From positions 1,364,001 through 1,428,000 of the forward strand of contig NZ_JAYEZN010000001.1 in the NCBI RefSeq assembly GCF_037031225.1: 64,000 bases of DNA, read 5' to 3'. The notes under the pieces were generated by a model, which saw only the letters and a program-made list of their open reading frames with translations, did not search any database and was not told where the DNA came from. This stretch comes from Halorientalis sp. LT38 (GTDB lineage: Archaea > Halobacteriota > Halobacteria > Halobacteriales > Haloarculaceae). Of the stretch, positions 1 to 64,000 are shown in pieces (within the stretch, counting starts at the first letter, position 1; each line of letters opens with the position of its first letter). The position numbers and the translations under genes were made by a program.

Positions 1-754
1 GCTTGCCCTCGACGGCAGCGTCCTCGTAGACGTACATGCCCGCCTTGGTGCTGCCGGTGAACGAGACGACGTCGACGTCCTCGTTCGTCGTGATCTCGTC
101 GCCGATCTCGCTGCCCGGCCCGGTGACGAAGTTCAAGACGCCGTCGGGCAGCCCCGCGTGGTCGAACGCCTGCGCGATGGTGGCAGCCACGGCCGGCGAG
201 GACGAGGCGGGCTTCAGGACGACGGTGTTGCCCGCGACGAGCGCCGGCGCCAGTTTCCAGATGGGGATCGCGATGGGGTAGTTCCACGGCGTGATGAGGC
301 CGACGGTCCCCAGCGGTTCGCGCGTGGTGTACGTACGGGTGTTGTCGGCGCTGCTCGGCGGCGCGTCGCCGCCGTAGTCGCGGGCGACTTCGGCGTAGTA
401 GTTCAGGAGATCGATGGCGCGCTGGATCTCGCCGTCGGCGATCGAGATCGGCTTGCCCATCTCCGTCGCGATGAGCTCGCCGATGGCCTCCCGGTTGTCC
501 TCGACGAACTCGGCCGCGTCGCGCAGGTAGCCGCCCCGGGTGTGTGGAGACGTGTTCTCCCACTCCTCCTGGGCACGGACTGCGGCGTCGATCGCCTCCT
601 GCGCGACCGCACGCGGCGAACTCGGGAACTCGGAGACGATCGTCTCGGGGTCCGCGGGACTCCGGCGCTCGATGGTCTCGGCGTCGTCGGGCGTCGTCCA
701 CGCACCGTCGATGTAGTTGGCCTCGTGGCTAGGGACGCTGGCGTCTGTAGGCAT
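1..754 (-). CDS. Aldehyde dehydrogenase family protein, C-terminal part cut by window edge
   Basis: Reading from an ATG at 754 the frame stays open to base 1, giving about 251 residues of an NAD(P)-dependent aldehyde dehydrogenase. The N-terminal cofactor half is visible, including TPWNYP near residue 150 and the FTGS turn near residue 230. The catalytic Glu and Cys lie beyond the edge, so activity cannot be judged. It is divergent from the ABC importer. A role as aminoadipate- or glutarate-semialdehyde dehydrogenase in this catabolic region is inference. Confidence 0.9.
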   Translation of the reverse strand, partial: MPTDASVPSHEANYIDGAWTTPDDAETIERRSPADPETIVSEFPSSPRAVAQEAIDAAVRAQEEWENTSPHTRGGYLRDAAEFVEDNREAIGELIATEMGKPISIADGEIQRAIDLLNYYAEVARDYGGDAPPSSADNTRTYTTREPLGTVGLITPWNYPIAIPIWKLAPALVAGNTVVLKPASSSPAVAATIAQAFDHAGLPDGVLNFVTGPGSEIGDEITTNEDVDVVSFTGSTKAGMYVYEDAAVEGK

Positions 755-940
755 ACGAAGAGACGGTCCAGGGGCAGAATGAAAGTCCTTACGATTAGCA
801 CAACGTCAGCGGCCGTACCTGTCGAACTCGGCGGGCACACCGGTCGAACTGACGCCGTGCTCGCCGGCATCCCCCCGGCCACCTCCCTGCGGGTTCTGTA
901 GACTACCCGCCACTATGTGTGGTCTGTTTTCACACGGAGG

Positions 941-948
941 TATATATT
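941..948 (+). promoter_or_regulatory. TATA-like box upstream of the binding-protein gene
   Basis: TATATATT lies about 70 bases before the ATG at 1018, so the transcript would carry a leader. The leader contains a GGAGG at 1011-1015. An imperfect GTGTG/CACAC inverted repeat (917-921 and 931-935) sits just upstream and could be an operator. No expression evidence is available. Confidence 0.35.
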
Positions 949-1017
949 GATGGCCTAAACCATACGAACCCTGACAAAACATTAATGAGGCTGTTATGCA
1001 CACGCAAAGAGGAGGAT

Positions 1018-2349
1018 ATGACACGACACGACGAGTCGAACTCGGGACGGAGTCGGCGTAGCTATCTGAAAATCACCGGTGTAATCGGAGCCGGCGCACT
1101 GGCCGGTTGTACGGGCGGCGGTGGCGGCGACGGTAGCGGCCCCATCTCGATCGGTGCACCGGCAGCCCAGACCGGACAGTACGATTACCTCCAGGAAGGG
1201 TGTACGAGAGTCCTGGAGCTCGCGCTCGAACAGATCAACGAGGCCGGCGGGCCGCTCGACCGGGAGATGGAGCTGCTCCTCCGGGACACGGCCGTCAACC
1301 CCCAGCAGGCGCGGAACGTCGTCGACCAGATGACGACCGTCGACGGCTGTGAGGTCATCTGCGGGTTGTTCTCGAACGAGATTCCGGCGAACTGGGACTT
1401 CCTGCAGTCCAAGGAAGTGCCGATCGTCACCTACTGGCCGGGGTCGCGGTTCCTCGACACGCGTGGCGGCGACAACGACACGCCGGACGATCTCAGCGAC
1501 GACGAGTGGGTCTGGCGCACCATCATCAGCGACTCCGTACACACCGCGGGCCAGGCGGTGAACGCGGCCGCGCGGGGTTACAGCCGCGTGGGTACCATCA
1601 ACACCGCCACGGAGGGCGAGCGCTCCTGGATGACCGGCTTCACCGACGCCGCCGCGGCCGTCGACGGTGTCGAAGTCGTCAACTCGATCGAGGTCGAATC
1701 GGGCGCATCGAGCTACCAGAGCGGAATCGACCGCCTGCACAACGAGGACTTCGACGCGATGGTCATGTCGTTCGCGGTCGAAGACGCGATCACCGCCATC
1801 CGGGACTTCGCGTCGGGCGGCTACGACAGCGCGCTCCTCATGTCCGACGGCCTGAAGCACAACGACCTCGTCAACGAGGTCGGCGGCGATCTGCCCGAGG
1901 AGAACTTCGCTGCGCTGGCCGGCGCGTCCGGACCACACGGCGACCAGCTGATTAGCGACTTCGACGAGATGTACGACACCGACAGCATGGGCGACGACAA
2001 CCACCCGTGGGCCATCTCGGCCTACGACTCGCTGACGGTCACCGCACTGGCCATCCACAGCGCCGGCGAGTACGACGCGGCGGCCATCCAGAAGAACATC
2101 CGCGCCGTCACCAGCCCCGGCGGCACGGAGGTCACCACCTTCGCGGACGGCAAGGAGGCCCTCGACAACGACGAGGAGATCAGCTTCCAGGGTGCGATGT
2201 CCAACGTCAACTTCACCCCGAAGGGCGACGTCTCGGCCGACACCGCCATCTACTCCGGCACCGACGGCAGCTGGGAAGAGCAGGACCCCGTCCCCGCGGC
2301 GGACATCGCGGCCGTCCTCGAGAGCGACGACTACGAAGTCAGCGAATAG
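1018..2349 (+). CDS. ABC importer substrate-binding lipoprotein, branched-chain amino acid/urea type
   Basis: This 443-residue periplasmic-binding-fold protein captures a solute outside the cell and delivers it to the LivH/LivM channel encoded next. The start at 1018 is chosen because GGAGG sits 3 to 7 bases before it and it places a Tat motif (SRRSYLK, about residue 10) and a lipobox (ALAGC) at the N-terminus; a longer open frame from 919 would bury them. A glycine-rich linker follows the lipid-anchored Cys. The rest resembles LivK/AmiC type I binding proteins (Peripla_BP_6). The substrate is not readable; an amino acid or carboxylate would suit the neighbouring catabolic genes. Confidence 0.9.
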   Translation: MTRHDESNSGRSRRSYLKITGVIGAGALAGCTGGGGGDGSGPISIGAPAAQTGQYDYLQEGCTRVLELALEQINEAGGPLDREMELLLRDTAVNPQQARNVVDQMTTVDGCEVICGLFSNEIPANWDFLQSKEVPIVTYWPGSRFLDTRGGDNDTPDDLSDDEWVWRTIISDSVHTAGQAVNAAARGYSRVGTINTATEGERSWMTGFTDAAAAVDGVEVVNSIEVESGASSYQSGIDRLHNEDFDAMVMSFAVEDAITAIRDFASGGYDSALLMSDGLKHNDLVNEVGGDLPEENFAALAGASGPHGDQLISDFDEMYDTDSMGDDNHPWAISAYDSLTVTALAIHSAGEYDAAAIQKNIRAVTSPGGTEVTTFADGKEALDNDEEISFQGAMSNVNFTPKGDVSADTAIYSGTDGSWEEQDPVPAADIAAVLESDDYEVSE

Positions 2350-2368
2350 CTGCCGTCGAGCACAAACG

Positions 2369-2373
2369 TTTTT
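2369..2373 (+). terminator. Short T-run between binding protein and permease
   Basis: Five T residues follow a GC-rich stretch 20 bases after the binding-protein stop. Archaeal termination commonly uses short T tracts, and partial termination here would keep binding protein in excess over membrane subunits. The same AT-rich patch (GTTTTTAAT) lies about 33 bases before livH and could instead be its own TATA box. Confidence 0.25.
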
Positions 2374-2405
2374 AATTCCCCTAGAGATGGGCAACCTGTG
2401 ACACA

Positions 2406-3278
2406 ATGTCGTTAATCCAAAACCTGATATTCGGACTCGAGATGGGTTCGTATATCGCTATCGCAGCGATCGGGTTTACTATCATCTACGGTATCGTCAA
2501 CATGATCAACTTCGCCTACGGCGAGTACATGACCATCGGGGCCTTCGTCGGCTGGTTCGCGATGTCGGAGTTCAGCCTCCCGCTGGCGGCGGCGATTCCG
2601 GTCGTCATCGTCGTCTCGGCGATCCTGGGATGGGTCATCTCACGGATCGTCTTCGTACCGAACCACGACGCCGGTCCCATCCCGCTGTTGCTGATCTCCA
2701 TCGGGCTCGGGTTCGTGCTCCGGAACGGGTACCGGATCCTGCTGGGCGGGAGTCCGCGCTACTTCGACATGTCGCCGACGACGTTTCGGTTCGACTCGCT
2801 GGGCTTTTTCGTCACGACCCGGCACCTGACGATCATCGCGATCGGCCTGGTGTCGTTCCTGGCGATCCACCTGCTGTTGACGCGAACCGACGCCGGGATC
2901 GCGATGCGCGCCACCAGCGACAACGAGAAGCTCTCGACGATCTCCGGCATCTACACGGACAAGATCCGGCGCAACGTCTGGCTCCTCTCGTCGGGACTGG
3001 CCGGTCTCTCGGGCTTCATGCTCGCGACGTCGACCGCGGCGACGCCGCTGACCGGGTTCCACCAGATCCTGCTGGTCCTGTCGGCCGCCATCCTCGGCGG
3101 TGCCGGCAGCGCCTACGGGGCCATCGCCGGCGCCTACATCATCGGGCTGACGGTCACGCTGGCGGGGTCGTACCTGCCGGGTGAGTTCGCGAACCTGGGG
3201 ACGATGTTCGCCTTCGTCATCCTGATCGTGGTGCTCCTGATCCGCCCGACCGGCATCGCGGACGTGGAGGAGGCATAA
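2406..3278 (+). CDS. livH: Branched-chain amino acid-type ABC permease (LivH-like)
   Basis: A 290-residue, very hydrophobic protein with about eight membrane spans and LivH-family features: the N-terminal YIAIAAIGFTIIYG segment, NFAYGEYMTIGAF, and the cytoplasmic EAA-like region around RATSDNEKLSTISGI (about residue 165). It forms one half of the translocation pore. The stop is 2 bases from the livM ATG, so the genes are one transcription unit. Substrate specificity cannot be inferred from the permease. Confidence 0.9.
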   Translation: MSLIQNLIFGLEMGSYIAIAAIGFTIIYGIVNMINFAYGEYMTIGAFVGWFAMSEFSLPLAAAIPVVIVVSAILGWVISRIVFVPNHDAGPIPLLLISIGLGFVLRNGYRILLGGSPRYFDMSPTTFRFDSLGFFVTTRHLTIIAIGLVSFLAIHLLLTRTDAGIAMRATSDNEKLSTISGIYTDKIRRNVWLLSSGLAGLSGFMLATSTAATPLTGFHQILLVLSAAILGGAGSAYGAIAGAYIIGLTVTLAGSYLPGEFANLGTMFAFVILIVVLLIRPTGIADVEEA

Positions 3279-3280
3279 CA

Positions 3281-4339
3281 ATGAGTGAACTCACAGCCAA
3301 AATCTCGGAACTCTGGACGGAATCGCCCCTCAACTACCTGCGTGTCGGAGCGTTAGTCACGATCCTCTCTGTCGTCTACCTGTTCTCCGGGCTCCAGGCG
3401 GGCTACCCCGGATGGGTCCTGCTGGTGTTCAACGTCCTCATCGTCAACTTCGTCCTCTACGGCATCCTGCTGTTGGGCCTCAACCTCCAGTACGGGTACG
3501 CCGGCATCGTGAACTTCGGACCGGTGTTGTTCTTCGCGCTGGGCGCGTACACGGTCGCGCTCGTCAGCGCCGAGAGCACGTTCAGCGACCTCGGCATGGG
3601 CATGCCGTGGTACGTCGGCGTGGCCGCTGCGCTCGTCGTCGTCCTCGTCGTGGCGTTCATCCTCAGCCTCAGCACCATCCAGCTCCGCGGCGACTACCTG
3701 GCCGTCGTCACGCTCGCTGGTGCGGAGATCTTCCACGAGATGGCCGCGGGACTGCCGGCGACCCTGGGCGGCAACCAGGGTATCCCCGGCATCCCCCGGA
3801 TCTTCCACGACATCGCCCCAGACGCGTTCACGGCCGGTCTGGCCGCGTTCGGCGCACTCACGGGGTTACTGATAATCAGCTACGCCGTCATGCAACGGCT
3901 CGGCGAGTCGCCGTTCGGTCGGGTGCTCCGCGGCATCCGCGACGACGAGACGGCCGTCGAGTTCCTGGGGAAGGACATCTTCTCCTACAAGATCAAGACG
4001 TTCCTCATCGGGTCGGTCCCGATGGGACTCGCGGGCGCGTTCCTCGGGCTGATCAACGGCGGCGTCGCTCCCGGGTTCATCACGATCGACGTGACGGTGC
4101 TCGTCTGGGTCGGGATGCTCATCGGCGGCGCGGGCAGCAACAGGGGCGCGCTGGTGGGACTGCTCATCATCTCGTCGTTCCAGCTGTTCACCCGCTTTGC
4201 GAACCAGTCGATCCCGGTCGGCTCCAACACGTTCGCGTCACTGCGACTGATGGCCGTCGGACTCCTGATGATCCTCATCATCGTGTACCGGCCACAGGGG
4301 CTCTTCGGTGACCCCGACAAGCTGGAGGTGGATGCATGA
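3281..4339 (+). CDS. livM: Branched-chain amino acid-type ABC permease (LivM-like)
   Basis: A 352-residue permease with about nine or ten hydrophobic spans. It carries the LivM signature region NLQYGYAGIVNFGPVLFFALGAY (as separated motifs, about residues 65-90) and a C-terminal GGAGSNRGALVG loop typical of the family. It pairs with LivH to form the channel. Its stop overlaps the livG start in an ATGA arrangement, implying translational coupling to the ATPase. Confidence 0.9.
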   Translation: MSELTAKISELWTESPLNYLRVGALVTILSVVYLFSGLQAGYPGWVLLVFNVLIVNFVLYGILLLGLNLQYGYAGIVNFGPVLFFALGAYTVALVSAESTFSDLGMGMPWYVGVAAALVVVLVVAFILSLSTIQLRGDYLAVVTLAGAEIFHEMAAGLPATLGGNQGIPGIPRIFHDIAPDAFTAGLAAFGALTGLLIISYAVMQRLGESPFGRVLRGIRDDETAVEFLGKDIFSYKIKTFLIGSVPMGLAGAFLGLINGGVAPGFITIDVTVLVWVGMLIGGAGSNRGALVGLLIISSFQLFTRFANQSIPVGSNTFASLRLMAVGLLMILIIVYRPQGLFGDPDKLEVDA

Positions 4340-5136
4340 CTCTGTTCGAGACCAACGACATCGAGAAGTCGTTCGGGGGCCTCCAGGCCCTCGACGGCGT
4401 CGACGTATCGATCGACGAGGGCGAACTCGTCGGACTCATCGGGCCGAACGGGGCCGGCAAGACCACGTACTTCAACTGCGTGACCGGGCTCCTCGACGCC
4501 GACGACGGCACGGTCAGGTTCGACGGGCAGGACGTCACGGACATGGACTCCGCGGAACTCGCGCGTGAGGGCATGGTCCGGACGTTCCAGCTGTCGCGGA
4601 CGCTCAAGACGATGACCGCTCTCGAGAACGTCCAAATCGCGGCGATGGATCACCCCGGTGAGAACGCCTGGACCGCGTTCCGCCAGAGCGACGACCTGTA
4701 CGAGGCCGAGGCGGAGATCACCGAACGGGCCGAGGAACTGCTCGATCGCTTCGACCTCGGCCACCACAAGGACACCTACGGGGGCAAGCTCTCCGGCGGT
4801 GACCGGAAGATCCTCGAGATCTGCCGGGGGCTGATGCTCGATCCGAAGCTGTTCCTGCTCGACGAACCGTTCGCCGGCGTCAACGAGGCGACGGTCGAGG
4901 AGATCTCCGATTACATCAGGGAGCTCAACGACGAGGGGATGACGTTCGTCATCATCGAGCACGGCCTGCGCGAGCTTGTCCAGCTCGTCGACCGCCTCAT
5001 CGTACTGCACGAGGGCGCCGTCCTGGCCGACGGAGACCCGCACGACGTCGTCACCGACGAACAGGTCATCAACGTCTACATGGGGCAGGCCATGGACCTC
5101 GACGACGGCACCGAGAGCGAAGCGACCGACGCCTGA
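4336..5136 (+). CDS. livG: ABC importer ATPase (LivG-like)
   Basis: A 266-residue ATPase that powers the LivHM channel. Visible are Walker A GPNGAGKTT (residue about 37), the LSGGDRK signature (about 154), Walker B LFLLDEPFAGV (about 174) and the H-loop IIEHGL (about 210). The longer LivG-specific insert around the ENVQIAAMDHP segment is present. Canonical systems have a second ATPase, LivF, directly after LivG. Here the next gene is on the other strand and unrelated, so either LivG works as a homodimer or LivF is elsewhere. Confidence 0.92.
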   Translation: MTLFETNDIEKSFGGLQALDGVDVSIDEGELVGLIGPNGAGKTTYFNCVTGLLDADDGTVRFDGQDVTDMDSAELAREGMVRTFQLSRTLKTMTALENVQIAAMDHPGENAWTAFRQSDDLYEAEAEITERAEELLDRFDLGHHKDTYGGKLSGGDRKILEICRGLMLDPKLFLLDEPFAGVNEATVEEISDYIRELNDEGMTFVIIEHGLRELVQLVDRLIVLHEGAVLADGDPHDVVTDEQVINVYMGQAMDLDDGTESEATDA

Positions 5137-5148
5137 CCGGCGTCCCCT

Positions 5149-6120
5149 TTACAGCGTCTGTTCGATTCCCACTCCTTCTTCGCGCGCCGTTCGATAGACG
5201 TGACCCGCCGTCACCACGTCCAGCACCGCCGACCCGACGCTCTCGACGACGACGATATCGTCGTCACGCTCCCGGCCGGCGGTCCCATCGAACGCCGCGG
5301 CGAGGGGCACGAGGTCCGACTCCTGCAGTGACGTGGCCGCCAGGTCGCCGATGGTCGCGACCTCCTCGGGGACGTCGGCGAACACGGCGGCCGCACGGTC
5401 GAAGACGCCCGGCTCGAGTTCCTGCATCGCTTCGTTGTACGCACCCACGGCGACGACGAGCGTTCCCGGGTCGAGGGCGTCCGCCGGGAAGACCGGGTCC
5501 GTGCTCGTCGTCGCCGTGACGACCACCGACGCCCCCGCCACGGCCTCGGCGGCCGAGTCGACGGCCGAGGCCGGCAGTCCCTCCGCCTCGAGCTCGTCGG
5601 CACAGTCGAAGCGGGAGTCGCTGGGCGAGTAGATCCGGACGTCCTCGACCTCGCTGACCGCGGCGATGGCCCGCGTCTGCCAGCGGGCCTGTGCGCCGGC
5701 GCCGATGACGCCCAGCCGCACCGGCTCGGAGGCGAATTCACGGACCGCGAGCGCGCCGATACAGCCCGTCCGCGCGTTCGTGATGCGCGTCCCGTCCATG
5801 AACGACAGCGGCACGCCCGTCCGGGCGTTCGAGAGGACGATCTGTGCGTTGAGCGTCGGTAACCCGCGGTCCTCGTTGCCCTCGTGGAGGCTGACGAGTT
5901 TGGTCGCGAAGACGTCGTCGCCGTGGACGTAGGCGGGCATCGCGATCCCCATACCGAGGGGATCGTCGGATTCGAGCCCCTGCCCGAGCGGATAGTGCGG
6001 ACGATGCGGGCGCTCTGCCTCACCGGCTGCCTGTTTGACGAGCGCCGATTCGACGATCGGAACGAGTGCCCGGAGGTCGAGGACACGTTGGACGTCGTCG
6101 TCGGTTAGGAACAGTACCAT
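5149..6120 (-). CDS. Ornithine cyclodeaminase / mu-crystallin family protein
   Basis: A 323-residue NAD(P)-binding protein of the family that includes ornithine and lysine cyclodeaminase, archaeal alanine dehydrogenase and ketimine (piperideine-2-carboxylate) reductase. It shows the family segment TRITNARTGCIGALA (about residues 108-122) followed by the Rossmann motif GVIGAGAQARWQ (about 137). The length is normal. It is divergent from a DAO-family FAD oxidase. A cyclodeaminase or imine reductase producing pipecolate or proline beside an oxidase that reopens the ring is a sensible pair, but the substrate is inferred. Confidence 0.85.
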   Translation of the reverse strand: MVLFLTDDDVQRVLDLRALVPIVESALVKQAAGEAERPHRPHYPLGQGLESDDPLGMGIAMPAYVHGDDVFATKLVSLHEGNEDRGLPTLNAQIVLSNARTGVPLSFMDGTRITNARTGCIGALAVREFASEPVRLGVIGAGAQARWQTRAIAAVSEVEDVRIYSPSDSRFDCADELEAEGLPASAVDSAAEAVAGASVVVTATTSTDPVFPADALDPGTLVVAVGAYNEAMQELEPGVFDRAAAVFADVPEEVATIGDLAATSLQESDLVPLAAAFDGTAGRERDDDIVVVESVGSAVLDVVTAGHVYRTAREEGVGIEQTL

Positions 6121-6177
6121 GACAGATCGTCCGGACCCACGGTAGTTATGTGTTCCTCTCGGATGGCCCGACAGCGG

Positions 6178-6187
6178 TACACTTATT
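6178..6187 (+). promoter_or_regulatory. TATA-like element for the FAD oxidase gene
   Basis: ACACTTATTC lies roughly 30 bases upstream of the ATG at 6214, the spacing expected for a leaderless haloarchaeal transcript. The position supports starting the protein at 6214 rather than at the in-frame codon at 6148. Confidence 0.35.
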
Positions 6188-6213
6188 CCAATCCCCGGAA
6201 AAGAGAATTCCCA

Positions 6214-7359
6214 ATGAAGGTAACGGTAGTAGGAGGCGGTATCGTCGGTCTCTCGTCAGCGTACTATCTCGCGCGTGGCGGTGCGGACGTCACGCTCTGC
6301 GAGAAGGGATCGCTCGGGATGGGAAGCACCGCTCGCTCCGCCGGCGGCATCCGGACGCAGTTCTCGACCGAGATCAACGTGGAACTGTCGCTGCGCTCCC
6401 TCGAGGTCTGGGACTCCTTCCACGAGCAGTTCGACGTCGATATCGCCCACAGGCGAAACGGTTACCTGTTCGTGACGGGCGACGAGGAGACCGCCGATCG
6501 GTGCCGGACGGACGTCGAGATGCAAAACGAACTCGGCGCCGAGAGTCGGTTCATCACGCCGGCGGAAGCCGAGGAACACTGTCCGGGGCTCGAGACCGAC
6601 GGCCTCGTCGCGGCGACGTACAACGGTCAGGACGGGTTCGCCGACCCCAACCTCGCCATGCAGGGCTACGCCGGGGAGGCCCGGGAGGAGGGCGTCGACA
6701 TCCGGACCAAGACGGCCGTCACAGACGTCCAGACAGACGGCGACGAGGTCACCGGCGTCGTGACGGACGAGGGCCGCATCGACGCGGACATCGTGGTCAA
6801 CGCCGCCGGCGCCTGGTCCCAGGCCCTCGCCGACCTGGCGGACGTCGACTTGCCGATCAGCCCCCGGCGACGGCAGTTGGCCGTCGTCGACCCCCAGCGC
6901 AGTCTGTCGGACGACGTGCCGCTGACGATCAACCTCGACACGGGGTCGTACTTCCGGCCCGAGCGCGACGGTGCGGCCCTGGTCGGCGGCCACTTCGGCG
7001 ACGACCCCGACGTCGATCCGGACCGGTACTCGGACTCGCTGGACATCGAGTGGGCGGCGACGGCCGTCGAGCACGCCGCGGAGTACACCGCCTACTTCGG
7101 GGACGATGCGCGGATCCGCCGGGGCTGGGCGGGCCTCTACGCCGTCACGCCCGACCACCATCCCATCATCGAGGAGACCGCGCCCGGGTTCGTCACCGCG
7201 GCGGGCTTCTCCGGCCACGGCTTCCAGCACGCCCCCGCGACCGGGAAGCTGGTCGCCGAACTCTGTTTCGACGGGGAGGCGTCGCTCGCGGACATCTCGT
7301 GTCTGTCGAGCAGCCGGTTCGAGGACGGAACCGGCATGATAGAACACAACGTCGCGTAG
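6214..7359 (+). CDS. FAD-dependent amine/amino-acid oxidoreductase, DAO family
   Basis: A 381-residue flavoprotein of the D-amino-acid oxidase / sarcosine oxidase beta superfamily. The protein opens with the dinucleotide-binding motif VVGGGIVGLSSAYYLA and has the second FAD segment VVNAAGAWSQ (about residue 200) and the C-terminal GFSGHGFQHAPATGKLVAEL typical of SoxB, glycine or pipecolate-type oxidases. The start at 6214 puts the Rossmann motif at residue 5; 22 extra codons upstream add nothing conserved. It oxidises a secondary or primary amine; pipecolate is a candidate because of the cyclodeaminase next door and the glutaryl-CoA genes downstream. Confidence 0.88.
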   Translation: MKVTVVGGGIVGLSSAYYLARGGADVTLCEKGSLGMGSTARSAGGIRTQFSTEINVELSLRSLEVWDSFHEQFDVDIAHRRNGYLFVTGDEETADRCRTDVEMQNELGAESRFITPAEAEEHCPGLETDGLVAATYNGQDGFADPNLAMQGYAGEAREEGVDIRTKTAVTDVQTDGDEVTGVVTDEGRIDADIVVNAAGAWSQALADLADVDLPISPRRRQLAVVDPQRSLSDDVPLTINLDTGSYFRPERDGAALVGGHFGDDPDVDPDRYSDSLDIEWAATAVEHAAEYTAYFGDDARIRRGWAGLYAVTPDHHPIIEETAPGFVTAAGFSGHGFQHAPATGKLVAELCFDGEASLADISCLSSSRFEDGTGMIEHNVA

Positions 7360-7384
7360 TTTTCCGGCCGTTCTCCGAGCCGTC

Positions 7385-7615
7385 TCAGGCGAAATCGATG
7401 CGGTAGTAGTCGGTGAACTTCACCAGGTCGTACTGGACGAGCTCCGTCGCCGTCGTCAGGTCCAGCCGACCCCGTCCGGTGTCGCCGGAGACGAGCGTGA
7501 AGAGCCGCTCTTTGGCGGTCTCGGAGAGTTCGTCGAAGTGCGCGACGCGAGCGTCCTCCGGAACCGTCTCGGGGCGGTGGATCCGGATCCGCGATTCGTT
7601 GTTACTGGCAGCCAT
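7385..7615 (-). CDS. Small conserved-looking acidic protein of unknown function
   Basis: A 76-residue soluble protein with no recognisable catalytic motif. It is charged, contains the segment HFDELSETAKERLFTLV that is probably helical, and ends in a tyrosine-rich DYYRIDF. The composition and third-position GC look native. It resembles small uncharacterised haloarchaeal proteins seen from memory, but I cannot name the family. It is transcribed toward the FAD oxidase gene and away from the ThDP enzyme. Confidence 0.6.
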   Translation of the reverse strand: MAASNNESRIRIHRPETVPEDARVAHFDELSETAKERLFTLVSGDTGRGRLDLTTATELVQYDLVKFTDYYRIDFA

Positions 7616-7700
7616 GGTACTCGTATACGCGATTTACGATCTATTAAACGTTTGGTTCGAAAAACGACGGGAACGGCAGACCTGAGCGCTCGCGGCGGCG

Positions 7701-9338
7701 TTACTCCGACATCCACTCGCTGGCCTGGGGCTCCCGAGGATCGGTCGGGATCTCGACCAGAACGGGTTCGTCGGCGGCCAGCGCCGTCGAGAGTCGGTCT
7801 TCGAGGTCGCTCCCGGTCTCGGCGCGGAGGCTGCGCATGCCCATGCTCTCGGCCAGCGCGGTGAAGCTGATCGGTGAGTCCTCCCAGCCGTACACGCCGG
7901 TATCGAGGTCGTACGTCCGTTCCGCCTCCTCGGTGATGATGGCGTAGTCGTTGTTGTTGAGGACGAGGACGGTGATCGGCAGGTCCTCGGCGACGGCGGT
8001 GTGGAGTTCGTGGATGCACATCATCAGCCCGCCGTCGCCGGTCAGGACGACGACGTCCTCGTCGGGATTGGCCTGTTGCGCGCCGATACCGGACGGGAGT
8101 CCGGTGCCCATGGTCGCCCACGAGCCGGGGTTGACGTACTTGTCGGGCCCGTAGGACTCGAAGGTGTTGAGTCCCCAGACGCGGAACCCGCCGGCGTCGA
8201 CCGCGACGGTCGCCTCGCGGGGGATCGTCTCCCGGGCCGTCCGGAGGACCTGGACCGACGTCAGCGGCGTCTCCTCGCCCAGCAGCGGTTCGATCCGCTC
8301 GTCCCTGGCCGACCGCAACCGCTCGGCGGTCGCTTCCCCGTCGGCCGGCTCCTGGTCGTCGGCCAGTCGGTCCTCGATCTTCCGCATCGCCTCGCCCCCG
8401 TCACCGATGACGGCCACGGCCGGGTCGTAGCCGGTGCCGAGGTCGTCGGGGTGGAGCGTGACGTGGACCAGTCGCTCCGGAACGTCGACGGACCACGACC
8501 GGGTGGCGACGGCGTCGAAGTCGGTTCCGACGCCCAGGGCCGCGTCCGCATCGCCGATGGCCGCAAGCAGTTCGGGGGTCGCGCTGCCCGAGAGCGTGCC
8601 GGCCGATAGCGGGTGGTCCTCGGGGATGACTCCCTTGCCCTTGTAGGTCGTGACGACGGGTGCGCCCAGCCGTTCGGCGAGCGAGCGCAGTTCGTCGCTC
8701 GCCCCGGACGACCGAACGCCGCCGCCGGCGAGGATCAGCGGCGCGTCGGCGTCGGCCAGCAGGTCCGTTGCGGCCTCGACGTCCTCGTCGGCGACCGACT
8801 CCAGGCAGTCCGTGTCGTAGTCACGAGCCTGCGAGAGCGGGACGTCCATCTTCAGGAAGTTCTTCGGGATGCCGATCCGGACCGGCCCCATCGGCGGTGT
8901 CCGGGCGATGGCGACGGCTCGGTCGACCTCCGAAGCGGTCGCCGAGGGACGCTCGACCAGGATGTTCTCCTTGACGACGTTGTCGTAGGTGTCCGGTGGC
9001 GTCTCGTGGATGCCGTCGCCGCCGCGGATCTCGGGCTCGGTCTCCACGGCGAAGTGGATCAACGGCGTACAGTCGTTGAGGGCGTTCTTCAGGCCGTTCA
9101 TCGCGTTCATGTCGCCCGGTCCGGGCACGACGAATGTCGCGGCCATCCGGTCGCTGGTCTCGGCGTACCCCCACGCCTGATGGGTGACCGCGGTCTCGTG
9201 TCTGGCGACGACGAACTCGATCGCGTCGCTCTCGCCGATGGCCTGGTTCAGCGGGAGCGTCTGCTTTCCGGGAATCCCGAACACCGTATCGATCCCGTTG
9301 GCTACCAGCCGGTCGATGACCGCCTCGTTGATCAGCAT
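7701..9338 (-). CDS. Thiamine-diphosphate-dependent enzyme, acetolactate synthase/2-oxoacid decarboxylase family
   Basis: A 545-residue three-domain ThDP enzyme. The Pyr domain has the activating Glu in VARHETAVTHQAWG (about residue 47). A central Rossmann-like domain is around residue 200-330, and the PP domain has the cofactor motif starting GDGGLMMCIHEL and closing with LNNNDYAI (about residues 430-462). This layout suits acetolactate synthase, benzoylformate decarboxylase or related carboligases. There is no regulatory subunit gene nearby, which argues against biosynthetic acetolactate synthase. 2-Oxoadipate decarboxylation to glutarate semialdehyde is an attractive but unproven role here. 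Confidence 0.85.
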   Translation of the reverse strand: MLINEAVIDRLVANGIDTVFGIPGKQTLPLNQAIGESDAIEFVVARHETAVTHQAWGYAETSDRMAATFVVPGPGDMNAMNGLKNALNDCTPLIHFAVETEPEIRGGDGIHETPPDTYDNVVKENILVERPSATASEVDRAVAIARTPPMGPVRIGIPKNFLKMDVPLSQARDYDTDCLESVADEDVEAATDLLADADAPLILAGGGVRSSGASDELRSLAERLGAPVVTTYKGKGVIPEDHPLSAGTLSGSATPELLAAIGDADAALGVGTDFDAVATRSWSVDVPERLVHVTLHPDDLGTGYDPAVAVIGDGGEAMRKIEDRLADDQEPADGEATAERLRSARDERIEPLLGEETPLTSVQVLRTARETIPREATVAVDAGGFRVWGLNTFESYGPDKYVNPGSWATMGTGLPSGIGAQQANPDEDVVVLTGDGGLMMCIHELHTAVAEDLPITVLVLNNNDYAIITEEAERTYDLDTGVYGWEDSPISFTALAESMGMRSLRAETGSDLEDRLSTALAADEPVLVEIPTDPREPQASEWMSE

Positions 9339-9444
9339 GGCCTGGGATACTTGAGGGGCCTACTTAGTCCTACCTGTCCCTCGAACGAGAGTCCTGGCCC
9401 ACCCATCGGAAACGTTAATCAGATCAGTCCTGTCAGTACGGACG

Positions 9445-10608
9445 ATGCTAGATTACTTCGGCCTGGAGGCCGACCTCGGTGCGGAAGAGCGGATGATCCG
9501 GGACACGGCCCGCGAGTTCGTCGACGAGAATGTACGCCCCGACATCGGCGAGCACTGGATCGAGGGCACCTTCCCGAAAGACCTCATCCCCGAGATGGGC
9601 GAGATGGGCTTTTACGCCCCGAATCTGGAGGGCTACGGATCGCCCAACGTCAGCGAGACCGCCTACGGCCTCCTGATGCAGGAACTGGAAGCCTGTGACT
9701 CCGGTCTGCGCTCGATGGCGAGCGTCCAGGGCGCCCTCGTGATGTATCCGATCCACGCTTACGGCAGCGAGGAGCAGAAAGAGGAGTGGCTCCCCAAACT
9801 CGGGAGCGGTGAAGCGGTCGGCTGCTTCGGCCTCACAGAGCCCGAACACGGCTCGAACCCGACCGCGATGGAGACTCGCGCAGAAGAAGCCGACGGCGGC
9901 TACCTGCTCAACGGGTCGAAGACGTGGATCACGAACTCACCGATTTCGGACGTGGCGATCGTCTGGGCGCGTGATCGGACCGACCCGGATACCCCCGTCC
10001 GCGGGTTCCTCGTCGAGACCGATCGGGACGGCGTCTCGACCAACAAGATCACGGAGAAACTCTCGCTGCGAGCGTCCATCACGGGCGAGATCGGCCTCAA
10101 CGACGTGTTCGTGCCCGAGGAGAACCTGCTGCCCGGCGCAGAGGGCATGGGCGGCCCGCTGGGCTGTCTGACCCAGGCCCGCTACGGCATCGCCTGGGGC
10201 GCTATCGGCGCCGCACGCGATAGCTTCGAGACCGCCCGGCAGTACGCCAAGGATCGCGATCAATTCGGAGGGCCCATCGGCCGGTTCCAGATCCAGCAGC
10301 AGAAGCTGGCGGAGATGGCCACCCAGATTACCCTGGCACAGCTGCTGGCACACCGACTCGCGGACCTCAAGGAACGCGGCGAGATGCGCCCGCAACACGT
10401 CTCGATGGCCAAACGCAACAACGTCCGGATGGCCCGCGACGAGTCCCGCGTCGCCCGCGAGATGCTCGGCGGCAACGGCATCACGGCGGACTACTCGCCG
10501 ATGCGTCACATGGCGAACCTCGAGACGGTTTATACCTACGAGGGCACGCACGACATCCACACCCTCATCCTCGGCGAGGACCTGACCGGCTTCGCCGCCT
10601 ACGAGTGA
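9445..10608 (+). CDS. gcdH: Glutaryl-CoA dehydrogenase-type acyl-CoA dehydrogenase
   Basis: A 387-residue FAD enzyme that would oxidise and decarboxylate glutaryl-CoA to crotonyl-CoA. The acyl-CoA dehydrogenase frame is complete: GCFGLTEPEHGS (about residue 130), KTWITNS (about 155) and the C-terminal flavin/adenine region. Two features favour the glutaryl branch: the catalytic Glu in TYEGTHDIHTLILG (about residue 363) and an Arg in GLRSMASVQ (about 91), matching the carboxylate-binding Arg known for this family. The CaiB-type transferase starts 6 bases after the stop, an arrangement known for bacterial glutarate genes. Confidence 0.87.
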   Translation: MLDYFGLEADLGAEERMIRDTAREFVDENVRPDIGEHWIEGTFPKDLIPEMGEMGFYAPNLEGYGSPNVSETAYGLLMQELEACDSGLRSMASVQGALVMYPIHAYGSEEQKEEWLPKLGSGEAVGCFGLTEPEHGSNPTAMETRAEEADGGYLLNGSKTWITNSPISDVAIVWARDRTDPDTPVRGFLVETDRDGVSTNKITEKLSLRASITGEIGLNDVFVPEENLLPGAEGMGGPLGCLTQARYGIAWGAIGAARDSFETARQYAKDRDQFGGPIGRFQIQQQKLAEMATQITLAQLLAHRLADLKERGEMRPQHVSMAKRNNVRMARDESRVAREMLGGNGITADYSPMRHMANLETVYTYEGTHDIHTLILGEDLTGFAAYE

Positions 10609-10614
10609 CCGACG

Positions 10615-11832
10615 ATGTCTGAACCGAACTCCACGACCGGCGGACCGCTGGACGGCGTAACCGTGCTCGACGCGTCACGGGTCCTCTCGGGCCCCTTCTG
10701 TACGATGCAGCTCGGCGACCTCGGTGCGGAGGTGGTCAAGATCGAGCGTCCCGACGGCGGCGACCAGACGCGCAGCTGGAGTCCGCCCGAGTACGGCGAC
10801 TCCGGCGAGGCCGCCTACTACCTCAGCACCAACCGGAACAAGCGCTCGCTGACGCTCAACCTCGCGAGCGAGGACGGCCGCGACGTGTTTCGCGACCTGG
10901 CCGAGAAGGCCGACGTAGTGGTCGAGAACTTCCGCGTCGGCAAGATGGCCGAGTGGGACCTCGACTACGAGACCCTCTCGGCCGAGAACCCCGACCTGGT
11001 CTACTGCTCCATCTCCGGATACGGACAGGACGGCCCGCACAAGGACCGACCGGCCTACGACCTCATCATGCAGGCCGAGGGCGGCATGATGAGCATCACC
11101 GGCGAGCAGGGCCGCCCGCCCGTCCGCGTCGGCGTCGCGATCGCGGACATCGGCGCGGGGATGTACGCCGCCCAGTCCATCCTGGCCGCGCTCTTCCACC
11201 GCGAGTTCCAGGACGCCGGCGGCCAGTACATCGACGTCGCCCTCTTCGAGGCGATGGTCGCCTGGCAGACCTACATGGCCTCATACTACTTCGCCACGGG
11301 CGACCCGCCCGGGCGGATGGGGAGCAAACACCCGACCATCGCGCCCTACCAGGCCTTCCCGACGACCGATGGCTACATCGTGGTCGCCGTCCCGTCGCCG
11401 AACCTGTGGCCGCGCTTCTGTCGGGCCATCGACCGCGAGGACCTCGTCGAGGACCCGCGGTTCGAGACCAACGACGACCGCGTGACCAACCGCGAGGAAC
11501 TCGACGCCATCCTCGAAGCCGAGTTCGAAGAGTACAGCACCGCGGCGGCGAAGGAACGCCTCGACGACCACGGCGTCCCGGCCAGCAGGGTCAACGACAT
11601 GGCCGACGTGTTCGACCACCCGCAGGTCCTGGCACGCGGCATGCGACAGCAGGTCGATCACCCGACTGCGGACGAAGTCGAGATGCCCGGCAGCCCCATG
11701 AACCTGGGCGACACGCCGACGGGAATCGACCGTCACCCGCCGCTGCTCGGCGAACACACCGAGGAGATCCTCTCGGAATTCGGATTCGACGACGAAACCA
11801 TCGCTCGCTTCCACGAGAACGGCGTCGTCTGA
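10615..11832 (+). CDS. CaiB/BaiF family (class III) CoA-transferase
   Basis: A 405-residue class III CoA-transferase. It begins with the family segment GVTVLDASRVLSGPFC, continues with LGAEVVKIERP-like and NKRSLTLNL segments, and has the GYGQDGP loop (about residue 140). The catalytic Asp is probably in the VGVAIADIGAG region (about 172). Co-transcription with a glutaryl-CoA dehydrogenase gene suggests it makes glutaryl-CoA from glutarate, like the SUGCT/C7orf10 group. That assignment is contextual. Confidence 0.88.
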   Translation: MSEPNSTTGGPLDGVTVLDASRVLSGPFCTMQLGDLGAEVVKIERPDGGDQTRSWSPPEYGDSGEAAYYLSTNRNKRSLTLNLASEDGRDVFRDLAEKADVVVENFRVGKMAEWDLDYETLSAENPDLVYCSISGYGQDGPHKDRPAYDLIMQAEGGMMSITGEQGRPPVRVGVAIADIGAGMYAAQSILAALFHREFQDAGGQYIDVALFEAMVAWQTYMASYYFATGDPPGRMGSKHPTIAPYQAFPTTDGYIVVAVPSPNLWPRFCRAIDREDLVEDPRFETNDDRVTNREELDAILEAEFEEYSTAAAKERLDDHGVPASRVNDMADVFDHPQVLARGMRQQVDHPTADEVEMPGSPMNLGDTPTGIDRHPPLLGEHTEEILSEFGFDDETIARFHENGVV

Positions 11833-12284
11833 CCCCGTCACTGCTCGCCCGTCCTTTGCAATCCGTTTCCCTCACGGAAGCTCCAGACCCGTTCTTCGAG
11901 GGGGAATCGCTGATCCGCGACACGGAACGAGGTTTTTGCCGCGATATCGTAACCGCCCAGAACGACAGTTTCGAGGCTTCTTCTCCCAATCCTTCGAGTC
12001 TCCAGTGCGGCGCCGGGGCCGTGTTTGGAAGAGTATACCAGGGTTCGGCCGTCGGTCGCAGATCACTAATCCCGTGTGTTCAGGGCGTAGAGCCCCGTAG
12101 TTTGCGTGTCCGCGATACGGAATCAGATTCGACCGTCGTCGGATCCGTAACCCCGTCAACCACACATGTTCGGACGTTTAAACGACTATGCGTGGGTTTC
12201 GCAGTAAACTTAGGCAAACGTAGCTACGGTTAAACCGTTTCTCATCGCGGAACAGTTAAGTGCGGAAGGGCGCTAGGACGGAAC
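11833..12284. other. Intergenic region between CoA-transferase and IclR gene
   Basis: No convincing coding sequence is seen in these 452 bases. GC falls toward the IclR gene. The last 60 bases contain a perfect ACGGTT-A-AACCGT inverted repeat (12226-12238) and a GCGGAACAGTT element (12247-12257) that recurs after the IclR gene. These look regulatory. Confidence 0.5.
12226..12257 (+). promoter_or_regulatory. Candidate operator/promoter of the IclR-family gene
   Basis: ACGGTTAAACCGT (12226-12238) is a perfect 6-base inverted repeat around one central base. It is followed by GCGGAACAGTT (12247-12257), whose TTAAG-like downstream edge lies about 28 bases before the ATG at 12285, where a TATA box for a leaderless message would be. 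IclR proteins usually bind short palindromes next to their own promoter, so autoregulation is likely. Confidence 0.4.
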
Positions 12285-13049
12285 ATGAAAGGAGGCGAGC
12301 AAGAAGGGATCAAGTCCAACGAGACGCTGTTCCAGTTGATCGAGACGCTCAAACAGCTCGACGGCGCCGGTGTCACCGAGCTAGCCACCCGGATGGACGT
12401 CTCGAAAAGCACGATCCACCGCCACCTCACGACGCTCGAGGACCACGAGTACGTGATCCGGGACGGCCAGGAGTTCCGGCTGAGCCTCAAGTTCCTCGAG
12501 TACGGTGGCTACGTTCGCCGGACCAACGAGATTGCCAAACAGATCCGCCCGCGGATCGAGGAGCTGGCCGACAAGACTGGCGAACTCTCGGCGTACGTGG
12601 TCGAAGAACACGGCCAGGGAGTGTTCGTCTTCCGCGGCATCGGGGACAACGCCGTCGGGACCGACGCCGGGGTCGGCAAGCGGTTTCACCTCCACTCGTT
12701 GGCGGCCGGAAAGGCGATGCTCGCCGAGCTCTCGCCCGAACGCGTCGACGAGATAATCGAGACCCACGGCCTTCCAGCGTACACGGACAACACCATCACC
12801 GAGGCCGACGAACTCCGCGAGGAACTCGACGCGATCCGCGACCGCGGGTTCGCGGTCGACCGCCAGGAGCACCTCATGGGCCTCCACGCCGTCGCAGCAC
12901 CGGTGTACGGCCCGAACGACGAACTCCGTGGCGCGTTCAACGTCGCCGGCCCCAGCCACCGGATGAAAGGCGACTGGTTCACCGAGGAGATCCCGGAACT
13001 CCTGTTGGGCACCATCACCGAGTTCCAACTCGACATCACCTATGCCTGA
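12285..13049 (+). CDS. IclR family transcriptional regulator
   Basis: A 254-residue DNA-binding regulator. An N-terminal winged helix (about residues 10-70, with VTELATRMDVSKSTIHRHLTTL) precedes the IclR effector domain with SLAAGKAMLAEL (about residue 140) and the C-terminal VAAPVYGPNDELRGAFNVAGP strand pair. It lies between the glutaryl-CoA genes and a crotonase/aldehyde dehydrogenase pair and probably controls this catabolic block in response to a small carboxylate. Similar GTTCC/GGAAC palindromes lie on both of its flanks. Confidence 0.92.
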   Translation: MKGGEQEGIKSNETLFQLIETLKQLDGAGVTELATRMDVSKSTIHRHLTTLEDHEYVIRDGQEFRLSLKFLEYGGYVRRTNEIAKQIRPRIEELADKTGELSAYVVEEHGQGVFVFRGIGDNAVGTDAGVGKRFHLHSLAAGKAMLAELSPERVDEIIETHGLPAYTDNTITEADELREELDAIRDRGFAVDRQEHLMGLHAVAAPVYGPNDELRGAFNVAGPSHRMKGDWFTEEIPELLLGTITEFQLDITYA

Positions 13050-13068
13050 GAGTGGTTCACAAGACTCC

Positions 13069-13085
13069 GTTCCGCTTTGCGGAAC
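13069..13085. promoter_or_regulatory. Inverted repeat, candidate IclR operator
   Basis: GTTCCGCTTTGCGGAAC has 7-base arms around TTT. Its right arm plus the following AGTT is identical over 11 bases to the element at 12247-12257 in front of the IclR gene, so the same protein may bind both sites. A hairpin acting as terminator for the IclR message is the alternative. Confidence 0.4.
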
Positions 13086-13321
13086 AGTTTCGGCTCCGGC
13101 ACCTATTACAACACTAGCTTTGTAATCTTGGACCGGTTCACCGGGCCGAGTCCCGAGATCGTAGCCCGTCGGACGATTGCTGTTCCCTCCCTCTGCATCG
13201 GCTACGCACTCAATTTCGAGCAGTTATTCGGCTGTTTTTGACACTTACAGCAACTCTAAGCCGTATGCGGGGCAGCCCGTACATTCCGGCGTCCGACTTC
13301 CTCGGACGCGTATCCGACGCG

Positions 13322-13338
13322 GTTCCGTTATGAGGAAC
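13322..13338. promoter_or_regulatory. Second GTTCC/GGAAC palindrome upstream of the crotonase gene
   Basis: GTTCC and GGAAC arms separated by 7 bases, about 45 bases upstream of the TATA-like element of the gene starting at 13413. It shares arm sequence with the palindrome at 13069 and may be an operator of the same regulator. Confidence 0.3.
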
Positions 13339-13412
13339 GCCGGATTTCGTCCCGACTGCCCAGTGGGAGCTAAACAGGAGGTTTATGCGGGTTCGAATCG
13401 ATCACTGGACGA

Positions 13413-14111
13413 ATGTCGATACTCAAGACCGAAGACGTGACCGAGGAGATTCGGCGACTGACGTTGAACCGTCCGGACTCGCTCAACGCACTCAGTAGAG
13501 CCCTCCTCTCGCGGATCGCCGAGGAGGTCCGCGCCGCCGACGGTGAGTACCGGGTGCTGATCCTGGAGGGGGCCGGTGACGCGTTCACCGCCGGCGCCGA
13601 CCTCGACGAGGAGGAGGGCGCTGGCGACCTGTTCCAGGAGATAACCCGTGCCGTCCGGGAGTTCGAGGGCATCGTCATCGGGAAACTCCACGGCTGGGTC
13701 ATCGGCGGCGGATTCGAGTGGACGCTCTCGTTCGACCTGCGCTACGCCCACTCGGACACGACGTTCAAGCTGACGGAGTCCGAGATCGGCGTGACGGTAA
13801 CCAACGCCTCGACGCTGCTGCTCCCGCTGTACGTCGGTGCCGGGACGGCCCGCGAACTCGTCTACACGAGTCGCGAACTCCCCGCCGTGGAGGCAGAGCA
13901 ACACGGGTTGCTCGCCGGTGTCTTCGACGACGCCGACGACCTCGAGGACAAAGTTATCGACGTCGCCACGGACATCGTGGAGAACAAGTCGGCGAACGCG
14001 CTGCGACTCAACAAACGCGCCATGGACCAGGCGTTCCCCGTCGAGGAGGTCCTCAAACGGGAAGAGTTGATCAACGAGTACTGCCACGACATCGAGGACA
14101 TGGGGTGGTAG
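13413..14111 (+). CDS. Enoyl-CoA hydratase/isomerase (crotonase) family protein
   Basis: A 232-residue crotonase-fold protein, slightly shorter than typical (about 255). The N-terminal LTLNRPDSLNALSRALL and the first oxyanion segment GDAFTAGADLD are present. The second oxyanion helix reads HGWVIGGGFEWTLSFDLRYA (about residues 95-114) with the first catalytic Glu in GGGFE, and a second candidate Glu in TESEIGV. It could hydrate crotonyl-CoA made by the dehydrogenase at 9.4 kb. The start follows a TATA-like element by about 28 bases, fitting a leaderless message. Confidence 0.88.
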   Translation: MSILKTEDVTEEIRRLTLNRPDSLNALSRALLSRIAEEVRAADGEYRVLILEGAGDAFTAGADLDEEEGAGDLFQEITRAVREFEGIVIGKLHGWVIGGGFEWTLSFDLRYAHSDTTFKLTESEIGVTVTNASTLLLPLYVGAGTARELVYTSRELPAVEAEQHGLLAGVFDDADDLEDKVIDVATDIVENKSANALRLNKRAMDQAFPVEEVLKREELINEYCHDIEDMGW

Positions 14112-14200
14112 CCGGGCGGTAAGTGGTGGGCGACGCCGATTTCGGGTCCGGTGTCACGGCGACCGGCCCAGGGACTCTTCGGGAATTCGACTGGCCAACG

Positions 14201-14206
14201 TTTATA
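14201..14206 (+). promoter_or_regulatory. TATA box of the second aldehyde dehydrogenase gene
   Basis: TTTATA preceded by CCAACG, 33 bases upstream of the ATG at 14239, is one of the clearest promoter elements in this region and indicates a separate transcript from the crotonase gene. Confidence 0.5.
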
Positions 14207-14238
14207 CGGCCCCTCTTGGAAATGCGTGCAGGTACCAA

Positions 14239-15768
14239 ATGACATCGGATTCAATCGATTACTACACGGGAAGCATCGAGGAGACGCACGCGGCCGCCCG
14301 CGAAGACGTACTGGCGCTGGGCGAGTTCGGTGCCTGGATCGGCGGCGAGGCGAGGACGGCCGCGGACGGCGAGGCGTTCGCGACGCTCGACCCCGTCGTC
14401 GGCGAGGAGATCTGCTCGGTGCCCCGGTGTACCGCGGCGGACGTCGACGCCGCCGTCGACGCCGCCCGGGACGCCTTCGACGGCGAGTGGGGCGCCTATT
14501 CGCCCCAGGAGCGGTCCAACGCGATCCTCTCGTGGGTGGACGCCCTGCGCGAGAACGTCGGCGACCTCGCGCTGATAGAGAGCCTCGACGGCGGCAAACC
14601 GCTGAATCACGCCCTGGTCGAGACGAAGTACGCCCTGGACTTCCTCGAGTACTACGGGAAGGTTATCCAGGCCGACGAGGGCATCACGGTCCCGACGGAC
14701 GACGACATGCACGTCTACACCCGCCACGAACCCTACGGCGTGGTCGGGCTCGTGACGCCGTGGAACTTCCCGCTGACCATCTCGTTCTGGAAGGTCGGCC
14801 CGGCGCTGGCGGCGGGCAACGCCGCCGTCATCAAACCCGCGGAGCAGACGCCGCTCTCGCTCCTGTACGCCGCCGAGCTATCCAAAGGAATCCTCCCCGA
14901 CGGCGCCCTGAACGTCGTCACCGGGTTCGGCGAGGAGGCCGGCGCGCCGCTGACCGAGCACGCGGGCGTCGGGAAGGTCTCGTTCACCGGCGAGGACGTC
15001 ACCGGCAAGACGGTGATGAAGGCCGCCGCGGAGACCGTCAAACCCGTGACGCTGGAACTCGGCGGGAAGTCGCCGTACGTCGTCTTCCCCGACGCCGATA
15101 TCGAGGAGGCCGTCCGCGACGTGGCCCACGGCATCTTCTACAACGCCGGCCAGTCCTGTGACGCCTGTTCGCGCGTGCTCGTCCACGAGGACGTCGCCGA
15201 GGAGTTCACCGAGGGACTCGTTGCGCGGGCCGAAGGGCTCACCCCGGGCGACACCCTGAAAGAAGGGACGACCGTCGGCCCCCTCATCTCCGAGGACCAG
15301 TTCGGGAAAGTCACCGATTACATCGGCGTCGGTGAAGGCGAGGGCGCGACGCTCGCGACCGGCGGCGCCGTCGACGACGGCGACCTCGCCGAGGGCTGGT
15401 TCGTCCGCCCGACGGTGCTCACCGACGTCGACAACGACATGCGGGTCGCCCAGGAGGAGATCTTCGGGCCGGTCGAGGTCGTCACGACCTTCGAGAGCTA
15501 CGACGAGGCCATCGAACTGGCGAACGACGTGGAGTTCGGCCTGGCCGCCGGCGTCGCGACCGAGAACGCGACGCTGGCCCACCGGGCGGCCGCCGACATC
15601 GACGCCGGCAGCGTCTGGGTCAACGGCAACTACGCCACGCCCATCCCGGGTGGCCCCTTCGGCGGCTACAAGCAGTCCGGGATCGGCCGGGAGTGCAGCC
15701 GGGACGCTCTTCGCCACTACTCCCAGGAGAAAGCCGTCCACGTCGCGCTCGACGACCCGTCCCTCTGA
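14239..15768 (+). CDS. NAD(P)-dependent aldehyde dehydrogenase
   Basis: A complete 509-residue aldehyde dehydrogenase. It shows TPWNFPLTI (about residue 174), the cofactor turn FTGEDVTGK (about 250), the general base Glu in LELGGKSP (about 273) and the catalytic Cys in NAGQSCDACSR (about 308). The C-terminal PFGGYKQSGIGRE is also intact. The family includes betaine-, succinate-, aminoadipate- and glutarate-semialdehyde dehydrogenases. With the partial enzyme at the left edge it gives the region two aldehyde dehydrogenases, as a pipecolate to glutarate route would need. Confidence 0.92.
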   Translation: MTSDSIDYYTGSIEETHAAAREDVLALGEFGAWIGGEARTAADGEAFATLDPVVGEEICSVPRCTAADVDAAVDAARDAFDGEWGAYSPQERSNAILSWVDALRENVGDLALIESLDGGKPLNHALVETKYALDFLEYYGKVIQADEGITVPTDDDMHVYTRHEPYGVVGLVTPWNFPLTISFWKVGPALAAGNAAVIKPAEQTPLSLLYAAELSKGILPDGALNVVTGFGEEAGAPLTEHAGVGKVSFTGEDVTGKTVMKAAAETVKPVTLELGGKSPYVVFPDADIEEAVRDVAHGIFYNAGQSCDACSRVLVHEDVAEEFTEGLVARAEGLTPGDTLKEGTTVGPLISEDQFGKVTDYIGVGEGEGATLATGGAVDDGDLAEGWFVRPTVLTDVDNDMRVAQEEIFGPVEVVTTFESYDEAIELANDVEFGLAAGVATENATLAHRAAADIDAGSVWVNGNYATPIPGGPFGGYKQSGIGRECSRDALRHYSQEKAVHVALDDPSL

Positions 15769-15842
15769 GGCGGGTCGACGGCGCGTCCGATTCGAACGCC
15801 GAGCAGGATAGCTTATGAGGCAGGGGGCGAAACGCCGGTGTG

Positions 15843-16955
15843 ATGGGAACGATACCAGGAGCCGACGCGTACGGCATCGACGTGTCGATCCCGGCGGCCG
15901 ACGTCGACGAGTTGCTCGCGGTGACCCCCGCCGACGTCGAGGCCCCGGACGCGCTCTCTTTCTGCCGCAACGTCTTCGTCCCGCTGACGACCGCCTGCCG
16001 GTACACCTGTACGTACTGCACCTACTACGACCCGCCCGGGCAGGCGACCCTGCTCGACATGGACGAGATCCGGTCCATTCTCGAGACCGGCGTCGACGCC
16101 GGCTGCACGGAGGCGCTGTTCACCTTCGGCGACACGCCCGACGACCGCTACACCGAGATCCACGACCAGCTCGCCGAGTGGGGCTACGGCTCCATCCACG
16201 AGTACCTCCGGGCGGCCTGTGAACTCGCGCTCGACGTCGGGCTGCTCCCCCACTCGAATCCGGGTGACCTCACGGCCGAGCAACTGTCGACGGTCGCCGA
16301 CGTCAACGCCAGCATGGGCGTGATGCTCGAGACGACCGCCGACGTCCAGGCCCACGGCGGTCCCCGCGCGAAGAACCCCGGCCAGCGACTCAACACGATC
16401 CGGGCGGCCGGCGAGGCCGGCGTCCTCTTCACCACCGGCCTCCTCGTCGGCATCGGCGAGGGATGGCGCGACCGCGCCGAGAGCCTGCTCGCCATCCGGG
16501 ACCTTCACGAGCGCTACGGACACATCCAGGAGGTCATCGTTCAGAACGTCGTCCCCAACGAGCGCTGGAAGCAGGAAAGTCCCTCGGTCGAGACCATGCG
16601 CCGCGTCGTCGCGATGGCCCGCTACTGCCTGCCCGACGACGTCAGCGTCCAGGTGCCGCCGAACCTCTCGCCCACGCGCGAGCTGATCGACTGCGGCGTC
16701 GACGACCTCGGCGGCGTCTCCCCCGTCACCGACGACCACATCAACCCCGACTACGAGTGGCCGGCGCTGCGAGAGCTCGAGGACATCGCCGCCGACGCCG
16801 GCCTCCCCCTGCACGAGCGCCTGCCGGTGTACGACCGCCACCTCGACCTCGACGCGCCGGGGCCGAGCGACGGCCCCCGGGTCCCCGAACGGGCCCGGGA
16901 CGCCATCACCGCCGACGACGAGGCCGGCGAGCGCTACCGGCGACTTCTGGACTGA
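15843..16955 (+). CDS. cofG: FO synthase subunit 1, CofG (radical SAM)
   Basis: A 370-residue radical SAM enzyme that works with CofH to join tyrosine and the ribityl-diaminouracil intermediate into FO, the chromophore of coenzyme F420. The cluster motif CRYTCTYC (CX3CX2C, about residues 52-59) follows an N-terminal lead, and FTFGDTPDDRY, typical of CofG, comes next. A GTG codon directly precedes the chosen ATG. It is convergent with cofH, 56 bases apart. Archaea encode CofG and CofH separately, whereas actinobacteria fuse them as FbiC. Confidence 0.93.
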   Translation: MGTIPGADAYGIDVSIPAADVDELLAVTPADVEAPDALSFCRNVFVPLTTACRYTCTYCTYYDPPGQATLLDMDEIRSILETGVDAGCTEALFTFGDTPDDRYTEIHDQLAEWGYGSIHEYLRAACELALDVGLLPHSNPGDLTAEQLSTVADVNASMGVMLETTADVQAHGGPRAKNPGQRLNTIRAAGEAGVLFTTGLLVGIGEGWRDRAESLLAIRDLHERYGHIQEVIVQNVVPNERWKQESPSVETMRRVVAMARYCLPDDVSVQVPPNLSPTRELIDCGVDDLGGVSPVTDDHINPDYEWPALRELEDIAADAGLPLHERLPVYDRHLDLDAPGPSDGPRVPERARDAITADDEAGERYRRLLD

Positions 16956-17011
16956 TCGTCGCGGACCGGGCTCGAGGACGGAAGCGAAGAGATTCGAGAC
17001 GGCGGACGGGA

Positions 17012-18367
17012 TTACGACGACTCGACGAGCGGCGTGCCGTCGGCCTTCGGGCCGAGTTCCGGCCCGTGGGGTCGGTCGTCGGGGTCGATGCGGCGGCGCT
17101 GTCGGTAGTCGGTCGAGCGCTCGACGGGGATCCGGCCGATGCTCGAGACCATGTCGACGTACTCCTGGAAGGAGCGGAACTCGCCGTAGTCCCCGCCGGC
17201 GCGTTTGGTGATCTCCTCGGAGAGGATCGTCCCCATGAAGTCGTCGGCGCCGCAGTTGAGCATCTTCAGCCCCTGGGCGTCCCCGTACTTGACCCAGGAG
17301 GATTGGATGTGGTCGATATTGTCGAGGTAGAGCCGAGAGACGGCGATCAGCAGTTCGTCTTCGTCGGTCGAGGCGCCGGAGTCGACCATGCCGTACTCGG
17401 CCAGCGGCGTGTTCTGATGGACGAAGGAGAGGGGGACGAACTCCGTGATGTTGTCCGTCCGGTCCTGCAGTTCGCGAATTCGGTCGAGGTGTAACACCCT
17501 GTGGGCCTCGTTCTCGACGTGGCCGTACATGATCGTCGCCGTCGTGTCCAGGCCCACGTCGGCGGCGGCCTCCATCGCTTCGAGCCACTCGTCGGTGCCG
17601 ATCTTGCCGGGGCAGATCACGTCGCGCACTTCGTCGACCAGGATCTCCGCGGCGGTGCCGGGCACCGAATCCAGGCCGGCGTCCTTCAGCCGGCCGAACA
17701 CCTCTTCGTAGGACCAGTCGGTGCCGCGGCGGGCGTGGTAGGCCTCCTCGGGCGTCATCGAGTGGACGTGGACGCCGTCGACGCTCATCGCCTCGATCTG
17801 CTCGCAGTAGGTGCCCGGATCGGTGTCGTACTCCTCGGGCGACCGGTAGTTCAGGTCCTCGCGCTCGCTGGCCTCGAGGATCTCTCGGTGTTCGGCGTCG
17901 AGGGCGAAGGCGGGGTGGAGGCCAGAGACCGAGGTGACCTCGTAGACCCCGCGCTCGACGGCGTCGCGGACGATCTCGCGGGACTCCGCCGGCCGCTTCG
18001 TGAAGCCGTCGTGGTCCTCTTGATAGCTCGTCCGGAACTGTTCGGAGCGGTCCTTGAAGTTACAGAAGAGACAGCCGGTGTTGCAGGCAGTCGTGACGTT
18101 GTTGTTGAGATTGGCGACGAAAGTGACCTCCTCGCCGACCACCTCGGCCCGGCGGCGGTCGGCCGCTTCGAGGACCTGCTCTTTGCGCTCGCGGTCGATC
18201 CCCTCGCGGTCGGTCCCCGTCGTGAGCAGCTCGATCCCGTCCGCGACCGTCAACCGCTCGCCCGCCCTGGCCTTCGCGAGCGCGTTCTCGAAGGCCTGGT
18301 CGGTCTCGGGAAGGCGCTCGAAGTCCTGTTGCGGAATCTGGTCGCTATCCGGTACGGGTTTTGACAT
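17012..18367 (-). CDS. cofH: FO synthase subunit 2, CofH (radical SAM)
   Basis: A 451-residue radical SAM enzyme that condenses tyrosine with 5-amino-6-ribitylaminouracil in FO synthesis. The cluster motif CNTGCLFC (CX3CX2C, about residues 79-86) is followed by a typical SPASM-free barrel with SGLHP and VHVHSMTPEE (about residues 145-200). The start at 18367 was chosen because the frame upstream to 18523 is low-complexity and a TTTAGG TATA-like element lies at about 18394-18399 on this strand. It is convergent with cofG. Confidence 0.93.
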   Translation of the reverse strand: MSKPVPDSDQIPQQDFERLPETDQAFENALAKARAGERLTVADGIELLTTGTDREGIDRERKEQVLEAADRRRAEVVGEEVTFVANLNNNVTTACNTGCLFCNFKDRSEQFRTSYQEDHDGFTKRPAESREIVRDAVERGVYEVTSVSGLHPAFALDAEHREILEASEREDLNYRSPEEYDTDPGTYCEQIEAMSVDGVHVHSMTPEEAYHARRGTDWSYEEVFGRLKDAGLDSVPGTAAEILVDEVRDVICPGKIGTDEWLEAMEAAADVGLDTTATIMYGHVENEAHRVLHLDRIRELQDRTDNITEFVPLSFVHQNTPLAEYGMVDSGASTDEDELLIAVSRLYLDNIDHIQSSWVKYGDAQGLKMLNCGADDFMGTILSEEITKRAGGDYGEFRSFQEYVDMVSSIGRIPVERSTDYRQRRRIDPDDRPHGPELGPKADGTPLVESS

Positions 18368-18579
18368 GGCTCTGGAGACGCCTGATACCCACCTAAACCT
18401 TGTGTCTCCACCACCGCCGGCGCGCGAAACCGGCGGTTCGTGATCCGGGCACCTGAGGGAAACAGTACGTGAGACCGTCGTCGACAGTGCGTGGAACCGT
18501 CGTCGGTGGCGGCGTAGACGCACGGGTGACCCCAGAAACCGATACTGCTATGAGGGTAACACTGGAATGGTGACACTGT

Positions 18580-19578
18580 ATGCAAATCGCTGTCTCAGAC
18601 ACAGTTGGACCTGGGTCTGAAATTCGTGAACAGGCCGAACTCGCCGCGGAACTCGACTACGACTCCTACTGGACGCAGGAGCTCATCGACGTCAAGGACG
18701 GGTTCACCACGGCGACCGCGCTCGGTGCGTGGGACATCGACATCGACATCGTCGTCGGGCTTCCGAGTCCCTATACGCGCCACCCGGCCATCATCGCGAC
18801 TGTGCTGTCCTCGATCGACGACTACGCCGACGGCCGCGTCGAGGGGCTCGCCATCGGGACGAGCGCGCCCGAAGTGATCCGGAAGCTCAACATCGACATG
18901 GACCGGCCGATCAAGCGCCTCAGCGAGGCCAACGACATCCTCAACGCCATCATCGAGACGGGCGAGTGTACCTACGACGGCGAGATCTTCCAGCTTGACA
19001 ACTGGAAGCTCCGAACGGAGTTCTCGGGCGACGTCCCGCTGTTCGCCTGCGGAGCCGGGCCGGTCATGCAGGAGATGGCCGCCGCGAAGTTCGACGGGCT
19101 CTGGCTGCCGTTCAACGCGACCGCCCCGTTCACGGAGGAAGTCGTCGAGCAGGGTGAGGAGCACCTGGAGGAGTTCGGCCGCGACCGCGAGGAGTTCACC
19201 TACGCGCTGAACATCCCGACGGCCGTCGTCGACGAGGACTCCGAGATGAGCGTCGAGGAGCAGAAACGCGACATCCTGGAGTTCACCGCCTGGCACTGCT
19301 GCTCGGACCACATCCAGCCCCTCGTCGAGATGGCCGGCGTGGAGTACGACATCGACGCCCTCCGGACTGCAGTGCGGGAGAACGACTCCGAAGCGATGGC
19401 CGAGATCGTCGACCAGGAGTTCCTCGACGCCGTGGCCGCCGTCGGCTCCCCCGAACACGTCCGTGATCGCTACCGCGAGTACATGGACACGGGCATCGAC
19501 TGTCCGGTCATCTACAACTACGGCCCGCAGGAGATCAAGATGCGCAACGTCAGAGAGCTGGCGCCCGAAAAATTCTGA
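18580..19578 (+). CDS. Luciferase-like (LLM class) F420-dependent oxidoreductase
   Basis: A 332-residue TIM-barrel protein of the bacterial luciferase-like superfamily. Members of the F420 branch reduce or oxidise substrates with F420. Seen are the N-terminal AELAAELDYDSYWTQEL, the barrel segment PSPYTRHPAIIATVLSSIDDY and the ligand-binding ACGAGPVMQEMAA (about residue 153). Archaea use F420 with this fold, and cofH is divergently encoded 200 bases away, so F420 is the likely cofactor. The substrate is unknown. The CoA-transferase genes downstream are convergent and may belong to the same pathway. Confidence 0.85.
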   Translation: MQIAVSDTVGPGSEIREQAELAAELDYDSYWTQELIDVKDGFTTATALGAWDIDIDIVVGLPSPYTRHPAIIATVLSSIDDYADGRVEGLAIGTSAPEVIRKLNIDMDRPIKRLSEANDILNAIIETGECTYDGEIFQLDNWKLRTEFSGDVPLFACGAGPVMQEMAAAKFDGLWLPFNATAPFTEEVVEQGEEHLEEFGRDREEFTYALNIPTAVVDEDSEMSVEEQKRDILEFTAWHCCSDHIQPLVEMAGVEYDIDALRTAVRENDSEAMAEIVDQEFLDAVAAVGSPEHVRDRYREYMDTGIDCPVIYNYGPQEIKMRNVRELAPEKF

Positions 19579-19800
19579 ATCGGCCCCGACCCGCGATCAG
19601 TTCTCGAAAGAAGACGGATAGTACGTGCCCAACAGCCAGGCCGCCACCGTTCGGACGCGGGAGACCGTTCTCGGCTCTCGCGGGAGAGCGCCCAGAGCCG
19701 TACAACGCGCGAGTGCGCCCCTGATCCGTCCGACACGCGAGTCGACTACGGGGTCAGGCGCCGAGTCCGAGCGAGAGAAACCGCGATTCGTTCCGTCGCG

Positions 19801-20568
19801 TCAGCGGGCGCTCTCGATCCGATCGAGGAAGGTCCGTTCCTCGGTACTCGGCGGGGCGACCGATTCGACGTCGTCGGCCACGCCGATGTCGAAGCCAGTG
19901 TTCTCCTTGATCTCCTCGACCGACGAGTGGCTGTGGACGCCTTCGATTCGCATCTCCTTGGTCTCCGGGTCGAACCCGAGCAGCCCGAGGTCCGTCACGA
20001 CGCGGATGTTCTCGACGGACGGGAGTCCGGACTCCTCACGCGCGGATCCGCCCGAGAGGTAGCCGGGCGACGTGACGAAGTCGACTTCCTCGACGAACCG
20101 CTGTTTCTCGTGTTTCGTCACGACGGTCAGTTCCTCGGCGAGCGCCGTCAGATCGCCGGCGCCGCCACCACCGGTCAGGCGGACCTTCGGATCGTCGAAG
20201 TCGCCGATCACCGACGTGTTGATGTTGCCGTGTTTGTCGATCTGTGCGCAACCGACCATGGCACCGTCCATGTACCCTCGCTGAGTGAAGGCGAACGTGT
20301 CCGTGATCGACGGGAGCATCAGCGCCTGCCGAGAGACGCGCATGGAGTTGGTCGACGAGGGGAAGTAATCCGTCGAGATTTCCGGGCCGATCGAGCCGCC
20401 CTCGAAGACCATGACCAGCTCCGGATTGTACAGCCGCTGTGCCAGCAGGGCCGCTCGCATTGGCAGCCCGATTCCGACGAACGTCGTTCCGTAGTCCTCG
20501 ATGAGGTGTGACGCAGTGACGACCATCTGGTCCTCGTCCGAGTACTCGGGTGCGTTATCGTCGCTCAT
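19801..20568 (-). CDS. CoA-transferase family I subunit B (GctB/IpdB-like)
   Basis: A 255-residue beta subunit of a two-subunit CoA-transferase. The candidate catalytic Glu is in VFEGGSIGPEI (about residue 58), the counterpart of the ESG motif of glutaconate CoA-transferase. It is followed by RGYMDGAMVGCAQIDKHGNIN and LTGGGGAGDL. Start 20568 is preferred over 20574 because it gives an ATGA overlap with the upstream subunit A gene and a 7-base spacing from GGGAGG. The retained Glu favours a true transferase over the Glu-less IpdAB ring hydrolase. Confidence 0.85.
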   Translation of the reverse strand: MSDDNAPEYSDEDQMVVTASHLIEDYGTTFVGIGLPMRAALLAQRLYNPELVMVFEGGSIGPEISTDYFPSSTNSMRVSRQALMLPSITDTFAFTQRGYMDGAMVGCAQIDKHGNINTSVIGDFDDPKVRLTGGGGAGDLTALAEELTVVTKHEKQRFVEEVDFVTSPGYLSGGSAREESGLPSVENIRVVTDLGLLGFDPETKEMRIEGVHSHSSVEEIKENTGFDIGVADDVESVAPPSTEERTFLDRIESAR

Positions 20569-21548
20569 TTCCATACCTCCCGGAGGTGTTCCGTCGCTTC
20601 TTCATCTTTCGGGACATTTTGCATACTGACGATACACGAGAGTATCTCCCGAGTATCGAACTCGTCGAGATACGCTTCGAAGGAATCTGGCTCGTAGAAG
20701 TACCGCTGCAGGTACTCGTCGATGCCGTCGAGCCCGTCTTCGGCCAGGTCGTGACTGTACGCCTCGAAGTGATCGAGCGACTGTTCGTAATAGCCCGGAC
20801 ACTCGTGGGGGAACGAGCCGAAGGGAACCGAGATCACTTCGTCGACACAGAAGTACGGGATGTCAGTGTCTCCCGACCGGGTGTCGTCCTCAGAGACGAT
20901 CTCCTCGCAGGTGACGATCGTCGTGTCGGCTGCCAGTGCCCCGTAGTAGTCGATCTGGGGCATCCCCGAGATCTGGACGTTGCCGTACGGGTCGGCCCGC
21001 TGTGCGTGGATGAACGCGACGTCGGGGACGATCGCCGGGATGAGCGCGAGATCGGACCCGGTGAACGGGCACTCCTGGACGACCGTATCGGTGACCTCGA
21101 TGAGGTCCGACCCGAGCATCGTCCGCGTCGGCAGGTACGGGAGTCCCATGGCGGCGGCCATCAGGCGGAGACAGTAGCCGTAGTGACTCCACTCCTCGAG
21201 CTCCAGATCGCCCCCCTCGATCGCCGTCCGCATGACGTCGGGGATGATCGGTGGCACGGCCGACCCGAGCCACGACGTCACCATCTTGTCGGTCGTGTCC
21301 GATTCGAGGAGATAACTCCACTCGTAGCTGGCGAGATTCCGGAGTACGGTCGTGTCCGTGACGTCTGATCGGACCAGTTCCCACAGAAGCGCCATCGGTG
21401 TTCGCGAGTAAAACGTCCCACCGACGTAGATCTCGTCTCCGTCGTCGATGAGATCTGTCACCTCCTCCAGACGCCCCGTTTTCTCCACCAATCTGGTCTC
21501 CCGATCGGCGGTTTGTTCACGGACGTCCGTAATCGACGTAGGTAGCAT
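20565..21548 (-). CDS. CoA-transferase family I subunit A (GctA/IpdA-like)
   Basis: A 327-residue alpha subunit. It shows the N-terminal DLIDDGDEIYVGGT strand-loop, SYEWSYLLE, and the PDVAFIHAQRADPYGNVQ segment (about residues 190-205) characteristic of the family. Four in-frame Met codons exist (21578, 21569, 21560, 21548). The last was chosen because a TTTTTAT element at about 21580 would place a leaderless start near there; up to 10 extra residues are possible. It is translationally coupled to subunit B. The acyl substrate is unknown; a dicarboxylate is plausible. Confidence 0.85.
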   Translation of the reverse strand: MLPTSITDVREQTADRETRLVEKTGRLEEVTDLIDDGDEIYVGGTFYSRTPMALLWELVRSDVTDTTVLRNLASYEWSYLLESDTTDKMVTSWLGSAVPPIIPDVMRTAIEGGDLELEEWSHYGYCLRLMAAAMGLPYLPTRTMLGSDLIEVTDTVVQECPFTGSDLALIPAIVPDVAFIHAQRADPYGNVQISGMPQIDYYGALAADTTIVTCEEIVSEDDTRSGDTDIPYFCVDEVISVPFGSFPHECPGYYEQSLDHFEAYSHDLAEDGLDGIDEYLQRYFYEPDSFEAYLDEFDTREILSCIVSMQNVPKDEEATEHLREVWK

Positions 21549-21639
21549 TGCTTCACCCATTCCACTCATCCGGCCCATAAAAAGCTATTCGGGACTCGCT
21601 TCTGTTGCCGGTCGCTCAGTGCCGACCCACCTGCCGGAA

Positions 21640-21962
21640 AACCGGGATCGCCGATCACGAGGAGATGGTTCGCGAACGCTACTCCCACATCGAAGCCGGC
21701 GAACTCGGTGACGTCGCGACCGAAGCGCTCGACGAAGTCGATCGGTAGTATGAGAACCGTTCCGACGAGAATCCCGACGATCTCGAGACCGTGTATCGTC
21801 TCTGAAGACCTCGAAGAGATACACGACAGTATCGACGAGGGTACGCGGATGGACCGACGCTGCACACCGAGTACACGAGTCAGCGATGTCCGATGTGTGA
21901 TCATACGGACCGTACGAACCGGACCAGGACGCGGTTCACACCGTCACCCGGTCTGGGACCGA
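21640..21962 (+). pseudogene. Decayed remnant of a TnpB (IS200/IS605 family) gene
   Basis: A stretch around 21861-21922 translates to HTEYTSQRCPMCDHTDRTNR, the first half of the zinc ribbon near the C-terminus of TnpB/OrfB proteins. The second Cys pair is lost (F-T-P where FxC is expected). Upstream, 21640-21748 reads as charged TnpB-like sequence but ends in a stop, so the frame is broken. No TnpA partner or intact ends are visible. It is a scar of a transposon in the gap next to the BtrH-like gene. Confidence 0.5.
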
Positions 21963-21963
21963 T

Positions 21964-22938
21964 TCACAGACCGGCGGCGAGATCCGTGAACAGTTCTTCC
22001 TCACGGGCAGCGAGGGCGGCAGCACGGTCGCTCGCATCTTCGAGGAGCGTCGCGTGCTCGGCTGTATCGTCGGTCTCGCTCACGTCTCTCAGGACACTCC
22101 CCAGTTCGGACCAGTCGTCGGCAATTCGACGCATCCGTTCGCCGAAGTGATCGTCCAGTCCGGCGTTCGTCCCGAGGGTTTCGAGAAAGGTGCCGTAGAG
22201 GCGGCGGAACGCACCACCGCCAGTACCCCGACGCTCGATGTTCTGGTAGGCAAAACGGGCTGTCCACTGGACATCGTCGAACGCCGTCCACTGCGGGAGA
22301 TCATCCGCGAACGCCCGAATGGCAGCGACACCGCTACGTTCGTCCTGCCTGCCGTCGAGCATCGTCCGTGCGGCGGATTCGATCGCCTGCCGCGTCGCGG
22401 TGTCCGTCGGCACTGTCAGTTCGGGAGTGTCGACGGTGAGCCACCATCGGTCGAGTGGCCAGAACCCGTAATCAGATCGCCACGCGTCGTCGAACGCCTG
22501 TCGCGAGACGGTCTGTAGCTCGGGGAACTCGCTATCCGAGATCGTCACCGAGTCGTCCGTCACATCGATGACGACGACAGTGTGTGGACCGAAATGCGTG
22601 TCGCTGCCGAAATACGGGAGGTAGTAGAGGTCGACGTAACACAGAACCGGCCCCGATTCGAGCTGGGTTTCGAGTCCGTCCCAGGCCGACGGTCTCGAGC
22701 CACCCTCCTGCTGGACGACCGAGATTCCGAGATTCTCGAAAAAGTTCGTCTCGAGGTGTGCGTTCCGGCCCAGGATTATGCGTGAAGTGGGCCCGAGCTC
22801 GTCGTACTCGAAGCCGATACCAGCACCGATGCCGAAGCATCCGGCTTCCTCGAGCCCCCACCCGTAGTAATCCGCGAGGTTTCGGAGGGACGTGGAACCA
22901 CAGTGGTCACCCGGTGCGTGCGGATAGTCCGCGATCAT
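21964..22938 (-). CDS. BtrH N-terminal / DUF4872 domain protein
   Basis: A 324-residue protein of the family named after the butirosin acyltransferase BtrH. The N-terminal papain-like half has HCGSTSLRNLADYYG (Cys about residue 13), CFGIGAGIGFEY, and GPHTVVVIDV (His about 116), which together look like a Cys-His active site. The C-terminal half (about 175-324) matches the helical DUF4872 that normally follows. BtrH transfers an acyl group from a carrier protein to an aminoglycoside, but no carrier protein or antibiotic genes are near. A role in amide bond formation or cleavage is inference. Confidence 0.75.
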   Translation of the reverse strand: MIADYPHAPGDHCGSTSLRNLADYYGWGLEEAGCFGIGAGIGFEYDELGPTSRIILGRNAHLETNFFENLGISVVQQEGGSRPSAWDGLETQLESGPVLCYVDLYYLPYFGSDTHFGPHTVVVIDVTDDSVTISDSEFPELQTVSRQAFDDAWRSDYGFWPLDRWWLTVDTPELTVPTDTATRQAIESAARTMLDGRQDERSGVAAIRAFADDLPQWTAFDDVQWTARFAYQNIERRGTGGGAFRRLYGTFLETLGTNAGLDDHFGERMRRIADDWSELGSVLRDVSETDDTAEHATLLEDASDRAAALAAREEELFTDLAAGL

Positions 22939-23591
22939 ACCGGACAGTGCGACGAGTCTCTGAAAACAATACCGATAGTGGGGGGTGCCAACCGTGAGGA
23001 GCAGTCTTTGTCACAGGATCCGGTCGGCATCGTGGGTACCGACACACACGCCAGGACGACAATGCATCTACTATCGTCAATCTCTACGACGGTGAATCTT
23101 TCTGCGAGACTGAAGACGACATCTATTACCTCGTTAGTGCTGATCTCTGGGATACGGAAGACGACGTTCACCGCCTCGAAATCACGCTCCCAGAGACCTA
23201 CCAAGAAAGGTTCAAAATCAGTGGGGTAGATGAAGATGCTTTCCTGTCCCTCTGCGAGAGTGTACTTTCAGCCTCACTGCGTGTGGTCCTGGGTGAAAAA
23301 GAGTCTCGTATCGGACAAATTAAAATTTTGTTTATATTTACCACCAGGTGGTTATGTCAGGTTGATATTCTCATAATGACATATTTGAATAATACATTAG
23401 AATCTGTTAATAGCTGTTGGAGCGAACAATCCTCAACGCTGGAAATGACAGTCCAGGCATCATTACGAAATTTGCAGAATATTTTTCGGCCCGAAGATAA
23501 CGTAATCGCTCTTGGGAAGGAGATTGTTGACGGCGAGAGCAGCGGCTGAAAGTCGAAGAGGGCGAGGGCACCGCGCCAGCGGTGCCCGATA
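22939..23591. other. Decayed, AT-rich interval between the BtrH-like gene and the insertion sequence
   Basis: No intact gene is seen. It holds the start-less fragment described separately (about 23040-23290), then a sharply AT-rich stretch (about 23300-23500) unlike the GC-rich surroundings, continuing into the insertion sequence remnant. Confidence 0.5.
23040..23290 (+). pseudogene. 5'-truncated fragment of an unknown acidic protein
   Basis: An open frame without a good start reads TIVNLYDGESFCETEDD, YYLVSADLWDTEDDVHRLEI and SGVDEDAFLSLCESVL, which is typical haloarchaeal protein sequence in composition. From about 23290 the same frame continues into AT-rich, non-haloarchaeal-looking residues, so the 3' end is also foreign or scrambled. 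I do not recognise the family. It is probably the remains of a gene cut by the neighbouring mobile elements. Confidence 0.45.
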
Positions 23592-24150
23592 TGACCCCGT
23601 GGAGCCGATTCTTCTCGGAATCGGCTGCAGCGGACCTCTTGCAGCAGGTTCGCTGGCGTGATGGTGTTGAGTGCCCCCGCTGCCGTTCTGCCTGACGGTC
23701 AGAAACGGCAGCTATCGGGTGTATCAGCGGTATTTGTGTGAGAATTGCGGTCGGACGTTCAACGACAAGACCGGCACGATCTTCGCTCACTCAAAGCTCA
23801 CGCTGAAAGAGTGGTATTTCACGATCTACGTGTTCTTACGGTTCAACACGAGCCTTCGCCAGATCGAGGCGGAACTCGATCTTTCGTACAAGACGGTGAG
23901 ACGGCGCGTCGAGCGCTTCGCCAGAGCGCTCGACGCGCCTGCAATACGGCTGTCCGGGCCGGTCGAAATCGACGAAGTGTACGTCTCAGCGGGCTTGAAA
24001 GGCCGCTGGCGCGACGGTGGCTCTCGCCCCACCGAGGCGTCTCGAACGACAAACTAACGCCGGATCTCAGAGCCTTTCAGCTCCGCCGCGAACTCTACAG
24101 AAAACCATGCGACGAAGCGCTCAAACATGCTCTCGACGCCGCTCTCTGAA
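23592..24150 (+). pseudogene. Internally deleted ISH4-like (IS1595 family) transposase
   Basis: Three frames together give a transposase with its middle missing. 23592-23694 encodes the N-terminus from MTPWSRFF through the first zinc-ribbon pair CPRC and then stops. After a frameshift near 23690-23705, 23706-24010 continues with YLCENCGRTFNDKTGTIF, FLRFNTSLRQIEAELDLSYKT and GPVEIDEVYVSAGLKGR. It then jumps, in another frame, to a C-terminal segment ARRWLSPHRGVSNDKL ending at 24149. Compared with remembered full-length ISH4-type proteins, roughly 350 bases of the catalytic core are deleted. It cannot transpose on its own. Confidence 0.75.
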
Positions 24151-24840
24151 AATCAACAACGTGCTTCACGAGAGCGTGGCGTAATTATGACTCGCCCTTA
24201 GCCAGTAGAAGAATTAACGTCAACTACTGATCCGAACTGGACTACGTCTCAGCAGGGATGAGATGGCCAAAGACGTGCTTAGGCGGGAATGTTGTGAGAG
24301 CCGATGCAGGATGTCCACTTAGAAACCACGTTAGAAAATTTACTCCTTCCCAAAAGTTGAGCAGAAGAGGGAAACTCACTGATAACCACCATTCTTCATA
24401 CACTTGGTCTGAGCTATCAATACGATTTGACTAATTTGGCTGTGGAGAAATAGGAATCACTCAGTGGTCCTATCCGTAGACTTATGGTATCCATAGGGTA
24501 GATGATGGACTTCTCCAATCTGTGGCTCGAATCGGGGAGAAGTATGAGGACGAGCTCCGTGACTGGTTCGGAAAATCGACATAGTCGAATCTGTATTGGT
24601 TCGGACAAGTAGAAAATACTGACTCAAAACGACGTCCACTATCTTGTCTGTATCCCAATTCGGCCATAGAACGACCGTATATGGCCTGTACCAGGGGATT
24701 AAGTTGCCCCCGACCGTATCAAACATTGCAGAACGCAACACGCTGTCGGGTGCGTCCAGTGACCGATTAAATCGCACGAGGAATTTCGGAATCGCAGGAC
24801 AGCGAAGCCGCTGTCGAATATGATTCAACCGGAAAGTGGA
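24151..24840. other. Non-coding AT-richer interval upstream of tRNA-Phe
   Basis: No gene or recognisable remnant is seen on either strand apart from the last bases of the insertion sequence (a CTCGCCC at 24191-24197 mirrors GGGCGAG at 23560-23566 and could be an end). Base composition is lower in GC than flanking genes. The position between an insertion sequence and a tRNA suggests integrated and decayed DNA. Confidence 0.5.
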
Positions 24841-24914
24841 TGCCGCCTCCCGGATTTGAACCGGGGACAGCCCGATCTTCAGTCGAGTGCTCTCCCAGTC
24901 TGAGCTAAGGCGGC
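24841..24914 (-). tRNA. tRNA-Phe (anticodon GAA)
   Basis: A 74-base cloverleaf on the minus strand: acceptor GCCGCCT/AGGCGGC with discriminator A, D arm GCTC/GAGC, anticodon loop CTGAAGA giving GAA, and T arm CCCGG-TTCAAAT-CCGGG. No intron and no encoded CCA. A CGAAA plus T-rich promoter-like stretch lies upstream at about 24949-24967 on this strand. Confidence 0.97.
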
Positions 24915-25098
24915 GCGCCGTCGTGCGCATCCCGACAGTTGCGGGTGGTAGAAAAAAGGATTTCGAAAGCCGGGGCCGCAACCGGTGCGCCCGATCGCAG
25001 CCGCCAGGACCCCCACAGCACGCGACAGCGGGACTGAGCGGCCGCAACGATCGGGTGGAGCGATAGAACTTTCACGCTGGCCGAGTGACAGGAGCGTA

Positions 25099-25533
25099 AT
25101 GAGGGATCGGAGCAGCTCCCGGGGGGGAGAGTCGGAACGATCGATCAGGAACGGGAAGCGCCACAGGCGATCCTACGAGGGCCGGGGCATCCGCCGCACG
25201 AAGGACGCCGACGCCGGTTCGGGCCCGGCGACCGGCTCATCAGGCCCGGACGTCGACGGCCGCGCCAAAGAGACCATGCGCGACGTCGGCTGGCACCTCC
25301 GGATGGCCGAAGAGCGCGAACGCGAGAACCACGGCCACCGGCTCCAGGAGGCCGGCCGCATCTCCCGGGATCTCTCGGCCGGGACGCCATCGAAAGCGGT
25401 GGCCCACGACCGGACACAGGAGGTCGACGACCTCCTCCAGCGCGCCGAGAGTACGGAGAATCCCGACGCCGACGGCCACATCGACGCCGCGCGACAGGCC
25501 GTGCGCGATCTCCTCTGGCGGCTGAAGCCCTGA
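25099..25533 (+). CDS. Hypothetical charged protein, 144 residues
   Basis: A soluble protein with a basic, Arg/Ser-rich first 50 residues (SERSIRNGKRHRRSYEGRG) and a helical acidic second half rich in Arg, Glu and Asp. No known motif is recognised. The start at 25099 is preceded by GGAG at 25091 and is preferred to an open-frame extension to 24985. It lies between tRNA-Phe and an acyl-CoA dehydrogenase gene. The basic N-terminus could bind nucleic acid, but this is speculation. Confidence 0.6.
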   Translation: MRDRSSSRGGESERSIRNGKRHRRSYEGRGIRRTKDADAGSGPATGSSGPDVDGRAKETMRDVGWHLRMAEERERENHGHRLQEAGRISRDLSAGTPSKAVAHDRTQEVDDLLQRAESTENPDADGHIDAARQAVRDLLWRLKP

Positions 25534-25654
25534 CCGGGCGGGCCGCGTAGCGGGGCCGGTGCGTGCTGGCGTCCGGTCGCGTCGGCCAGGCTCCCGGTCT
25601 TGCCTCGATGCCGGCACGACAAGACCTAACTCGATGGTGGCAGTGTACCGGCCA

Positions 25655-26794
25655 ATGGTTTCGCTCACGGACGAACAGCGGATGCTTGTCGAGACCGCCT
25701 CGGACCTCGCCGAAAACGAGTTCGCCGAGCGGGCCTACGAGTGGGACGGGGAGGCGCCATGGGAGAACCTGCAACTGCTCGCCGACCGGGGCTTTCTCGG
25801 GATCAACATCGACGAGGAGTACGGCGGCGCGGGACTCTCGGAGTTCGAGGCGCTGTTGCTCAACGATGCCGTCGGCCGTGTCTGTCCGGACACGGCGGCG
25901 TATCTCAACTCGCTGCACATGACCGCACCGCGGGCGATCGACATGTTCGGGACGCCCGCGGCCAAGGAACGGTACCTGCCGCCGCTGACGAAGGGCGAAG
26001 ACTTCGTCGCCATCTGTATCTCGGAGCCCGAGGCCGGGTCCGACCTGCACGCGATGAACACCACCGTCGAGGAACGAAACGGCGACCTCGTCGTCAACGG
26101 CGAGAAAACCTGGGTGTCGCGATTCAGGGAGTCCTCCGCCGGCGTCACCTGGGTGAAGTTCCCCGAGGGGTTGGGCACCGTGATCGTCGACTTCGACGAC
26201 CCCGGCGTCGAGGTCAGCAATCACTACACGAACATGGCCGGCCACGAGCAGACCCACTACTACATGGAAGACGTCGTCGTCCCCGAGGAGAACGTCCTCG
26301 CGCGCGGCGAGGACGCGTTCAAACGCCAGCTGAAGGCGCTCAACTGGGAGCGCCTCGGCGTGGCCTCGATCTCGAACACGTGGGCGCTGGCGGCGCTCGA
26401 CTACGCGCTCGAGTACGCACAGGACCGCGAGCAGTTCGGCCAGCCGATCGCCGAGTTCCAGGGCCTGGAGTGGAAACTCGCGGATCTCGTCACCCAGCTC
26501 GAGGCGTCACGGTCGCTCACCTACCGGGCGGCCGAGGACGCCGTTGCGAAGGGGCGAATCCCCGAACCGCTCCAGACCGGCGCGGCCAACCTCTTCTCGG
26601 GGCAGATGGCCGAGACGGTCATCAGCGAGTCCCTCCAGATCTGCGGCGCGAACGGCTACCAGCAGGGCCACCCGCTCGAGTACCTCTACCGACTCCAGCG
26701 CGGCTGGCGGTTCGCCGGCGGCACCGACGAGATCCAGAAGAACACGATCGCCCGCTGGCTCAAACGCGACGGGATCCCCACGATCCCGAACTGA
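25655..26794 (+). CDS. Acyl-CoA dehydrogenase
   Basis: A 379-residue flavoenzyme of the medium/short-chain acyl-CoA dehydrogenase family. It starts MVSLTDEQRMLVETA, has the FAD segments AICISEPEAGSDLHA (about residue 122) and EKTWVS (about 150), the ALDYALEYAQDREQFGQPI helix (about 250), and the C-terminal GGTDEIQKNTIARWL. The canonical catalytic Glu of short-chain members would sit near this end; here the C-terminal motif is GGTDEI, so the base could be elsewhere. The first ATG with a conserved N-terminus is 25655. It stands alone, with no linked electron-transfer or CoA gene. Confidence 0.9.
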   Translation: MVSLTDEQRMLVETASDLAENEFAERAYEWDGEAPWENLQLLADRGFLGINIDEEYGGAGLSEFEALLLNDAVGRVCPDTAAYLNSLHMTAPRAIDMFGTPAAKERYLPPLTKGEDFVAICISEPEAGSDLHAMNTTVEERNGDLVVNGEKTWVSRFRESSAGVTWVKFPEGLGTVIVDFDDPGVEVSNHYTNMAGHEQTHYYMEDVVVPEENVLARGEDAFKRQLKALNWERLGVASISNTWALAALDYALEYAQDREQFGQPIAEFQGLEWKLADLVTQLEASRSLTYRAAEDAVAKGRIPEPLQTGAANLFSGQMAETVISESLQICGANGYQQGHPLEYLYRLQRGWRFAGGTDEIQKNTIARWLKRDGIPTIPN

Positions 26795-27097
26795 TCGGCG
26801 AGGTCGAGGGTCGACGTTATTCAATCTCCCGCGCTCTCCGTTTCATCAATTTGCACACTTCGTTATTAATAATCGGTTTCCGAGGCTCGTTTACTTAGCT
26901 CGCGGCGGGCAAAGTGCTCCCCCCGTCCGTTCACTAAGACGTGGATCCGGTGTTCTAACTAAACGATCTGAGAAAAGCATTTACTAACACGGTGAGAAGC
27001 GTCGCTAATGAAAGACGGGTACCTCGTCGATTCACCCGCCCCGGGAAAGTACCTGTCCGCCGATTCCGGCGCTTCGCTTCCCGCGTCGTAGTTCTAC
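26795..27097. other. Intergenic region upstream of the Fic gene
   Basis: About 300 bases of lower GC with no supported gene. A 27-codon open frame (27008-27091) has a start but no recognisable content. GGTGTTCTAAC at 26950-26960 resembles GTGTTCTAACAC beyond the McrC stop at 29760, which may be coincidence. Confidence 0.4.
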
Positions 27098-28216
27098 ATG
27101 CCGGATAACCTGCCGCCGTCGATAGAGCTGTCACCGGAAGTCATCGAGGCGAACGGCCGGGCGATGCACTCGCTCGGTCGGCTCGACGGGTTCTGGAGCG
27201 AGATCGAAGACCCCGACGCGGCGTTCGGGCTGTTCGTCTACAAAGAGGCCGAGCAGTCGTCGCAGGTGGAGGGGACGCAGGTGACCGTCTCGGACATGTT
27301 GCGGAAGGGGACCGACTCGAAGGACGTCCGGGAAGCCCGGAACTACGCCGAGGCGTTACGGGCAGCGACGAGGGAGCTGCTCCGAGAGGGGCGACGCCGG
27401 CGGAACCTCTCCCTCGAACTCGTCACGTCGCTTCACGAGTCGCTCATGGAGTCCGGCCGAACGGACGACGAGGATCCCCGTCCGGGGGAGTTCCGCTCGC
27501 GGTACGTCTGGATCGAAGAGGAGAACCAGAGCGGCTACGGGACCAGCGTCCGGTTCGTTCCGCCGATGCCGAGCGCCGCGGAGTCGAAGATGGAGAACTT
27601 CGAGGAGTACATGCAGTCGGACGGGGAGTACCCCGACCTGGTCGATATCGGGCTCCTCCACTATCAGCTCGAGACCGTCCACCCGTTCGTCGACGGGAAC
27701 GGACGCGTGGGTCGGCTCCTCATCGTCTTGCTGCTGATCGCGTCGGACATCCTCGTCCACCCGCCCTTCTATCTCAGCTCCTACATCCGACGCAACCGCG
27801 ACGAGTACATCGACCTCCTGCTGGCCGTCAACGAGGAGGGCGAGTGGAACGCGTGGCTCGAGTTCTTCCTCGAGGGGATCAGAGAGCAGGCCGACGAAGC
27901 GTTCAGCCGCGCGAAGCTCCTCCTCCGACTGCGGACGGAGTACCGAGAGCGGTACAGCGACGCCGCACCCTCTGTCCGGGAGCTCGCCGACGCCGTCTTC
28001 GTCGAACCGATTTTCACCGTCTCTCGGGCGGCGGAGCTGATCGACATGTCGTACCCGGCGGCCAACAATGCGGTCGACCGTCTCGAGGCGGACGGGCTAC
28101 TCGAGGAACAGACCGGCAAAGATCGATACCGGGAGTTCCGGGCCACGGAAGTCCTCGACGTCCTGAATCGGGACGTCGAAGAGATCCCGTCGCCAGGTGA
28201 ACTCATGGCCGAGTGA
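27098..28216 (+). CDS. Fic family AMPylase/nucleotidyltransferase with C-terminal winged helix
   Basis: A 372-residue class II Fic protein. Fic enzymes move AMP or another nucleotide onto hydroxyl side chains of target proteins. The inhibitory motif SSQVEG (S-x3-E-G, about residues 53-58) precedes the catalytic HPFVDGNGRVGR (about 195-206), and a winged helix (SRAAELIDMSYPAANNAVDRLEADG, as separated motifs, about 310-340) closes the protein. All motif residues are intact, so it should be active but self-inhibited. It sits at the left end of a defence-like block. Confidence 0.9.
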   Translation: MPDNLPPSIELSPEVIEANGRAMHSLGRLDGFWSEIEDPDAAFGLFVYKEAEQSSQVEGTQVTVSDMLRKGTDSKDVREARNYAEALRAATRELLREGRRRRNLSLELVTSLHESLMESGRTDDEDPRPGEFRSRYVWIEEENQSGYGTSVRFVPPMPSAAESKMENFEEYMQSDGEYPDLVDIGLLHYQLETVHPFVDGNGRVGRLLIVLLLIASDILVHPPFYLSSYIRRNRDEYIDLLLAVNEEGEWNAWLEFFLEGIREQADEAFSRAKLLLRLRTEYRERYSDAAPSVRELADAVFVEPIFTVSRAAELIDMSYPAANNAVDRLEADGLLEEQTGKDRYREFRATEVLDVLNRDVEEIPSPGELMAE

Positions 28217-28371
28217 CACCGGATGGCAGCGCCGGAAAGGGGAATCGGGGAACCCCAGCAGCGGATGCCATTCGCCCGAGCGGTTTCGGGCTTTTTCGCC
28301 TGCGAAACAGTCCGTATCACCGATACCACCACCTGCCACACGTATTTCAACTATAACGCGCGAGACCCTCT

Positions 28372-29022
28372 ATGCCGGCGAGTCGACGAGATGGGTTACA
28401 GGAGCAGCTACTCGAGTGGTACGAAGCGAACGGACGTCACGACCTCCCGTGGCGCGAGGAGCGGCGGTCGGCGTTCGAGGTTTTGATCGCGGAGGTGCTC
28501 CTCCAGCGCACGACGGCGACTGCGGTCGCCGGCGCGTACGTTCCCGTCGTTTCCCGGTACCCGTCGCCCGAGGCGGTGGTCGCCGCGCCGTCCGGGGAGA
28601 TACGCGACCGCATCGCTCCGCTGGGCCTCTCGAAGCGCGCGGCCTATCTGGAACGGATATCGGGGCAGCTGCTCGATCGCCACTCTGGTCGGGTACCGCG
28701 AGACCGCTCGGATCTATCGCGGCTCCACGGGGTCGGGGAGTACACCGCGAGGTCGGTCTCAGTCCATTCTCACGGCGAACCCGTCGCCGCAGTGGATACG
28801 AACGTCGAACGATTACTGTCCCGGTTCTACGGCATCGATTCCGACGAGAGCGACGTCCAGGGCCTCGCAGACGACCTCACGCCGCCGGGACGCAGTAGCG
28901 ACTCCCTCCACGCCATGCTCGACTTCGCGGCCGCGGTGTGTACCGCTCGGTCGCCGAACTGTGCAGAGTGTCCGGTCGAGGCCAGGTGCGATAGTCCGAA
29001 GGGCGAAGACGGGCCGAACTGA
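28372..29022 (+). CDS. Mig-like HhH-GPD thymine/uracil-DNA mismatch glycosylase with FeS cluster
   Basis: A 216-residue base-excision repair glycosylase. The region AEVLLQRTTATAV, then GLSKRAAYLE and GGRVPR-like HSGRVPRDRSDL, parallels the methanogen G:T mismatch glycosylase Mig. The helix-hairpin-helix has Tyr in place of the lyase Lys (HGVGEYTARSV, about residue 124), and the catalytic Asp is in AVDTNVERL (about 142). A C-X6-C-X2-C-X5-C cluster motif ends it. It lacks the MutY C-terminal domain. Mig enzymes repair T from deaminated 5-methylcytosine, which fits the nearby methylation-related McrBC genes. A MutY paralogue is the alternative. Confidence 0.82.
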   Translation: MPASRRDGLQEQLLEWYEANGRHDLPWREERRSAFEVLIAEVLLQRTTATAVAGAYVPVVSRYPSPEAVVAAPSGEIRDRIAPLGLSKRAAYLERISGQLLDRHSGRVPRDRSDLSRLHGVGEYTARSVSVHSHGEPVAAVDTNVERLLSRFYGIDSDESDVQGLADDLTPPGRSSDSLHAMLDFAAAVCTARSPNCAECPVEARCDSPKGEDGPN

Positions 29023-29084
29023 ACGCTCAGGAGGGACGAGCGATTCGTGCCGTCGACGGTCACGGACAGACCCCCGTTCGTCGA

Positions 29085-29680
29085 TCAAGTGCCGGAGTAT
29101 TCGGCGAGGTGCTTCTCGAGTTCCTCACGTCGTCGCCTCGACTTCCGCTCTTCGGTACGCTGGTCGTAGTGCTTGTCGAGCACGGGCACCGACACGTCCA
29201 CCCGGTCGCTTAGGAGCTCCTTAGGCATCCCGGCGTCGAGTTGGTTCATTATGGCCCACTTCCGGAGCGGGTGGGTCGTGAACCCGGACGGACATTCCGG
29301 CGCGTTCCTGTTCTTCACGGCGTCGCAGTCCGTCGCGTCTCGGCCGTGCGGGCAGTCGGACGAGTACACGCACGGTCGGGTCATCTTGTAGAAGTCCCGC
29401 CGGATCGTCGCCGTCGAGACGCGGCCGGCGGTCGTCGTGAACAGCGGCTCGCGTCCGTACTAGTCGACGACGTCGTGGCGATTGTGGTCGACGTAGTCAA
29501 CCACGAAGTCCCGTAGCTCGGGGGAGATATTGACGATCCGCTCGCCATCGGAGCCGTTCTTGAGCGGCGTTCCGAGGTCCTCCGTCGCTTCGGGTCGGTG
29601 GCGGAGGTGGATTACCACATCATCCCGGTCGAGATCGGCGAGGTCGATCGCCCGGATCGCGCCCTCAATTTAGCACGACA
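29085..29680 (-). pseudogene. Tyrosine recombinase/integrase remnant
   Basis: The minus strand encodes the catalytic half of a haloarchaeal phage-type integrase: GAIRAIDLADLDRDDVVIH, then LFTTTAGRVSTATIRRDFY, a Cys-rich insert CVYSSDCPHGRD, HPLRKWAIM (where H-x-L-R is expected) and the C-terminal DKHYDQRTEE carrying the nucleophile Tyr. An in-frame TAG at 29460-29462 breaks it, and the N-terminal DNA-binding part is missing beyond about 29680. It is therefore inactive. It probably marks the element that brought this block next to tRNA-Val. Confidence 0.8.
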
Positions 29681-29753
29681 CCTGTCATTTATTATCAGGT
29701 GAAGAATTCGTCAAAGCACCCAGTTCCAATTTATGACGCTCGATTCCGGGGCT

Positions 29754-31109
29754 TTAGATCACGTGTTCTAACACGGCCGCAAGCTCCGATTCGAGCTCTG
29801 CCGCCTGTAAAATCGAAATCTCATTCGACCCCTGATCGCCTACCGAAGCGGTGTCCTCCTCCAAGTCCTGTATCACCAGCAGACCGTTCCATCCGCTCCC
29901 GAAGTAGTCCTCTTTGTCACGCTCGCCGAACACGAACTCGTCGTTGACACGGAGGAAGGCCAGGTACTCGGCCGTTTCTTTGATCCCCCTCCGGATGGTG
30001 TCGGTGCTGGTGCTGTTCTTCACCTCGACGATCAGATATTCGTGTTCCCCCTTTTCCTCATCGATCACCTCCATCACGATGACGTCCGGCCGGCCCGTGT
30101 GATTCTCGAACGACCGCTCCGAGAAGTACTCGTTCGCCACGCTTCGGGCGACGGTCTGGACCTTCTCCGTCCGAGAAAGGGCCCTCTCCGCCGCTTCGGG
30201 AACGTCGGAAACGAAGGAGAGATCGCGGTCTCGGGCGGAGTTGTCGTGATACAGGACGATTTCTTTCTCAGCCTCGAGCCTGGCGAGCTCTTGTCTATCC
30301 GATGCGATCGTCTTGAACCGGAGATCCCCCTCTCGGAGGTCCTCCAGAGTCGAGACGAACCGGAAGAGCACGAAGAGCTCGAAGAGTGCGTGGTCGTCGT
30401 CGGGAGTGATGGCGGTCTCGTCGAGCAGGTCCCGGAGGGCCTCTTCCTCCCCCTCGAACAGAGCGGCGCGAGTTCGTAGTAGCGAGGCGGCCTCTCGGTA
30501 CACCCGCTGCCGGGACTCCTCAGCGGTGGTGAGCATCCGCTCAGTTGGCTCGTAGACGTCAGGTTCCCTGATCCGTCTGACGTGGACGTTCCGCTCGACG
30601 ATCCGGTTCAGCTCGTCGATCAGGTCCTCGTTCCCTCGCCACGTCTCTCTCACCCACTCGTATTCGCCTCTGAGGTAGTCTTCGGCTTCGCGCAAGGTCC
30701 CGTGAATCACGGAGAGCAGCCGCTTCAGAACGACGTTCTCGGCGATGTCGTAGTCCTCGGACCGGTTGTCGCAGACGAAGAGTGACCCGTCGTCCGGGTT
30801 CCGAGAATACCGCTCCTTTATCGTCGAGTTCCAGTTGATGTGGCCGTCGATCGTCCCGCGGCGCGTCCGCGAGACCGTCTCGGTCTCCGTTCGGACGTTC
30901 CGGAGATGGGCGGGTAGCTCGCGGACGAACTCGATGACGTCCTCAGTCAAGATGAAGTGCAGGTCGAGGAGCAGCTCGTAGTCCTCGAAGCGCTCGTCCA
31001 ACTGGTCGGGTTTGATCGACCGAGCTATCTCGTCTTCCGGGAACGCCCCGTGCATGACGTAGGTGAGTACGTCCTGCGTCAACTGGTCCAGCAGTTCTTC
31101 TCTATTCAT
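29754..31109 (-). CDS. mcrC: McrC-like PD-(D/E)XK nuclease subunit of a type IV restriction system
   Basis: A 451-residue protein whose start overlaps the McrB stop by 8 bases. The N-terminal two thirds are helical and would contact McrB; the segment around ENVVLKRLL and FELFVLFRF resembles the McrC scaffold. The nuclease core is near residues 338-362: RPDVIVME supplies the Asp, and LIVEVKNS supplies the E-V-K. McrC proteins cut DNA after McrB translocates. It is intact and its codon use is slightly less GC-rich than core genes, consistent with transfer. Confidence 0.85.
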   Translation of the reverse strand: MNREELLDQLTQDVLTYVMHGAFPEDEIARSIKPDQLDERFEDYELLLDLHFILTEDVIEFVRELPAHLRNVRTETETVSRTRRGTIDGHINWNSTIKERYSRNPDDGSLFVCDNRSEDYDIAENVVLKRLLSVIHGTLREAEDYLRGEYEWVRETWRGNEDLIDELNRIVERNVHVRRIREPDVYEPTERMLTTAEESRQRVYREAASLLRTRAALFEGEEEALRDLLDETAITPDDDHALFELFVLFRFVSTLEDLREGDLRFKTIASDRQELARLEAEKEIVLYHDNSARDRDLSFVSDVPEAAERALSRTEKVQTVARSVANEYFSERSFENHTGRPDVIVMEVIDEEKGEHEYLIVEVKNSTSTDTIRRGIKETAEYLAFLRVNDEFVFGERDKEDYFGSGWNGLLVIQDLEEDTASVGDQGSNEISILQAAELESELAAVLEHVI

Positions 31110-34100
31110 CGTCGGCGATGTTCACTTGGAGCATCTCGGCCGCCGCATCACCGAGCCCGTCTGCATCAATCTGCGGGACGTTCGAGATCTGGCGGACGAT
31201 CTGCTCCCGTTTCGGAACGCCCTCTAACTGGGGGAAGACGTAGCTGATGACGGCCCTCGTGAGGCGGTCCTCGAGATCGATCGCCTTGTTCTCGTCCACA
31301 TACTCGACGATGTCCTTTACGATAGCCGGACCGATGGCTCGGTCCTCGACGGCGCCGTTCATCTCTCTCCAGACGCGACCGATGGCAAGTAGTTCTGCTT
31401 GGTCGCGCTCACTCACCGGCATATCCCACGCTGCTGCGTAATCGTGCATTAGGTCGCCCATCTCTTCGTCGTCGTCCGGTATCGAAGGAGCACCAACGCG
31501 GATGAACGCAAAGCGGCGCATGAACGCGTAGCTCATCTCGTAGAGCGACGTCTTGTCGTAAGTGTTCATGGTCGCGAAGATCCGCCAGGATTCGGGGACG
31601 ACGTACTGATGGGGCGCCGGTCGTCGATCGGTCTCCGCCGCTGAGAGGAGTTCGATCTCTTCGCCGTCTCTGGTGTACGGTAGCTGAACCGATTGGCCGG
31701 AGAGGAGGGTGAACAGCTGTCCGAATGCTTTGTCGATATCCGCGCGATTGAGCTCGTCGATGACCAGCGGTTCGTTCACTTGCCGATCCGTCCGGCGCTC
31801 TTTGAGTCGGTTCAGGACAACTCCCGGCGTAAACGAGAGATCGTCGCTTCCCTCATCAGTCGACTCGGGCATGTAACCACCAACTGTGTCGAAAGTAGAC
31901 CAGTCCGCAGTGGCTGTGGTGAGTTGGAAGTCCGAATAGAGGTATGGGTACTCCGACGCGAGATGCGAGCAAACGCGTCGAGCTATCTCTGTCTTCCCTG
32001 TCCCAGGTGGCCCAGTGAGGATAATGTGCTTACCCGACCGTAGAGCCGCCTCGATCTGCTGGACGATCTCGCGCTTCTGATCGCCGGGGAAATACAGACC
32101 GTCGAGCGGATCCATAGGCACAGAGCCCTCGAACTCCACGTGTGCGTTGATCGTTCCAGTCGGCTCCAACCGGTCTGTGAGTGCTTCGAGTAACGCCCTG
32201 GGGCGCTCATAGTCCTGAGAGTCGTCCTTCCCTCTGAAAACGCCGTGAGCCCCCTGAGCTGGGAAACTAATTCCGTTCGTCTCTTGGCAGATGGATTGGA
32301 CCCGCTCGAACTCGAGGAGATTGGCAGTGAGGGCCGCCATCTGGTCCTCGAGCTCATCTTGGGACATCTCGTCGACTCTTTTCGAGGTGTTCAGGCTATC
32401 GAGGTCGCTGGTGAGATACAGCTCATCAAATCCGGCCAAATAGGGGAACGGATCCTCTTGAGTCTCGTCGGTCCACCAGCGGCCGTTTTTCTCCGATTTC
32501 TCTCCGATGATACCGACGCCGAAGATTCCGTGCGGCTGGTCACTGATCGATTCGGTCGCGGCCTCTGAACGGGTGTGGAGAAATGCAATAGTTCCCGATT
32601 GGATCGATTCCCAGATTTGCTCCGTGTCCGATTCGAATGAGACGGTACCGTATTGGACCGCTGTCAGCCAGTACTCCGGTGGCGCGGTGAATTTCCGGAT
32701 AGGTAGATCTGAGTCTTCGATTGATTCTATCAGGGGATGGTCTGGTTCCTCTGGTGTCAGTTGTTTCCGATTCTGGGTAGGTACAGTGTATGAATCTTCG
32801 AGAATACTGTTGAGCCGTGGTTGGCTGAGAGAGCCGTTCGGTACGTCTAACTCGTCCTGGATCACTCGGAAATAGCCCAGGAAAAGCGTCTTCGCGGGGG
32901 AGAAACGACCGAGTGAGCCGACGCCGAGATCGTCCGCTTTCGCTTCGAATTCCGTTTCGACGGACTCGTAAAACGTCCGAAGTTGGTCGAATTTTGCGGC
33001 CGTACCGGCGGTAACCTCGTCGGACGGTTTGTACCCGGTGAGCGCCGTCGACCAGTCGGCGATGACCGCCTCGCTGAGGCGGTCGTAAAACCAGGAGAGG
33101 CCCTCAGGAGCCCGGTCGAGCCGATTTCGAATATCTTCTATCGCGCCGTCGATCGAGTCGTACTCGTCTCTGGCTTCGATACCTGGACTTGCGAGGTCCC
33201 GGATCGGATACCCCTTCTCTTGCAACTCCGATTCTAACTCCTGCGATTCAGCGGTTATCACGGCCAGAAGTTCCGGAGGACACCGCGTGAAGTATCCGCC
33301 TTGAACGAGGGCGAGGTTCTTATCGAAGAAGATGTTGCTGTACTGGTCCCGAACGTCTCGTAGTCGGGCCTCGTGCGACCGGTTATTGAGGACTTGCTCG
33401 TAGACGTCTATCGGTTCTCCGAGCTCTCGGTAGTCGGTCAGCCAGCGGCGGTATCCCGCTTGTTCGTCAGTCCAGCCGAACTCAGGGAGCCCCTCGAAGT
33501 CTGTTTCGAGCTCGGACTCGATCGTAGAGACGCCCACGATCCGTCCTTTGTCCTGGAGCAGGTGAAGGACGATATCTCCGGGGTCGGCCTCACGCATTTG
33601 CGCGTATCGGTCGTGTCCCTGCTTGTCTTGTGTCGGGGAATAGATCGCGTTGCCGAGTTGCAACTCACCTTCTTTCTTGTATGTCCGCCCCTCGATTTCG
33701 GTCTTCTCTATCCAGACTCGCGGCTCGGAATCGGAGTTGCTCGATTGACCACTCGTCTCACTCCCGGAGCTCATTTCATCGAGTTTCGCTTGGATACGAT
33801 CTTCGTCGACATCATCCAATACCAGTGAGCCCGCTGCGTACTCGAAGAGGGCATCCCAGTCGTCGGGGAATCGGGCAAGTTCACCTTCATAGGTGCCATC
33901 GCCGTTGATGGTGATCTTTTGATCGCCCTTCGAGTACGTCTCCTGGAGAATGATTTCGCCGGGGATGAACAGGAAGTGGTCTCGAGACTCATCGAATCCG
34001 CCCTTGGATTCGATATCCAACTGGATACTGCACACCCGCTGGTCGGGGTCTTCTTCGAGCTTCTCTTGCTCGCGGTCGAATCGTTGCCACATCTGCTCTT

Positions 34101-34287
34101 CGCCGCTTTCAGTCCGAAAACTACGGCTCGAGGCGACAGATATTCGAACTTTTCCCAACACCGGGTCCTCGTCGCCTAACTGAAAATGGAAGATTCGTCC
34201 GTTGACGTCGGTATCTACCGCGATACCGCGGTCATTTGCTCGTCGTCTGAGAATCGTCAACCAGTCCTCAATAGCGTCCCGAGGCAT
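31102..34287 (-). CDS. mcrB: McrB-like AAA+ GTPase with two PUA/EVE-like reader domains
   Basis: A 1061-residue motor subunit. The C-terminal AAA+ module has Walker A GPPGTGKTE (about residue 758), Walker B LVIDELNRAD (about 842) and the McrB guanine-specificity motif MNTYDK (NTxD, about 908), followed by an Arg-rich FMRRFAFIRV. Upstream are two segments that look like PUA/EVE-type modified-base readers: LGNAIYSPTQDKQ to DPGDIVLHLLQDKGRIVGVS (about 212-270) and PEYWLTAVQYGTVSF to GIIGEKSEKNGRWW (about 535-605). Residues 1-150 form another domain I cannot name. The reader assignment is by pattern only. Confidence 0.82.
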   Translation of the reverse strand: MPRDAIEDWLTILRRRANDRGIAVDTDVNGRIFHFQLGDEDPVLGKVRISVASSRSFRTESGEEQMWQRFDREQEKLEEDPDQRVCSIQLDIESKGGFDESRDHFLFIPGEIILQETYSKGDQKITINGDGTYEGELARFPDDWDALFEYAAGSLVLDDVDEDRIQAKLDEMSSGSETSGQSSNSDSEPRVWIEKTEIEGRTYKKEGELQLGNAIYSPTQDKQGHDRYAQMREADPGDIVLHLLQDKGRIVGVSTIESELETDFEGLPEFGWTDEQAGYRRWLTDYRELGEPIDVYEQVLNNRSHEARLRDVRDQYSNIFFDKNLALVQGGYFTRCPPELLAVITAESQELESELQEKGYPIRDLASPGIEARDEYDSIDGAIEDIRNRLDRAPEGLSWFYDRLSEAVIADWSTALTGYKPSDEVTAGTAAKFDQLRTFYESVETEFEAKADDLGVGSLGRFSPAKTLFLGYFRVIQDELDVPNGSLSQPRLNSILEDSYTVPTQNRKQLTPEEPDHPLIESIEDSDLPIRKFTAPPEYWLTAVQYGTVSFESDTEQIWESIQSGTIAFLHTRSEAATESISDQPHGIFGVGIIGEKSEKNGRWWTDETQEDPFPYLAGFDELYLTSDLDSLNTSKRVDEMSQDELEDQMAALTANLLEFERVQSICQETNGISFPAQGAHGVFRGKDDSQDYERPRALLEALTDRLEPTGTINAHVEFEGSVPMDPLDGLYFPGDQKREIVQQIEAALRSGKHIILTGPPGTGKTEIARRVCSHLASEYPYLYSDFQLTTATADWSTFDTVGGYMPESTDEGSDDLSFTPGVVLNRLKERRTDRQVNEPLVIDELNRADIDKAFGQLFTLLSGQSVQLPYTRDGEEIELLSAAETDRRPAPHQYVVPESWRIFATMNTYDKTSLYEMSYAFMRRFAFIRVGAPSIPDDDEEMGDLMHDYAAAWDMPVSERDQAELLAIGRVWREMNGAVEDRAIGPAIVKDIVEYVDENKAIDLEDRLTRAVISYVFPQLEGVPKREQIVRQISNVPQIDADGLGDAAAEMLQVNIADDE

Positions 34288-34335
34288 CGTAATTCCTTGA
34301 CACTGGTCTGAGAGGACGCTTAGTGTTTACGCCAC

Positions 34336-34344
34336 TATAGTAAA
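34336..34344 (-). promoter_or_regulatory. TATA-like promoter of the mcrBC operon
   Basis: On the minus strand TTTACTATA lies about 50 bases before the mcrB ATG in the short AT-rich gap next to tRNA-Val. It is the only promoter-like element in the gap. Confidence 0.35.
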
Positions 34345-34366
34345 TAGAAATCGTACGCACCGCGAG

Positions 34367-34440
34367 TGGGTTCGGGCGGATTCGAACCACCGACCTCGGC
34401 CTTGTAAAGGCCGCGTCATAACCGACTAGACCACGAACCC
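34367..34440 (-). tRNA. tRNA-Val (anticodon UAC)
   Basis: A 74-base cloverleaf: acceptor GGGTTCG/CGAACCC with discriminator A, anticodon stem CGGCC/GGCCG around TTTACAA giving UAC, T arm GGTGG-TTCGAAT-CCGCC. No intron. Its 3' end faces the mcrBC and integrase-remnant block, the usual orientation for an integrative element target, although no duplicate of the 3' end was seen by eye further left. Confidence 0.96.
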
Positions 34441-34526
34441 GTATTCGAGGGAAACCCACGCCGAAGAATAACCCTTACTGTCTCGGTCGACAGCCTTACC
34501 TCGCCGAACCGCCACCCCTCGACAAC

Positions 34527-35030
34527 ATGGCGTCGAAGGCCGTCTACACGATCACGGCTGGCCTGCTCCTCATCCTCGCGGTCGGCGTGGCCCTCCAGTT
34601 CGGCGTCCTCGACTCCACCCTGGAGCCGGGCGACTACGAGAACACGACGGTCACCGTCGCCGAGGCCAACGGCACGACACTCGCGACCGTCGACGTCCGT
34701 ATCGCCGACACCGACCGGAAGCGCTACGTCGGCCTCAGCCAGACCGAGAGTCTCGATCCCGGCGAGGGGATGCTGTTCGTCCACGACGGAGTCGACACGC
34801 ACGGCTACGTGATGCGGGACATGGCCTTCCCGCTCGACATCATCTTCGTCGCCCCTGACGGCACGATCACGAGGATTCACCACGCCGACCCGGAACCGGA
34901 CGCGAGCGGGGAGGATCTCACCCGCTACGAGGGCCGCGGGAAGTACGTCCTGGAGGTCCCGCGTGGGTACGCGAACGAAACGGGGATAGAGGAAGGTGAC
35001 GCAGTCGAGATTCCCGACGGCGTGGCCTGA
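34527..35030 (+). CDS. DUF192 family exported/membrane-anchored protein
   Basis: A 167-residue DUF192 protein with one N-terminal transmembrane segment (about residues 7-27, no lipobox) and the DUF192 core: KRYVGLSQTESLDPGEGMLFV, RDMAFPLDIIFV and KYVLEVPRGYANETGIEEGD. The cysteine-free core faces outside. The biochemical role of the family is unknown. The next gene is a lipoprotein version of the same domain, so this is a tandem duplication with different anchoring. Confidence 0.88.
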   Translation: MASKAVYTITAGLLLILAVGVALQFGVLDSTLEPGDYENTTVTVAEANGTTLATVDVRIADTDRKRYVGLSQTESLDPGEGMLFVHDGVDTHGYVMRDMAFPLDIIFVAPDGTITRIHHADPEPDASGEDLTRYEGRGKYVLEVPRGYANETGIEEGDAVEIPDGVA

Positions 35031-35084
35031 TGGGAGCGCCACTCCGACCGCACGATTTATTCTGGCCGGCGTGGATTTCCCGCC

Positions 35085-35732
35085 GTGTCACGGAACGTTC
35101 TCGTCGCGCTGGCGGTGGTGGGGTCGCTCCTCCTGGCCGGCTGCGCCGGTGACCCGGTCGGGACGTCGCCGACGACCACGCCCGCGGACGCGGGGAGCAC
35201 GTCGGGGGAACAGGAAACGACCACGGCTCCGACGCCGGACGGTGAAACGAGGACCACCGACGCTGGCGGTCCCACGCAGGGGACGGAAAACGAGTCGCGG
35301 CCGCAGGTGACGCTGCGGGACGCGAACGGCACCCGACTGGGAATTGTGACCGTGATGGTCTCTGACACCGGGAGCGAGCGCTACACTGGTCTCAGTGAAA
35401 CGGAAGACCTCAACGAGAGCGAGGGGATGCTGTTCGTCTACGACTCGCCCCAGCGGGACGCGGCGTACGTCATGCGGGACATGGCCTTCCCGCTGGACAT
35501 CGTCTTCGTCGCCCCCAACGGCACGATCACGACGATCCACCACGCCGAGACCGAACCCGGCGAGAGCGGCGGCGAACTCACCCGCTATCCGGGCGACGGG
35601 CAGTACGTGCTGGAGGTGAACCGCGGCTACGCCAACCGGACCGGCCTCGGGGTCGGGGACACGGTCGAGATCCCGGCCGCGATCGCCACCTCCGACGCGA
35701 CGCCCACGCCGACGGCCGGCGGCGGGGAGTAG
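35085..35732 (+). CDS. DUF192 family lipoprotein
   Basis: A 215-residue paralogue of the preceding gene. It begins with GTG at 35085 because that start gives a lipobox (SLLLAGC, about residue 20) after a hydrophobic stretch. A Thr/Asp/Gly-rich linker (about 22-75) leads to the DUF192 core with GLSETEDLNESEGMLFV and MRDMAFPLDIVFV. Over the core the two proteins are nearly identical, and the DNA is also closely similar, indicating a recent duplication or gene conversion. Confidence 0.85.
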   Translation: MSRNVLVALAVVGSLLLAGCAGDPVGTSPTTTPADAGSTSGEQETTTAPTPDGETRTTDAGGPTQGTENESRPQVTLRDANGTRLGIVTVMVSDTGSERYTGLSETEDLNESEGMLFVYDSPQRDAAYVMRDMAFPLDIVFVAPNGTITTIHHAETEPGESGGELTRYPGDGQYVLEVNRGYANRTGLGVGDTVEIPAAIATSDATPTPTAGGGE

Positions 35733-35801
35733 CAGGGAGCCGGACCGCCGTCACAGCCCGCAGGCGACGGTCTTTTGCGCTGGCGGGCCGTGGAACCGCT
35801 G

Positions 35802-37730
35802 ATGGAATTCGGCGCCGCCGAGACCGAGGACGATCCGTTCGAGGAGGCCCGCGAGCGCGCCGAGAACCCCATGCGCCGGCTGTTCGCCGAGTACGGCCGC
35901 GAGAACCGATCGTGGTTCCTCGTCGGCCTCTTCGGCAGCGTCGTCGCCCGCGTGCTCGACCTCCTCCCGCCGGTTCTTTTGGGACTGGCAGTCGACGCCA
36001 TCCTCCGCAACGACAAGTCCTTCACCTTGCTTTTGGTCCCCGACGCATGGATCCCGGCGACCCAGGAAGGCAAGCTCTTCCTGACTGTCGGCCTGATCGC
36101 CGGTGCGTTCTTCATTGGCGCGGCCTTCCACTGGGTGCGCAACTGGGGGTGGAACGGCTTCGCCCAGCAGATCCAGCACGACATCCGCACCGACACGTAC
36201 GACAAGATGCAGCGCCTGGACATGGACTTCTTCGCCGACAAGCAGACCGGCGAGATGATGTCGATCCTCTCGAACGACGTCAACCGGTTAGAGAACTTCC
36301 TCAACGACGGGATGAACTCCGCGTTCCGCCTGGGCGTCATGGTGATCGGGATCGCGGCCATCCTCTTCTGGATCAACTGGCAACTCGCCGTCATCGCGCT
36401 GGTCCCCGTTCCGCTCATCGCCTACTTCACCTACCGGTTCATCCGCACGATCCAGCCGAAATACGCCGAAGTCCGCTCCTCGGTCGGGCAGGTCAACTCC
36501 CGGCTGGAGAACAACCTCGGAGGCATCCAGGTCATCAAGAGCGCCAACACCGAGGGCTACGAATCGGACCGCGTCGAGGACGTCTCGCGGGACTACTTCG
36601 ACGCCAACTGGGACGCCATCGATACCCGGATCAAGTTCTTCCCCGGCCTGCGGATCATCTCCGGGGTCGGCTTCGTCCTCACCTTCGCCGTCGGCGGGTT
36701 CTGGGTGCTCAACGGCCCGCCCGGTCCCTTCACCGATCGGCTGTACGTCGGCGAGTTCGTCACCTTCATCCTGCTCAACCAGCGGTTCATCTGGCCGATG
36801 GCCCAGTTCGGGCAAATCATCAACATGTACCAGCGCGCCCGCGCTTCCTCCGAGCGCATCTTCGGCCTGATGGACACGCCGGCCCGCATCGCGGCGGATC
36901 CGGACGCCGAGGAACTGGTCCTCGACGACGGCCGCGTCGAGTACGAAGACGTGACCTTCGCTTATGACTCGGAGGACGAGCCGGTCCTCGAAGACGTCTC
37001 CTTCGAGGTGGACGGCGGCGAGACGTTCGCCCTCGTCGGCCCGACCGGCGCGGGGAAATCGACAGTATTGAAACTCCTGATGCGGATGTACGACGTCGAC
37101 GAGGGGGCCATCCGCGTCGACGGGCAGGACGTCCGGGACGTGACGATTCCGAGTCTCCGCGAGGCCATCGGCTACGTCAGCCAGGAGACGTTCCTGTTCT
37201 ACGGCACGGTCGCGGAGAACATCCAGTACGGCTCCTTCGACGCCGACCGCGAAGCCGTGATCGAGGCGGCCAAACGAGCCGAGGCCCACGAGTTCATCCG
37301 GAATCTCCCCGAGGGCTACGACACCGAGGTCGGCGAGCGCGGGGTCAAACTCTCGGGCGGTCAGCGCCAGCGCATCGCCATCGCCCGGGCGATCCTCAAG
37401 GACCCCGAGATCCTCGTGCTGGACGAAGCGACCAGCGACGTGGACACCGAGACGGAGATGCTCATCCAGCGCTCGCTCGATCGCCTGGCCGAGGACCGCA
37501 CGACCTTCGCCATCGCCCACCGCCTGTCGACCATCAAGGACGCAGACCGGATCGTCGTCGTCGAGGACGGACGGATCGTCGAACGCGGCACCCACGGGGA
37601 TTTGCTGGCCGAAAACGGCCTGTACGCCAACCTCTGGGCGGTGCAGGCCGGCGAGATCGAGGAGCTCCCCGAGGAGTTCGTCGAGCGGGCGACCGAGCGC
37701 CGGGCGCAGACCGAGACGGGCGACGATTGA
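35802..37730 (+). CDS. ABC exporter, fused permease-ATPase
   Basis: A 642-residue half-transporter that would act as a homodimer. It has six transmembrane spans in the first 350 residues with the intracellular coupling helix region QRLDMDFFADKQTGEMMSIL, then an ATPase with Walker A GPTGAGKST (about residue 413), signature LSGGQRQR (about 516), Walker B ILVLDEATSDVD (about 537) and H-loop AHRL (about 571). The ATG at 35802 is preferred to a TTG at 35775. The exported substrate (lipid, peptide or drug) cannot be told from the sequence. Confidence 0.92.
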   Translation: MEFGAAETEDDPFEEARERAENPMRRLFAEYGRENRSWFLVGLFGSVVARVLDLLPPVLLGLAVDAILRNDKSFTLLLVPDAWIPATQEGKLFLTVGLIAGAFFIGAAFHWVRNWGWNGFAQQIQHDIRTDTYDKMQRLDMDFFADKQTGEMMSILSNDVNRLENFLNDGMNSAFRLGVMVIGIAAILFWINWQLAVIALVPVPLIAYFTYRFIRTIQPKYAEVRSSVGQVNSRLENNLGGIQVIKSANTEGYESDRVEDVSRDYFDANWDAIDTRIKFFPGLRIISGVGFVLTFAVGGFWVLNGPPGPFTDRLYVGEFVTFILLNQRFIWPMAQFGQIINMYQRARASSERIFGLMDTPARIAADPDAEELVLDDGRVEYEDVTFAYDSEDEPVLEDVSFEVDGGETFALVGPTGAGKSTVLKLLMRMYDVDEGAIRVDGQDVRDVTIPSLREAIGYVSQETFLFYGTVAENIQYGSFDADREAVIEAAKRAEAHEFIRNLPEGYDTEVGERGVKLSGGQRQRIAIARAILKDPEILVLDEATSDVDTETEMLIQRSLDRLAEDRTTFAIAHRLSTIKDADRIVVVEDGRIVERGTHGDLLAENGLYANLWAVQAGEIEELPEEFVERATERRAQTETGDD

Positions 37731-37811
37731 TCCGTGCGGACCGTTCCGATTCGGAACGGTCCAAACTGCGGTCGGCGTCCGGAGGACGACGACTGAGAAG
37801 GAGCGACCGTT

Positions 37812-38162
37812 TCAGACCCGCCCGACGAACGTCGCGTCGGCGGAGGTGCGACCCTTGTTGAACGAGAGGACTTTGGCGCGGATCACCTCGCCCTCGGAGA
37901 GGGAGTCGGGGACGTCCTCGGTGAACAGGACGAACCCCTCGACCTTGCCGACGGCGACGCGCTCGCCGGAGTGGTGGTCTGTGAACTCGCTGACCCCGAA
38001 CTCGTAGGTCTCGCCGAGTTCCACCGGCGGTTCGCGTTCCTGGGCGGCCTCGTGGGCGCGTTTCGACGCACTCGCGCTCGACGAGCGTCGCCGGAGGAGG
38101 GCGATCAACAGCAGGAAGACGACGACGGCCGCGGCGCCGGCCCCGACGAAGAGGTACTCCAT
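37812..38162 (-). CDS. Membrane-anchored TRAM domain protein
   Basis: A 116-residue protein with a single N-terminal membrane segment (about residues 3-24), a short basic linker, and a C-terminal TRAM domain (about 50-116: LGETYEFGVSEF, VGKVEGFVLFTED, GEVIRAKVLSFNKGRTSADATFVGR). TRAM is a small RNA-binding beta-barrel found in tRNA modification enzymes and archaeal stand-alone RNA chaperones. Anchoring to the membrane would localise RNA binding there; the partner is unknown. Confidence 0.85.
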   Translation of the reverse strand: MEYLFVGAGAAAVVVFLLLIALLRRRSSSASASKRAHEAAQEREPPVELGETYEFGVSEFTDHHSGERVAVGKVEGFVLFTEDVPDSLSEGEVIRAKVLSFNKGRTSADATFVGRV

Positions 38163-38268
38163 ACCCCCTCACAGCGAGCGCCGGGGGTTATAGCTTGGTG
38201 GCTCGGTACGGGGTGGCCCCGTCCGTGCTGAGGCAGGCTTACGTGCCCGCCGTCCGAGAGGTCCGGTA

Positions 38269-39018
38269 ATGCGACTCGCCGAGGCCACCTGGACCGACGC
38301 GGACGCCGCCGACGCCGAGTTGGCGGTGCTCCCCGTCGGCAGCACCGAACAGCACGGCCCCCACGCGCCGCTGGGAACCGACGTCTTGACCGCCGAAGCC
38401 ATCGCCGAGGCCGGCGCGGAATCCTACGAGGACGAGACCGGCGACCCGGTGATCGTCGCCCCGCCGATCCCCGTCGGCGTCGCCGAGGAGCACCGGCAGT
38501 TCACCGGGACGCTCTGGGTCGGCGAGGACGCCTTCCGGGACTACGTCCGCGAGACCGTCGAGAGCCTCCAGTCCCACGGTTGGGAGCGAGTCGTGATCGT
38601 CAACGGCCACGGCGGCAACGTCCACGCGCTCCGGGAGGTCTGTGCCCGGCTCACCCGCCAGACCGACGGGTTCGCCGTATCCTTCACCTGGTTCGACGCC
38701 GTCGATCCGGCGGACGTGGAGATGGGCCACGGCGGGCCGGTGGAGACGAGCGCGCTCCGACATCTCCATCCGGAACTGGTCGCGGAGGATCGGCTCGACG
38801 ACGCTGCGGCCGGTGCCGCCGACGGCTGGGGCGAGTGGCAAAGCGGGACCAATCTGGCCTACGACAGCGCGGAGTTCAGCGAGAACGGGGCGGTGGGCGA
38901 CCCCCGCGAGGGGGACGCCGACCTGGGCGAGCGACTGGTCGACGAAGCCGTCGACGCGCTGACGGCGCTACTCGATCGGGTGGCGGACCGGGACACCGGA
39001 CTGCCCGAGCACCGCTAG
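38269..39018 (+). CDS. Creatininase family amidohydrolase
   Basis: A 249-residue metal amidohydrolase. Metal ligands are all visible: Glu and His in GSTEQHGPHAPLGTD (about residues 24-38), His in NGHGGN (about 110) and Glu in HGGPVETSAL (about 160). The family includes creatininase and ArfB, the formamide hydrolase of archaeal riboflavin and F420 biosynthesis. Because creatinine use is unlikely and cofGH are in this genome region, ArfB-like deformylation is a good candidate but not established. Confidence 0.88.
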   Translation: MRLAEATWTDADAADAELAVLPVGSTEQHGPHAPLGTDVLTAEAIAEAGAESYEDETGDPVIVAPPIPVGVAEEHRQFTGTLWVGEDAFRDYVRETVESLQSHGWERVVIVNGHGGNVHALREVCARLTRQTDGFAVSFTWFDAVDPADVEMGHGGPVETSALRHLHPELVAEDRLDDAAAGAADGWGEWQSGTNLAYDSAEFSENGAVGDPREGDADLGERLVDEAVDALTALLDRVADRDTGLPEHR

Positions 39019-39500
39019 TCCGCGGCTTCGGCCTCTTCGGCCTCGGCGTCCGCGTCGGCTTCGGCGTCGGCGTCTGCCTCCGCGTCAGCCTCCTCGTCTC
39101 CTTCTGCTGCGGCGTGGGCGTCGTCGAGCGCGCCGCGGAGTTCGGGGACGGTGCTGGCGAGGTCGCTCACCTGCTCGTGGGCGTCCTCGATGTCCTCGAA
39201 GACGTCGTCGAGGGCCTCGATCTGGGCGGCGAGGTCGTCGGCGTCCTCGAAGGCGCCGGCGCGTTCGCCCATCGTGTACCACTTCTTGGCGTCGGTCAGG
39301 TGGTCCGCGGCGTCGCCGGGATCGAGCGCCGAGCGGAGGCCGTTGAGCACGCCCAGGGTGTTGTCGGCGTCGACGTCCCAGATGGCGTCGCCCTCGGGCA
39401 GGGACTCGCGGGCCTTCGCGAGCGATTCCTCGACGTCCTCGCGCATCTCGGAGGCCGCCTCGTCGAACAGGTCGTCGTCGTCCAGAGTCGTCTGACCCAT
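39015..39500 (-). CDS. DUF5790-like haloarchaeal protein
   Basis: A 161-residue very acidic protein. It begins MGQTTLDDDDLFDEA, has a helical centre with LGVLNGLRSAL and DAKKWYTMGERAGAFEDADDLA, and ends in a tail of alternating Ala, Asp and Glu (about residues 136-161) that is encoded by a short repetitive GCN/GAN tract. The conserved centre matches a family widespread in haloarchaea, from memory DUF5790, with unknown function. It overlaps the creatininase 3' end by 4 bases in convergent orientation. Confidence 0.75.
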   Translation of the reverse strand: MGQTTLDDDDLFDEAASEMREDVEESLAKARESLPEGDAIWDVDADNTLGVLNGLRSALDPGDAADHLTDAKKWYTMGERAGAFEDADDLAAQIEALDDVFEDIEDAHEQVSDLASTVPELRGALDDAHAAAEGDEEADAEADADAEADADAEAEEAEAAD

Positions 39501-39616
39501 ACCCACCGATTCGACGCGTGTGGGTATAAAAACCCGCCCGAAAGTGAAAGTGAAACCGGCCGACGGCGAGGGGGCCGGATTCGGGGGCGGAGATATACCG
39601 GCCCGGCCGCCGCCGG

Positions 39617-40615
39617 TCACTCCCGGATCGCCGCGCGCCGCTCCGGGATCAGGTCGAGGTCGGCGTCGGTGTCGCCCAGGACCAGAAGCGCGTAGTACCG
39701 CAGGAACGTCTGGAGCGGGACCTGGACGAGCGCTGCCACCGCGATCACGAGGAGGACGAAGACGACCCCGAGGATGCCGAGGACTGCGATCACTGGGATC
39801 GTGAAGGCCGTCCCGCCGACGAAGAAGGCGACCAGACCCACGACGAGGAAGGGGATCGCGATGAGGACGGCGGCGATCCCGGTCACCGTCGCGGCGAGGA
39901 CGCCGATCACGATCGAGAGGAAGAACTTCACGAGCACGTACGCGGCGTACTGCCCGAGGTTGCCCCGCAGCGTCGCGGCGAAGCGTCGCCACGCGCCGAG
40001 GATCGAGCCCTCGCCCAGCACTGCGGTCGGAACGACGAAGTCCACGGTGAACCCGTCGAGCAGGGCGACGAGGGGGAGCAAGATCACGAGCAAGGGAAGG
40101 ACCAGGAAGAGGGCGGAGAGGACCTGCTCGTCGGTCCACTCCGTCACGGTGCCGGACGGGCCGGCGACGAAGACCACGCCGAGCACGATCCCGACCGCGA
40201 CGGCGAACAGCGCCAGGCGGAACAGGAACAGTCGCAGGCCGGCCCCCAGGTACCGGCGCGTGTACCGTCGGACGTGAACCGCTTCTTCACGGAGGGACTC
40301 GACGAGGACGAACTCCATGATCGAGGCGAGCAGGCCGAAGAGGACGGCGAGCAGCGCGATCGCCGCGACGACCACGGCGATCACGAGGACGAAATCGTCC
40401 GGGAGCGGGTCGGGGAACTCCGAGGGGGGCGAGGTCTGGACCCCGCCGTTCGAGGCGCCCGAGCCGGCGTTGAACGGGGCGTTCATACCGAAGCCGCTGG
40501 CGACGAAGAAGGCGACGACGGCGAGTCTGAGCCACCGGGAGCGATCGACCGGGAACAGGAACTCGCGTGCCGCCTCGACAGCGTCACCGACGTCGTCGAC
40601 CGCGTGGAGGGACAT
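39617..40615 (-). CDS. Polytopic membrane protein of unknown function (DUF7544-like)
   Basis: A 332-residue membrane protein with a soluble N-terminus (MSLHAVDDVGDAVEAAREFL) followed by about six hydrophobic spans, with a Gly/Ser/Asn-rich loop after the first one. The layout matches a widespread haloarchaeal family of unknown function. The Met at 40615 is favoured because the family usually begins with this amphipathic segment. Neighbours give no functional hint. Confidence 0.72.
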   Translation of the reverse strand: MSLHAVDDVGDAVEAAREFLFPVDRSRWLRLAVVAFFVASGFGMNAPFNAGSGASNGGVQTSPPSEFPDPLPDDFVLVIAVVVAAIALLAVLFGLLASIMEFVLVESLREEAVHVRRYTRRYLGAGLRLFLFRLALFAVAVGIVLGVVFVAGPSGTVTEWTDEQVLSALFLVLPLLVILLPLVALLDGFTVDFVVPTAVLGEGSILGAWRRFAATLRGNLGQYAAYVLVKFFLSIVIGVLAATVTGIAAVLIAIPFLVVGLVAFFVGGTAFTIPVIAVLGILGVVFVLLVIAVAALVQVPLQTFLRYYALLVLGDTDADLDLIPERRAAIRE

Positions 40616-40687
40616 ATCAGCTCGTTTGCGGACCGGCCACATCGTTCTTTCGCCGGTCTGTTGGGACTGTGCCCGCCTCCCCGGCGA

Positions 40688-41035
40688 TCACTCCTCGACG
40701 TCGACCAGTGACATGAGGGGGTAGCCGTCTTCCATCTCCATGCGTGCGCGAACGGTGTGGCCCTCGTAGTCGACGCGGATCTCGACGTCGAGGAAGCGGC
40801 CGGTGAGCTCGGTGTAGTCGGCGGGGCCGTCTGCCAGCGCCGATTCGAGTTCGTCGGTCAGCACGTCGACGGTCACCGACTCGCAGTAGGGCTGGTTCTC
40901 GATGGATTCCGCCATGGCGCGAGCCAGCGAGTCGGCGCTGTCGGGGCTCACGGGCGTGCCGGCGAACTGGTGGTACAGGGAGCCGAACTTGATGCCCGCC
41001 TCGAAACAGGCGGTCTGGGCGTCCGTCGGGTCCAT
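40688..41035 (-). CDS. mptD: Archaeal dihydroneopterin aldolase, MptD-like
   Basis: A 115-residue protein matching the archaeal MptD family, which cleaves dihydroneopterin (or its phosphate) to 6-hydroxymethyl-dihydropterin for pterin and folate cofactors. Conserved pieces are FEAGIKFGSLYHQFAGTPVS (as the N-terminal motif), IENQPYCESVTVD, YTELTGRFLDVEI and YPLMSLVDVEE. It is unrelated in fold to bacterial FolB. It is divergent from the aIF2-beta gene. Confidence 0.85.
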   Translation of the reverse strand: MDPTDAQTACFEAGIKFGSLYHQFAGTPVSPDSADSLARAMAESIENQPYCESVTVDVLTDELESALADGPADYTELTGRFLDVEIRVDYEGHTVRARMEMEDGYPLMSLVDVEE

Positions 41036-41162
41036 ACCGGCGTGGGGACCGGGACGGGCAAGTGTGTTCCGACGGGAGCGTCGGCCGAGTACCGGGGGGC
41101 CTGCCGTGCCTCGCTACGGTCCACCACGGAACGCATTTAGGTGTCGGCCGACTCCGGACGGT

Positions 41163-41777
41163 ATGGACTACGATGTCGCGCTCGACCGCGCCTACGAGGC
41201 GCTGCCCGAGCGAACCGCGAGCCAGAAGCGACTGCAGATCCCCGACCCGGCGGCCCAGGAAGACGGTGCGTTCACCCGGCTGACGAACCTGAAATCCATC
41301 GCGGACGCGCTCTCGCGGGACGCGGAGCACGTCCACCGCTACGTCCAGCGGGAGTTCGGGACCAGCGGCCAGTTCGACGGCGACCGGAGCCGCTACAACG
41401 GGACCTTCTCCGCCGGCGACTTCGAGGCCGTCCTCGACGCCTACGCCGAGGAGTACGTCGTCTGTTCGGAGTGTGGCCTGCCGGACACCAAACTGACGAC
41501 CGAGGACCGCACCCAGATGCTGCGCTGTGAGGCCTGCGGGGCCTTCCGCCCGGTCGACAAGCGCTCGACGAAGTCCTCGAGTTCGTCGACCACCGCCACC
41601 CTCGAAGAGGGCGAGACCTACCAGGTCAAGATCACCGGCATGGGCCGGAAGGGCGACGGCGTCGCCGAGAAGGGCAAGTACCGCATCTTCGTCCCCGGCA
41701 CGAGCGAGGGCGACGTGGTGCAGGTCTACATCGACAACATCAGCGGGACGCTGGCCTTCGCCCGCCCGGTCCAGTAA
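41163..41777 (+). CDS. Translation initiation factor aIF2 subunit beta with TRAM domain
   Basis: A 204-residue subunit of the initiation factor that carries Met-tRNAi to the small ribosomal subunit. The core has RLTNLKSIADALSRDAEHVHRYVQREF, and a zinc ribbon CSECGLPDT with the second pair CEACG (about residues 102-125). A C-terminal TRAM domain (about 145-204, GMGRKGDGVAEKGKYRIFVP) is fused, as usual in haloarchaea. The start at 41163 follows the normal N-terminus MDYDVALDRAYEAL; an in-frame extension to 40902 is not conserved. Confidence 0.93.
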   Translation: MDYDVALDRAYEALPERTASQKRLQIPDPAAQEDGAFTRLTNLKSIADALSRDAEHVHRYVQREFGTSGQFDGDRSRYNGTFSAGDFEAVLDAYAEEYVVCSECGLPDTKLTTEDRTQMLRCEACGAFRPVDKRSTKSSSSSTTATLEEGETYQVKITGMGRKGDGVAEKGKYRIFVPGTSEGDVVQVYIDNISGTLAFARPVQ

Positions 41778-41845
41778 GCAGTTACCGATCCGAAAGGTCG
41801 CGAACCGCATCTTACTTACTGACGCCGTCGCTGAGGTTCACTCGA

Positions 41846-42625
41846 ATGGACGACCCGGTTTTGCTCACGGGTGCGGGCGGACGCGTCGGCGAGGCCATCC
41901 TGCGCGGCCTCGGCGAGACTTACGACTGGCGGCTCTTGCTCCACAGCCCGCCCGACGAGGAACCGGACCACGAGTACCTCGTCGGCGACGTGATCGACGA
42001 GGAGACGGTCCGGGAAGCCGTCGAGGGGGTCGGTGCGATCATCCACCTCGCGGGCGACCCGCGTCCCTCCGCGCCGTGGAAGAGCGTCCTCTCGAACAAC
42101 ATCGACGGGACCCAGAAGATGTACGAGGCGGCCGTCGAGGCGGACGTCCAAAGGTTCGTCTACGCCTCCTCGAACCACGCCGTCGGCGCGTTCGAGACCG
42201 ACGAGCGCACCCCCGAGATGTACCGCACCGACGACGACTACCGCTTGGACGGCACGGAACTGCCCCGCCCCGGCAACCTCTATGGCGTCTCGAAGGCCAC
42301 CGGCGAGGTCCTGGGCCGGTACTACCACGACGAACACGGTATCAAGGTCTGTAACGTCCGGATCGGCAACCTGACGGAGGGCCACCCACCGATCGACTAC
42401 GAGCGTGGCCAGGCCATGTGGCTCTCCTACCCCGACTGCGCCCACCTCCACGAGCGCACCCTCGAAGCCGACTACGAGTACGAGATCGTATACGGAATTT
42501 CGGACAACGACCGGAAGTACTACTCCCTGACGCGCGCCAAGGAAGTTCTCGGCTACGACCCGCAGGACAACTCCGCCGAGTGGGAGGGCGACGAACACGT
42601 CGCCGACTACGAGCGGAAAGTCTAA
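41846..42625 (+). CDS. azf: NAD+-dependent glucose-6-phosphate dehydrogenase, Azf type
   Basis: A 259-residue extended short-chain dehydrogenase. It closely matches the remembered Haloferax archaeal zwischenferment, which starts the oxidative pentose phosphate route with NAD+. Motifs are GAGGRVGEAIL (about residue 8), HLAGDPRPSAPW (about 67), SSNHAVGAFE and the catalytic YGVSK (about 150). The segment ISDNDRKYYSL near the C-terminus is characteristic. Uronate dehydrogenase is the closest alternative. It is convergent with the DUF309 gene, overlapping by 4 bases. Confidence 0.88.
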   Translation: MDDPVLLTGAGGRVGEAILRGLGETYDWRLLLHSPPDEEPDHEYLVGDVIDEETVREAVEGVGAIIHLAGDPRPSAPWKSVLSNNIDGTQKMYEAAVEADVQRFVYASSNHAVGAFETDERTPEMYRTDDDYRLDGTELPRPGNLYGVSKATGEVLGRYYHDEHGIKVCNVRIGNLTEGHPPIDYERGQAMWLSYPDCAHLHERTLEADYEYEIVYGISDNDRKYYSLTRAKEVLGYDPQDNSAEWEGDEHVADYERKV

Positions 42626-43236
42626 AACAGCCCGTCGACGTCTGATTCTCGCCGCTGTCGTCGATCGACGTGTTCGGAGAGCCGCTGGTAGACGATCCCG
42701 CGGTGGGCGGGGTCGCGGACGAAGTCCGTGACGAAGGTGACGAAGGGGCTCGACGGCTGGTCCGCGTCGAGATCACTGCGGGCGTACTCGACGGCGCGGT
42801 CGACGACCGACTCCTCGAAAGGGCCGGCCTCGGCGTACACTGCGGCGGCGACGGCGGTCGACTCGAAGTCCAGATCGGACAGCGCGATCGGCTCGCCGTC
42901 GTACGCGAGTTTCGGGGCCAGGGCGCGTTCGATCCGTTCGGGGTCGGCCGCCAGCGCGGCCAGGTGGGCCCGAACGGCTGTCACGTCCACGCCGCGATAG
43001 CGGTCGGGCAGGTCGGCGAGGTACTCCTGCGCGCTCTCGGCCAGTCCCGTTGCCCCCGCCCAGTTGCGTTGCGTCGCGTGGTGGACCGCGGCGGTGAACT
43101 GGATCAACCCGTGGAGGAATCGCTCGTCGTCGGTCCCCGACTCCAGGTCGAGCCAGCGGTCCTCCCAGGCGTCGTGGGCCTCGTGGTAGTCCCCGGCGTT
43201 GTAGATGGCCAGTCCGGCGCGGAGGACCGTCTCCAT
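42622..43236 (-). CDS. DUF309 domain protein
   Basis: A 204-residue helical protein with the DUF309 signature YHEAHDAWEDRW (about residues 17-28), where His and Glu are probably metal ligands or active residues, followed by FLHGLIQFTAAVHHATQRNWAGATGL. The C-terminal half is longer than the bare domain. Function is unknown. A TATATGGG-containing element on this strand at about 43285-43296 may be its promoter. Confidence 0.82.
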   Translation of the reverse strand: METVLRAGLAIYNAGDYHEAHDAWEDRWLDLESGTDDERFLHGLIQFTAAVHHATQRNWAGATGLAESAQEYLADLPDRYRGVDVTAVRAHLAALAADPERIERALAPKLAYDGEPIALSDLDFESTAVAAAVYAEAGPFEESVVDRAVEYARSDLDADQPSSPFVTFVTDFVRDPAHRGIVYQRLSEHVDRRQRRESDVDGLF

Positions 43237-43603
43237 GTCCCAGCCGAGCGCGGCTGGGAAGAAATGCGTTCGGTCCGATCATCCCATATAAAGCTTCGTG
43301 AGGATATAATCGTGTTTTTATAAATAGAGCGGAGCGTGTATAAAAATTCGGTCGGTAACCATGCGGAATTATTATGAGTCAGTTCGATGTGAGGCCGTCG
43401 CGAGGCGACTCACTGGACAGGCTCCGTCGTCACGTGCGTGCAGGTTCGTGATCGGCGACGCGCCCGCGCCGACTTATATAAAGCCGACCGTTATAGGCGC
43501 CGGGTTTATCCGTTTCAGAACCACGGGAGCGGGGGTCGCTCATAAAAAGCGCCGGATATGAACGTCGAAATACCTATCGAGGGATAGCAGAGTCCCCAGT
43601 TCG
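43237..43603. other. AT-rich intergenic region with several TATA-like elements
   Basis: No convincing gene is present; a 66-codon open frame has no recognisable content. The region has an unusual number of TATAAA-type words (near 43288, 43318, 43339, 43475 and 43541) in an otherwise GC-rich chromosome. It separates the DUF309 gene from the divergent exported hydrolase gene and presumably holds both promoters. Confidence 0.5.
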
Positions 43604-44542
43604 ATGTCTGATCAATCAGGCAGGGAGAGGGGGAGCAGTTCGCAGATCAACAGGCGGAATGTCCTGCGGGGGATCGCCGCAGGCGGAACGGCGGCGGTCG
43701 GTCTCGGCGCGATGACCGGCAGCGCGTCCGCAGCGGAAGAGCAGTGTCTCTTCGCCGAGGATGCACCGGACGATTACCCGGTCGTCGAGAAAGACGAGGG
43801 CGTGTTGGGCATCGGGGGCGAGGGGTTCGTCGAGAACGACGTCCCGGAGGGCGAAGACGAGGTCCTGATCTACGTCCACGGGTACCTGGAGTTCTTCGCC
43901 GGCGGTGCGGCCGATCAGGGGTACACGCTCCAGAAGGCCCTGCGGAACAACGGGTACGACCACCCGACGATCACGTACAAGTACCCCACGAACAGCCCGA
44001 ACTGGTGGGGGACGGTCGACGACGCCGAGCAGGACGGCCGCGATTTCGCCTCGTGGCTGCAGGACTACCGCGAGTCGAACCCGGAGACGACGATCCGGAT
44101 GGTCGGCCACTCGCTCGGAGCGCGGACCTCGCTCGGCTGTCTCGACGAACTCGTCAACGAGCTGGGCGAGGCCCCGGTCGAGTCGCTGACGATGTTGGGG
44201 GCGGCCATCCCGCGCGATGCCGTCACCGTCGACGGGGAGTTCGGCGAGGCCATTGCGAACGGTGCCGGGCAGGTCACCAACTACTACAGCGACGGTGACG
44301 ACATCCTCGACTGGATCTACGAGATCGGCGAACTCGGCACCGAAGCCGTCGGTGCCTACGGGCCGCCCGAGGGGGCCGAGACGCCCGATAACTACTACGA
44401 CGTCGACGTCAACGACGAGATCGATGGCCACTGCATCTACTACAAACCCGAGGAGGGGATCGTGGATCAGGTCGTCGAGAACTTCGACGGCGTCGAAACC
44501 GGGAACGGGGACGACGGCGGCTGGCTGGGCGGGCTGTTCTGA
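43604..44542 (+). CDS. Tat-exported alpha/beta hydrolase
   Basis: A 312-residue secreted hydrolase. A Tat signal (INRRNVLRGIAAGGTAAVGLGAM) ends near AMTGSASAAEEQ, with a likely signal peptidase site after SASA and no lipobox. The catalytic Ser is in GHSLGARTSLG (about residue 168), preceded by the oxyanion strand VLIYVHGYL (about 88). A His in DGHCIYY (about 283) may complete the triad. The substrate is unknown; esterase or lipase-like activity is expected. A tandem paralogue without signal peptide follows. Confidence 0.85.
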   Translation: MSDQSGRERGSSSQINRRNVLRGIAAGGTAAVGLGAMTGSASAAEEQCLFAEDAPDDYPVVEKDEGVLGIGGEGFVENDVPEGEDEVLIYVHGYLEFFAGGAADQGYTLQKALRNNGYDHPTITYKYPTNSPNWWGTVDDAEQDGRDFASWLQDYRESNPETTIRMVGHSLGARTSLGCLDELVNELGEAPVESLTMLGAAIPRDAVTVDGEFGEAIANGAGQVTNYYSDGDDILDWIYEIGELGTEAVGAYGPPEGAETPDNYYDVDVNDEIDGHCIYYKPEEGIVDQVVENFDGVETGNGDDGGWLGGLF

Positions 44543-44653
44543 CGCGCCGGGTAATCTGTCACCATATTTTTGCGGCGACAGGGCTATACGTCGCGTCGCC
44601 CTCGATGTGAGTAACTGCTAACCCGGCGACGAGCCGGGCGGAGGATCACGTAG

Positions 44654-45382
44654 ATGGCATGGTTATCACTGGACGCGATATCGATGGGTGCGGACGCCCC
44701 GGCGGAGTTCCCGATGATCCGCGACGGGGAGCTGTGCGGTGACTTCCCGGCGGATCCGAACGAACTACTGGTGTACGTCCACGGGTGGCTCGATGGGGTC
44801 ACCGGGGACGCGGCCGCACAGGCCAACGCCGTGGCCGAGGCCGTCGACCACGCCGGCTACGACGCCGCGGTAGTCGGGTTCAGTTACCCGGCGAACCTGC
44901 CGCTGTGGAACCCCAGCAAGGCGATCGCCACCCGGAAGGGGACGCAACTGGCCGCCTGCGTCGAGGCCTTCATCGGCGAGTACACGAACACCCCTGTCCG
45001 GATCGTCTCGCACTCGCTCGGTGCTCGGACGGCGCTTTCCTGCCTCGACACGCTCGCCGAACGCAACGAGAAGGTCCGATCGCTCTCGCTGCTGGGTGCC
45101 GCGGAGGACTGCGACACCGTCGCCGAAGACGGGCGCTGGTACGACGGCGTCCGCGACGGCGCCGACCGCGTCCACAACTACCACATGCGCCGCGACGACA
45201 CGCTGTCGCTGCTCTACCGCTCCGCCGAGTTCGGGAACGGAGCGCTCGGCGACGACGGCGCCTGCGGGCCGACCCCCGACACCTACGTCGACCACGACGT
45301 CGGCGGCTGCGTCCACAACCACTACACCTACCTCCGGGAGAGCGGCGGGTGTCTCGACCAAGTCATCGCGGACTTCGCGTAA
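44654..45382 (+). CDS. Cytoplasmic alpha/beta hydrolase, paralogue of the preceding gene
   Basis: A 242-residue protein aligning with the preceding hydrolase over its whole length but lacking the Tat signal. It has LLVYVHGWLDGVTGDAA (about residue 37), the nucleophile elbow SHSLGARTALSCLD (about 121), and a candidate His in CVHNHYTYL (about 225). The conserved LSLLGAAEDCDTVAEDGRW corresponds to the LTMLGAAIPRDAV stretch of the exported copy. One enzyme appears to have been duplicated and placed in two compartments. Confidence 0.85.
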   Translation: MAWLSLDAISMGADAPAEFPMIRDGELCGDFPADPNELLVYVHGWLDGVTGDAAAQANAVAEAVDHAGYDAAVVGFSYPANLPLWNPSKAIATRKGTQLAACVEAFIGEYTNTPVRIVSHSLGARTALSCLDTLAERNEKVRSLSLLGAAEDCDTVAEDGRWYDGVRDGADRVHNYHMRRDDTLSLLYRSAEFGNGALGDDGACGPTPDTYVDHDVGGCVHNHYTYLRESGGCLDQVIADFA

Positions 45383-45416
45383 CCGGGGTGGCGACGGACG
45401 GCGGCGGTGACGAGAA

Positions 45417-46118
45417 TTACGAGGTGTCCGCGCCCGACGCCGGGAGCAGGTCCGCGACCGCGTTCAGGACCGACAGCACGGGATCCGAGACCGACAGGTC
45501 CGCGTAGCAGTCGGCCGGCAGCGCCGTCGACTCGGGGTCCTGATCGCGAGCCGCGAGCGTCGCCCGCCGGCGAGCGGTATGACGGCGACAGCGTCGGGAC
45601 AGCGACGCCAGCCGCGACCGGTCGGCGGTCGAGCCGTCGGTCCCGGACTCGACCGCGAGCAGGTCCCGGGCCAGCCCCTCCGTCCGATCGAGGGCCGCCA
45701 GTTCGGCGTCGACGGCGCCGATGCGCTCGACCCGTCGTTCGTGTTCGGCCGTCGCAGGGTCGCGGATCGCGGTTTGCAGGGCAGGCGTGAGCCGAGTCGC
45801 CCACCGCAGTTCGACGGCCTCGCCCGGAGGGAGCAAGTCGTCGAAGGCCGGGAGCGAGACGTCGGGCTCGACCGCGTGCGGGACGGCCAGCACGGTGTCG
45901 CGGTAGGACGTGCGGAGGGCCGAAACTCCCCGTTCTGTGGCTGTCGTCATCGAGAGGATCGGGTCGGGCACGTCGGTGGCCTCGGTCGTTGGGACGACCT
46001 CGACGCGGGTACAGAACTGGTCGAACGCGTCGCGCTCGTCGACGGCGCGACGGCGCAGGAGTCGGAGTCGGTCGCGGGCCGTCTGGAGTGGTTCCAGCGG
46101 GTGCGTCGTGCCCGGCAT
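45417..46118 (-). CDS. Hypothetical haloarchaeal protein, helical
   Basis: A 233-residue Arg/Ala-rich helical protein with no recognised catalytic motif. The pattern (EPLQTARDRLRLLRRRAVDERDAF at the N-terminus, a central LPAFDDLLPPGEAVELRWATRL region, and C-terminal ALPADCYADLS) recalls an uncharacterised haloarchaeal family (DUF7260-like, from memory). Its ATG begins one base after the metallophosphoesterase stop, so the two are co-transcribed. Confidence 0.6.
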   Translation of the reverse strand: MPGTTHPLEPLQTARDRLRLLRRRAVDERDAFDQFCTRVEVVPTTEATDVPDPILSMTTATERGVSALRTSYRDTVLAVPHAVEPDVSLPAFDDLLPPGEAVELRWATRLTPALQTAIRDPATAEHERRVERIGAVDAELAALDRTEGLARDLLAVESGTDGSTADRSRLASLSRRCRRHTARRRATLAARDQDPESTALPADCYADLSVSDPVLSVLNAVADLLPASGADTS

Positions 46119-46119
46119 C

Positions 46120-47073
46120 TCAGGGCCCCGGGGTGACGCGCTTGTCTGCGGCAGCGGTCGGCTCGGACCGTTCGTCGACCAGCGGGAAGCGGGCCAGCCC
46201 GCCGTCGTCGACCCGCTCGGCCAGCCAGCGTCCGTCGTCGCGGGCGTGCGCGTAGGCCTCCTCGAAGCCGGTGCGTTCGGCCAGCGGGATCAGGTCGACG
46301 ATCGCACCCTCGGCGTCGATCCGGAGGTGGAGGAACGCCTGCGGGAGCGAGCAGACCGCCGGCGCGACGATCTCGCGGACGCCACCGATCGTTCCGGTGC
46401 CCGGCCAGTGGCGGTGGCCGGAGAGCACCAGTTCGACGCCGCCGTCGCGGAGGACGCGCGCCAGTTCCTGGGCGTTCTCGATCCGGCTCCCCGGCGCGTC
46501 AGTTCCCGCCTCGTCGAGGTCTGCGAGCGGGTGGTGGCAGACGACGACCGGGCGTTCGAGACCCGGGAGGATCGACTCCAGCCAGTCCAGTTGCGGTGCC
46601 GAAACCCCGGCGGCCCCGTCGGTCGCGACGCCGCTCGCTGTGTCGATCCCAACCAGATCGATCCCGCCGATCCGCGCGACGAAGGGGTATCGGCCGTCGG
46701 CGAAGCGGTCGGCGAAGGCCGTCGCGGGTGCGCTCCCGGGGTCGTCGCCGGCACCCGAGACGTCGTGATCGCCCGGGACCGCGAGGGTCGGTGCGTCGGC
46801 CCCCGCGAGCAGCGCGTCGGCTCGGTCGAACTCGTGCGGTGCCCCGCCGTCGGTCAGGTCGCCCGCCACCACCACCCCGTCGACGTCGAGTCGGTTCGCC
46901 TCCGTGACGGCCGTCCGGGCGCGCTGGACGGTTCGGTGGAGGACCCGCCACGTCCCGCGCCCCCGCGCGGTGACGTGTGGATCCGCGAGCACGGCGAGAC
47001 TGGTCGGTCTCGACGCCGTCGGCCCGTCCAGCCGTGCCAGGGTCGGCCCCGGAGCACTCCGGTAGAACATCAC
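46120..47073 (-). CDS. Metallophosphoesterase
   Basis: A 317-residue calcineurin-like phosphoesterase. Metal-binding motifs are visible in order: LADPHV (D-x-H, about residue 31), VVAGDLTDGG (GD, about 67), PGDHDVSG (where GNHD is usual, about 100), VVCHHPLAD (about 190) and SGHRHWPG (GHxH, about 235). The replacement GDHD for GNHD is a minor variation known in the fold. Substrate is unknown; cyclic nucleotide or phosphoprotein hydrolysis are options. It is the first gene of a two-gene unit. Confidence 0.85.
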   Translation of the reverse strand: MMFYRSAPGPTLARLDGPTASRPTSLAVLADPHVTARGRGTWRVLHRTVQRARTAVTEANRLDVDGVVVAGDLTDGGAPHEFDRADALLAGADAPTLAVPGDHDVSGAGDDPGSAPATAFADRFADGRYPFVARIGGIDLVGIDTASGVATDGAAGVSAPQLDWLESILPGLERPVVVCHHPLADLDEAGTDAPGSRIENAQELARVLRDGGVELVLSGHRHWPGTGTIGGVREIVAPAVCSLPQAFLHLRIDAEGAIVDLIPLAERTGFEEAYAHARDDGRWLAERVDDGGLARFPLVDERSEPTAAADKRVTPGP

Positions 47074-47439
47074 CGGATACTGATCGACGGCGCTCGATAA
47101 AGATGTCGTAATTTTAATATTTTATCCTACGTTTCTCACCTATCGGTCCGGAGACCAATATAGACGGACGTGTATGGCGGGGTTCGGTCCTCGGTCATCC
47201 GGTGGTAGAAACAGTCCCGACGGAGTCCCCGCGAGCGCAGCGAGTGGGGCCCGTCAGGACGTGAATGACGGAGCGGGTGCTCACCCCGTGAGCGCCCAAG
47301 AGGAATGAACGTCCTGACGGAGATTTGAACTCACTCACTTCGCTTCGCTCGTTCGCTGCTCAAATCTCCTCCGTCGCTTTGCCGCTCACGGAGGCGAGCA
47401 CACGCTACGCGGTGCTCGCCGTGTTGTTCGCGGCAGAAG
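47074..47439. other. Mobile-element scar next to tRNA-Arg
   Basis: No intact gene. 47190-47260 translates (VVETVPTESPRAQRVGPVRT) like the extreme C-terminal tail of haloarchaeal TnpB proteins. A 23-base copy of the tRNA-Arg 3' end lies at 47310-47332. Between it and the tRNA (47333-47439) is a GC-rich stretch with short GCTCGC/GCGAGC-type inverted repeats and no gene. Confidence 0.5.
47310..47332. repeat. att-like duplicate of the tRNA-Arg 3' end
   Basis: 23 bases identical to 47440-47462, the 3' end of tRNA-Arg with its T arm, in direct orientation 130 bases away. Integrases that target tRNA genes leave exactly this kind of copy. The element between the repeats is gone or was tiny. Confidence 0.7.
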
Positions 47440-47512
47440 CGTCCTGACGGAGATTTGAACTCCGGTCCCTGGCTCCGCAAGCCAAGAGGATAGTCCACTA
47501 CCCTACCAGGAC
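47440..47512 (-). tRNA. tRNA-Arg (anticodon GCG)
   Basis: A 73-base cloverleaf: acceptor GTCCTGG pairing with the GTCAGGAC 3' strand, discriminator G, anticodon stem TTGGC/GCCAG around TTGCGGA giving GCG, T arm CGGAG-TTCAAAT-CTCCG. No intron. A TTTATC-containing promoter-like element is upstream on this strand at about 47534-47546. Confidence 0.94.
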
Positions 47513-47661
47513 TCAATCAGTCGTACTGGGGTTGCAGATAAAGGGGTTACGATTCGGGTGGCGGCGACTCGATTGCGGGTCGCGGACGTTCGGTTGCAGA
47601 GTGGCGGTGCCTTTTATGTTATAATCAGCATACTTTTGCAAACAGCGGTCGGGCATCTGCT

Positions 47662-48279
47662 ATGGCCAAACAGGTCACGGGACGGAACGCGACGTCGGTC
47701 TCGGAGCGGGTGGCCGAGGCGTCCAACATCCTCGTGTTGGCCCGGTCGTTTCCCGACGGCGCGGCCGGCGTCTGTATCGACCTCCTCGGCGGTGACTCGC
47801 GGGACCCGGCGAGCGTCCTGGCTGTGACCTACACCCAGTCCCCCGGCCAGTGGGCTGCGGACTGGGAGCGGGCGACGGGGACGACACCCGCCGACGGGAC
47901 GGTCATCAGCGTCGGCGACTGGGGCGAAGACGACGCGACGCCGAGCCGATGGACCATCGAGACGGTCGACCACGCCGGCGACCTGACGACGCTCGGGATC
48001 ACGCTCAGCGAGTTTCTCGAGGCGGAGCCGAGCGAGGGCGCGGGCCACAAGCGGCTCTGTTTCGACTCGCTGACGGCGCTGCTGCAGTTCATCGACCTGA
48101 AACAGGCGTTCCAGTTCCTCCACGTGATCACGGGCCGGGTGTCCTCGGCCGGGGCGGTGGCCCACTACCACCTCGACCCCGAGGCTCACGACGAACAGAC
48201 GGTGGCGACGATCCGCGGGCTGTTCGACGCCGTCGTCGAGGTCGACGACCGCGGCGACTGGGCGGTCACGACCCGGTGA
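47662..48279 (+). CDS. RecA/KaiC-fold protein lacking ATPase motifs (HTR-like)
   Basis: A 205-residue protein resembling the haloarchaeal HTR-like family that adopts the KaiC/RecA fold. SNILVLARSFPDGAAGVCIDLL occupies the place of Walker A but has no GKT, and KRLCFDSLTALLQFIDLKQAFQFLHVITGRV (two motifs) corresponds to the Walker B region of KaiC-type proteins. ATP hydrolysis is therefore doubtful. Family members lie near signalling genes, but nothing here indicates a pathway. Confidence 0.7.
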   Translation: MAKQVTGRNATSVSERVAEASNILVLARSFPDGAAGVCIDLLGGDSRDPASVLAVTYTQSPGQWAADWERATGTTPADGTVISVGDWGEDDATPSRWTIETVDHAGDLTTLGITLSEFLEAEPSEGAGHKRLCFDSLTALLQFIDLKQAFQFLHVITGRVSSAGAVAHYHLDPEAHDEQTVATIRGLFDAVVEVDDRGDWAVTTR

Positions 48280-48338
48280 GACAAACGGTCGTTTGAGTTA
48301 CCGCAATCTGTTTTTTACAGGGCTGCAACGACTGAGGT

Positions 48339-48986
48339 ATGCGACGACGCAGTTTCCTGACGGGCACCGCCGCCGCAACCGCACTCGCAGTCGCCGGCTG
48401 CCTGCAAGAGCCCGGCGACCGCGGCGACGGCTCCAGTCCGGAGACGACCGACGACGGGGCGGGGCCGGGCAGCCAACCGGAGGGCACCGGGGAAGCCGGG
48501 ACGCCGACCGACGAGTCCGGAACGGCGACCGACGAGCCAGAACCGACCGCAGTCGAGGGATCGAGCGGCCAGGCGTGGGGGAGCGGCGGGCGCATGAACG
48601 GCGTCGACTTCTCGTTCAGTTCCCAGAGCCCGGAGACGGGCGAGGACCGCGACGAGGCGGACATCACGCGGGACGACGAGATGGGGGCGGTCCGCGTCGA
48701 CGGGACGATCAGCGGGAGCGACAGCTGCAAGCGGGCCAAGCTGGGCTCGCTGGACTACGACGAGGCGGCGGGAACGCTCGCCGTCGGCGTCGAGACGACC
48801 GAGATCGAAAACTGCGAGGCGGGCGCCCAGGCGCTCGTCGGGATCGACTACGAGGGGACCTTCGAGGTCGACGGCGACCTCCCGAGCGAGGTGACGGTCA
48901 GCCACGACGGGCAAGAGATCGCCGGCGCGAGCTACGCCAGCGACAGCGCGAGCGCGACCGAGTCCGGGACCGGGGACGCGACGTAG
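48339..48986 (+). CDS. Tat lipoprotein of unknown function
   Basis: A 215-residue lipoprotein with a Tat motif (RRRSFLTG) and lipobox (AVAGC, Cys about residue 21), a Gly/Thr/Glu-rich spacer (about 22-80) and a beta-rich C-terminal domain with two Cys (DSCKRAKLGSLDYDEAAGTLAV and IENCEAGAQ) that could form a disulfide. No enzyme motif is seen. The unit stands alone between the HTR-like and RPA genes. Confidence 0.7.
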   Translation: MRRRSFLTGTAAATALAVAGCLQEPGDRGDGSSPETTDDGAGPGSQPEGTGEAGTPTDESGTATDEPEPTAVEGSSGQAWGSGGRMNGVDFSFSSQSPETGEDRDEADITRDDEMGAVRVDGTISGSDSCKRAKLGSLDYDEAAGTLAVGVETTEIENCEAGAQALVGIDYEGTFEVDGDLPSEVTVSHDGQEIAGASYASDSASATESGTGDAT

Positions 48987-49109
48987 ACTTAAGGGCGGGA
49001 ACGACGCAGCTCCCGGTATGGATCGACGAGCGCAGGAACCGCCGGGCGGCGCGGGGGCTGGCGAGCGACGGCAACGCTTAAACGGAGTCCAGCCCTGCAC
49101 TTGCACAGT

Positions 49110-50576
49110 ATGGGTGCGATAGAGGACATCTACGCGGATCTGGAGACCGACGAGGTCGCGGAGGAGGAGTTCCGCGAGGCCGTCGAGCAGAAGATCGAAC
49201 AGATGGGTGGCCTCGCGGACGAGGAGACCGCGGCGATGCTCATCGCGCACGAACTCGCGGACGGGGAGGTCAACGGCGTCGCGGACATCGAGCCCGGCAT
49301 GGACGAGGTGAAGTTCATCGCGAAGGTGATGGCCGTCGGCGACCTGCGGACCTTCGAGCGCGACGGCGAGGACGAGGACGGCCGCGTCATCAACGTCGAG
49401 GTGGCCGACGAGACGGGCGCGGTCACCCTATCCTTCTGGGACCAGCAGGCCGCCTCCATCGACGACGGCCAGCTCGACGTCGGCGACGTCCTCCGGATCA
49501 AGGGCCGACCGAAAGAGGGCTACAACGGCCTCGAGGTGAGCGTCGACAAGGCCGAGCCGGACGACGAGGAGACGATCGACGTCCAGCCCGGCGGGGCGAC
49601 GACGATCGACGGCCTGACGCTCGGCCAGTCGGACGTCAACGTCCGCGGGCTGGTGCTCGACACCGAGTCGGTCCGGACGTTCGACCGCGACGACGGCTCG
49701 GAGGGCCGGGTCGCGAACCTCTCGCTGGGCGACGAGACCGGCCGCGTCCGCGTGACGATGTGGGACGAGCGAGCCGACCGGGCCGAGGAACTGTCCGCGG
49801 GGACGGCCGTCGAGGTGGTCGACGGGTACGTCCGCGAGCGCGACGGCGACCTCGAACTCCACGTCGGCGAGCACGGTGCGGTCGAGGCGATCGAGGAGAC
49901 GGTCGAGTTCACGCCGGAGACCGCACCCATCGACGGCGTGGAGATCGGCCAGCAGGTCGACATCGGCGGCGTGATCCGCTCGGCGGACCCGAAACGCACG
50001 TTCGACCGCGACGACGGCTCCGAGGGCCAGGTCCGGAACGTCAGAGTGCAGGACCAGACCGGCGACATCCGCGTCGCGCTCTGGGGCGACAAGGCCGACA
50101 AGGAGCTCCAGCCGGGCGACGAGGTGTTCCTCGCGGACGTGGAGATCGACGACGGCTGGCAGGACGACCTCGAGGCCTCCGCGAACTGGCGCTCCACGGT
50201 CGTCGTCCTCGAGGACGGGGCGACGACGGAACCGGTCGATACTGCGGGCGGTAGCGGCGGCGCGGCCGGCGGCGCGAGCGACGGCGCGGCCACCGGGCTG
50301 GACGCCTTCGCAGACGGAGAGACGGCAGAGAGCGACGGCGGCACGGCCACCGCCGCGGTCGACGGAGCGGACGATGGCCGGAGCGACGACGGCGACGGAG
50401 ACGGCGAACTCGTCGAGTTCACTGGCACGGTGGTCCAGACCGGTGAACCGGTCGTGCTGGACGACGGCGAGGAGACGATGAGCGTCGAGACGGGCGCGAC
50501 GCTCCAGCTGGGCCAGGAAGTGACCGCACGCGGGCGGGTGACGGACGGCCGCCTGGACGCCGAGGACGTCTTCTGA
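49110..50576 (+). CDS. rpa2: Single-stranded DNA-binding protein RPA with multiple OB folds
   Basis: A 488-residue replication protein A. After an N-terminal helical segment (residues 1-60) there are three OB folds, each recognisable by a repeated pattern: GDLRTFERDGEDEDGRVINVEVADETG (two motifs), TESVRTFDRDDGSEGRVANLSLGDETG and ADPKRTFDRDDGSEGQVRNVRVQDQTG. A low-complexity Gly/Ala/Asp linker (about 385-440) leads to a short fourth beta-rich OB-like domain at the C-terminus. No zinc finger is seen. The gene is followed by the histone gene. The rpa2 symbol is based on remembered Haloferax synteny. Confidence 0.88.
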   Translation: MGAIEDIYADLETDEVAEEEFREAVEQKIEQMGGLADEETAAMLIAHELADGEVNGVADIEPGMDEVKFIAKVMAVGDLRTFERDGEDEDGRVINVEVADETGAVTLSFWDQQAASIDDGQLDVGDVLRIKGRPKEGYNGLEVSVDKAEPDDEETIDVQPGGATTIDGLTLGQSDVNVRGLVLDTESVRTFDRDDGSEGRVANLSLGDETGRVRVTMWDERADRAEELSAGTAVEVVDGYVRERDGDLELHVGEHGAVEAIEETVEFTPETAPIDGVEIGQQVDIGGVIRSADPKRTFDRDDGSEGQVRNVRVQDQTGDIRVALWGDKADKELQPGDEVFLADVEIDDGWQDDLEASANWRSTVVVLEDGATTEPVDTAGGSGGAAGGASDGAATGLDAFADGETAESDGGTATAAVDGADDGRSDDGDGDGELVEFTGTVVQTGEPVVLDDGEETMSVETGATLQLGQEVTARGRVTDGRLDAEDVF

Positions 50577-50632
50577 GCCGGCGCAACTGGCTCACGGAAA
50601 GCCTTAAGACCGCGACAGTCCCGGTATTCGGT

Positions 50633-51073
50633 ATGAGCGTCGAGCTCCCGTTCGCGCCGGTCGACTCGGTCATTCGACGGAACGCAGGGACGCTTCGGGT
50701 CAGCGCCGGGGCGGCCGAGGAACTGGCTCGACGGATCCAGGAGCGGGGCGCACGCCTCGCCGTCGACGCCGCGGAGGCGGCGACCGCGGACGGGCGAAAG
50801 ACGCTGATGGCCGAGGACTTCGGCGTCTCGTCGACCCCGGACAAGGACGACCTGGAACTCCCGATCGCGCCGATCGACCGGATCGCGCGGCTCGACATCG
50901 ACGAGGCCTACCGGGTGTCGATGGACGCCCGGATCGCGCTGGCCGAACAGCTCGAGGCGTTCGCCGACGACGTGGCCGCCGCCGCGACGGTGCTGGCCCG
51001 CCACGCCGACCGGCGGACCGTCAAGGCCGAGGACGTCGAGGCGTACTTCGAACTCGCGCAGTACTTCGGATGA
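50633..51073 (+). CDS. hstA: Archaeal histone, two fused histone folds
   Basis: A 146-residue doublet histone. The first fold (about residues 4-65: LPFAPVDSVIRRNAG, VSAGAAEELARRIQERG, ARLAVDAAEAATADGRKTLMAEDF) and second (about 74-146: LPIAPIDRIARLDIDEAYRVS, AEQLEAFADDVA, ATVLARHADRRTVKAEDVEAYF) each show the helix-strand pattern of the histone fold. There is no tail. Haloarchaea typically encode one such fused histone. The last codons overlap the histone deacetylase start by an ATGA. Confidence 0.92.
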   Translation: MSVELPFAPVDSVIRRNAGTLRVSAGAAEELARRIQERGARLAVDAAEAATADGRKTLMAEDFGVSSTPDKDDLELPIAPIDRIARLDIDEAYRVSMDARIALAEQLEAFADDVAAAATVLARHADRRTVKAEDVEAYFELAQYFG

Positions 51074-52080
51074 ACTTCGGCTACCACGAGCACTGCCTCG
51101 ACCACGAGACCGGCTACCGCCACCCGGAGAGTCCCGACCGGCTCCGGGCGATCCGGCGGTCGCTGGCCCGACAACACGGCGTCGAGTACGTCGCCGCCGA
51201 CCCCGCGCCCGAGTCGGCCGTCACCGCGGTCCACGACGCCGGCTACGTGAGCGCCATCAAGGACTTCTGCGAGGGGGGTGGCGGCGACTGGGACGACGAC
51301 ACCGTCGCCGTCGAAGCCACCTGGGACGCCGCGCTGGCGGCCGCCGGGCAGGCCATCTGGGCCGCCGAACGGGCGCTCGCGGGCGACGACGGCCGTGACA
51401 CGCCGTTCGCGCTGGGCCGTCCACCGGGCCACCACGCCGTCGAAGACGACGCGATGGGCTTCTGTTTCGTGAACAACGCCGCCGTCGCGGCGCAGGCGGC
51501 CATCGACGACTGCGACGCCGACGGGGTGGCGATCCTCGACTGGGACGTCCACCACGGCAACGGGATCCACGACATCTTCTACGAAGACGGCGACGTGTTC
51601 TACGCCTCCATCCACGAGGCCGGCCTCTACCCCGGCAGCGGCGACGTCGAGGAGACCGGCGAGGGGGAGGGCGAGGGGACGACGCTGAACGTTCCCCTCC
51701 CGCCGGGGTGTGGCGACGCCGACTACTGCGCCGCCGTCGACGAGTTCGTCGGCCCCGCCTTCCGCGAGTTCGACCCCGACCTGATTCTGGTGAGCGCCGG
51801 CTTCGACGCACATCGCCACGATCCCATCTCCCGGATGCGCGTCACGACGGAGGGGTACGGTGCCCTGACGGTCCGGATGCGGGAGGTCGCCGAGGCCGTC
51901 GACGCCGGCCTGGGCTTCGTCCTCGAAGGGGGCTACGGACTCGATACCCTGGCCGAGAGCGTCACGATGGTCCACGAGGTGTTCGACGGGCGCGAACCGG
52001 TCGAACCCGACGAGGACGCGACCGACCGCGCGCGGTCTATCTTCGGCGACCTCCGCGATCAGGGCTTCGGCGAGAAGTAG
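51070..52080 (+). CDS. Histone deacetylase family (zinc-dependent, class II-like)
   Basis: A 336-residue arginase/deacetylase-fold enzyme. Active-site pieces are complete: PPGHHAVEDDAMGFCFVNN (tandem His, about residues 118-136), DWDVHHGNG with the zinc Asp and His (about 157-165), and a Gly-rich EGGYGL near the C-terminus. Acetoin-utilization proteins and acetylpolyamine hydrolases share the fold. Its start codon overlaps the histone stop, so both are translated from one message. It overlaps the convergent cca gene by 22 bases at the 3' end. Confidence 0.9.
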   Translation: MNFGYHEHCLDHETGYRHPESPDRLRAIRRSLARQHGVEYVAADPAPESAVTAVHDAGYVSAIKDFCEGGGGDWDDDTVAVEATWDAALAAAGQAIWAAERALAGDDGRDTPFALGRPPGHHAVEDDAMGFCFVNNAAVAAQAAIDDCDADGVAILDWDVHHGNGIHDIFYEDGDVFYASIHEAGLYPGSGDVEETGEGEGEGTTLNVPLPPGCGDADYCAAVDEFVGPAFREFDPDLILVSAGFDAHRHDPISRMRVTTEGYGALTVRMREVAEAVDAGLGFVLEGGYGLDTLAESVTMVHEVFDGREPVEPDEDATDRARSIFGDLRDQGFGEK

Positions 52081-53453
52081 CCGGCCAGATCGGTCCCGAA
52101 CGCGTCGGCGAGCGTCGCGACGTCCGCACCCACGAGTACTTCGTATCCCTCCCGGAGGGCGCTCTCGACGTGGGCCCCTAGCGCCACCTCGAAGAGGGCG
52201 TCGCTCTCGAGGAAGGCCTCGGCGCTCGTGAACTCCCGCTCCCGTTCGACCACGTAGCGATCCTCGACGACGAAGGGACCGTAGGGCGGGCGGTCGGGGG
52301 CAGAGGTGTCGGCGTCACCGTCGGTCACGCTCGATTCGGCGTACTTCCCGTAGAACCCCTCGGCGTGTTCGCGGACGTGGACCGGCGGGCCGGCGTGGCG
52401 TTCGACGGTCGGGCGCTCGGCGACGGCGAGTTCGAGGAAGAGGACCCCTCGCTCGCCGGTGAAGGCGGCGCTGCGGAACACGTCGAACCCCCGGCGGTCG
52501 AGTTCGCTCGCGACGCCACGGCGGGACTTGCGGAGCTGGGGCCAGAGCTGGTCGTCCACGAGATCCGGCGCTTCGAAGGTAACGGCGACCGGAGTCGTGC
52601 CGCGGGCGTCGAGCGCCGCCCGGACCCCGTCGGCGTCGAGGGGGTCGGGGTCGGCCGGTTCGAACAGGGACTCGCGGGGGTCTGCGAGCAGGTCGCGGGC
52701 GTAGTGCTGGAGGCGGGCGACGTTCTCGGGGGAGAGGGCGGCGGCGACGTTGCGTTCCGGGTCCGTGGGGTCGATCACGACGAGCGGGTCGTCGAAGGTC
52801 GCCTGACCGTGGTCCTTCGGGTCGAGTTCGACCGGCGGGTGCCAGTCGGCAGCCGCTTCGAGGAACGGGCGGAAGCCGCCGTACTCGAGGACGAGCAGTT
52901 CCGTGAGGTAGCCCGAGAAGCCGCGGGTCTTGAGGTTTGCGCCGTAGACGCCGATTCCCTTCAGGAAGGCCTTCGCGACCCGGACGTCGGCGGCGATTTC
53001 GTCGTCCAGCCGGGCTTCGAGGTAGGCGGTGTGGAACGGGGTGCGGTCGACGGCCGACTGGATGGCGGTGGCGTCGGCCACGTCGTAGCAGGGGACCAGG
53101 TCCACGGTGAAGCCCTCGAACTCGCCGACGGTGTAGGGGTGTTCGGCGTACTCCTCGCGGCCGTCGGGGAGGACGTCGGTCCCGACCTGCAGGCCGTACT
53201 CCTCGAGTCGCTCCCGATCCAGGTCGGCGGGGAAGCGGACGAACAGGTCAACGTCGCGGTCGCCGGCCAGCCAGGTGCCCCTGGCGGTACTGCCGACGAG
53301 GATCACGTCGGTCTCGACCGGCAGGTCGGCCGCGGCGGCCTCGGTGCGGTCGACCAGTCGGTCGGTGACCGCCCGGAGTCGCTCGCGTTCCTCGTCGTCG
53401 GGCGTGACCCGTTCGCGGACGGCCGCGACGACGGCCTCGAACTCCTCGCTCAT
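52059..53453 (-). CDS. cca: CCA-adding tRNA nucleotidyltransferase, archaeal class I
   Basis: A 464-residue enzyme that adds the CCA end to tRNAs, essential here because none of the tRNA genes encodes CCA. The nucleotidyltransferase motif GSTARGTWLAGDRDVDLFVRF (G-S then D-x-D, in two parts about residues 52-72) is followed by TVDLVPCYDV, giving the third carboxylate (about 117), and the class I C-terminal region. The Met at 53453 is used because it begins the conserved domain; the frame upstream runs to 53576 but is not conserved and approaches the tRNA-Asn gene. Confidence 0.93.
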   Translation of the reverse strand: MSEEFEAVVAAVRERVTPDDEERERLRAVTDRLVDRTEAAAADLPVETDVILVGSTARGTWLAGDRDVDLFVRFPADLDRERLEEYGLQVGTDVLPDGREEYAEHPYTVGEFEGFTVDLVPCYDVADATAIQSAVDRTPFHTAYLEARLDDEIAADVRVAKAFLKGIGVYGANLKTRGFSGYLTELLVLEYGGFRPFLEAAADWHPPVELDPKDHGQATFDDPLVVIDPTDPERNVAAALSPENVARLQHYARDLLADPRESLFEPADPDPLDADGVRAALDARGTTPVAVTFEAPDLVDDQLWPQLRKSRRGVASELDRRGFDVFRSAAFTGERGVLFLELAVAERPTVERHAGPPVHVREHAEGFYGKYAESSVTDGDADTSAPDRPPYGPFVVEDRYVVEREREFTSAEAFLESDALFEVALGAHVESALREGYEVLVGADVATLADAFGTDLAGYFSPKP

Positions 53454-53549
53454 GGAGTGGCGTATCCGACGACCCCGTGAAAGCGTGTCGATGCGCCGCG
53501 AAAGCGAAAGCCCTATCAAATAACTCCGGCTACTCGATGATGCGTACGA

Positions 53550-53654
53550 GCCGCCGTAGCTCAGCTGGTAGAGCACCTCGCTGTTACGGTGAGGAGGTCA
53601 CGCCTGTTCACCGCAGAGACGAGGTTGTCCCAGGTTCGAACCCTGGCGGTGGCG
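53550..53654 (+). tRNA. tRNA-Asn (anticodon GUU) with a 32-base intron
   Basis: Exon 1 is 53550-53586 and exon 2 is 53619-53654, giving a 73-base mature tRNA: acceptor GCCGCCG/CGGTGGC (one G-U pair), D arm GCTC/GAGC, anticodon stem CCTCG/CGAGG around CTGTTAA, T arm CCAGG-TTCGAAC-CCTGG, discriminator G. The intron (53587-53618), inserted after position 37, has arms CGGTGA and TCACCG that can form the helix of a bulge-helix-bulge for the splicing endonuclease. Confidence 0.9.
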
Positions 53655-54057
53655 CTTTCTCGGAACCCACCTCGAACAGCCGTCGCTCCGTCTGCAGTTG
53701 CTCGTGGTCCGTCGAGCCGGCGTGTCGAGAACGGGGGGTCGGTAGCGAACCGACCGCGACGGACGCCGCGTCCGTCGGCCCGGGCGCGAGGGGGTCGGCC
53801 CGAGTTCCCCGAGAGGGCTGTGAGTCGGCGGTGCGGGACGCCCCCGACACCCCCAACCCACCCACGTCAGCGGTGGGCGGCGCTGCATGCCGATGCCGTG
53901 TCAGAGTCACCCGGCATGCGACTAATCGTAGCGCCGGTCGGGTATTAGCTACTGTGCGGGTACTATCTATACGATCGATAGTATCGAAACTATCAATACT
54001 ATCCTGTCAGTCGGTACGGACGACCGCGGGCCCGCAGTCCGGCGGTCGGAGACCGAC
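53655..54057. other. Intergenic region between tRNA-Asn and CARF-like regulator
   Basis: No gene is supported; an open frame on the minus strand ends in the typical false product of reading through a tRNA. The last 100 bases turn AT-rich and hold the repeated TACTATC operator array listed separately. Confidence 0.5.
53961..54003. promoter_or_regulatory. Array of TACTATC/GATAGTA half-sites upstream of the CARF-like regulator
   Basis: TACTATC at 53961-53967, GATAGTA at 53977-53983 (inverted), AACTATC at 53988-53994 and TACTATC at 53997-54003. Pairs form inverted repeats such as GATAGT-6-ACTATC (53977-53994). This dense cluster 55 to 100 bases before the ATG at 54058 looks like a binding region for the encoded regulator or for a partner. 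Confidence 0.55.
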
Positions 54058-54804
54058 ATGCGCGAGATACGGGAAGTCCACGTCGCACCGCTGGGGTACG
54101 AGTACGACCGCATCCTGGAGCCCGCCCGGACCTACGACGCCGACGAGGTGTACCTGCTGGCCCCGGAGAACGCGACAGAGCACGCGCACTATCACGACGA
54201 CCTGGCCGCCGAACTGGAGGCCGAGGGCGTCGAGGTGGCCTGGCGCTCGGTCGACCTGCACGACGTCTACGCCGTGCTGGGGATCGTGACCACGATCACC
54301 GCCGAGCACGCCGACGACATCGTCCGGGTCAACGTCGCGAGCGGGGCGAAACTGGCCGACATCGGCTGCGCCATCGCCTGCATGGCGACCGACGCCACCG
54401 CCTACTACGTCCACCCCGAGGACCACGTCCCGCCGCTCGATCGGGAGCCCCTGACCGAGGGCGTCGCCGACGTGGAGGTGTTGCCCTCCTACCCCGTCGA
54501 GACGCCGACGACCGACCAGGTGGCCGTGATGAATTACGTTCAGGAGGCGACGACGCAGGCCTACACGCCCAAGAAGTCCGATCTCATCGAGTACTCCGAG
54601 GAGGCGGCGCTGTCGTACGTGGTCGAGGCGAACCCGGCCAACGACAAGGCCAAGTTCGCGCTGTTGAACACCCACATCGTCGAGCCGCTGGTCGAGCGGG
54701 GGTACCTGGAGGTGGAGTCGGTCGGGCGGCAGAAGCAGGTCGGGCTGACCGACACCGGAGAGAACGCGCTGCGGGCGTTCCGGCACAAGCTCCGGGATCG
54801 GTGA
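54058..54804 (+). CDS. CARF-like / winged-helix regulator (DUF6293, HFX_2341 type)
   Basis: A 248-residue regulator. The N-terminal part (about residues 1-130) has a Rossmann-like pattern with EVHVAPLGYEYDRILEPARTY and a Gly/Ser loop VNVASGAKLADIGCAIACMATD, as in CARF domains that sense cyclic oligonucleotides or other nucleotides. The C-terminal part (about 160-248) is a winged helix with NTHIVEPLVERGYLEVESVGRQKQVGLTD. Haloarchaea have conserved members of this family outside CRISPR loci. No cas gene is in the window. Confidence 0.8.
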   Translation: MREIREVHVAPLGYEYDRILEPARTYDADEVYLLAPENATEHAHYHDDLAAELEAEGVEVAWRSVDLHDVYAVLGIVTTITAEHADDIVRVNVASGAKLADIGCAIACMATDATAYYVHPEDHVPPLDREPLTEGVADVEVLPSYPVETPTTDQVAVMNYVQEATTQAYTPKKSDLIEYSEEAALSYVVEANPANDKAKFALLNTHIVEPLVERGYLEVESVGRQKQVGLTDTGENALRAFRHKLRDR

Positions 54805-54847
54805 TCCCGACAGGCTAAAGAGCGGGGCCCCGAAAACGCCAGCATAC

Positions 54848-54955
54848 GGGCCCTTAGCTTAGTCTGGTTAGAGCACCCGGCTCATACCAATCACTGACAG
54901 CGGTCAGGGATTGTGGGTAACCGGGCGGTCGGTGGTTCAAATCCGCCAGGGCCCA
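54848..54955 (+). tRNA. Elongator tRNA-Met (anticodon CAU) with a 33-base intron
   Basis: Exon 1 is about 54848-54886 and exon 2 about 54920-54955: acceptor GGGCCCT with AGGGCCC, anticodon loop CTCATAA restored after removing 54887-54919, T arm GGTGG-TTCAAAT-CCGCC-like. The intron contains CTGAC/GTCAG arms (54893-54905) typical of a bulge-helix-bulge. An intron in elongator tRNA-Met is usual for haloarchaea. Exon borders are accurate to about one base. Confidence 0.9.
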
Positions 54956-55110
54956 CTTGCCGGCGCGAACAACTCGTGAGCGCCGGCAACGTGCAGCCCG
55001 CGGATTTGAAGCAGGGAGCAGCTTGCTGCGACCGAGGTTCACAATCCGCCAGGGCCCATTTCTCGCTGCGAGCAATTCGCGAGCGACGGCAACGTACCGC
55101 CCGCGGATTT
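54933..55110. repeat. Tandem copies of the tRNA-Met 3' end with attached hairpin sequence
   Basis: The tRNA 3' end GGTTCAAATCCGCC-AGGGCCCA (54933-54955) recurs at 55037-55058 with one inserted base. After each copy comes a related 60-base segment: GCCGGCGC..GCGCCGGC hairpin (about 54959-54986), AACGTGCAGCCCGCGGATTTGAA at 54987, and the corresponding CGAGCAATTCGCGAGCGACGG and AACGTACCGCCCGCGGATTTGAA in the second unit. A further AGGGCCCA with similar flanks is at 55795-55802. Confidence 0.65.
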
Positions 55111-55368
55111 GAACGAGGAGCCGAGATCCAGCTCGTGAAATATTTCGACGAACAGATCTGATTGCGCCACTTCGACGACCGTGAGAAATCCGTTCTCACG
55201 CAGTTCACGAACCACGTCCAGTCCATCATCTCCCGCTGTAAGTTCACTCCAGACCTGCTCCGGGATCGCAATCCCGGGAAACTGCGATTCGAGGAGATCG
55301 AGCCGATCGATCAGTGCGAGATTGAGAAGCGGGGACGTATCCGATACGACGAGACCGCTATCGGGCAT
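55110..55368 (-). pseudogene. Truncated DUF3368/PIN-like toxin gene
   Basis: From an ATG at 55368 the protein reads MPDSGLVVSDTSPLLNLALI, then LPGIAIPEQVW-type strand and LRENGFLTVVEVAQSDL, the first half of a DUF3368 PIN-domain ribonuclease (first acidic residue in SDTSP). After about residue 80, where the C-terminal acidic residues should follow, the frame runs into the tRNA-Met repeat sequence. The toxin is therefore cut at the repeat and cannot be active. Confidence 0.7.
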
Positions 55369-55604
55369 ATTCGAGGTCCTCGGCGAGTTCAGCATCCGTG
55401 TAATGACGGGGGATTTCGCGCTCACCGAGTAATTCGTGGAACTCACGCTTGGACAGGTCCGCCAACGCACGGGCCTTTCCGAACGAGAGGATATCACGTG
55501 CGTACAGAGACACGGCGAGTTCCTGTTTCATCGCCTACGACCGCTCCCCCTCCGGGATCTGCAACGCCTCGTAGACCTCGTCGTCGATCTCGATAGTAGC
55601 CATA
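55358..55604 (-). pseudogene. Broken UPF0175 antitoxin gene
   Basis: The UPF0175 pattern is present in two frames: MATIEIDDEVYEAL from an ATG at 55604, then, after a 1-base frameshift near 55562, a stop TAG at 55535-55537 where Glu is normal, and MKQELAVSLYARDILSFGKA from the ATG at 55531 through YTDAELAEDLEYAR to the stop at 55358. The 57-residue downstream piece could still be translated. It partners the truncated DUF3368 gene, which starts within its last codons. Confidence 0.7.
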
Positions 55605-55906
55605 CCCGACTATTGGCAGACCCGATTATTGAGTGTTTGGCCCTCTTCTGGCTCGCAGCAGCGATTGGCGAGAGCGGCGGTTTTCAGATGGGAACACAAT
55701 ATCGAAGTGACCGCTACCAAATCGACGGTGTCACCACCTATCGTCCCGAAATGGGTACTGTCTGACAGGCCAGCAGATTCTGAAGGATCTTCCCAGGGCC
55801 CATCGACTCCGCTGCGAACAACTCCTGAGCTGCGAGCGATGCCGCTCGCTATCCGGGAGGACGACCCGGAGTGCTGTAGCCGATGTAAAAACGACTGCGT
55901 CGCTGG
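55605..55906. other. Gap with a third AGGGCCCA tRNA-like repeat
   Basis: No gene is supported. CCCAGGGCCCATC at 55792-55804, followed by a CGCTGCGAACAACTC segment like those after tRNA-Met, suggests another integration scar. Confidence 0.45.
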
Positions 55907-56581
55907 TCAGTGCGTATGCCCGAGGGCCTCGTTACACATCGCGTTGAGGTCCTCGATCTTGGTGCGGACTGCCTCGGGCTTCTCCTGGGGCGGGTCTTCG
56001 AGTGCGGGCTGGCCGTGGGCGTCGGGGTCGCCGACGATGACGCTCCCGATCATCCCGCCCGTTTCGTGGGGCGCGCAGTAGTAGTGGTAGACGCCCTCGG
56101 TCTCGAAGGTGTGCTCGAACGTCGCTCCCTGGTCCGACACGGAGCCGCTATCCCAGGCTGCGGCCCCGTCGGGAACGAGTTGCGGCTGGTCGTTGTCCGG
56201 GTGATAGGCAGTCGTGGTGTGGCTCCCGCTGGCCAGTTCCCACGTCACAGTGCCGCCCGACTCGACCCGGACGACGTGGGGCTCGAAGTGGAAGCCGCCG
56301 TCCTCCGTGAGCATCTTCACGTCGGCCGTTTCGGTCGGCTCACCGACCGTGTCGTCGTGGCCGTGGCTCTCACCACCGTGGTCGCTTTCCGTGTCACTAT
56401 GGTCACCCTCGTCGGAATGGTGACCGGACTCGGACGTGTGATCGGCGTTGGCTTCGGTGGTGGAATCGTCAGTCGGGTCCTGATTGGTCTGTGACCCCGT
56501 ACAGCCCGCCAGCCCGATCAGCATCGAGCCGCCAGTCACCTGGAGCAATCGCCGCCGCGTGAATCGGGATGGGGTAGTCAT
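55907..56581 (-). CDS. Halocyanin-like blue copper Tat lipoprotein with His-rich linker
   Basis: A 224-residue electron-transfer protein bound to the outer face of the membrane. It has a Tat motif (TRRRLLQVTGG) and lipobox (GLAGC), then a long linker (about residues 30-85) very rich in His, Asp, Ser and Glu, and a plastocyanin-like domain with type 1 copper ligands: His in SGSHTTTAYH, and Cys, His and Met in YYCAPHETGGM (about 180-190). Start 56581 (MTTPS) is preferred; 4 more residues are possible. The His-rich linker might bind additional metal. Confidence 0.88.
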   Translation of the reverse strand: MTTPSRFTRRRLLQVTGGSMLIGLAGCTGSQTNQDPTDDSTTEANADHTSESGHHSDEGDHSDTESDHGGESHGHDDTVGEPTETADVKMLTEDGGFHFEPHVVRVESGGTVTWELASGSHTTTAYHPDNDQPQLVPDGAAAWDSGSVSDQGATFEHTFETEGVYHYYCAPHETGGMIGSVIVGDPDAHGQPALEDPPQEKPEAVRTKIEDLNAMCNEALGHTH

Positions 56582-56711
56582 GTCATCAGTCACCTACAGA
56601 TGGAAATACCGGTGGCAGACACATAGGTGAGAACCGTGGTTTGCATCGCGCGCAAAACTGCGCCTTTCTTACGTACGGTCGGCGGAGTAGCAGCAATTGC
56701 GAGGAACAGGC

Positions 56712-57062
56712 GTGTCCGGTGAGCCGAACACTGACGGGCTGCTGGAACTGCTCGGTGAGGAACTCGTCCGGCAGATACTGGCGGCGACGAGTCGGGAGCC
56801 TCTCTCTGTGAAGGAACTGAGCGAACAGTGTGACGTCGCCCGCTCGACGATTTACCGCCGAGTCGAGGACATGGTCGCAGCGGATCTGCTCGTCGAACGG
56901 ACGCGGCTCGAAACGGACGGGAGCCATCACAGCGTCTACGCCGCGAACGTCGATCGGCTGACCGTCGATATCGACGACGGGAGCATCAGTGTCAGCGTCG
57001 CGGTCCGGGAGGGCGCATCACAGCGGTTCTCGAACATCTGGAAGGGCATCCGAGAGACTTAA
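56712..57062 (+). CDS. ArsR-like winged-helix regulator
   Basis: A 116-residue DNA-binding protein starting at GTG 56712. The winged helix covers the first 75 residues (LGEELVRQILAATSREPLSVKEL, CDVARSTIYRRVEDMVAADLL), followed by a beta-rich tail (VDRLTVDIDDGSISVSVAVRE) that often dimerises or senses. The stop is 2 bases before the next ATG, so it forms a unit with the small membrane protein. Such pairs are common in haloarchaea and their signal is unknown. Confidence 0.82.
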   Translation: MSGEPNTDGLLELLGEELVRQILAATSREPLSVKELSEQCDVARSTIYRRVEDMVAADLLVERTRLETDGSHHSVYAANVDRLTVDIDDGSISVSVAVREGASQRFSNIWKGIRET

Positions 57063-57064
57063 TC

Positions 57065-57361
57065 ATGCACATCGAACTCGTCATCGCGAAGCTCATCACG
57101 GTCGGACTGGGATTGTTGATTACTTACCAGGCTTACAAAGGATACAGCGTCCACGACAGTCAGCCGATGCTGTACGTGGCCATCGGATTCCTGTTCATCA
57201 GCGTCGGCTCCGTCATCGAGGGCGTCCTGTTCGATCTCGTTGGGCTATCGATATTTCTGGCAGGAACCATTCAGACCGCGATCGTCGCGTGTGGGATGCT
57301 CGTGATCCTCTATTCACTGTACGGCAACATCGATACCGGGACGCAGGAAAAAGAGATCTGA
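57065..57361 (+). CDS. Small membrane protein (DUF7521-like)
   Basis: A 98-residue protein with three hydrophobic segments (about residues 3-22, 35-60 and 65-88) and a short charged C-terminus. It matches, from memory, the haloarchaeal DUF7521 family that accompanies winged-helix regulators such as the gene directly upstream. The membrane protein may pass a signal to the regulator; no enzymatic motif is seen. Confidence 0.72.
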   Translation: MHIELVIAKLITVGLGLLITYQAYKGYSVHDSQPMLYVAIGFLFISVGSVIEGVLFDLVGLSIFLAGTIQTAIVACGMLVILYSLYGNIDTGTQEKEI

Positions 57362-57627
57362 GAGCCAGGTCCCGACCGCGGTCGCGAACCGAACCCACGA
57401 CGCGACGATTGGCTGAAGAGTGTGTAGATTCTGGCAAGTCTCCCAAGGGCCCATCCAACCAGTGCACGTCGCCGTCAGCCTGGGTCGTTCGACCGGTCTG
57501 AAACTAACCTGCAATCACTCGCAACCACGTGGCACGAAGTGACGATTACGGTCTGGTAACCGCGTTACGCAGAGGTTCGCTAACGATTATCATGGGTGCT
57601 GGTCTCAATTCGAGACGGGTGCAACCT

Positions 57628-58122
57628 ATGAAAACGAATACGGAAACCCGTCCCGCTCTCAGCACCGTTCACGGTGGTGAGTGGGTCGCAGGAATCGTCG
57701 GTGGTGTGGTCGGTAGCGTCCTGTTCGGGCTGATGATGCAGTACGTGATGCCCGCGCCGTTGCTCGAGATGGCGATCCCCGCGATGTACGGTATCGAGGG
57801 ACCGGCACTGCTGGCGGGTTGGGCGCTCCACCTCTTCCACGGCGTGGTGCTCGGCGTCGTCTACGTCGCGCTGGTCCAGCTCGTCGGGGTTCACCAGACG
57901 GCGACTCGCGTCGGTGGCAGTCTGGGACTCGGGGTCGCGTACGGCGTGGTGACGATGGCGCTCCCGGTGTTCGTGCTGCCGCTGTGGCTCTCGGCGGTCG
58001 GCTTCGCCGGGGCGCCGCCGTTCCCGAATATCGCGATCCCGGGGACGCTCGTCAGCCTCCTCGGCCACGTCGTCTACGCGGTCTCGCTGGCCGTCACCTA
58101 CGCGCTGTTCACGTCCGACTGA
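57628..58122 (+). CDS. Integral membrane protein of unknown function
   Basis: A 164-residue protein with about four membrane segments and a conserved-looking LHLFHGVVLGVVYVALVQL helix containing His. The start at 57628 (MKTNTETRP) gives a natural short cytoplasmic lead; the 33 codons upstream are not membrane-like. No known transporter motif. It resembles small haloarchaeal membrane proteins sometimes labelled histidine kinase without evidence. Confidence 0.65.
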   Translation: MKTNTETRPALSTVHGGEWVAGIVGGVVGSVLFGLMMQYVMPAPLLEMAIPAMYGIEGPALLAGWALHLFHGVVLGVVYVALVQLVGVHQTATRVGGSLGLGVAYGVVTMALPVFVLPLWLSAVGFAGAPPFPNIAIPGTLVSLLGHVVYAVSLAVTYALFTSD

Positions 58123-58173
58123 CCGAGAACCCGCCTCCGCGGTTTTTTGACCAGAGCCGAAAATCGAGAGGAA

Positions 58174-58770
58174 TCAGTCGCGAACGGTCACTCGGCGACC
58201 GACGAGGACCAGGCTCCCGAGCAACAGCGCGACGGCCAGGGGCAGGAGCAACTGGAATCCCGTCAGGAGGACGCCCGACGCCTGGACGCCGACCACGAGC
58301 AAGACGACGGGCCCACAGCAGGCCGTCCCCGAGAGCAGTGCCGGGACGCTCGCGAGCAGGCCCGTCGACGAGCGTCCGATCCCACAGGCCGCGGGCTGGC
58401 GCCAGACCAGGTACGTCAACGCCAGGTTCAGGCCGACAAGGGCGGCGAGTCCGAGCCCAACGAGGGTGTTCAGCGAGAACAGGTAGGTCACGGGGCCCAG
58501 GGCGACCCGGGCGACCGGCGTGAAGGAGAACGGACCGAGTTCCGGTCGCAGGAGTTTCCCCAGCGGGTCGGACACGACCAGCAGATCGAACCCGCCCAGA
58601 CCCGGTGCGAGGTGGCCGATGGCCCAGAGGTACGTAACCAGATAGATCGCGGTGACGACGGTGAACACGGCCAGGCTATCGCCCCGACGGAAGACCAGCG
58701 CCGACGCCGCCCGCGTCCGCGAGAGCGCGGTCCGGACCCGGTTCCCCGCCCGGCGCTCACTCCGAGACAT
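58174..58770 (-). CDS. Membrane protein with CC motif (DUF7546-like)
   Basis: A 198-residue protein with about five membrane segments. A vicinal Cys pair in LLSGTACCGPVVLLVVG (about residue 150) lies in a membrane helix and could be redox-active or bind copper. It overlaps the 3' end of the DUF3179 lipoprotein gene by 14 bases and is translated after it, so the two probably act together at the cell surface. The family has no known function. Confidence 0.72.
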   Translation of the reverse strand: MSRSERRAGNRVRTALSRTRAASALVFRRGDSLAVFTVVTAIYLVTYLWAIGHLAPGLGGFDLLVVSDPLGKLLRPELGPFSFTPVARVALGPVTYLFSLNTLVGLGLAALVGLNLALTYLVWRQPAACGIGRSSTGLLASVPALLSGTACCGPVVLLVVGVQASGVLLTGFQLLLPLAVALLLGSLVLVGRRVTVRD

Positions 58771-59818
58771 CGGTCTGGGGGTAGTAGCCGGCCCAGGCGA
58801 ACCACATCGCGTCGAACGTGTGGACCCGGGTGAGCGGGAGCGCGTCCGGGGCGTGGCTCGTCCCGGCCGCGTCGACGAACTCGGTGCCCGACCGCTCGAA
58901 CGAACGGTCGTCGGGATTCAGGTAGCCGTAGGCAGTGTCGTAGCGCTCGTCGTAGACCGCGAGGACCGGCGTCCCGCCGACCGCGGCCGTCAGCTGCCCC
59001 GTCGACCGAAGCCCGTCTTTCGAGACGGCCGCGGCACCATCGGGCGTCCGCATCCCCATCACGACGGTCTTCCGGTCGAACCGGTCGTCGCTGTTGAGCG
59101 CCGGGAACAGGAGGTCGGACCGCACGTAGTAGCCGCGCGGCGGGTTGTAAGAGCCGTACGGGTCGCGGCTGTAGTTCTTGGCGTGTCCGGTGTCCGTCGA
59201 GAGGACCCGCGTGTCCGGGTTGTGCTCGTGCCAGCGGTCCCAGGTGGTCCAGATCAGTCTGAACTCCCGGAGCGAACGGATCTCCGGGTCTTCGTTCCAC
59301 GGCCCGGGAATCGACGTGGCCAGCAACTGCGGCCACCAGGTTTCGGTGTGGCGGTCGTACATTACCAGGTTGCTGTTGATGAGGCGACCGGAGACGCCGA
59401 AGGTCGTGTTCCCGCGCTCGAAGCCCTGGACGGTGCCGGTGAGCGGGCAGTACGTGACGCTGACCGGCGTGCCGGCCAGTTCGTCGTTGACGATCTCGTG
59501 CTGGGCGAGTATCTTCTGCGGGTAGGCCTTCGCGACACCGTCGCGGACGACCCCGAAGACTGGATCCTCGCCGTCGAGAAACGCCGTCTCGGACGGCTCG
59601 ACGAACCGCGGCTCGTCGATCGACGGGATCCCGTCTTTCGACGGGCCGCCCGACTGGGCGGCGTCCCGGAGTTCGTCGGGCGAGGTCGGGAGCGGCAGTC
59701 GCTCGTCCGCCGTGGGAAGGGACAGCGGTTCGCTCGTCGCCTCCGTCGACGGACCGGCACAGCCGGCGACCGCGGTGAGTCCCGCTGCGGCGAGGAATGT
59801 ACGTCTTGAAGTTGGCAT
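58757..59818 (-). CDS. DUF3179 domain Tat lipoprotein
   Basis: A 353-residue exported lipoprotein: Tat motif (SRRTFLAA), lipobox (AVAGC, about residue 20), then the DUF3179 domain with DEPRFVEPSETAFLDGEDPVFGVV, AYPQKILAQHEIVNDEL, and TYCPLTGTVQGFER, which holds the conserved Cys (about residue 115). The family is widespread in bacteria and haloarchaea with unknown function. The start at 59818 is fixed by the signal peptide. It is followed by the CC-motif membrane protein. Confidence 0.88.
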   Translation of the reverse strand: MPTSRRTFLAAAGLTAVAGCAGPSTEATSEPLSLPTADERLPLPTSPDELRDAAQSGGPSKDGIPSIDEPRFVEPSETAFLDGEDPVFGVVRDGVAKAYPQKILAQHEIVNDELAGTPVSVTYCPLTGTVQGFERGNTTFGVSGRLINSNLVMYDRHTETWWPQLLATSIPGPWNEDPEIRSLREFRLIWTTWDRWHEHNPDTRVLSTDTGHAKNYSRDPYGSYNPPRGYYVRSDLLFPALNSDDRFDRKTVVMGMRTPDGAAAVSKDGLRSTGQLTAAVGGTPVLAVYDERYDTAYGYLNPDDRSFERSGTEFVDAAGTSHAPDALPLTRVHTFDAMWFAWAGYYPQTDVSE

Positions 59819-59930
59819 CGTTGTGTGGGTGATAGGTGACCGGGGAACCGGTCGAGAGGCATTCGCGTGCGACCCGGACGCAGGGCCGCGGAGCGGCCGT
59901 CTCGACCGCGCGTGCGCCGGCCGTCGCCGC

Positions 59931-60287
59931 TCAGAACGTGATGATCTCGTAGTCGTCGTCGACGAGCGACCGGATGCTCGGGTGGCCCTCGTGGTCGTCG
60001 AGGCGGACGACGCCCGAATCGTCGACGGCGTCGGAGACGCCGAAGGCACCGGCACAGAAGTCACAGACGGACGCGTCGTCGCGAACGGCCCGATACAGGT
60101 CGTGATAGTCACTGTCTTCGGCTTCGAGTTCCGGGATCCACTCCGTTCCGGCCCCGTCGAAGATGAGTTCGACCTCGTCGCCCTCCGTCTCCGCGAACTC
60201 CTTTGCGGCTTCCAGTCCGTTGACGAGCCGCCCTGTATCTGCGGGCGATTCCGTGCCGGCGAGGATGACGATCGCTGCGTTCACCAT
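59931..60287 (-). CDS. DsrE family protein
   Basis: A 118-residue DsrE/TusD-like protein. The Rossmann-like N-terminus AAIVILAGTESPADTGRLVNGL, the DEVELIFDGAGTEWIPEL segment and a Cys pair in VCDFCAGAFG (about residue 75) fit sulfur-relay proteins in which Cys carries a persulfide. It lies near a disulfide-reductase-like flavoenzyme and an ETHE1-like hydrolase, suggesting a shared sulfur or thiol function. Confidence 0.82.
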   Translation of the reverse strand: MVNAAIVILAGTESPADTGRLVNGLEAAKEFAETEGDEVELIFDGAGTEWIPELEAEDSDYHDLYRAVRDDASVCDFCAGAFGVSDAVDDSGVVRLDDHEGHPSIRSLVDDDYEIITF

Positions 60288-60373
60288 TACTGGTTACGGT
60301 AGGACAGTGAGTTACTAAACCGTACCCGAACCTCCGGGTAACCCGATAACGCGAGCGTAACCACGGGGCGGCG

Positions 60374-61801
60374 TCAGTGCTGGTGGCCGTCGCCGCGGCT
60401 GAACCGGCCCGAGAAAGCGCGCTGGACGACCTCGGGCAGCGCCGGGTGGACGTGGATGGCCTCCCGGATGTCACGGACGGTCCCGGATCCCGCCGTCATC
60501 GCGACGACGACTTCCTGGATCAGCGTCGACGCCTCGGGGCCAACGATGTGACAGCCGAGGATCTCGCCCTCCGGGTCGATGATGACCTTGACGAAGCCGC
60601 TGGCGTTCATCGCGTCGCCCCGGGCCGTGTCCTCGAACCGGTAGGTGTTGGTCGCGTACTCGCGGCCGGCCTCGCGGAGTTCCCGCTCGCGTGCACCGAC
60701 GCCGGCGACCTCGGGGGAGGAAAACACCGCGAAGGGCATCGCGGTGTAATCGACCGGCTCGGGGTCGCTCCCGAAGAGGTTGCGCGCGACGGCGCGGGCC
60801 TCGTGGTTCGCGCTGTGTTTCAGCAGGTACTCGCCGACCACGTCGCCCAGCGCCCAGACTCCCTCGGCCCCCGTCTGCAGGTACTCGTCCGTCTCGACGA
60901 ATCCCCGGTCGTCGGTCTCGACGCCCGTCGCCGCCGGGTTCAGCGCGTCCGTGTTCGGCCGCCGTCCCGCGGCGACGAGGAGTTCGTCACCCGTCACGGT
61001 GACGCCGCCCTCGTCGGCGACGATCCCGCCGTCCTCGCCGTACTCGTAGGGCTGTGCCTCCAGGGTGATCGTCCCATCGGATTCCGAGACGGCCGTGGCC
61101 GCGTGGCCGGTGTGGACGGTGAACCGTGCCGCGTACCGATCGGTGAAGGCCGCGGCGACCTCCGCGTCGGCCGTCGGGAGCAGAGTCGGCCGCCGACCGA
61201 CGATGGTCACGTCGCTGCCGAAGGTCCCGAAGAAGTGGCCGAGTTCGGCCGCGATGTACCCCCCGCCGACGATCACGAGGTGATCGGGCGGCGACTCCAC
61301 CTGGAGCGCGTCCGTACTCGTCATGTAGGGCACCTCCTCGATGCCGTCGATATCGGGGATCGACGGTCGCGTCCCCGTCGCGATCAGGACCGTCTCCGCC
61401 CGGAGCCGGGTGCCCTCGTCCTCGCCGCTTGCGATCTCGACGGTCCGGTCGTCGACGAACCGCCCCTCGCCCTCGAACAACTCGTGCTGGGACGACGATC
61501 GGAGGCCGCTGCGGATCGACGCCGCGTCCTCCCCGACTTCCTCGTTGACTTTTCGGACGATGTCGGCGAAGGCGACGTCCTCGACGGTGGTCTCGATGTC
61601 GAACTCGTCGGCGCGCTCGATCGTCTCGAGCACGTCCGCGTGGTAGAGCAGGTGTTTCGAGGGGATGCAGCCGCGGTTGAGACAGGTCCCACCGAGCGGG
61701 CCCTTCTCGACGACGGCGACCGATTGCCCCTGGTTGGCCGCGACGTTCGCGACCTCGAGTCCGGACCCCGAACCGATGACCAGAAAGTCGAACTCCTCCA
61801 T
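60374..61801 (-). CDS. Pyridine nucleotide-disulfide oxidoreductase (lipoamide/mycothione reductase-like)
   Basis: A 475-residue FAD enzyme with the redox pair in GGTCLNRGCIPSK (Cys about residues 40 and 45), N-terminal GSGSGLEVANVAA, NAD-binding GGGYIAAELGHFFG (about 180), the second FAD segment GVWALGDVVG (about 300) and the catalytic His-Glu in HVHPALPEV (about 455). The N-terminal GSGSG is as in mycothione-type enzymes rather than lipoamide dehydrogenases, which usually have GxGPGG. No 2-oxoacid dehydrogenase genes are adjacent. The disulfide substrate is unknown; gamma-glutamylcysteine-related thiols occur in haloarchaea. Confidence 0.85.
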   Translation of the reverse strand: MEEFDFLVIGSGSGLEVANVAANQGQSVAVVEKGPLGGTCLNRGCIPSKHLLYHADVLETIERADEFDIETTVEDVAFADIVRKVNEEVGEDAASIRSGLRSSSQHELFEGEGRFVDDRTVEIASGEDEGTRLRAETVLIATGTRPSIPDIDGIEEVPYMTSTDALQVESPPDHLVIVGGGYIAAELGHFFGTFGSDVTIVGRRPTLLPTADAEVAAAFTDRYAARFTVHTGHAATAVSESDGTITLEAQPYEYGEDGGIVADEGGVTVTGDELLVAAGRRPNTDALNPAATGVETDDRGFVETDEYLQTGAEGVWALGDVVGEYLLKHSANHEARAVARNLFGSDPEPVDYTAMPFAVFSSPEVAGVGARERELREAGREYATNTYRFEDTARGDAMNASGFVKVIIDPEGEILGCHIVGPEASTLIQEVVVAMTAGSGTVRDIREAIHVHPALPEVVQRAFSGRFSRGDGHQH

Positions 61802-61968
61802 GCCAAGTGCCAGTGGCTCCGCGGCCTTGAATGGCGAGTTACCCGGAGGTGACCGCAGCCGACGGGTGCGGCGCGTCCGGTCGTCGACGCGGCCATCACC
61901 GCCTGGAAGTCACGCTCGGACGACGACTGACCGGGGTCGGCGAACGCCGACCCGCTACGGGGATGGCC

Positions 61969-63255
61969 TCAGTCCTCTGGCACCGCCGCCGCTGCGGGTT
62001 CCGTGGCGGGTACCGGTGGTTCGTGCGTCCCGAAATCGGGATGAGTCTCTTCCATCCAGACGTACACGATCGCCCCGGAGAGGAACATCAGGACGGCGGT
62101 CATGTAGAACGCGGCTTCGGCGCCGATCAGCTCCATGGAGAGCCCGATCAGGATTGCACCGACCGCGTAGCCCGAGTCGCGCCACATCCGGTAGACGCCC
62201 ATGCCGGCCGACCGCCACGTCGGGTGGGCGGCGTCGCTCGGCACGGTCATCAGGTTGGGATAGAGCAGCGCCATCCCGAGTCCGGAGACGGCGGCCAGCA
62301 CGGCCCAGGGGAGGTACCCGTCGACGAGTGCCATCCCGAGCACGCCGCCGCCGGCCAGGAACATCCCCACGATCACGGGTGGCCGCCGACCGATCCGGTC
62401 GGCGAGGCCCCCAGTACCGATCTGGAGGAAGTACATCGCGCTGTGGACGCCGACCACGACGCCGACCGCCTCGATGCCGAGTCCCCGACTCGTGAGGTAC
62501 AGCGGGACGGCGATCCAGAACAGCGTGTCGACGAAGTTCTCGATGTGGCCGGCCTGTGCGGCGGCGAACAGCGTCCGATCGCCGTAGGTCGCGCGCTCGA
62601 GGACGGCCACGAACGGCAGGTTCGCGTCGTGGTGGTCGTCGTCACCTTCCGCCTGTGCGAACTGGAGCGTCTCCGTGATGAGGAAGATCGAGATCAGGAA
62701 GGCCAGCACGACGACCACGGCCAGGAAGTAGAACGGCTCCGGACGGAGGTTCCACTGGCCGGCGATGAGGCCCGTGACCCAGGCACCGACGGCGACGCCG
62801 GAGTAGCCGAAGGCCTCGTCGATGCCGACGGCGAGCCCGCGCTGATCGGGCCCGGCGAGGTCGATCTTCGCGTTGATCGCCATGCTCCAGGTGAGCGCCT
62901 GGTTGACGCCCAGCAGAACGTTCCCGACCGTGATCCAGGCCCAGCTCGGGGCGAAGATGAGGATCACGGGAAGGGGAAGCGCCGTCGCCCACCCGAGGAC
63001 GAGGACCGGTTTGCGGCCGTACTCCTCGCCCCACTTCCCGGCGTAGAGGTTGAGGATCGACTTGACGATCCCGAAGGAGACGACGAAGGAGCCGATGACG
63101 AACAGCGACTCGACGCCCAGCACGTCCCGTCCGAGGACGGGGACGACGGCACGCTCCGACCCGATGGTGAGCCCCGTCGCGAAGACCAGCAGGACGTGGA
63201 GCGAGAACTGGCCGAGGTGCTCGCGAATGCCCTGTTTCAGTTCGGTCTCACTCAT
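61969..63255 (-). CDS. MFS transporter
   Basis: A 428-residue major facilitator with about 12 membrane spans in two halves and a central cytoplasmic loop (about residues 195-225). The loop 2-3 motif appears as GKWGEEYGRKPVLVLG (about 74), corresponding to G-x-x-x-D-R-x-G-R, and a second copy as GGLADRIGRRPPVIVG (about 285). Its start is 3 bases beyond the stop of the metallo-hydrolase gene, so the two are co-transcribed. Substrate is unknown; a sulfur compound or organic anion is possible from context. Confidence 0.87.
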   Translation of the reverse strand: MSETELKQGIREHLGQFSLHVLLVFATGLTIGSERAVVPVLGRDVLGVESLFVIGSFVVSFGIVKSILNLYAGKWGEEYGRKPVLVLGWATALPLPVILIFAPSWAWITVGNVLLGVNQALTWSMAINAKIDLAGPDQRGLAVGIDEAFGYSGVAVGAWVTGLIAGQWNLRPEPFYFLAVVVVLAFLISIFLITETLQFAQAEGDDDHHDANLPFVAVLERATYGDRTLFAAAQAGHIENFVDTLFWIAVPLYLTSRGLGIEAVGVVVGVHSAMYFLQIGTGGLADRIGRRPPVIVGMFLAGGGVLGMALVDGYLPWAVLAAVSGLGMALLYPNLMTVPSDAAHPTWRSAGMGVYRMWRDSGYAVGAILIGLSMELIGAEAAFYMTAVLMFLSGAIVYVWMEETHPDFGTHEPPVPATEPAAAAVPED

Positions 63256-63258
63256 CGG

Positions 63259-64000
63259 TCACTCGGCCGCACAGTTGTTCGGCCCCAGTTCCAGGTCGGC
63301 CAGTTCCGCGTCGGCCACGGACTCCTGTCCGACGTTCACCCGCTTGACCCGCTCGAAGTTCGGCGGGTGATCCGGAACGTCCGAGGCGAGCGTCTCGACG
63401 AACGCCTCGCGGTCCCGCTGGAGGTCGGCGTTTCGCGCTTTCACTTCGCCGAGCGTCGCCGTCACCGGCGGGTCGGGCGATCCCGGATCGTGTGCCGGGA
63501 GGACGAGCACGTCGTCCGGGTACGCAAGCAGGCGCTGTAGGCTCTCGTACAGCGTCGCGGCGTTTGCCTCGACGTCGGAGTCCTCGATCCCGGCTTCGAC
63601 GCCGAGTTCGACCCGGCCGACGCTCTCGTGAAAGAGCGTGTCGCCGGTGAGCAGCGCCTCGCCCTCGAGGTCGAACGAGACGCTCCCCTCGCTGTGGCCC
63701 GGCGTGTGGCGCACGTCGATCTCGACCCCGCCGAGAGTGATCGTCTGACCGTCTTCGAGCGGGACGGCGTCGATCTCCAGCGCGTCCGCGGGGTGCAGGT
63801 GGTACGGTACGTCCTCGCGGGCCGCGAGTTTCGCACCGCCGGAGACGTGATCGGCGTGGGCGTGCGTGTCGAGCGCGGCCACGAGTTCGGCGTCGTACTC
63901 GGCGACGATCGCCTCGTACGCGTCGAGATAGTGGGAGGCGTCGAAGACGGCGGCCTGCCCGTTCGAGACGAGGACGTGAGACAGACACCCCTTCCCGGGA
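63259..64000 (-). CDS. MBL-fold hydrolase, persulfide dioxygenase (ETHE1)-like, N-terminus outside the window
   Basis: The frame is open through the right edge, so the start is not seen. The metal motif THAHADHVSGG (T-H-x-H-x-D-H) is near the right end, followed by HTPGHSEGSVSF with the next His and GDTLF with the bridging Asp, and LPAHDPG. The N-terminal visible PGKGCLSHVLVSNGQAAVFD is typical of the ETHE1/Blh subgroup that oxidises glutathione or other persulfides. Glyoxalase II is the alternative. It leads an operon with the MFS transporter. Confidence 0.82.
   Translation of the reverse strand, partial: PGKGCLSHVLVSNGQAAVFDASHYLDAYEAIVAEYDAELVAALDTHAHADHVSGGAKLAAREDVPYHLHPADALEIDAVPLEDGQTITLGGVEIDVRHTPGHSEGSVSFDLEGEALLTGDTLFHESVGRVELGVEAGIEDSDVEANAATLYESLQRLLAYPDDVLVLPAHDPGSPDPPVTATLGEVKARNADLQRDREAFVETLASDVPDHPPNFERVKRVNVGQESVADAELADLELGPNNCAAE

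Follow-up and report, generated by a model that had tools for sequence, protein, structure and literature searches.

The 64,000-nucleotide window analysed here, from Halorientalis sp. LT38, carries an mcrB-like gene on its minus strand (31102-34287), an ATG-initiated frame without interruption that encodes 1061 aa. Directly downstream, overlapping it by 8 nt, lies an mcrC-like gene (29754-31109, minus strand; 451 aa). The C-terminal third of the McrB protein forms an AAA+ motor (residues 722-1061; 31105-32124, minus strand) with a Walker A (GPPGTGKT, 759), a Walker B (VIDELN, 842) and a signature motif (MNTYDK, 907) of the NxxD type (NTYD, 908-911). The Pfam model for McrB-type AAA_5 domains matches residues 754-926 (E 1.8e-16), and E. 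coli McrB was the top sequence match in the PDB (E 1.3e-13). Whole-protein scans with Pfam, PADLOC and NCBIfam recognised nothing beyond the motor. The McrC-like protein is too divergent for the Pfam McrC/DUF2357 models, none of which matched significantly, and was therefore assigned by position, motif and co-conservation: its GRPDVIV...EVK sequence is a PD-(D/E)xK motif (residues 340-366; 30012-30092, minus strand) whose R340, P341, D342, E362 and K364 are invariant in an alignment of 19 relatives, and a McrC-like ORF directly follows the motor gene in 92 of the 109 relatives in which this could be tested.

A first-pass annotation of the sequence had proposed two PUA/EVE-type readers of modified bases upstream of the GTPase. 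AlphaFold models, inspected for a missing PUA-like barrel, returned the barrel for both segments, and together with matches to EVE/YTH folds and conserved pocket residues this supports the proposal at the level of the fold. The intervals originally given, residues 212-270 and 535-605, proved to be the cores of real domains with boundaries drawn too narrowly, the full domains spanning residues 188-361 and about 515-700. Since neither segment of the window protein gave a significant Pfam match (across 12-28 relatives of each reader, the best was EVE with E 0.21), the case is built on the predicted folds, on intermediates that link the sequences and on the conservation of the pocket.

Reader 1 (residues 188-361; 33205-33726, minus strand) is an EVE domain of the VcaM4I type, for which the AlphaFold model of residues 1-515 is mostly confident. 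Its best structural match is the EVE domain of VcaM4I itself (6yex; VIA Z 15.9 over 153 residues, rmsd 2.8, 20% identity), four Z units ahead of the others, which comprise further EVE proteins (Z 11-12, including the EVE prototype 2eve at 11.2) and the S. marinus McrB N-domain (Z 10.0); Foldseek agrees on the fold (E 3.2e-7). The sequence evidence is independent of this model. A direct profile search with reader 1 did not find VcaM4I, yet two intermediates reach it: a segment of an Agrobacterium McrB, whose gene adjoins an annotated mcrC, matches reader 1 at 33% identity (E 4e-14) and VcaM4I at E 4e-7, and EVEx, another haloarchaeal subfamily, matches both reader 1 (hhalign probability 98.9%) and VcaM4I (E 3e-9). 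Judged through these intermediates, reader 1 is homologous to the VcaM4I EVE domain. In VcaM4I, Y130 and W82, together with P24, hold the flipped 5mC or 5hmC between them, and T11 forms a bond with it (PMC7897488). The residues corresponding to T11, P24, W82 and Y130 in reader 1 are T196, P218, W272 and Y332, conserved in 15/15, 13/15, 15/15 and 15/15 sequences, respectively. The intercalating (wedge) Gln128 has a conserved potential equivalent in Q329, but this lies one residue out of register, as the Q329-G-G-Y332 stretch is one residue longer. By analogy with VcaM4I, reader 1 would flip the base, with 5mC/5hmC as its likely ligand.

Reader 2 (residues about 515-700; 32188-32745, minus strand) is, by its predicted fold, an EVE/YTH-type domain. 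The AlphaFold model of residues 505-735 (mean pLDDT 84.3) shows the order of strands and helices found in EVE domains, and fold matches to PH1033 (Z 13.7), MJECL36 (Z 13.2) and the YTH domain of YTHDC1 with 6mA DNA (Z 11.8) span nearly the whole domain. Sequence matches to characterised readers are weak (TgMcrB YTH domain, 6p0f, E 0.32; PH1033, E 0.54). F551 on a strand (23 of 28 sequences) and W604 and W605 in a loop (24 and 25 of 28) sit where the aromatics of an EVE/YTH cage are expected, as placed by topology rather than by residue-level superposition; W540 is conserved in all 28. The same domain occurs without a motor in stand-alone haloarchaeal proteins of ~370 aa (L052:3707-4777, L053:2968-4116, L054:3880-5010), whose C-termini carry the pattern SD(I/L)...EAK...QLxEY, PD-(D/E)xK-like as read from the sequence and without a Pfam match. 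These proteins are possibly undescribed single-chain modification-dependent nucleases. An origin of the two readers by recent duplication of one was considered and rejected, as profile-profile comparison of reader 1 with reader 2 found no significant relation (5.3% and 0.1% probability).

Between the readers, the first-pass annotation had placed a helical segment, and residues 362-503 (32779-33204, minus strand) are indeed helical in the AlphaFold model (pLDDT mostly 80-93); this linker domain is present in 34 of 118 relatives. The N-terminus, described there as an unknown domain at residues 1-150, is here delimited as module 1 (residues 1-160; 33808-34287, minus strand). With pLDDT mostly below 60 and only one usable relative in the alignment, no fold is claimed for it, and a PDB profile search with the module 1 family returned nothing convincing. 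It is, however, not merely unknown, because homologs in other haloarchaea are fused to HNH nucleases (L048:4706-5671, HNH_2 E 2.5e-10; L049:3998-4903, HNH E 4.8e-8), the latter also matching the PADLOC type IV HNH model (1.8e-19). In two further loci, L050 (by eye) and L051, module 1 precedes EVEx. These contexts indicate module 1 to be probably a third, DNA-recognising module, and its HNH fusions a possible new family of sensor-HNH restriction enzymes. Each of the three N-terminal modules is thus joined elsewhere directly to a nuclease, for which reason all three look like targeting modules.

The window is part of a haloarchaeal chromosome, and the nearest relatives found were all haloarchaeal. 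Searches of viral_contigs retrieved no homolog of reader 1 and only two distant motors, and phage records yielded motors only. Compared with its ortholog in Halobacteria archaeon HArc-gm2, the window McrB shows 84.9% amino acid identity and a dN/dS of 0.105, with purifying selection on every module (module 1, 0.075; reader 1, 0.065; reader 2, 0.124). From its reading frame and substitution pattern, the 1061-aa protein is intact and purifyingly selected. The two genomes share the mcrBC pair (29752-34336) at 83.6% nucleotide identity, and positions 24001-40000 of the window gave no match outside the pair to the 15 kb around the HArc-gm2 mcrBC, a pattern that suggests joint mobility of the two genes.

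Just beyond mcrC, a 99-aa ORF (29085-29384, minus strand) resembles, by eye and without a Pfam match, the C-terminus of a haloarchaeal tyrosine integrase. A tRNA-Val gene lies at 34366-34440, and the G+C content dips over mcrBC. This combination suggests a decayed integrated element; no attachment-site duplication of the tRNA-Val was found. Near mcrBC, a Fic-domain protein (27098-28216, plus strand; PADLOC SoFic, E 3.4e-99) is a candidate second defence gene. Between it and the integrase-like remnant, the gene at 28372-29022 (plus strand) encodes an HhH-GPD/EndoIII-like protein matching the PADLOC model 'Type II nicking endonuclease' (E 3.5e-31), which may be a repair glycosylase of a restriction-modification system. 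On the other side of mcrBC, two adjacent, similar genes (34527-35030 and 35085-35732, plus strand) have the look of DUF192-type secreted proteins or lipoproteins and, by eye, appear to be a tandem duplication.

To place the window protein among its relatives, 118 McrB-like chains, mainly from haloarchaeal genomes, were gathered by similarity to it, and their domains were assigned by means of iterated profiles. In 43 of the 118 chains there were at least two reader-type domains, with a maximum of four and roughly 20 different combinations, and in 34 at least two PUA-type readers, counts that describe a sample drawn by similarity to the window McrB and not frequencies for McrB at large. One label, YTHx, was assigned by eye, and its profile finds no PUA-type structure; without it, the numbers are 37 and 28. 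Clustering at 60% identity left 75 clusters, 33 with at least two reader-type domains and 25 with at least two of the PUA type. Pfam confirms EVE, MrcB_N and DpnI_C members among the chains, and one chain (L128:1451-5305, minus strand) stacks four reader-type domains (MrcB_N, YTHx, EVEx, EVE) before its motor. A single reader per McrB, which the first-pass annotation took to be usual, is what the characterised proteins show. In many haloarchaeal McrBs, however, the number is two to four, and the window McrB is therefore one of a haloarchaeal multi-reader class rather than an oddity.

Mapped onto a motor-domain tree, the module next to the motor changes 16 times (64 in shuffles) and the distal reader set 38 times (64 in shuffles). 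Reader 2 stands directly ahead of the motor in all 43 chains that hold it and changes only 4 times (35 in shuffles), while MrcB_N requires 10 changes for 13 holders (shuffles: mean 12.5, minimum 10), an almost random placement. On this tree, the motor-adjacent reader follows the phylogeny of the motor and the outer readers have been repeatedly swapped. Chains with a single reader on the same motor are common, and in 11 chains of the EVE2-AAA architecture reader 2 is the sole recognised one.

We propose that the locus encodes a type IV McrBC system in which one McrB chain stacks module 1, an EVE and an EVE/YTH reader before the GTPase; its role is most likely the restriction of modified virus or plasmid DNA, with the stacked readers broadening the modifications recognised. 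This explanation as a whole, in which the readers would act as alternatives, each sufficient alone, is the one we favour and hold to be reasonably probable. In E. coli and T. gammatolerans, McrB is known to be a GTP-driven hexamer that works with a PD-(D/E)xK McrC (PMC7680126). By extension, the window McrB would form hexamers; a modified base on invading DNA, flipped into the aromatic pocket of any one reader, would suffice to load the complex, and GTP-driven translocation would activate the McrC nuclease. Stacking would then widen the range of modifications or contexts restricted. The first-pass annotation had suggested either recognition of two modified bases or two-site binding; the history of the modules mildly favours independent reading over an obligate pair, since distal sets change 38 times and MrcB_N is placed almost at random. 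As to self DNA, a search of the host genome with Pfam PF00145 found no C5-cytosine methyltransferase (the same search was positive in 10 of 14 control genomes), so that a reader of 5mC or 5hmC would spare it. The host does encode one N4/N6-type and two N6-type methyltransferases, owing to which an unspecific 6mA reader might hit the host's own DNA.

This last point bears on an alternative in which both readers must engage, on two modified bases or at two sites of one molecule, and partly modified self DNA is spared: with these host enzymes, a lone 6mA-type reader might strike self, and the chain does combine two different pocket types. E. coli McrBC, moreover, needs two modified sites. Yet if the pair were obligate, one would not expect the motor tree to show modules exchanged largely independently of one another, nor single-reader chains to be common on the same motor, and we judge this requirement unlikely. 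Alternatively, reader 2 could be a structural adaptor that links the outer modules to the hexamer, leaving base recognition to reader 1 and perhaps module 1. Its fixed place before the motor, its few changes on the tree and a sequence more diverse than that of reader 1 all speak for this; the stable tie to the motor is a point against our proposal in that it would also fit a structural role. Against it stand the conserved aromatics F551, W604 and W605, the strictly conserved W540, the motorless proteins in which this domain is fused to a PD-(D/E)xK-like nuclease, and the EVE2-AAA chains that have no other recognised reader. A purely structural reader 2 thus seems improbable to us. Eukaryotic YTH folds, which reader 2 resembles, read m6A in RNA, and RNA targeting has been predicted for the CoCoNuT branch of McrBC relatives by its authors (PMC11090510); a modified-RNA target is nevertheless very unlikely here, as the motor has the NxxD signature and not the NxD of CoCoNuTs, McrC keeps its PD-(D/E)xK residues and reader 1 resembles a DNA reader. 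That both barrels are prediction artefacts or degenerate, non-functional remnants is scarcely credible despite the missing Pfam matches, given fold matches well above background, independent sequence intermediates that reach VcaM4I, low dN/dS in both readers and conserved pocket residues.

Beyond alternative reading by a single protein, we put forward more tentatively a combinatorial array, in which a proximal EVE/YTH reader inherited with the motor is combined with exchangeable outer readers (EVE, MrcB_N, wH, module 1), several modifications being served by one machine, and in which module 1 represents a new family of modified-DNA sensors shared with HNH endonucleases. Restriction systems have to keep pace with viruses whose DNA modifications change, and a motor that bears several readers and swaps the outer ones among its relatives would offer a simple way of doing so. 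Domain limits and pocket residues are now defined for two readers, and module 1 is a candidate for an unexplored sensor family.

Among EVE defence architectures, EVE-McrB ranks as the commonest according to Bell et al. 2020 (PMC7641849), who note 'additional domains often present', and Bell et al. 2024 (PMC11090510) refer to small modular specificity domains. Tandem readers in McrB are nowhere described in the open papers that were searched; an earlier account may exist elsewhere. The EVE-McrB and YTH-McrB systems of T. gammatolerans and S. marinus (PMC7641849) share with the window a McrB GTPase that has a PUA-type reader at its N-terminus and an McrC beside it, but the characterised ones have one reader, whereas the window McrB has two of the PUA type as well as module 1 and the helical domain. 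VcaM4I, an EVE-HNH modification-dependent endonuclease, has the same kind of EVE domain as reader 1 and the same pocket residues; it differs in being a single-chain HNH enzyme without a motor, and its Gln128 lacks an exact counterpart. CoCoNuTs (Bell et al. 2024, PMC11090510) likewise belong to the McrB relatives and bear several additional domains, yet they combine the NxD signature with coiled coils and hardly occur in archaea, in contrast to the NxxD motor and stacked readers seen here. Finally, McrBC of E. coli K-12 resembles the window system in its GTPase motor with NxxD and its PD-(D/E)xK McrC partner, while its McrB carries one methylcytosine reader, DUF3578 (MrcB_N), which is absent from the window McrB and present in some of its haloarchaeal relatives.
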